NCBI GenBank assembly: GCA_947504875.1
Contig: CANNJI010000022.1
Location: 1-33,900, forward strand
Length of the DNA: 33,900 nt
DNA from: Legionellaceae bacterium
GTDB lineage: Bacteria > Pseudomonadota > Gammaproteobacteria > Legionellales > Legionellaceae
Direction of reading: 5' to 3'
Position numbers and translations under genes: made by a program
Notes under the pieces: model-generated
Told to the model about the DNA's origin: nothing
Seen by the model: the letters and a program-made list of their open reading frames with translations, nothing else
Database searches by the model: none
Part shown: one piece after another, positions 1 through 33,900 of the stretch
Layout of the letters: every line of letters begins with the position of its first letter
How positions within the stretch are numbered: position 1 is the first letter of the stretch

Positions 1-15
1 ATACGTGCTGTTATT

Positions 16-99
16 GTCGTCCCCGCGCAGGCGGGGATCTATCCTTGATGTGGCATTTTGATCATGCTGAGCATGGATCCCCGCCTGCGCGGGGACGAC
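16..99. repeat. Inverted pair of REP-like GC-rich palindromes
   Basis: gtcgtccccgcgcaggcggggatc (16-39) is the exact reverse complement of gatccccgcctgcgcggggacgac (76-99). Each arm is itself a palindrome (ccccgc-gcag-gcgggg). Confidence 0.85.
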
Positions 100-138
100 A
101 TGATAAGGGATCGTATTTACAGGAAGAGATACTAGCGT

Positions 139-420
139 TTAATCTCTGCTGCCAACGTATTTATCATCAAAGTAATGACGTAATTTTGTTCTTAGCGTAC
201 CTCGACTAACACCCAACATCAGTGCAGCACGTGATTGATTATATTTGCAATGTTCCATAACAGCACGAAACAATGGTGTTTCAATTTCTTCAAGAACAAA
301 CTGGTATAAATCAACAGGCTCAGCACCCTTAAGCTCTATAAAATAGTTTTGTACAGATTGAGTAACACTGGCTGCTAATGAAGCTGACGTTTCTGCAATG
401 TCATTGTGTATATTTGTCAT
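139..420 (-). CDS. fis: Fis-family nucleoid-associated DNA-binding protein
   Basis: 93 aa; C-terminal HTH 'CKYNQSRAALMLGVSRGTLRTKLRHY' is typical of Fis. Confidence 0.9.
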   Translation of the reverse strand: MTNIHNDIAETSASLAASVTQSVQNYFIELKGAEPVDLYQFVLEEIETPLFRAVMEHCKYNQSRAALMLGVSRGTLRTKLRHYFDDKYVGSRD

Positions 421-481
421 ACGATGAACTCCTTCGTTCTTTTAAGATAATAATTGAATGGGTAGGTCACAGGTACTCACT

Positions 482-520
482 AAAAAAACATAAGTAAGCG
501 TGATCCAAAGCTTACTTATG
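482..520 (-). terminator. Intrinsic terminator downstream of the DUF945 gene
   Basis: Perfect 11-bp stem CATAAGTAAGC/GCTTACTTATG (489-499/510-520), followed on the minus strand by a T7 run (A-run 482-488 on plus). Confidence 0.8.
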
Positions 521-532
521 AAAATGAACTAT

Positions 533-2077
533 TTAAAACTGTAGCATGACAGGACTAAATGGATGTCCATTAACTGAAAGTTGTCCAGCCGCAAGCGTTA
601 GATCAAGACAATAATTTTCACCCTCAAGCCTGATAGCACCAGCCTGAACTAAATCTGCGATTTTCTTATCGACACTGACGTTAACTTGTTGTTTAAACTC
701 CTCTGATGAAACAGGAGGTAATGTTTTCACTTCGCCAGCAGTGACTACTGGTTCTTTTACTTCTGAAGCTGTTGGTGCGGGAGCAGGAACAACAATCGCA
801 TTCGACACTTCAGAAACCGTCTTCGGAGGCTCCGTTTGATCAAGTTTTTGTTTCTCGGCCTGCAATAATAACGATTCGGTCACTGAGCGTGTGAGTAAAG
901 CTTTTAACAGTTTAGCCGGAATTTTTACCTTGCCTTTGCCTTCTATTTTTTGAATCAATTGAAAGGGATTGCCAAGATCACCTTTGGGTAATGCGATACG
1001 TAATGACGCATCAAATACACCATCAGGCATTCCAATGTTAAACTCTGAAACTTCAAATGTAGCGCCTTTACCCAATAAGGTCGAGAGTTGGGGCAACATC
1101 ATCAGCAGGGCCTGTTGGCGCTGGCTGTCAGGTATACGCTGCATTTTTCCTGCTTGTTCATTAATGGTTGCTAAAACTTTAGCATCTAAATTTTGAAGAT
1201 CAACCGTGATTCGTCCCGGTCCATAAGCTTTTCCATGGCGAATCAATTTCTCAAATGAACCATGAAAAGAAGACTCAAAAAGACCATCGACTACTTCACT
1301 TTCAGATTTGGTATCTACATCAGCAAGTTCAAAATCAACTGTTTTATTTTTCATCACAACCAATGAGGGAAACGCTATACTTGCATCACCTAAATAGAGC
1401 CCATCATCATTCTGCTGCATATCATATTCACTGTCTACTTTATCTAACACAAGGCTCATGTCACCCGAAGAAACATTCGCTCCGTTTAATGTTAAATGAC
1501 CATTAATATGATATTTTTTAGCAGAGATAGCAAACTCACTGTCAAGCCCACCCCACTCAATCACATCTTTGTTTTTTATTGTAACCAGGCGAAATGAGGG
1601 AATCTGAAGGTGCAAATGTGTTTGATTAAAATAAGAAACAAACATACTTGCATTAAGCACAGGAGGGATTGACTCTGCTTCATAAACTGCATCGAATTGT
1701 TTTTTATAAGTTTCTGGAATTTGAACTTCGGTGGTTGCGTAGCCTAATCCAAAATGAACGCCATTATTAACAAGGCTCACTGGACCATGATAAATCATTA
1801 CAGGCGTCTCAAATGCGTATGTTTGAGAAGGGACAAGCGCTGCATCACCCTGCTGTGTAGGTACAAATCGCTCGGGCATTTGAATGTTCCACATAAGATT
1901 TGCTTTAGAATGAAACCAACCGCGTTGATATGCAACCAATTTAACGGATACATTGTTGGACTGATTGATCATTTGAATATTTCTTTTTAAGGTGCGCTCA
2001 GTAATTAACCCAGTGCCATAATATCCACCTAAAACAACCGCAGCTAGAACAGCAACTGATCCTATCGTTTTTTTCAT
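533..2077 (-). CDS. DUF945 (YdgA-like) family protein, N-terminal membrane anchor
   Basis: 514 aa; N-terminal hydrophobic segment then 'YYGTGLITERTLKRNI'; overall DUF945-like pattern. Confidence 0.75.
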   Translation of the reverse strand: MKKTIGSVAVLAAVVLGGYYGTGLITERTLKRNIQMINQSNNVSVKLVAYQRGWFHSKANLMWNIQMPERFVPTQQGDAALVPSQTYAFETPVMIYHGPVSLVNNGVHFGLGYATTEVQIPETYKKQFDAVYEAESIPPVLNASMFVSYFNQTHLHLQIPSFRLVTIKNKDVIEWGGLDSEFAISAKKYHINGHLTLNGANVSSGDMSLVLDKVDSEYDMQQNDDGLYLGDASIAFPSLVVMKNKTVDFELADVDTKSESEVVDGLFESSFHGSFEKLIRHGKAYGPGRITVDLQNLDAKVLATINEQAGKMQRIPDSQRQQALLMMLPQLSTLLGKGATFEVSEFNIGMPDGVFDASLRIALPKGDLGNPFQLIQKIEGKGKVKIPAKLLKALLTRSVTESLLLQAEKQKLDQTEPPKTVSEVSNAIVVPAPAPTASEVKEPVVTAGEVKTLPPVSSEEFKQQVNVSVDKKIADLVQAGAIRLEGENYCLDLTLAAGQLSVNGHPFSPVMLQF

Positions 2078-2156
2078 TCAATTCTCCGTAATTAAAGCTA
2101 TTTCACTTATTTAAACACGAGACCAACACTGAAGGAAGCTCATCAATGATTTTATC

Positions 2157-3437
2157 TTACTTTATTAAAGGTTTGCCATAAGTTTCTTTTACCATACACG
2201 CTAACACAAGCGCTATGAGAGAGCAAACAGGGAGAATTCTTAGTCCAAATTGAAAATCTGAAAACAATAAACGTTCAACATGATAACCCCTTATTCCTGC
2301 TGCACAATCAACTAATTTCCCCACCAAAGGTTGCAGTGATGCCCCAACAAAAATAGAGGCCATATTTGTGAATGCAATGGCAGTCCCGACCACTGCACGC
2401 TGATGTAACTCAGTTGATACGGCATATGCAATGGCAACCCCAGTGTTGGTAAAGCCAAACAAAAATAAGATTAAACCAACCGTGGTTGAGCTCAAAGAAG
2501 GATAAAAAATCAAGATCATTGTTAATACACAGCCACAAACGGCAGAAATTATCATCAAAGGTTTACGACGACCGATTCTGTCTGAAAACCAACCCGATAA
2601 CGGCCCCCCTACGCACCAACCAATAAAAATTAACCCCGTTGCAAATGCAGCTGTATGAGCTGACAAACCACGTCCATATTGTAAGTAGGCCGGACCAATT
2701 GCCTCGCCGATAACCGCTGTAGGGCCAAACAGAAAACCTGCGTACAGTGCATTAATCCATGTTTGTTTACACGAAAGAACTGTCTTTAAACTAAGGAATA
2801 CAGACAGTTGCTTCTCTTTTTTGAGTTCAAAACGGTTTGTACTTGGATGATCTTGAACGTACTGATAAAGTAAAGCAGCCAATGCTATAAACAGAAATGC
2901 AATAATCAACATGCTATGTCGCCAACCGAGGGTTGCGACCAAAAACGATACTGGAGCCTCCCCAGCAGCGGCGCCCAACATCCCCAAGGCTTGGGTGAGA
3001 CCAGCAAGCAATCCCAGCATCGCAGGTGGAAACCATGAAGTTGCTAAACGTAAAGCTGAAATAAATGCAAAAGCTGCACTAAACCCTATGAGCATTCTAC
3101 CAACGGATGCCGTTGTTAAGCTGTCTGCCAATCCAAAAACACAACAACCCATGGCTGTTATCAATGACATAAGGGTTAATATCCAGCGTATACTTACTCG
3201 GTCAACCATCAAACCTACTGGAATTTGCATTAAGATATAAGGCACGTAAAATGATGCTGTTAAAATACCAAAACCAGCTTCATTAATGCCAAAGTCTGTC
3301 TGTAAATAGCGGTGCATAACACCAGGAGCAACCCGTGCCATATAATCTGAAAAATAAAAAGTCGCGGCAAGCCCCCAAATTATCCAAGCAAATTTCAATT
3401 GATTTTTAGTTTGGTGTTGTTCTATCATCCGATACAT
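2157..3437 (-). CDS. MFS transporter
   Basis: 426 aa, many TM segments; MFS motif-like 'GLMVDRVSIRW' and 'GWFSDRIGRRKP'. Confidence 0.85.
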   Translation of the reverse strand: MYRMIEQHQTKNQLKFAWIIWGLAATFYFSDYMARVAPGVMHRYLQTDFGINEAGFGILTASFYVPYILMQIPVGLMVDRVSIRWILTLMSLITAMGCCVFGLADSLTTASVGRMLIGFSAAFAFISALRLATSWFPPAMLGLLAGLTQALGMLGAAAGEAPVSFLVATLGWRHSMLIIAFLFIALAALLYQYVQDHPSTNRFELKKEKQLSVFLSLKTVLSCKQTWINALYAGFLFGPTAVIGEAIGPAYLQYGRGLSAHTAAFATGLIFIGWCVGGPLSGWFSDRIGRRKPLMIISAVCGCVLTMILIFYPSLSSTTVGLILFLFGFTNTGVAIAYAVSTELHQRAVVGTAIAFTNMASIFVGASLQPLVGKLVDCAAGIRGYHVERLLFSDFQFGLRILPVCSLIALVLACMVKETYGKPLIK

Positions 3438-3622
3438 CCTTAACGATATATGTAAAAAAAAGTGCGGGTAAATCCTAACAAAAAACGACGATAGATTGAA
3501 TCATTTACCATCAGAATGCAAGCCTTTGTCGTAAGAGACCCCTCGTTAAACTTGCGGTACTCAGACAGAGCGCGCTTACCGCTGAATCAAGTCATCTGTC
3601 GGGCACTATATATACCTACAAC

Positions 3623-4024
3623 ATGAGCAAACAAATGAATGAACTAGAACAAGCACTCAGTGACGCGCTTTTATCAGAAGGAAGTCAAAAAGAAGCCAAT
3701 AAGGCGTACTTGGAGTTCATTAAGGCTAACTTTATTATACCTATCCAAAAATCTGAAAATCAAAATAATCCTGAAGTTCTTTTTTTAATCGAAGGACAGC
3801 AACAGTTCTTACCTGTATTTACTACGCGAAAGTATCTTGATACGTGGGCCATTGACATCAGAAATAACATCGACTTACTTGAATTGTCTGGTGTTAACTT
3901 GCTCAAAGGGGTCGGTGAAGGCGTATTTATAAGCCTTAACATCGGAACACCGCTCTATAAAGAGTTCAACCCCTCTGAAATTGCGCGCATGAAAAGTCTC
4001 ATCATAAAGTTTTTCCCAAACTAA
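3623..4024 (+). CDS. SseB-like family protein
   Basis: 133 aa; 'LEQALSDALLSEGSQKEANKAYLEFIKANFIIP...LFLIEGQQQFLPVFTTRKYLDTW' resembles SseB N-terminal domain proteins. Confidence 0.6.
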   Translation: MSKQMNELEQALSDALLSEGSQKEANKAYLEFIKANFIIPIQKSENQNNPEVLFLIEGQQQFLPVFTTRKYLDTWAIDIRNNIDLLELSGVNLLKGVGEGVFISLNIGTPLYKEFNPSEIARMKSLIIKFFPN

Positions 4025-4392
4025 GCGACCAAATCAATGACCTGATAGCCCAAAATAGCAGATACGGCAATCACACCAGCAATTTCCAACACTCTTGTTA
4101 GATAATTGTCACGAATATCATGATATGCAACATCGTTTTCTGCTTCATGCGCAAAATCATCACTCAACGAAGATGTATTTTCATTAAACAGTGGCTCATT
4201 TCCATAAAAACCAGCCCACCATCCTTCAGTCCATTCGCCCGCTTCGCGTGAGTTCTCTCGATAAGGATTCTCACTTTCTAAAACCCCTGCACAAGCGCAT
4301 TCATAGCCATAGACATAACACTCTTCAAGACTTGGATGTTCTAAATTAAATTTAAATTTTAAATGAGGTAATATCGACGTGTAATCGTTCAT
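4021..4392 (-). CDS. Small protein with RMF-like motif and C-terminal TM helix
   Basis: The ORF track starts at 4413, but the ATG at 4392 has an AAGGAG SD (4400-4405) 7 nt upstream. Contains GYxxACAG..ENPY...EWTEGWWAGF; hydrophobic C-terminus 'VLEIAGVIAVSAILGYQVIDLVA'. Confidence 0.6.
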   Translation of the reverse strand: MNDYTSILPHLKFKFNLEHPSLEECYVYGYECACAGVLESENPYRENSREAGEWTEGWWAGFYGNEPLFNENTSSLSDDFAHEAENDVAYHDIRDNYLTRVLEIAGVIAVSAILGYQVIDLVA

Positions 4393-4556
4393 AATAGCTA
4401 CTCCTTGCTTCAATCAATTAAGGGCCAGTAGGTTCATTTATTCGCTAATGCGAGTGATAAACGTTTTACTAGCTCAGTAGATAAATTCTATAAGCTAAAA
4501 ATTGTCTTATTGTCCATACAATACTTCTTTTACACTTTCTTTACAAAATTGATGGG

Positions 4557-4586
4557 TTGACGAATAAGATCAGGTGTAGGTATGAT
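4557..4586 (+). promoter_or_regulatory. Sigma70-like promoter for the 593-aa fusion gene
   Basis: TTGACG (4557-4562), 18-bp spacer, TATGAT (4581-4586); GTG start at 4616. Confidence 0.5.
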
Positions 4587-4615
4587 TCAGCATTGTTATT
4601 TATTAGGTAATTCGC

Positions 4616-6397
4616 GTGGATGAGCTTACTGGTTTGCTTAGACCATCTTGGGGTGCTGAGAAGTGGATACTAGAAGGTTGGGACACCCTTGCGGTCGATG
4701 AGAAAAAGTTAATTAAATCCAGAATGGATGATTTGTTCAAAGACGGCCTCCCTTTTGAACTAAAATCCGATAAACTTTTTTATATTTACACCTTTTCATT
4801 ACTTGCTCAACTGGAAGTACTGGCCATTCAAGTTCCTCTTAAATTTGAAGCAAAAATGTCTACCGATGAGTATCGTGAACGGCTACATATTCAATTAATT
4901 GACGAAATTTTTCATGGCCTGGTTTTTACAAAAATTGTCTATATGCTCTGTGCCCCTTACGCAACTCCGCCTGAGTATAGCCCTCATATAGAACGATTAT
5001 GTGATTTTATTCGTAATGAAGACTGCCCAAAAACAGCACTTATGCTGCTTAATCTGGTAGGCGAGGGCTGGATTGAGGAAATTTTTTATAGTTTGGAGCG
5101 AAAGGATATTGCACCAAAAGTTTTCGAAGTCATTCTCGAAGACGAACACCGTCACGTATGTGAAGCTGATTTATATCGTGACATAGGCCTACCCGATATT
5201 GAGCTATTAAAGCCTAAGATTGCTTATTTAGAAGAACAGCTGATCACCAACATCTTTATGCAATACAAATATATTGCTTCAGTAAGCGCGCTTCTGGGTG
5301 TTGATGGCATGAAACAGTTTAAAACATCATTAGACCAAAAACATCAAGATCAGTTAAGCAAAATAGATCTCAAGCCTACTGACGATTGGAATGCATTTAT
5401 GGAATTGGGGGAAGGTTTTCTACCTCAATTAGAGCAATATGTGGCATCCAATCATGAAGTTGAAATGTCGCCCATCCGTAAAGTATTCATGACTCAATGG
5501 AGTAACCCGAGCGACCCAACCATGGCGGGTCAATTTAATGTCAATGTGAGTTGTATTGACTTTTTTAACAAAAAATTTCCCTCTGAAACAATCACCACGC
5601 TCATGATGCAGGCTATTAGTTTAGGACTCTCCCTGAATCCTTCATTTCGTAACTATGTAAATTTCAGGAAAATATTTCGCGCTGAAGACGCCTATGTTGG
5701 CCTGGTTGTCAAATTACCTGACTGCGGAGATCACATTGCTACCATTGTTTTTAAGAATTGTCACGAGCTGAGTCTTTTTGAGTTAACACATAAAATTAAA
5801 TCTATCATGAAAAAAATGGCTCATTGTTATAAAAAAAGAGAGGCCATGGAGAATGATCCTAAAATCCAGGAGTTGATGCAATCAATGATTTATGATTTTG
5901 CATACAATACCTACGATTATCCCATCGCAGGAACGCCTTTTGTTTCACTCAGTAGCATTGGATTTTGTGGTTACAATCAAGGCATGTCACCCCTTAGACG
6001 CAATGAGTCCATGAAATTCACACTCTTTGAAATTGAACGCAAGCCTGTCTGGAACAAGGAAACTCAAACGTTTGAACCAGTCGACATATTGCCCGTATCA
6101 ATCAGTGCTGATCATCGAATATTTGATGGTAATTTACCTGTACCTCAGTTGACGAACACTTATTTCAACACCATGTTTAATAAAATGCTTAATGATATGT
6201 GTAAACCACAGCCTTTACCCAATCAATCAGAACCTATAGAACCGCTGATTGACCTACTGCTCAGTAAAAACACCGAGATTACTTATAAGGCTCTGTTTTT
6301 TTTACAAACTTATTGGTTTGATTTCGTTACGGCAGATGAGTTGCTCAGTGAATATAATGACTTAGTAACCGATTATAGTACTGAGCAGATGATTTAA
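4616..6397 (+). CDS. Fusion: N-terminal ferritin-like di-iron domain and C-terminal 2-oxoacid dehydrogenase E2-type acyltransferase domain, no lipoyl domain
   Basis: 593 aa, GTG start. E67 ... E97-I-F-H100 ... E150 ... E175-D-E-H178 fits the di-iron four-helix ligand pattern. C-terminal part 'AGTPFVSLSSIGFCGYNQGMSPL' and 'SADHRIFDGN' match the E2 catalytic domain (DHRxxDG, D499-G505). Confidence 0.75.
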   Translation: MDELTGLLRPSWGAEKWILEGWDTLAVDEKKLIKSRMDDLFKDGLPFELKSDKLFYIYTFSLLAQLEVLAIQVPLKFEAKMSTDEYRERLHIQLIDEIFHGLVFTKIVYMLCAPYATPPEYSPHIERLCDFIRNEDCPKTALMLLNLVGEGWIEEIFYSLERKDIAPKVFEVILEDEHRHVCEADLYRDIGLPDIELLKPKIAYLEEQLITNIFMQYKYIASVSALLGVDGMKQFKTSLDQKHQDQLSKIDLKPTDDWNAFMELGEGFLPQLEQYVASNHEVEMSPIRKVFMTQWSNPSDPTMAGQFNVNVSCIDFFNKKFPSETITTLMMQAISLGLSLNPSFRNYVNFRKIFRAEDAYVGLVVKLPDCGDHIATIVFKNCHELSLFELTHKIKSIMKKMAHCYKKREAMENDPKIQELMQSMIYDFAYNTYDYPIAGTPFVSLSSIGFCGYNQGMSPLRRNESMKFTLFEIERKPVWNKETQTFEPVDILPVSISADHRIFDGNLPVPQLTNTYFNTMFNKMLNDMCKPQPLPNQSEPIEPLIDLLLSKNTEITYKALFFLQTYWFDFVTADELLSEYNDLVTDYSTEQMI

Positions 6398-6458
6398 CTG
6401 TCCATCAACTCATCTATTTGGCACTATAGAATACCTACATTATGATAAGGAGAGTTAT

Positions 6459-6719
6459 ATGTCAGTCAGCAAATTACATCCTACGGCATTCGGCATAACT
6501 GCAGCCATCGTTATTGGGATACCTGCTATTTTGGGGGGGTTAGCCGCGCCGCTTATTTTAAATGGAAAACCCATTGCAATAGCTGCAGGAAGTATGTATG
6601 TCACCTACATACCCACCATAAATGCGGCTATTATCGGCGCAGCAGTCATTCCAGTTACTGCATATGCCGTTGCATACGTTAGTTCTTGGATATATAATTT
6701 TTTAATCAATAAATTATAG
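6459..6719 (+). CDS. Small hydrophobic (2-3 TM) membrane protein
   Basis: 86 aa; SD 'aaggag' 8 nt upstream of ATG; Ala/Gly/Ile-rich TM segments. Confidence 0.6.
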   Translation: MSVSKLHPTAFGITAAIVIGIPAILGGLAAPLILNGKPIAIAAGSMYVTYIPTINAAIIGAAVIPVTAYAVAYVSSWIYNFLINKL

Positions 6720-6739
6720 TAACGTAACTCCCCACCTCA

Positions 6740-6792
6740 TACGTCACAGAGCCACATCGTAGAATATTCCTCGCTGTGCTCTGAAAGACGTA
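6740..6792. terminator. Possible bidirectional terminator between convergent genes
   Basis: Imperfect stem tacgtCACAGAGCCACATCG...CGCTGTGCTCTGaaagacgta between the + strand 86-aa gene and minus-strand pdxH; no clear T-tract. Confidence 0.4.
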
Positions 6793-6817
6793 GTGCCATT
6801 AGACTTTAGCCAATGTC

Positions 6818-7477
6818 TCAAGGCGATAATCGCGTAATCGCCCACTGATTGTTGGATCCTTTTTGATAATGAATCCTGTCATGCAGGCGATTGTCTCGCC
6901 CTTGCCAAAACTCAATCTCAACCGGTCTCACTGAAAAGCCTCCCCAAAAAGAAGGCCTGTTGATTGGCGTGTTCTCAGGATATTTGATAGCCAATGCATG
7001 TAACCGAGCTTCGAGTACCTCGCGATTCGGAATAACTTCGCTTTGAAAAGAAGCCAAAGCACTCAATTGGCTCATTCGTGGCCTTGAAGCAAAGTACTCA
7101 TCAGAAACAGTGTCACTGACACGAGATACTTCTCCTCGTACCCGAATTTGTCGGGCAAGCTTAGACCAATAAAAATTGAGCGCAACATGAGGCATAACAG
7201 AAAACTCTTGTGCTTTTATACTGTTATAATTGGTATAAAACACAAACGAATCTGATTCAATACCCTTGAGTAAAACAACGCGTGAATCAGGCCGTCCTGA
7301 GCTGTCTACGGTTGATAAAACCATGGCGGAAGGATCATCATGTTCTGCCTTTACGGCCTCCGAAAACCAGGATTCAAACTGAATAATAGGAGATGCAGCA
7401 ACCATGTTTTCATTTAAACCATGCTGCCCGTATTCACGTCTGGTTTTGCGCGCTAGCTCGGAGACCTGATGAGACAT
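6818..7477 (-). CDS. pdxH: Pyridoxamine 5'-phosphate oxidase
   Basis: 219 aa; 'SGRPDSRVVLLKG', 'FYTNYNSIKAQEF', 'RPVEIEFWQGRDNRLHDRI'. Confidence 0.95.
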   Translation of the reverse strand: MSHQVSELARKTRREYGQHGLNENMVAASPIIQFESWFSEAVKAEHDDPSAMVLSTVDSSGRPDSRVVLLKGIESDSFVFYTNYNSIKAQEFSVMPHVALNFYWSKLARQIRVRGEVSRVSDTVSDEYFASRPRMSQLSALASFQSEVIPNREVLEARLHALAIKYPENTPINRPSFWGGFSVRPVEIEFWQGRDNRLHDRIHYQKGSNNQWAITRLSP

Positions 7478-7490
7478 AGAGGATTATCCC

Positions 7491-8369
7491 TTACCAACCG
7501 GTTATTTCAGCAACTGCATCACCTAAATCAGCCGGAGATTTTACAGTCAAAACACCTGCGGCTTTTAAAGCTGCAAATTTATCGTTAGCCGTACCTTTTC
7601 CACCAGAAATAATAGCACCGGCATGCCCCATGCGTTTCCCTGCGGGTGCTGTTACGCCTGCAATATAAGAAACAACTGGTTTTGTCACATGAGATTTAAT
7701 ATATTCGGCAGCTTCTTCTTCTGCTGTTCCACCAATTTCGCCAACCAATACAATGGCTTCGGTTTGTGGATCTTTCTCAAACAACGCAAGAACATCAATA
7801 AATGACATGCCTGGAATTGGATCGCCACCAATACCTACACATGTACTTTCACCAAAACCTCTGTCTGTCATTTGTTTTACAGTTTCATAGGTTAACGTAC
7901 CTGATCGTGAAACAATACCCACTTTACCAGGTAAATGAATAGCACCTGGCATAATACCAATTTTACATTCGCCTGGTGTAATAACGCCTGGACAATTCGG
8001 GCCGACCAAACGACTGTTTGTGTTGTTCTCTAAATATACTTTAATTTGAAGCATATCCAATACAGGAACACCTTCAGTAATACATACAATCAGCGGGATC
8101 CCCGCTTCAGCTGCTTCTAAAATAGAGTCTTTGCAAAATGGCGCAGGTACATAAATGACGCTTGCATCAGCTTTTGTTGCTTCAACTGCATCCCGAACTG
8201 TATTAAATACGGGTAAACCCAGATGCTGTTGTCCACCTTTTCCAGGTGTTACGCCACCAACCATTCGAGTTCCATAACTAATGGCCTGTTCAGAATGAAA
8301 TGTTCCTTGCTTGCCCGTGAATCCCTGGCATAACACTTTTGTATCTTTATTAATTAATATACTCATCAT
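7491..8369 (-). CDS. sucD: Succinyl-CoA ligase alpha subunit
   Basis: 292 aa; '[15 protein letters not shown]', '[14 protein letters not shown]'. Confidence 0.97.
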
Positions 8370-8385
8370 TAACCTCTGAAATCGT

Positions 8386-9546
8386 TCAAGCGATAGCTGC
8401 TACTATTTTTTTAGCTGCATCTGTTAAACTCGTGGCTGCTATTATATTTAAACCACTTGCCGATAAAATTGCTGCGCCTTGCGCTGCCTGATTTCCCTCA
8501 AGACGAACAACCACTGGAACATTCACTTGAACTTCTTTAACCGCTGCGAGGATACCGTCTGCAATTAAATCACAACGAACGATACCACCAAAAATATTCA
8601 CTAGGATGCCTTTTACATTGTCGTCTGACAAAATGATTTTAAATGCTTCAGCTACTCGCTCTTTTGTGGCTCCACCACCAACATCTAAGAAATTAGCTGG
8701 ATCGCCGCCATGTAATTTAATGACATCCATGGTTGCCATCGCAAGTCCTGCACCATTAACCATGCACCCAATATTGCCATCCAATGGAATATAATTTAAT
8801 TCCCAATCATGTGCACGATTTTCACGTTCATCTTCTTGTGTTGTATCCCGCAAACCTTTGAGATAGGCCTGACGAAACAGTGCATTACCATCAAGGGTTA
8901 CTTTCCCATCCAAACACACCAAATCACCTTGTTGAGTAACAACCAACGGGTTAATTTCAAGCAAACTTAAATCTGATGAAACAAACATTTGACCAAGTCC
9001 CATCATTAACTGTGTAAATTGATGGATTTGAGCATCTTTTAAACCTAATTGGAAGGCGACTTGACGACACTGAAAAGGCATGACACCAACCAATGGATCT
9101 ACAATAATTTTGACAATCTTCTCGGGTGTTTTTTCAGCTACTTGTTCAATATCAACCCCGCCTTCAGTCGATGCCATAATCACGACGCGACGACTATCTC
9201 GGTCAACGACTGCGCCTAGATATAACTCGCGATCAATATCGCAAGTTTCTTCAACAAGCACACAGTGAACTGGCTGCCCTTTTGCATCTGTTTGATAAGT
9301 TACAAGGTTTGTACCAATGATACGCTGGGTGAAAGATGCGAGTTCCTCTTTCGTCGATACCAGTTTTACTCCCCCAGCTTTTCCACGACCGCCAGCATGA
9401 ACTTGCGCTTTAACAACCCATCTCGGCGTTGATAACTGCGCTGCAACTTGCAATGCATCTTCCGCATTATAAGCCACTTCTCCACGAGGAACCGGCAACC
9501 CATACTCTGCAAACAATTGTTTGGCTTGATATTCATGTAAATTCAT
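8386..9546 (-). CDS. sucC: Succinyl-CoA ligase beta subunit
   Basis: 386 aa; '[20 protein letters not shown]', '[14 protein letters not shown]'. Confidence 0.97.
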
Positions 9547-9565
9547 TCGTTCTATTTTCCTTTAC

Positions 9566-10729
9566 TTATACATTGAGCAATAAACGGGATGGATCTTCTA
9601 ACAACTCTTTTACACTTACAAGAAATTGAACAGAATCTTTACCATCAATTAAACGATGATCATAGGACAACGCCAAATACATCATGGGACGAATTACAAT
9701 TTGTCCTTTTTCAACAACAGGGCGCTCTTGAATCTTATGCATCCCCAAAATACCTGTTTGTGGCGGATTGATAATAGGTGTAGATAGCAAAGAACCAAAT
9801 ACACCACCATTTGTAATGGTAAACGTTCCGCCCTGCATATCTTCTAAAGACAATTTTCCATCTCTTGCACGTAATGCAAAATCACTGATAGACTGTTCAA
9901 GTGTGGCCATGCTTGATTGATCCGCATCACGAATCACTGGCACAACAAGACCTCGCTCCGTTGAAACAGCAATGCCAATATCATAATATCCATGATACAC
10001 AACATCGCTTCCATCAATTGACGCATTCACTGCAGGAAAACGTTTGAGAGACTCCACAACCGCTTTAGTAAAAAACGACATAAATCCGAGTTTTACACCA
10101 TGTTTCTTCTCAAAACTGTCTTTGTAGGCCGCTCGTAAATCCATCACGGCTTTCAAATTAACTTCATTAAACGTGGTCAGCATGGCTGATTGATGTTGTG
10201 CTTGTAGCAAACGCTCGGCTACTTTTGCCCTAAGGCGAGACATAGGAACCCGACGTTCCTCACGACCACCAACAGCTCCTGATGCCTGAAGCACTGGCTC
10301 AGGTTTGCGTGCTGATTCAATAAATGAAACAACATCTTCTTTCGTCAGCCGACCTTCCTTTCCACTACCAACAATTGAGGCGGGATTGAGATCATGCTCA
10401 GCTAACAGTCGACGAACAGCAGGACCCGTGCTTGTTGGCGGCACAATGGGCTCTTGGGAAACAACTGCTGCTGGTATTGTTGCAGCAACAGTTCCAGCTT
10501 GAATATGAGCAAGCACTTGTCCTGACATCACTGTAGCACCCGTTTCAAACAAACAATCTGTTAAAATACCATCCGCTGGGGCAGGTACTTCGAGTACGAC
10601 CTTATCTGTTTCAAGATCAACAATATTTTCATCACGGGTCACGCGATCACCCGCTTTTTTATGCCAAGTAGCAATTGTTGCATCCGCTACTGATTCAGGT
10701 AAAACTGGCACTTTAAGTTCAATAGACAT
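9566..10729 (-). CDS. sucB: 2-oxoglutarate dehydrogenase E2 (dihydrolipoyl succinyltransferase)
   Basis: 387 aa; lipoyl domain '[14 protein letters not shown]', E3-binding domain, catalytic '[11 protein letters not shown]'. Confidence 0.97.
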
Positions 10730-10752
10730 GGCTTTAACCTTTTAAATTTAAT

Positions 10753-13557
10753 TTAATTTCCCAATAATGCTTGTTCAACTAAAGCAGCTTGTTCCTTCAT
10801 ATGAAGACTTAAACTACCTACGGATGGGGCTGCAGCAAACCCTCTGCCAGCATATTCTAATGTTTGCGATGTATTTAAACAATCACGCATATTATGTTGC
10901 GACGAAAACCAAACACCCTGGTTTTGAGGCTCTTCTTGACACCAGATCACCTGTGTTGCTTGCTTATATTTTTCTATTTCTGCGCGCAACATTTTTTTAG
11001 GAAAAGGATACAGTTGTTCGACCCGAATGATGGCAACGTGATTGAGCCCGTCATCACGACGCTTTTGAAGCAAGTCATAATATACTTTTCCACAACACAA
11101 CACCACGCGCGTCACTTGATTCTCATTTATCGCATCAATTTCCGGGATAACAGCGTGAAATTTGCCATCTGTTAAATCTGACAGAGGTGATACAGCCAAC
11201 TTGTGACGCAAAAGACTTTTCGGTGTCATCACAATAAGTGGCTTGCGAAACGGTCTCAGCACTTGTCTTCTGAGTAAATGAAAAATTTGTGCTGGCGTTG
11301 TAGGTGTACATACCTGGATGTTTTGCTGCGCACAGAGTTGCATATATCGCTCAAGACGTGCAGAAGAATGTTCGGGTCCTTGTCCCTCGTAGCCATGGGG
11401 CAACAACATCACCAAGCCACATAAACGGCCCCATTTTTGTTCCCCAGAACTTATAAATTGATCAATGACGACTTGTGCGCCATTTGCAAAATCTCCAAAC
11501 TGAGCTTCCCATAAGACAAGCGACGTTGGTTCAGAGCAAGCATACCCATATTCAAAAGCAAGCACAGCTTCTTCAGATAAGACAGAATCAATCACTGCAA
11601 ACGGTTGCAACGGATCTGCTGCGGTGAGCTCAAGTGGCGTGTACACATCCCCTGTTTTTGAATCATGAAGAACAGCATGACGATGCGCAAAAGTGCCTCG
11701 TCCACAATCTTGACCCGATAAACGAACACTATGACTTTCATGCAATAACGTTGCATAGGCCATCGTTTCTGCGTATCCCCAATTGATAGGCATTGCACCC
11801 ATTGTCATTTTTTGTCGCTCTTCCATCAAGCGAGCAACAACAGGATGCATTTCAAACCCTTCAGGTAATCTCTGCAATTTTTCTGATAAAAGTTGTATGG
11901 TTTTTATATCAACCGTTGTATCTGTTTTATCCGTCCATTTACTTTCAAAATAAGGAGTCCAATCGAGGGCCATTTTACCTGGATAGTCGCCCCGAATGGT
12001 TTCGACAACAGCTTCGCCTTTATCAAGCTTAGTTCGATAATCATCTATGCTCTCTTGAACAGATTGTTCCGTGACAATGCCTTGTGCAATGAGTTGTTCA
12101 GCATAGAGTGCTCTCAGTGGTTTCATCATTTTCACATGCTGATACATCACCGGTTGCGTAACTGAGGGCTCATCAGCTTCATTATGACCATTCCGTCTAA
12201 AGCAAACCAAATCAATTACGACATCTCGTTTAAATTTCATACGATAATCAAATGCAATGCTTGTTGCGAAAATAACCGCTTCTGGATCATCACCATTCAC
12301 ATGAAGAATAGGCGCCTGAACCATTTTAGCAACATCCGTACAATAGAGCGTTGACCTCGCATCCAATGGATTACTCGTGGTAAATCCAATTTGATTATTA
12401 ATTACAATATGGACCGTTCCACCGGTGCAATAGCCTCTGGCTTGTGAGAAATTAAAAGTTTCCATCACAACACCCTGACCAGCAAACGCTGCATCACCAT
12501 GAATAACCACTGGAACAACAGCATTTTTTTCGATTAAATCATTTCGTCTTCGCAAACGTGATCGAGCGGAACCTTCAACGACTGGGCTTATGATTTCAAG
12601 ATGAGAGGGATTAAAAGCCAACGAAACATGAACAATAGCACCTGATTCTGTTTTTATATCTGATGAAAATCCTAAATGATATTTCACATCACCCGTTCGA
12701 TCGTATTTAACTTTGCCTTCAAACTCTGAAAATAACTCATCAGGCTCTTTTCCTAACACATTCACAAGAACATTTAATCGCCCGCGATGCGCCATACCAA
12801 TAATCACATCGTTCACCTGAGCTCGACCAGCCAAACGAAGAATTTCTTTCATCATAGGGACAAGCGCATCACCGCCTTCTAGTGAAAATCGTTTTTGACC
12901 CACATAACGCGTGGCTAGATAACGCTCTAATCCGTCGGCCTCAATCAATTCATTCATGATTTGGCGTTTTTTATCAGCATTTAAATGAGAGCGGCCGCGT
13001 CCAGCTTCTATTGTTTTTTGAAGCCATTCTCTTTCATCTGAGTTTGCAATATGCATATATTCTATGCCAATACTGCCACAATAAGTCTCTTTTAGCGCCT
13101 TTAAAATATCTCCAAGGGGTAGAGACGTTACGCCGAAAGCAGCGTCCGAACTAAACGACTGGCCTGAATCACGATCACTGAGTCCGTGGTATGACAATTC
13201 TAGTTGAGGCGTAACAGGACGCTCACTTACGTTAAGTGGGTCAAGATGTGCAGCCAAATGCCCATTGGTACGATACGCGTTGATCAAAGCGGTGACATGT
13301 GCCTGCTTACTTTCGACAACAGGAAGAACACCCTGCTTTTTATCTGATTGATTTAGAAAGTAATCACGAACAGCCCGGTGTGAAACATCTTTACCTAGCC
13401 CATCGGCCTTTGGCAGCCCCTTAAATACAGCTTGCCAATCGGAAGACACCAGCGAAGGATCAGCCAAATAGTCTTCATATAATCCATCCACATAAGCCAT
13501 ATTCCCACCTGACAAATACGAGGTAGCCCAGGCTTTTTGTAACGTATCACAACTCAT
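10753..13557 (-). CDS. sucA: 2-oxoglutarate dehydrogenase E1
   Basis: 934 aa; thiamine-dependent E1 motifs 'GMAHRGRLNVLVNVLGK', 'HGDAAFAGQG'. Confidence 0.97.
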   Translation of the reverse strand: MSCDTLQKAWATSYLSGGNMAYVDGLYEDYLADPSLVSSDWQAVFKGLPKADGLGKDVSHRAVRDYFLNQSDKKQGVLPVVESKQAHVTALINAYRTNGHLAAHLDPLNVSERPVTPQLELSYHGLSDRDSGQSFSSDAAFGVTSLPLGDILKALKETYCGSIGIEYMHIANSDEREWLQKTIEAGRGRSHLNADKKRQIMNELIEADGLERYLATRYVGQKRFSLEGGDALVPMMKEILRLAGRAQVNDVIIGMAHRGRLNVLVNVLGKEPDELFSEFEGKVKYDRTGDVKYHLGFSSDIKTESGAIVHVSLAFNPSHLEIISPVVEGSARSRLRRRNDLIEKNAVVPVVIHGDAAFAGQGVVMETFNFSQARGYCTGGTVHIVINNQIGFTTSNPLDARSTLYCTDVAKMVQAPILHVNGDDPEAVIFATSIAFDYRMKFKRDVVIDLVCFRRNGHNEADEPSVTQPVMYQHVKMMKPLRALYAEQLIAQGIVTEQSVQESIDDYRTKLDKGEAVVETIRGDYPGKMALDWTPYFESKWTDKTDTTVDIKTIQLLSEKLQRLPEGFEMHPVVARLMEERQKMTMGAMPINWGYAETMAYATLLHESHSVRLSGQDCGRGTFAHRHAVLHDSKTGDVYTPLELTAADPLQPFAVIDSVLSEEAVLAFEYGYACSEPTSLVLWEAQFGDFANGAQVVIDQFISSGEQKWGRLCGLVMLLPHGYEGQGPEHSSARLERYMQLCAQQNIQVCTPTTPAQIFHLLRRQVLRPFRKPLIVMTPKSLLRHKLAVSPLSDLTDGKFHAVIPEIDAINENQVTRVVLCCGKVYYDLLQKRRDDGLNHVAIIRVEQLYPFPKKMLRAEIEKYKQATQVIWCQEEPQNQGVWFSSQHNMRDCLNTSQTLEYAGRGFAAAPSVGSLSLHMKEQAALVEQALLGN

Positions 13558-13580
13558 TTAATTCTTCTCCAACAGATAAC

Positions 13581-14303
13581 TCAAGTTTCAATATTTAGCA
13601 TTTGTTTACGTATTTCACTGATCGCTTCCGTTGGATTTAACCCTTTCGGACAAACATTAGCGCAATTCATAATAGACCGACAACGAAAAACGCTGAAAGG
13701 ATCTTGTAATTTTTCTAATCGTTTATTGGTTGCGGTATCACGACTATCAGCAAGGAATCGACGCGCTTGTAACAAACCCGCTGGCCCAACAAATTTTTCT
13801 GGATTCCACCAAAATGAAGGGCATGAGCTTGTACAGCAAGCGCATAAAATACACTCATAAAGGCCGTCTAATTTTGAACGTTCAGCAGGGCTTTGGAGTC
13901 GCTCACGCGGCGGCGCACTTTCCTCATTTTGCAAGTAAGGCTCGATACGTTCATACTGCTGATAAAATTGCGACATATCGACCACAAGATCACGTACCAC
14001 AGGAAACCCAGGCAAAGGTCGAATCACAAGGGTATCGGTTTTCAACTTTGATAAAGCCGTTACGCAGGCAAGTCCATTCGTGCCATTGAGATTCATGCCA
14101 TCAGATCCGCAGACCCCTTCACGACATGAGCGTCGATAGGACAACGTCTCATCTTGTTCTGCTTTAATACGCTCAAGCAACGTCAAAACCATGGGATCAC
14201 TTTTTTTAGGAATGATGAGTTCATACGTTCGCATATAAGGTGTTTTATCCTTTTCAGGATTATATCGATAAATCGAAAGACTCACACGTCTATCATTTGT
14301 CAT
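13581..14303 (-). CDS. sdhB: Succinate dehydrogenase iron-sulfur subunit
   Basis: 240 aa; 'CREGVCGSDGMNLNG', 'CILCACCTSSCPSFWWN', 'CRSIMNCANVCPKGLNP'. Confidence 0.97.
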   Translation of the reverse strand: MTNDRRVSLSIYRYNPEKDKTPYMRTYELIIPKKSDPMVLTLLERIKAEQDETLSYRRSCREGVCGSDGMNLNGTNGLACVTALSKLKTDTLVIRPLPGFPVVRDLVVDMSQFYQQYERIEPYLQNEESAPPRERLQSPAERSKLDGLYECILCACCTSSCPSFWWNPEKFVGPAGLLQARRFLADSRDTATNKRLEKLQDPFSVFRCRSIMNCANVCPKGLNPTEAISEIRKQMLNIET

Positions 14304-14315
14304 GTTATATCCTCA

Positions 14316-16088
14316 CTAGTAAACGCGTTCTACAGGTTTAAAAGGCTCAATATATTGAGGTGTATTATTCACCGGTCTATAATCGATTTTTTCGCCTTCC
14401 TGAAAATACAGCGTATGCTTAATCCAATGTTCATCATCTCTCTTTGGATAATCCTCTCGACTGTGTGCACCTCGACTTTCTGTTCGAGCAAGTGCTGATT
14501 GAGCCGTTGCATAGGCCGTAGCCATCAAATTATCCAACTCCAGTGCTATGACACGCTCCGTATTAAAAACACGGCTTTTATCTAGCAAACTCGCCGTCGC
14601 TAAGCGTTCTTTTAAAGCAACTAAACGCTCTAACCCTTTTTGCATGATGTCGCCTGTTCGAAACACGCCAAAATCTTCCTGCATAATTCGCTGCATCTCA
14701 TCACGAATTTGTGCTGGGCTATCGCCATCCGCACCTGATGTCTCCCAGCGCTCATAACGTGCAAGCGAAGCAGCAACGTCTTCTTCTGATGCATACTTAA
14801 GATCCGACAATGCATTTGATTGCCATAATGTTTCAACATGTAATGCTGCAGCTCGACCAAACACCACAAGGTCAAGCAATGAATTACCACCTAAACGATT
14901 AGCACCGTGCACGGATACACAAGCACACTCGCCGACCGCATATAATCCCTCAACAATACTTTCTTTACCTTTTACTTTTGTAATGACTTGGCCGTGAATG
15001 TTTGTTGGTACACCACCCATACTATAATGACATGTTGGAACCACTGGAATGGGTTCTAGAATAGGATCAACACCCGCAAATGTCATTGACAACTCTCGGA
15101 TACCAGGTAAGCGTGATTTAATGAGATCAGCACCCAGATGATCTAACTTTAATTTCACATAATCTGCACCACCAGGATCAAATCCTTTTCCAGCACGCAT
15201 TTCTAATGCCATTGAACGCGCGACAACATCTCGAGATGCCAAATCTTTTGCATGGGGCGCATAACGCTCCATAAAGCGTTCACCATCTTTATTAATAAGA
15301 TATCCACCCTCTCCACGAGAGCCTTCGGTAACCAAAGTACCTGCCCCTGCAATGCCCGTTGGATGAAACTGCCACATTTCCATATCTTGTAATGGAAGCC
15401 CCGCACGCAAGGCCATCCCGAAACCATCCCCAGTATTAATATGAGCATTCGTGGTAGATTGGTAAATTCGCCCAGCCCCACCCGTTGCCAAAATACAGAC
15501 ACGACTTTGGAAAAAAACAATCTCTCCGGTTTCGATACAAAAGGCCGTAACCCCTACAACCCGACCACTGGCCTCTTTAACAAAATCAAGTGCAAACCAC
15601 TCGCTAAAGATATGTGTTTTTGCTTTTAAGTTTTGTTGATAGAGTGTGTGTAACAATGCATGGCCTGTGCGATCAGCTGCTGCACAGGTTCGTGCGGCTT
15701 GTTCACCACCGAAATTTTTAGATTGGCCGCCAAACTGTCTTTGATAGATTTTACCATTATCCATTCTTGAAAAAGGTAAACCCATATGTTCAAGTTCATA
15801 AACAGCTTCAGGACCTGTTTTACACAAATACTCTATACAATCTTGATCCCCGAGGTAGTCAGCACCTTTCACCGTATCATACATATGCCAACGCCAATCA
15901 TCTTCATCCGCATTGCCTAATGCGGAGGTAATGCCGCCCTGTGCAGAGACAGTATGTGATCGTGTAGGAAATACTTTAGATAATAGAGCAACTTTCATTC
16001 CAGAATTGGCGAGTTGTAGTGCTGCACGCATGCCAGCTCCTCCAGCACCAATAATGATTGCATCAAAACTATATCGTGCAAATGTCAT
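14316..16088 (-). CDS. sdhA: Succinate dehydrogenase flavoprotein subunit
   Basis: '[14 protein letters not shown]', '[10 protein letters not shown]', 'RSHTV...[13 protein letters not shown]'. Start trimmed to the ATG at 16088 ([16 protein letters not shown]); the track ORF (16223) is over-extended into sdhD. Confidence 0.95.
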
Positions 16089-16090
16089 CG

Positions 16091-16438
16091 TTATTGTCCC
16101 CCAACGATCATAAGGCCCACAATTAACTGCACAAGCAAGGCAGCCAAGACCATAATTTGCACAAAAACCCTTATGGGTGTGCATTTCATATAATCTGTAG
16201 TAACCGTCCAAATACCAATCCATGCATGTAATACAAACGCTATCAACGCAAGGATTGCCGCAATCTCAAATCCAACACAATGAAAAAGTTCCTGCCACAC
16301 ATCAAATGTCAGGTGAGGATGCGTCATAAAAAATATAGCCAAATACACAGTAAATATAGCAAAATAAACTGCTGTTACACGCTGTATCAACCAATCTTTT
16401 AAGCCGTTACCCGTCAGACTAGTTATATTCGTTACCAT
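16091..16438 (-). CDS. sdhD: Succinate dehydrogenase membrane anchor subunit
   Basis: 115 aa from [25 protein letters not shown]; 3 TM, heme-ligand-type '[13 protein letters not shown]'. Track ORF (to 16597) is over-extended. Confidence 0.9.
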
Positions 16439-16806
16439 AGCCAAACTCCTAAAAGAATTGCACCAACAACACCTAAGCCAATCACCAATATGGCGCCCAC
16501 TCGAGCCGCTTTTAACGATTCCCCGACCCCACAATCCATCAGTATATGACGCAGTCCTGCTAACACGTGGTACCACCAAGCCGCACCAAACATCCACACA
16601 ATGCTCTTATACATCGGTTGGGAAAGCTCACTTTGCAAGGATAAAAAAGAAACGTTATCCTGCAATGAACAATATAGAAAATAAAGTATCACAGGAAATA
16701 ATAAGAAAAGAACAACACCTGATAGGCGATGTAAAATAGAGGCAATTGCCATCGGCGGATAAGATAAAGTACTTAAATCAAGATTCACTGGTCGTTGATG
16801 TTTCAC
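16432..16806 (-). CDS. sdhC: Succinate dehydrogenase cytochrome b556 subunit
   Basis: 124 aa; 'RPVNLDLSTLSYPPMAIASILHRLSGVVLF', 'HVLAGLRHILMD'; overlaps the sdhD start by 7 nt. Confidence 0.95.
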   Translation of the reverse strand: MKHQRPVNLDLSTLSYPPMAIASILHRLSGVVLFLLFPVILYFLYCSLQDNVSFLSLQSELSQPMYKSIVWMFGAAWWYHVLAGLRHILMDCGVGESLKAARVGAILVIGLGVVGAILLGVWLW

Positions 16807-16885
16807 GGCTCATCCTTTTTTATATTAAAAGAAGAGTATATCACTCCGATTTTTCATCGCAAAGGATATCCTCAATTAATACTGC

Positions 16886-17536
16886 TTAAGACTGTTTATT
16901 TTTTCCAGCTATTGCACTATATGTTTGACGATAAGGCGACCGCGGCGCTTCTGGAGGGTAACCATACCCTTTCTCAACGAGACGTTTAACGCGCTGCAAA
17001 TATTCCTCACCCCATAAACCTGGATCAAAATTGGTAACAACCAAATTGTTTTTTGTTAAATTAATAATGGATTCAAATGCTTTACGCTGTAATAGTTCAT
17101 GCCCACCAAAAGCAATCAGTACTTCTGTTTCAAGCTCAACCCCACCTTCTGCTAAGCGTTCGGTTAAAAGATAAATGATCTTTTCAATCGTAAAATGACT
17201 TTTACACAAAGATAAGCCTGAGGCATACATTTCCTCGCCTTTAGAAGTCGAAAATTTATAGCCGGAATCCAAGATAGGATAGACAAACTCAATTTCGTTT
17301 GTCTCAGGAATCCTTTCTGGGGGAATTAAAACAGCTGGGGAGTTTTGCGGTAAATGGGGGCTAATTACTACCAGTTCAAAATCTGCCCAACGCCACCATA
17401 ATTGATAAACAGCTTCGATTTGTGCAATGGGATCGGTGTTGAGAAATGTTTCAATACTCTCACGTTGAGCATTCATCTCGTCCTTATATGCTTGCTCATC
17501 CTGCTCATCTCGCTCTTCTTTCGCTGCCATCGTCAT
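16886..17536 (-). CDS. Conserved-looking hypothetical protein upstream of sdhC
   Basis: 216 aa soluble ORF with normal composition, co-directional with sdhC; family not recognised. Confidence 0.7.
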   Translation of the reverse strand: MTMAAKEERDEQDEQAYKDEMNAQRESIETFLNTDPIAQIEAVYQLWWRWADFELVVISPHLPQNSPAVLIPPERIPETNEIEFVYPILDSGYKFSTSKGEEMYASGLSLCKSHFTIEKIIYLLTERLAEGGVELETEVLIAFGGHELLQRKAFESIINLTKNNLVVTNFDPGLWGEEYLQRVKRLVEKGYGYPPEAPRSPYRQTYSAIAGKNKQS

Positions 17537-17632
17537 CGCCTATATCAAGATGCTATATCATACATCATAGCTCAATCATTCATTAATTTGAAATTGCCCC
17601 AGACCAATGATGACCTCGCTCTAGCGCCAGAA

Positions 17633-19012
17633 TTAAAAAGGAACAGCTAAACAAGCATCAATGGCATGAAGTTGTACTTTAAAAAGCGCTTGAATTTTTT
17701 CTAGTGCCACACTCGTTTCAGCTTCAAAACGCGCAACCAAGCAGGGGGTCGTATTGGATGCACGAATAAGCCCCCAGCCATCATTAAACTCCACACGTAT
17801 GCCATCAATGTCAATAAAGGTTGCATTAGAAAATTCTGCTTCTGCAATAAAACGGGCCATAAATGAAAATTTATTTTCATCAACAATTGGGATTTTAATT
17901 TCTGGCGTATTCACACTGTTGGGAATCAATAAAAACTGCTCTCCAACCGTTAAACTTGATATAGACAGCATCTCTAATAAACGACACGCACTGTATAACG
18001 CGTCATCAAACCCATACCAGCGATCATTAAAAAAGATATGTCCACTCATCTCGCCAGCCAAGACCGCTTTGACTTCTTTCATGATGCCTTTCACAATAGA
18101 GTGCCCCGTTGGGCACATCCGGGCATTGCCCCCTGCTTCTGCTATCACGCTTGCAAGATGACTCGAACACTTCACATCATAAACAATCGTACCGCGAGGG
18201 TTTTCCCTTAAAACATGTTGAGCAAAAAACATCATGAGTCGATCGGGCCAAATGACCTCACCCTGCTGAGTAATAACGCCCAAACGATCCGCATCTCCAT
18301 CGAAAGCAAGCCCAATATCAGCACCATGCAACTTAACAGCTGCTTTAAGGTCGACTAAGTTGGCTTCGATCGTTGGATCAGGATGATGATGAGGGAAACG
18401 TCCATCAACATCGCAATACAATTCAATGACATCACAACCCAAGCGCTCTAGAACACGCGGAATAATAGGGCCGGCAATCCCATTGCCACAATCAACCACA
18501 ACACGTAATGGTCGCTTTAAATGAATCCCCTGAGTAACACGCCCTACATAGTCAGGCATCATGTCGACTGATGTCTCAATTCCTTTCCCTACAATATAGG
18601 CATCTTGACTCACCAAATCATACAATAACTTAATATCTTCTTGTACTAAGGTTTTACCCGCAAGAACGATTTTAATCCCATTATAGTCTGCAGGATTATG
18701 GCTACCCGTTACAATAAGACCACTGTCTACATCTGGAATGGTATGTGTTGCATAATACATCACAGGGGTTGCAACGGCGCCTAAGTTGATGACATCAACA
18801 CCACTGCTCAATAGGCCTTTTTGTATTGCAAGCCCCAAAGCATCACTCGTTAACCGCCCATCACGCGCAACAATAATTTTTGTTCGCCCCAAAGCCTGTA
18901 GACGATATGCAATGGCTTGACCAATACGAAAAAAATCAGCCTCATCTAATTGCTGACCAATAATGCCTCGAATGTCGTAGGCGCGAAAAACAGAACTGTC
19001 GATATAGGCCAT
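17633..19012 (-). CDS. algC: Phosphomannomutase/phosphoglucomutase
   Basis: 459 aa; active-site 'VTGSHNPADYNGIK', metal loop 'FDGDADRLG', 'GEMSGHIFF'. Confidence 0.93.
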   Translation of the reverse strand: MAYIDSSVFRAYDIRGIIGQQLDEADFFRIGQAIAYRLQALGRTKIIVARDGRLTSDALGLAIQKGLLSSGVDVINLGAVATPVMYYATHTIPDVDSGLIVTGSHNPADYNGIKIVLAGKTLVQEDIKLLYDLVSQDAYIVGKGIETSVDMMPDYVGRVTQGIHLKRPLRVVVDCGNGIAGPIIPRVLERLGCDVIELYCDVDGRFPHHHPDPTIEANLVDLKAAVKLHGADIGLAFDGDADRLGVITQQGEVIWPDRLMMFFAQHVLRENPRGTIVYDVKCSSHLASVIAEAGGNARMCPTGHSIVKGIMKEVKAVLAGEMSGHIFFNDRWYGFDDALYSACRLLEMLSISSLTVGEQFLLIPNSVNTPEIKIPIVDENKFSFMARFIAEAEFSNATFIDIDGIRVEFNDGWGLIRASNTTPCLVARFEAETSVALEKIQALFKVQLHAIDACLAVPF

Positions 19013-19471
19013 TTATTGTCTCCCTGAACTACCAAACCCACCCTCACCGCGACTTGTTTGGGTGAATTGTTCTACCAATGTAAATTCGGCTCTCACAATA
19101 GGTAGAAACACAAGTTGCGCAATCCTATCACCTGGATTCACCGTGAAATGTTCCGCACCACGATTCCAGCAGGAGATTTTAAGTTCGCCCTGATAATCTG
19201 AATCAATAAGCCCAACCAAATTACCCAAAACAATGCCATGTTTATGTCCGAGCCCTGAACGCGGCAATATAACAGCAGCAAGATGAGGGTCAGCTATGTA
19301 AACCGCAAGACCTGTGGGTAACAAAACTGTTTCTTGTGCGGCAATTTGAATTGGCTCGTCAATGCACACACGCAAATCTAATCCAGCTGAACCCAGGGTT
19401 GCATAAGTTGGTAAAGGAATACTATCCCCAACACGTGGGTCTATAATTTTAATTTGTACAGATTGCATCAC
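19013..19471 (-). CDS. dut: dUTP diphosphatase
   Basis: 152 aa; 'GSAGLDLRV', '[11 protein letters not shown]', '[15 protein letters not shown]', '[11 protein letters not shown]'. Confidence 0.96.
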
Positions 19472-19494
19472 GACATAACTCCCAAAATATTATA

Positions 19495-19539
19495 TTGAAG
19501 ATTTTGCGATCTTATGAGTATAATTGCAAATAAATTTGC
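19495..19539 (+). promoter_or_regulatory. Sigma70-like promoter with downstream dyad (candidate operator) for the CDF/ZIP genes
   Basis: TTGAAG (19495-19500), 18 bp, TATAAT (19519-19524); palindrome GCAAAT-AA-ATTTGC (19526-19539) over the expected +1; ATG at 19570. Confidence 0.5.
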
Positions 19540-19569
19540 TAAGATAATCAAACTGATACCTAAAATCTC

Positions 19570-20730
19570 ATGAATCACTCAACGCGTTATCACACAGCAA
19601 AGCGCATTACCTTAATCGGAGCATTCGTTAATGCATTTTTAGGGGTTATAAAACTCATTGGTGGCGTTTTTTTCCAATCCCATGCCCTGATTGCAGATGG
19701 ATTTCACTCCTTTGCCGATCTCGTGACGGACGCCATGGTTGTTTTTGCATCAAAACTTGGCAGCCAGGACGCTGATGTGTCGCATCCTTATGGACACCAA
19801 CGCATTGAAACAGCAGGAACCTTTCTATTGGCTCTTCTGCTCATCCTTACCGGTGTAATCATCGCATGGCATTCAATCACGGAAATCATTGCGCCTGACT
19901 TCATCATGCCTAATCAATTAGCCCTACCGATTGCCATTTTCTCCATTCTAGCAAACGAAGCGCTTTATCATTATACCCATGCCATTGGAAAACGAATTAA
20001 CTCTTCTCTTCTGATTGCCAATGCATGGCACCACCGCTCGGACGCAGCTTCTTCTATTGTTGTGCTCATAGGACTGGTTGGAACTATCTTTGGGCTACAC
20101 TATTTTGATGCCGCTGCAGCGATTCTGGTGGGACTTATGATCATTCATATGGGGCTCACCTATGCCTGGAACAGCATTAAAGAACTTGTTGATACGGGTG
20201 TTGAGCCGAAACAACTGGCAATCATTGAATCAATTATCCATAACGTCGATGGCGTAGAAAAAGTTCATCAATTACGAAGCCGAATGATGGGGAGTGACAT
20301 TTTCTTAGATGTTCACATTTTGGTGTCTCCTTTTATTTCCGTCTCCGAAGGGCATTATATTGCACAACATGTTCATCAATCATTGCTGAAGCAATGCTCC
20401 GATGTCCGAGATGTTACAGTCCACGTTGACCCCGAGGATGATGAAGTCACGTCGCCCTCGCTGCATTTACCCAACCGAAAGAAAATTGAAACCATACTCA
20501 ATCCATTAAAAACTGAACACCCGACTATTGACACATGGGTGATTCATTATCTTGATGGACAAGTGATGCTTGACATATTATTTGTTGACAACAGCACCCT
20601 TACAAAAAAAGATGAAAACCACATCAAACGCTGTCTCACCGAACTCCATGAGCAAATCGAAGTTCGACTCATGCTGAAAAAAAACTTGCCAAAAAGCAAA
20701 GCACTCAATAGTATGCAGCCTCTAAAATAA
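19570..20730 (+). CDS. Cation diffusion facilitator (CDF) family efflux transporter
   Basis: 386 aa; 'HALIADGFHSFADLVTDAMV' (HxxxD type site), 'ANAWHHRSDAASS'. Confidence 0.92.
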   Translation: MNHSTRYHTAKRITLIGAFVNAFLGVIKLIGGVFFQSHALIADGFHSFADLVTDAMVVFASKLGSQDADVSHPYGHQRIETAGTFLLALLLILTGVIIAWHSITEIIAPDFIMPNQLALPIAIFSILANEALYHYTHAIGKRINSSLLIANAWHHRSDAASSIVVLIGLVGTIFGLHYFDAAAAILVGLMIIHMGLTYAWNSIKELVDTGVEPKQLAIIESIIHNVDGVEKVHQLRSRMMGSDIFLDVHILVSPFISVSEGHYIAQHVHQSLLKQCSDVRDVTVHVDPEDDEVTSPSLHLPNRKKIETILNPLKTEHPTIDTWVIHYLDGQVMLDILFVDNSTLTKKDENHIKRCLTELHEQIEVRLMLKKNLPKSKALNSMQPLK

Positions 20731-20751
20731 CGAATCGAGTGAGAATTCCAC

Positions 20752-21510
20752 ATGATAAGTGTCGCAACCTTAAACATTTTTTTTGCATTAAGTGCGCTTA
20801 CCGTTATTTTATTAGCGGGATGGTTCCCATTCAAAAAACGCTTATCACACGACGCTCATGTTGAATTCCCTATCGGAGAAACCTTAGCTACAGGTGTTTT
20901 TTTAGGCGCAGCGTTATTGCATATGTTGCCTGAATCAAACCATGGTTTCAATTCGCTTGGATACCATTACCCTTTTGCCTACGTTATTACAGGCATAGTT
21001 TTTCTATTGTTTTTATGGTTTGAACACTTAGGAAAGGAGCTTTACCATCATCATGATAGAGCACATCCTGCGTTTGCAATTGTTGCCTGGCTGATGCTCT
21101 CTGTCCACTCTCTGGTGTTAGGTACTGCGCTCGGCTTGACACACGATTATCCAACCATGTTCATGTTATTCTTAGCCATTATCACCCACAAATGGGCCGA
21201 AAGTTTTGCCATCGCAGTTCAACTGAACAAAAGCAGTTTAAAGCCCAGAAGCAGCATGATCCTCTTTTTAATTTTTGCGCTGATGACCCCGCTTGGCATA
21301 GCTGTGGGTTGGTATTTCGGGCAAGGTTTACCCAGCCAATCATTAATGCCACCCATTCTCATTGCCCTGTCCGCAGGAACGTTTCTTTATCTAGGGACCC
21401 TCCACGGACTAGAACGATGCGTTATGGTCGAGCGTTGCTGCAACTTACGCGACTTCAGTTTTGTTATTATTGGGTTTTTATTAATGGGGTTGGTTGCTGC
21501 TTATACTTGA
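20752..21510 (+). CDS. ZIP family metal transporter
   Basis: 252 aa, ~8 TM; 'LGAALLHMLPES', 'HSLVLGTALGL', 'HKWAESFAIAVQL'; 21 bp after the CDF gene. Confidence 0.88.
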   Translation: MISVATLNIFFALSALTVILLAGWFPFKKRLSHDAHVEFPIGETLATGVFLGAALLHMLPESNHGFNSLGYHYPFAYVITGIVFLLFLWFEHLGKELYHHHDRAHPAFAIVAWLMLSVHSLVLGTALGLTHDYPTMFMLFLAIITHKWAESFAIAVQLNKSSLKPRSSMILFLIFALMTPLGIAVGWYFGQGLPSQSLMPPILIALSAGTFLYLGTLHGLERCVMVERCCNLRDFSFVIIGFLLMGLVAAYT

Positions 21511-21511
21511 T

Positions 21512-21617
21512 TATAGTGCCGCACAGATGACTTGGTGAACGAGTAAGCGAGCTGTGTCTGAGCGTAGCGAGTTGAGCGCGCTTAATCGGTCATCAAGTCA
21601 TCTGTCCGGGGACTATA
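21512..21617. repeat. ~106-bp imperfect palindromic intergenic repeat
   Basis: Left arm tatagtgccgcacagatgacttg (21512-21534) pairs with right arm caagtcatctgtccggggactata (21594-21617); interior taagcgagct / agcgcgctta also pairs. Related sequence at 3552-3610. Confidence 0.75.
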
Positions 21618-21634
21618 GTGGCTTTGGGCTCAGC

Positions 21635-23682
<2,048 letters not shown>

Positions 23683-23693
<11 letters not shown>

Positions 23694-24144
23694 CGCACTT
23701 CACTTCCTTCGCTGCACTCATCAAATCCGCAGAACATGCTAATTTATCGCCCACAAAAGCTTCTCCGTGCATGCGCCAAAAATCTCGTTTTTGCCCTAAA
23801 AATTTAACTTCCAATCGCAACTGATCGCCAGGTGTTACAATTTGTTTGAATTTTGCATTATCAATGCCTGCAAAAAAATATAAAAACTTATGCCCTTCTT
23901 TGGCTTTTCGAGATAAATCAGACAAAATACCACTGGCTTGAGCCAATGCCTCAAGCATGAGTACACCCGGCATGATTGGATTGCCTGGAAAATGGCCCGT
24001 AAAATAAGGCTCATTCATTGTTACATTTTTTAACGCAGTGAGATAATCAAACGGTTTATAATCTAATACGCGATCAACCAATAAAAAAGGGTATCGATGA
24101 GGAATAAGATCTAGAATTTGGGTAATAGGTACAACGTCACTCAT
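23683..24144 (-). CDS. fabZ: 3-hydroxyacyl-ACP dehydratase
   Basis: 'ILDLIPHRYPFLLVDRV', 'GHFPGNPIMPGVLMLEALAQ'. Start set to ATG 24144 (MSDVVPIT, SD GAAGGA); the track start at 24177 is a TTG inside a terminator hairpin. Confidence 0.95.
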
Positions 24145-24157
24145 TTTTGTGTCCTTC

Positions 24158-24188
24158 AAAAAAAACGGAGAGAACAACTGTTCTCTCC
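24158..24188 (-). terminator. Intrinsic terminator between skp and fabZ
   Basis: Minus strand: GGAGAGAACAGTTGTTCTCTCC, then G and T8 (A-run 24158-24165 on plus). Confidence 0.85.
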
Positions 24189-24211
24189 ATTAAATGCATC
24201 ATTCATTATGC

Positions 24212-24712
24212 TCAGTTAATATCCTGCATAACTTTTGAAGTCACATCAAGCTTATCAACACTGAAAGGTGCAGCATCTTTCTGAAAAACCAAATCGTATT
24301 TTTCATTTTGAGCTACTTTAGCAATGGCGGCTCGAATTTTATTGTAAAACTCTTCCATTGCTTCATTATGGGCTGTACTTAACTCTTGCTGATATTGTTG
24401 ACCTTCACGCTCAAACTGCTGCTGCGTAGCCACAATCTTTTTTTCAAGATCTTTACGCTGAGTTTGACTCAATATAGCATTGTCGCGCTTAAATTTTTCC
24501 ATATCACTTTTAAGGCCTTCCTCCATCGCAACCAACTTATCGCGACGTGGCTTAAATTCTTTTTCTAATTTTTCCTGAATGGTTTTCATTTGTGTCGAGG
24601 TTTGCATGATTTTTTGCAAATCTACAACACCAATTTTAGCACCATCTGCAAATGCACTTACGGTACCCATTGTAAATAACAGCGCCACTAAGACGCCACC
24701 TAAACGCTTCAT
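24212..24712 (-). CDS. skp: OmpH/Skp periplasmic chaperone
   Basis: 166 aa; signal peptide, 'KIGVVDLQKIMQTS', long coiled coil. Confidence 0.9.
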   Translation of the reverse strand: MKRLGGVLVALLFTMGTVSAFADGAKIGVVDLQKIMQTSTQMKTIQEKLEKEFKPRRDKLVAMEEGLKSDMEKFKRDNAILSQTQRKDLEKKIVATQQQFEREGQQYQQELSTAHNEAMEEFYNKIRAAIAKVAQNEKYDLVFQKDAAPFSVDKLDVTSKVMQDIN

Positions 24713-24869
24713 GATTATACTCCCAATTCTATTACTTGCCGACGGATCAATTGTTCCTACTTATCTCAAAGCAAAAACTCGCTTGATTAGAGACAGATGC
24801 TAGCACACTTTATTCACTGTTGCGATAAGTCTCATATGAAAATTTTTATAAGAATTTTCAGCTGATAAT

Positions 24870-25214
24870 TTAGGCCTTGCTAAACTCTTCAAATGCCTCT
24901 AATGCTTCTGCTGCATACATTAAGGAAGGTCCACCGCCCATATAAATCGCCATTCCCAAGGTTTCTAAAAGCTCTTCACGACTAACCTCTAGCTTAATCA
25001 GCGTTTGTGAATGAAAACCAATGCATCCAGGACATCGGTTGGCAACAGACAGCGCCATAGCAATCAGTTCCTTTGTTTTTTTATCAAGCACACCAGCTTT
25101 GGATGCCGCTTGCGACAATGCAGAGAAGCCAGCCATTACCTCCGGAAGTTCTTTACGAATTTTAGCCAGTTGCGTGCCGATGTCTTGCGTTATTTTCGTA
25201 TATTTATCTGACAT
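24870..25214 (-). CDS. Carboxymuconolactone decarboxylase/AhpD-like protein
   Basis: 114 aa; 'KTKELIAMALSVANRCPGCIGFHSQTLIK' (CxxC plus His). Confidence 0.88.
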   Translation of the reverse strand: MSDKYTKITQDIGTQLAKIRKELPEVMAGFSALSQAASKAGVLDKKTKELIAMALSVANRCPGCIGFHSQTLIKLEVSREELLETLGMAIYMGGGPSLMYAAEALEAFEEFSKA

Positions 25215-25294
25215 GATATTGTCCTTGTTTGTTTGAAGTCCTCGTTAAACTATCTTATGCTTATTAACTATAAAATGAAATGGAGCAGTAACTC

Positions 25295-26014
25295 ATGTTA
25301 TCCGAGCAATTTATTTATCATCACGACACGTTACCCCTAAACGGCTATTTATCTTATGACAAGTCAACAACTGAAAAACGTCCTGCCGTTATGGTTGTCC
25401 ACGACTGGAGCGGCGTAAATGACTTTGCACGTCAAAAAACCCAATGGCTTGCGACTCAGGGATACGTCGGTTTTGCTGTCGATATGTATGGTCACGGACA
25501 TACGGGCAATACCACAGAAGAAAAGCTAGCCTTAATGAAGCCTGTTGTAGACAATCGACCCTTATTACGTCATCGAATACTGACAGCATTTGATGCAATT
25601 AAAAAAATGCCCCAGGTAAACCCAAATCAAATTGCTGTGATTGGATTTTGTTTTGGTGGACTGTGTGCACTTGATTTGGCAAGAACTGGTGCTGCAATAA
25701 AAGGAGCTGTTAGCCTTCATGGGTTATTAAACAAACCTGAATCACTCGAAAATCAAGCCATTTTAGCAAAATTGCTCATTCTTCATGGCTATGATGACCC
25801 CATGGTACGCCCCCATGATATCGACCTTTTTTGTAAAGAAATGAATGCAAGCACTGTAGACTGGCAGATTCATATGTACAGTCAAACACAACACGCGTTT
25901 ACCAATCCTTTGGCTCATGATCACACCTTAGGAACCATTTTTAATCCAAAATCGAATGATAGAGCCATGGAATCAACACGTTACTTTTTATCTGAGTGTT
26001 TTAAAAATGACTAA
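25295..26014 (+). CDS. Dienelactone hydrolase family protein
   Basis: 239 aa; 'VMVVHDWSGVNDF', nucleophile motif 'IGFCFGG', 'HAFTNP'. Confidence 0.88.
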   Translation: MLSEQFIYHHDTLPLNGYLSYDKSTTEKRPAVMVVHDWSGVNDFARQKTQWLATQGYVGFAVDMYGHGHTGNTTEEKLALMKPVVDNRPLLRHRILTAFDAIKKMPQVNPNQIAVIGFCFGGLCALDLARTGAAIKGAVSLHGLLNKPESLENQAILAKLLILHGYDDPMVRPHDIDLFCKEMNASTVDWQIHMYSQTQHAFTNPLAHDHTLGTIFNPKSNDRAMESTRYFLSECFKND

Positions 26015-26498
26015 AACAATAAACGAACTTTCGAAACAGCTAGGCGTACTGCTAAAACAAAGCAACATGCGCTGCGCCACCGCTGAATCCTGTACCGGAG
26101 GTGGTCTTTCAGCCGCAATTACCGCAATCCCCGGCGCTTCAGCGTGGTTTGAATGTGGCTTTGTGACCTATAGTAATCAATCCAAAGCAGACCTTTTAGG
26201 TGTGCCTCATGAGATTCTTGAAACCGAAGGGGCCGTGAGCGAATCCTGTGCCATGGCCATGGCCATTGGTGCAATACAGCATAGCCATGCAGATTTAAGT
26301 GTTGCAGTCACTGGAATTGCGGGCCCTGATGGCGGACGTATTGAAAAACCTGTTGGAACTGTTTGGATTGCCTGGGCGAATAAAAACAACGTTAAAACCG
26401 CTACGCATTATGTGTTTCAAGGCACCCGAGAAGAAATTCGCACTGCATGTATTAAGGCTGCGCTGAGCGGCCTAATTGAGTTTGCTTTTATTGGCTAG
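26007..26498 (+). CDS. CinA C-terminal-domain nicotinamide-nucleotide amidohydrolase (PncC-like)
   Basis: 'MRCATAESCTGGGLSAAITAIPGASAWFECGFVTYSNQSK'; start trimmed to ATG 26007 from the over-extended 25956. Confidence 0.93.
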   Translation: MTKTINELSKQLGVLLKQSNMRCATAESCTGGGLSAAITAIPGASAWFECGFVTYSNQSKADLLGVPHEILETEGAVSESCAMAMAIGAIQHSHADLSVAVTGIAGPDGGRIEKPVGTVWIAWANKNNVKTATHYVFQGTREEIRTACIKAALSGLIEFAFIG

Positions 26499-26563
26499 CC
26501 TCAGTACAAGTGCACAAACTTTCATCCGAAGGAGAATTTTGTTCGTTCACTAGCGGACATCTG

Positions 26564-27042
26564 TCAAAGCGGGCTAGAGAGAAATAAACGATGCACAAAC
26601 AATTTAAACCAAGGCCATAGAAGCATTGTTGACAGAATGGGCATAAGATAAGGTAAGGGATTAGCGTGATATCCAAAAACCCAATCAAAAATATACAATA
26701 TGCTTTGATAGACAAAAGATAATCCCGAAATCATAATGATCTGTTGTGGCATTGAAAAAAAATTAAATCGTCGTACCCAATGACTTGCAAGCCAAGCCGT
26801 CAAAATTAAAGCAGCAGCATGCTCACCCATCACAGAAAAACATAATGTATCGAGTGTTAATCCAACCAACAAAAGCCCACCAACACGAAAACGTGAAGGA
26901 ATGGTCACCTGAATAAATAACATAAACAACATAACCCACAAGGGCCTAATAAGTGAAAGCATGGAAGGAAGTGGAATAATAGACAACATGAACGTCAGAA
27001 TAAGCACAACAATAAGCTTAAAATAAGACAGCCGGACGATGC

Positions 27043-27046
<4 letters not shown>
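26564..27046 (-). CDS. mreD: Rod shape-determining protein MreD
   Basis: 160 aa hydrophobic protein directly after mreC (4-nt overlap); MreD-like. Confidence 0.88.
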
Positions 27047-29002
<1,956 letters not shown>

Positions 29003-29032
29003 TCAACTCAAACAAAAAATCGACACTTTTTT

Positions 29033-30136
29033 TTAGAGAAAATTACTATACGTTAAATTCAACAGAAATGCATTCGAATACAAATGATTCAGCTGTAAAC
29101 CTGTCCCGACGCGCTGCCCCGGAGCAGCTGCTAAAGCACTCATTCCCCAATCTGAAAACTCGTAACCAAGTCCTACTTGCCAAGTTGCATTAATATCAGT
29201 CTGTATACCTGCCCCCACTGTATAAGTAAATGCTGTGGTTGTATTGGCTTCAAACAATGGCGTTGAACCTACAGTTGAATTGTTTGGGGTACTGGTATAA
29301 TGATTAGCCTGGTTAAAAGCAACACCAAGACTACCACTCACATACGGATTAATAATATCTTCTGGCTCAATCAGTATTTTACCCTTAAGCGCAAGGTGAG
29401 TATGACTCACATCATAGGCATAAAGAAAATCTTCATTATAATGCGACATTGTATTGACAATATTGCCCTTCAATTGAGCGCCGCTCATGACGCCAACAGC
29501 AACCCCTGCTTGCCCAAGAAAATTTCGATTAATCGCACGTTGTAGGGCTAAAAAAATCTCGCCATCGAACACGGCCTGACTATTACTCACCCCTGCATAA
29601 GCACTGCTTACAAGCGGATTAACTGCCATGGTTTCTGTCGGATGAGGATTAACCCACGCTGATCCAAGACTTAATGTTGCGATTTTTGACCACGGATTAA
29701 ACTTTGCAGGAATGCCCATATTACCCACATAAGAAGTGACCCTTGGAAGCGGTTTAAACGGCTCACTTGCATGAGGCATGACAGCTCTTTTCTGAGGATG
29801 AAATAAACCGCAACTCGTATGCCGCAAAGCACCAATCGTACTAAAAGGGCCCATCGTCACCAGATAAGGTGCCTTTTTCTTAAACTGATAATCGACACGC
29901 ACCGCTTGATGTGTTTTTTCTCTAATGATATGCTGATACCGCACGGCATTGGGTTCACTTTTAAACGCTGCCAAATGCAAAATATACGATGCGTTATTTC
30001 GTAACTGAGCTTCACATCCGGCCTCTACACCGTAAACATCAACAAGAGAAGATGCTTGAGCCATCTCAAAACTACCCCAAAAACAAAGTTGAGCTATAAA
30101 ACATAAGGCAAATTTTGTTTTTTCCATTTTACTCAC
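29033..30136 (-). CDS. Signal peptide, SPOR-like domain and outer-membrane beta-barrel protein
   Basis: 367 aa; '[25 protein letters not shown]...[14 protein letters not shown]' (SPOR-like), then alternating barrel-like C-terminus ending '[11 protein letters not shown]' (terminal aromatic nearby). Confidence 0.65.
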
Positions 30137-30821
30137 CCGTGGTCTGCATTGTTAAAGCTCCGGCCTTCAAAATCATACGATGATTCATGCATGAGGCAAG
30201 TTGGGCATCATGCGTTACAATTACAAGTGCGGCATTATGTTGTTGGTTGAGCTTAAGCATAAGATCAAACACCTGCATCGCCGTTGTATTATCTAAATTT
30301 CCTGTCGGCTCATCAGCAAAAACGCAATCTGGCTTATTCACCAGTGCACGCGCAATAGCAACGCGCTGCCGCTCTCCGCCCGATAGTTGTGCCGGCTTAT
30401 GGTGAACGCGCGCACCCAAACCAACCGCGTTGAGTATGTCATGCGCAGACGCTCGAGCTTCTTGAATAGATTTATTTGCTAGCAACAACGGCATAGCAAC
30501 ATTTTCAAGTGCTGTAAATTCTCTTAAGAGATGATGAAATTGATAAACAAAACCAATATGTTTATTTCTAAGTTGACAACGTTGTTTTTCTGAAAATAAT
30601 TGCCAATCTTTTCCTTGAATAAGCACCTCTCCTGCGCTTGGTTTATCAAGCCCACCCAACAAATGCAATAACGTGCTTTTTCCAGAGCCAGAGGAGCCAA
30701 CAATTGCGATGCAATCACCCGGATTAATCGTTAAATTAAGATGCTCAAAGACATCAACCGTTGAATGTCCATCTTGATATGATTTTCGTAAGCCCGTGCA
30801 CTGAATCAGTGGATTACTCAT
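30129..30821 (-). CDS. lolD: Lipoprotein-releasing system ATP-binding protein
   Basis: '[20 protein letters not shown]', '[32 protein letters not shown]'; start trimmed to [11 protein letters not shown] (30821). Confidence 0.95.
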
Positions 30822-32058
30822 AATGCAAAGCCTCCGCAATGATGGTTCGTGATGCACGCCAAGCAGGATACAACGTTGCGATAAAACTCATGATTAAAGC
30901 AATGAAACAGACCAGGTATAAATCATGCGGCAAAATTTTAGACGGTAGATAATCAACAAAATAAATATTAGACGACAGCAGTTGTACGCCAATAAAGGAC
31001 TGCAACGCGCTGACAATCGTCGCAGCATTGCTTGCAAGGATCAAACCACCCAACAAACCAAGCAGGGTACCTACAAAACCGATTAACATGCCTTGTACAA
31101 TAAAAATAGCCAAGATGGTTCGGGGTGTTGCGCCCATTGTCCGTAAAATGGCGATATCCGCCTGTTTATCATTTACAACCATCACCAAGGAGGATACTAA
31201 ATTAAACGCGGCAACAGCAATGATCAACATCAGAATCAAAAACATCATTGTTTTTTCCATTTTAACAGCCTGAAAAAATTCGCCAAATTGTTCAGTCCAA
31301 TTGCCAACCTCGTATGCCTCTCCTAAGGATTCTCGAATTTCAGCTGAGAGTTTGGGTGCATCGTAAATATTATTAATTTTAAGTTTAAGACCTGTAACAT
31401 CTTGTCCAAGTCGCATTAGCTTTTGCGCATCGGGCAAATCAATAAATGCTAGTTTTGTGTCAAAATTAAACCCGGTTCCTGCAGAGAAAATACCAACCAC
31501 AGTGAATCGTTTAAAACGAGGAATCATGCCAGCTGGCGTTACTGTTGCCTCAGGAATCATTACGGTCATTTTATCCCCGACCATAACACCCATTCGCTCA
31601 GCGATCCCCCGACCCAAGACCATGCCGAAATGTGTCATTTGATGGATATCGCCTAACAATAATTTATCGCTCAAATGGGTTATTTTTTCTTCTACTTCGG
31701 GCAGTATCCCTGTAATCACAACAGGAGACACTTGACCATCATAGGTTAAAAGCCCCTGCCCACCCACAAAAGGAGCAACCGCTTTTACGCCATTCATTTT
31801 AGATAATTTTTTAGCCAAGGCTTGCCAATCAGCAACATGGCCATCTTGGGCATTAATCGTAATTTCTGGGGCCATACCAAAAAAGCGTTTATGAATTTCT
31901 TCGTCAAATCCATTCATCACCGACAACACCGTAATGAGCACCATGACGCCTAAGCCAATACCAAACATAGAGCTTAAAGAAATAAAAGAAACAAAATGAT
32001 TCTTTTTCTTAGCTCGGGTGTAGCGTAAACCCACATAAAACGACAGCGGCTTAAACAT
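30814..32058 (-). CDS. lolC: LolC/LolE family lipoprotein-releasing permease
   Basis: 414 aa; '[43 protein letters not shown]', FtsX-like C-terminus '[20 protein letters not shown]'. Confidence 0.92.
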
Positions 32059-32153
32059 GCTTCATGGCTATATTTGAGGAGTGAGAAAGCATTGTATAAA
32101 AAAAATGACAAACAAGATATATTTTAAAAAGAGAAAAATAGTTCTTGTTTTCA

Positions 32154-32181
32154 TTGCATATCAGGTGTTCTTTGTTATAAT
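32154..32181 (+). promoter_or_regulatory. Sigma70 promoter for tRNA-Leu
   Basis: TTGCAT (32154-32159), 16 bp, TATAAT (32176-32181), 12 bp before the tRNA. Confidence 0.75.
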
Positions 32182-32193
32182 TGCGCCTGTACT

Positions 32194-32277
32194 GCCGGGG
32201 TGGCGGAATTGGTAGACGCGCCGGATTCAAAATCCGGTGATGGTGACATCGTGTCGGTTCGACTCCGACCCTCGGTA
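32194..32277 (+). tRNA. tRNA-Leu (anticodon CAA)
   Basis: Type II tRNA: D-arm GGCGGAATTGGTAGACGC, anticodon stem-loop CCGGA-TTCAAAA-TCCGG, variable arm, T-arm GTCGG-TTCGACT-CCGAC; CCA not encoded. Confidence 0.95.
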
Positions 32278-32313
32278 CAATTAAACAATCTTGAACCCTT
32301 TCCAAAGAGTCCT

Positions 32314-32583
32314 CTAGTCCACTGACGATAAAAAGGAGCTTTGCGTTGAGCGTGATACAATATCACGCCATTGCGAAAAATAGTCGTATACCGTTGATTT
32401 TGGTGGGAAACATTTTAGCAGGTAATCCCTCTGACAACCTGTTCGAAGCAAATAAAATACAGCGTTCATCACCTCAGGCATATCCGTGGTTTTTGGTCGA
32501 CCACCATCCTTCTCCGCAGGTATCATCGGCTGAATGATGGCCCATTGTTTGTCAGTCAAATCACTTTGATATCGCTTGCTCAT
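32314..32583 (-). pseudogene. Truncated/decayed IS5-type transposase fragment
   Basis: 89 aa; 'YQSDLTDKQWAIIQPMIPAEKDGGRPKTTDMPEVMNAVFYLLRTGCQ...FPPKSTVYDYFSQWR' is IS5-family N-terminus; sequence stops matching after QWR and no catalytic DDE region follows. Confidence 0.8.
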
Positions 32584-32735
32584 CCAATCAAATCAAATCA
32601 CGGTAATTTTAAAATCAGTAGAGCATAATTTATCATCAAATAGTTCGCCATATGATGATTTTAATTTGAACATGAAAATAGCATCGCGGGGGCTATTACC
32701 CTTTCCGGACACCCTCAAAGGCTGCAACGCTGGGC

Positions 32736-33473
32736 TTAAAACGCGTGAATACACCACACAGCGGATTGATAGTCCTTTGGATCAGAAGCTTTTTGGTTAG
32801 AATTCACCGTAAAATTAATTCGCCATGCGTTGTTTTGATCGTCCTCGGTCGAGCTCCAAAGAAAGGCATCATCACCAGGTTGACGATTCAATACACTCTG
32901 TTGCAAGTACATCTGGTTGAGCTCATACAATGAAGGCAGGTACCAATTTCCAATGCAACTGGCGCCGCTGGTATCGGGTGAGCATGTGCTGCTGTCTGCT
33001 TTTACCTCATAATTGACGCATACTTGGGCGGCCATATTGTTTAGCGTATTCGATTGAGGAACAGCTGCAGCAGCGGAGAGAGCGGCGACAGTCGATTGCA
33101 CCCCAACCATCAAGGAGGTGTTCATGGCACCGGCTCTTATCCCATCGCCTGTTGCATTGACAATTACATTGACAGTAAAACTATCCAGCGAGCCATTCCA
33201 TCTTTGTCCAGTTGCATTTTGCCTACTGGCGGCCACTAAACCATGCGTGCCGGTACTGTCCACATAAAATACGGTACCGCCCAAGGCTTGCTGCCCTACA
33301 GTATAGGTGGGTATAGTCGGTAGACTGGATATTTCAGATGCAATGTAATTGCGAATGCTGTTGATCTGGGATTGAACGTATGCAACCGATGCCGGATTCA
33401 GATTACTCGCGGCTTGGTTTGGGGTTGTGAAGGTTAATGCGATAACAGCAATAAAAAGTACTTTTTTTCTCAT
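32736..33473 (-). CDS. Secreted Lcl_C/DUF1566-like domain protein
   Basis: 245 aa; signal peptide 'MRKKVLFIAVIALTFTTPNQA', 'GGTVFYVDSTGTHGLVAA', 'WYLPSLYELNQMY', 'FLWSSTEDDQNNAWRINF', 'AVWCIHAF'. Confidence 0.75.
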   Translation of the reverse strand: MRKKVLFIAVIALTFTTPNQAASNLNPASVAYVQSQINSIRNYIASEISSLPTIPTYTVGQQALGGTVFYVDSTGTHGLVAASRQNATGQRWNGSLDSFTVNVIVNATGDGIRAGAMNTSLMVGVQSTVAALSAAAAVPQSNTLNNMAAQVCVNYEVKADSSTCSPDTSGASCIGNWYLPSLYELNQMYLQQSVLNRQPGDDAFLWSSTEDDQNNAWRINFTVNSNQKASDPKDYQSAVWCIHAF

Positions 33474-33498
33474 GATAGTCCCTATCAGTGATATAGGG
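33474..33498. promoter_or_regulatory. Dyad/operator-like element over the RBS of the Lcl_C-like gene
   Basis: GATAG-tcc-CTATC (33474-33486) overlapping CCCTAT-cagtgat-ATAGGG (33480-33498); contains TCCCTATCAGTGATA, directly adjacent to the start codon (33471-33473, minus). Confidence 0.55.
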
Positions 33499-33900
33499 GG
33501 TTGAAAAATATTTCGTATTAGAAACCCCTATTACTTTAAAGGACAAATCCGATTAAAACAAATATAAGGTTCTAATGTAATGAACCCTTCCCCCTTTACT
33601 ATAAAAAGCTTGCTTGGCGCAAACCCCATTGATTTGAAATGTATGGCAATCGTACTGAGGTCTCTTTTATTAATTCTCGTTACACAGCGTCATAGCCCCT
33701 ATTGCGAAAAAGAACTCGCCTGTTACTCATCCAGATTTTGATTGGAAACCGACTAGGCAACGTCCCTAAAGTTTTTTTACAGCTTTCTCAACCATAATCT
33801 GAGCACATATTTTTCAGTTTATTTCGATCTACCCCCTCTCCCCTGAGGGATCCCCTCATATTTCTTCCCATCGCCATGCAAGAGAATTTTGTAGCACCTG

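Follow-up and report, generated by a model that had tools for sequence, protein, structure and literature searches.

The window analysed here is a 33,900-nucleotide stretch of a Legionellaceae contig (CANNJI010000022.1 of assembly GCA_947504875.1), and the features of its fusion locus are collected in Table 1. The gene of interest is flanked by a divergent 130-aa ORF and a gene for a small membrane protein, with the suc/sdh cluster adjoining, and it is present as a single copy in its own genome. The original prediction had placed this ORF at 4616-6397, and the analysis upheld it.

Table 1. Features of the fusion locus and the SucB gene of the same window, with window positions.
Feature	Position	Strand	Details and basis
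Sigma70-like promoter match	4557..4586	+	TTGACG-18-TATGAT; no more frequent than chance
Di-iron / E2-CAT fusion gene	4616..6397	+	GTG start, 593 aa; ORF list, 40 related loci, alignment, AlphaFold2 model
Ferritin-like di-iron domain	4616..5455	+	Residues 1-280; model helices, hhalign to L075, aligned ligands, conservation
E2-type acyltransferase (CAT-fold) domain and variable C-terminal tail	5456..6397	+	Domain at residues ~281-530; Pfam, PDB profile, Foldseek, SucB register
Small membrane protein	6459..6719	+	86 aa; 61 bp 3' of the fusion gene; sub-threshold NCBIfam holin_4 match
SucB	9566..10729	-	

The gene had also been credited with a sigma70-like promoter of its own. The site is present and matches at 10 of 12 positions, but the window contains six sites of this kind against 9.2 expected from shuffled sequence. 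Since such sites are no more frequent in the window than in shuffled sequence, the match provides no evidence of a promoter. Small genes resembling that of the downstream membrane protein border the fusion homologue on one or both sides at about 12 other loci in several species. Membership of this small protein in the same system is doubtful.

The encoded protein is a ferritin-like di-iron domain fused to an E2-type acyltransferase domain, and we assign the identity of both halves with high confidence. Pfam, PDB and Foldseek comparisons identified the E2 half; the di-iron half was recognised when profiles were compared with stand-alone AurF/R2lox-like proteins. The two-domain identity that had been proposed from the sequence is supported by the predicted structure, the profile matches and residue conservation. 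The AlphaFold2 model, calculated from 38 homologues, had a mean pLDDT of 84 and a pTM of 0.82. Structure prediction from the single sequence gave a pLDDT of 35, and this model was unusable. To our knowledge, no enzyme combining a ferritin-like di-iron domain with an E2-type acyltransferase domain has been described, and a search of the open-licence literature found no relevant papers on this architecture in Legionella or on ferritin-like proteins tied to squalene synthase.

In the C-terminal half, the Pfam model 2-oxoacid_dh (PF00198) matched with an E value of 4.6e-12 and 46.3 bits against a cut-off of 23, with the best stretch at residues 443-506, as for an E2 catalytic domain carrying the DHRxxDG motif. 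PDB sequence searches matched E2p catalytic domains, and the best 50 matches listed from the Foldseek comparison of the whole model with the PDB were all E2-type catalytic cores, with E values as low as 1.9e-9 and a probability of 1.00. The original prediction had expected di-iron or ferritin-like matches in the PDB as well as E2 cores; the latter were found, but none of the best 50 listed matched the N-domain, all being taken by the E2 half. No lipoyl or E3-binding domain was matched in Pfam even at a permissive threshold, the only other match being non-significant and due to chance, and no E1 or E3 neighbour gene is conserved across the homologue loci. An E2-type domain lacking both accessory domains, as first proposed, is therefore confirmed. 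The by-eye alignment register with the window's own SucB was reproduced by BLASTP (E 0.005) and hhalign (27% probability), a similarity that is weak on its own.

The catalytic-type residues are S446, D499, H500, R501 and D504, which correspond in the E2o register to Thr323, Asp374, His375, Arg376 and Asp379, and in E2o the most important residues are Asp374 and His375 (PMC5986005). The C-terminal half would be expected to transfer acyl groups. Like E. coli AceF (4n72) and SucB, it has the CAT fold, the SSIG...DHRxFDG register and residues equivalent to the E2o set. Unlike them, it is part of a fusion protein without lipoyl or E3-binding domain and without a conserved E1 or E3 neighbour, it has an extended C-terminal tail, and its His is replaced in one clade. 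The window protein is thus no dehydrogenase-complex E2, although it may act in the manner of an E2 core. The fold class is also that of the chloramphenicol acetyltransferase-type enzymes, and a free small acceptor with acyl-CoA is plausible without a lipoyl domain; the sequence, however, is E2-type (PF00198) and not CAT-type.

In the N-terminal half, the model places E67 on helix 53-80, E97 and H100 on helix 84-112, E150 on helix 138-162 and E177 and H180 on helix 167-181. These predicted metal ligands make up a 2-His/4-carboxylate set, and the four-helix bundle carries two E...ExxH motif pairs, spaced EX28DEXXH and EX25DEXXH, as expected of ferritin-like di-iron carboxylate proteins. E67, E97, H100 and E150 had been placed correctly in the original prediction and are conserved. 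The last pair had been read as E175 and H178, which are literally present but variable, with Glu in only 29 and His in 41 of the 57 homologues. The conserved pair lies two residues further on, in D176-E177-x-R-H180, where E177 is kept in 57/57 homologues and H180 in 96%. Judging from the helix positions and the homology, the six ligands would converge in three dimensions, and the N-terminal half is predicted to bind metal and to carry out O2 chemistry.

Most non-haem di-iron hydroxylases use a 2-His/4-carboxylate set (PMC12101540). The second-shell residues D96 and D176 are invariant and correspond to the aspartates of AurF that hydrogen-bond its His ligands (PMC12101540). AzoC has EX28-37DEXXH motifs and seven ligands, the seventh being His-225 in HxxDExxH (PMC6783550). 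In the window protein, the AurF-type seventh-ligand His is absent and residue 173 is Ile, which leaves the 2-His/4-carboxylate set.

Direct PDB profile searches with the N-terminal half gave no significant match. The family profile matched a stand-alone protein of 397 aa, L075 (E 2.4e-7; hhalign probability 96.1%, E 3e-9), and six of six ligands align between the two. L075 matches PDB 6d9f, a VlmB homologue, and it matches the R2-like ligand-binding oxidase (R2lox) model below that model's cut-off. Adding L075 to the profile recruited L100-L106, most of which match R2lox models below cut-off, and L100, L102 and L103 exceed the Pfam AurF cut-off. The comparison of the family with this bridge profile gave 93.4% probability, against 0.07% for an unrelated all-helical prenyl synthase used as the control. 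A Foldseek search of a viral library matched ribonucleotide reductase R2 with E values of 0.02-0.1 (0.02-0.03 for matches at prob 1.0), which we take as supporting evidence only.

With AurF (PF11583), R2lox and the VlmB homologue 6d9f the N-terminal half thus shares the four-helix bundle, both DEXXH motifs, the second-shell Asp ahead of each ExxH Glu, and homology through the bridge proteins. It differs from the group in its attached CAT domain, and it is matched by none of the curated Pfam or NCBIfam models for these families, Pfam AurF included. Membership in AurF and in R2lox was tested for the window protein and rejected for both. In contrast to AurF, the fusion protein has six ligands (2 His/4 Glu) and no extra His; in contrast to R2lox, it has no Tyr at the cross-linking position, with Ala and Leu at residues 70 and 145, the expected places of the Tyr-Val pair. 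In R2lox, the residues of the Tyr-Val ether cross-link are near the metal site (PMC7239806).

Conservation of both sites was followed in a table of 57 rows, representing 55 distinct sequences. The six metal ligands are complete in 51 rows, and the metal and acyltransferase sites are both complete, with S/T446, H500 and D/N504 intact, in 39. Eleven rows belong to one clade of ~700-aa proteins with a long C-terminal extension, which keep the metal site and have H500 replaced by G, S, N or V; some members also lack S446. D499 is invariant throughout, this His-less clade included. Since the catalytic-type His is lost in one clade, an acyltransferase role cannot hold unchanged across the family. 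The metal site is broken in three rows, all of them N-domain-only (two distinct proteins), and the remaining rows are one without either site, two with Asp at position 67 and one contig-end fragment. The N-domain-only copies are ~282-291 aa long and are probably decaying relatives: L039 8001-8876 (the same gene as L097) has H100R, E150Q and H180L, and L098 has E150K.

A scan of named GTDB genomes found 40 loci at 39-66% identity, all in Legionella, Fluoribacter, Legionellaceae or close gammaproteobacterial MAGs, and largely missed a divergent clade of fusion proteins. The N-domain was found in 84 of 146 Legionellaceae genomes. Across the class (369 genomes) it was confined to this family plus one distant stand-alone relative, and a broader profile run across the phylum (399 genomes) matched, besides the window's gene, nothing but distant proteins that lack an E2 domain; a search of viral contigs yielded no relative. 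Because only such E2-less distant proteins were found outside the family, the fusion appears to be limited to Legionellaceae and close MAGs within this non-exhaustive genome sampling. In some Legionellaceae genomes that have no fusion gene, ordinary AurF-family (PF11583) proteins are present in its place (L107, L108 and L110).

In the main clade, the neighbours of the fusion gene vary (a Dam-type methyltransferase, Trp/Tyr amino-acid permeases, FolD, FimV), so that it mostly stands alone. In the ~700-aa His-less clade, a polyprenyl diphosphate synthase gene lies upstream on the same strand at 8/8 loci with flanks, at gaps of 9-376 bp and with a small ORF between the two in one locus, and the five near-complete genomes examined hold 3-4 polyprenyl synthases rather than 2. 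In a separate deep clade (support 100/100), a squalene-synthase-like gene lies directly downstream of the fusion gene in 8 genomes; in the PDB it matches squalene synthases best (E 3e-13), and its score lies far under the cut-off curated for squalene synthase. The two clades occupy separate places on the tree, and the loci inside each share ancestry and count as two events, not twenty. Since the other surrounding genes change between several such loci, the gene pairs look functional, and the presence of prenyl-chain genes beside the fusion gene in two clades suggests an isoprenoid substrate. This substrate class was picked after the neighbours had been seen, and the link is therefore a strong lead and not proof. 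No isoprenoid gene lies beside the fusion gene in the window's own clade, and the window's own genome has only two polyprenyl synthases and no match to squalene/phytoene synthase (SQS_PSY) in an assembly that is 92% complete. An isoprenoid link for every member was ruled out by the variable main-clade neighbours and by the absence of SQS_PSY from this genome, and an ispA-like gene near the L013 homologue was judged incidental.

Other genes recur around these loci. A multi-span membrane protein of ~255-280 aa is encoded near the polyprenyl-synthase/di-iron pair at L031 10098-10865 (-), L040 5048-5884 (+) and L131 8725-9504 (+); it has no Pfam or NCBIfam match, and a second small, glycine-rich, membrane-like protein accompanies it. 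The polyprenyl synthase, the fusion gene and the two membrane proteins possibly form a four-gene module. A divergent squalene-synthase-like gene, ~27% identical to the fusion gene's partner in the squalene-synthase-like clade, adjoins a glycosyltransferase-like gene at L127 5465-6421 (-) and L128 5448-6404 (-), with the fusion gene located elsewhere.

We tentatively propose that the fusion protein is a bifunctional oxygenase/acyltransferase, acting perhaps on an isoprenoid lipid as the likeliest substrate class, a reading that we regard as a reasonable possibility. In the order of steps that we infer, two metals (iron or Mn/Fe) would be held by the six ligands of the N-terminal domain, which would activate O2 and oxidise the substrate. 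The E2-type domain, probably trimeric with its active site at the subunit interfaces, would move an acyl group between a thioester and the oxidised product or its precursor through D499 and H500, and because there is no lipoyl domain, the thioester would most simply be acyl-CoA. The original prediction had envisaged an oxygenase-acyltransferase working on a small molecule; that general activity is still conjectural, and isoprenoid lipids are now suggested by the genes found around the fusion gene in two clades.

The isoprenoid lipid is our best current guess at the substrate, and a small amine-type metabolite is its main rival. The same fused enzyme could oxidise an amine or other small metabolite in an AurF/VlmB-like manner, and its CAT domain could acylate that metabolite, with the prenyl synthases as later recruits in two side branches. 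The nearest annotated relatives of the N-terminal half are indeed AurF/VlmB/R2lox-like, the main-clade gene is isolated among unrelated neighbours, and the window's own genome lacks SQS_PSY. However, the third His of the AurF-type N-oxygenases is missing at position 173 (Ile), and a link to isoprenoid chain enzymes exists in each of two separate clades. We consider a non-isoprenoid substrate rather unlikely.

The role of the E2-type domain itself can also be read differently, as a non-catalytic trimer-forming scaffold or a substrate-binding domain attached to a di-iron half that alone is enzymatic. In the ~700-aa clade, 11 proteins retain all six metal ligands with a replaced H500, some also without S446, which is consistent with this reading, as is the 0.5% of activity retained by the His375Asn variant of E2o (PMC5986005). 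A pure scaffold, on the other hand, would not need the residues that are intact in 39 homologues, D499 is invariant, and His375Gly retains 13% of E2o activity (PMC5986005), so some His-less members might work. A scaffold role is thus unlikely, being possible above all in the His-less clade. Restriction to Legionellaceae in the searches made, a mostly isolated gene and a variable C-terminal tail would also suit a Dot/Icm-secreted effector that works inside the host cell instead of a bacterial metabolic enzyme. This is very improbable, since the gene occurs in over half of the searched Legionellaceae genomes, it lies beside prenyl synthases in two clades, and nothing to this effect was found in the open-licence literature.

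The bifunctional oxygenase/acyltransferase reading can be taken further, as a more speculative possibility: this would be the first described di-iron oxygenase/E2-type fusion, specific to Legionellaceae, which both oxidises an isoprenoid and acylates it; one branch would produce its own long prenyl chain and another its own squalene-type precursor. That the ~700-aa clade has naturally lost the catalytic-type His provides a built-in test of the role of each half. If the proposal is true, the fusion would represent a new enzyme architecture, it would take E2-type catalytic domains past the dehydrogenase complexes to chemistry of another kind, and it would point to an oxidised, acylated isoprenoid so far undescribed in Legionella species.
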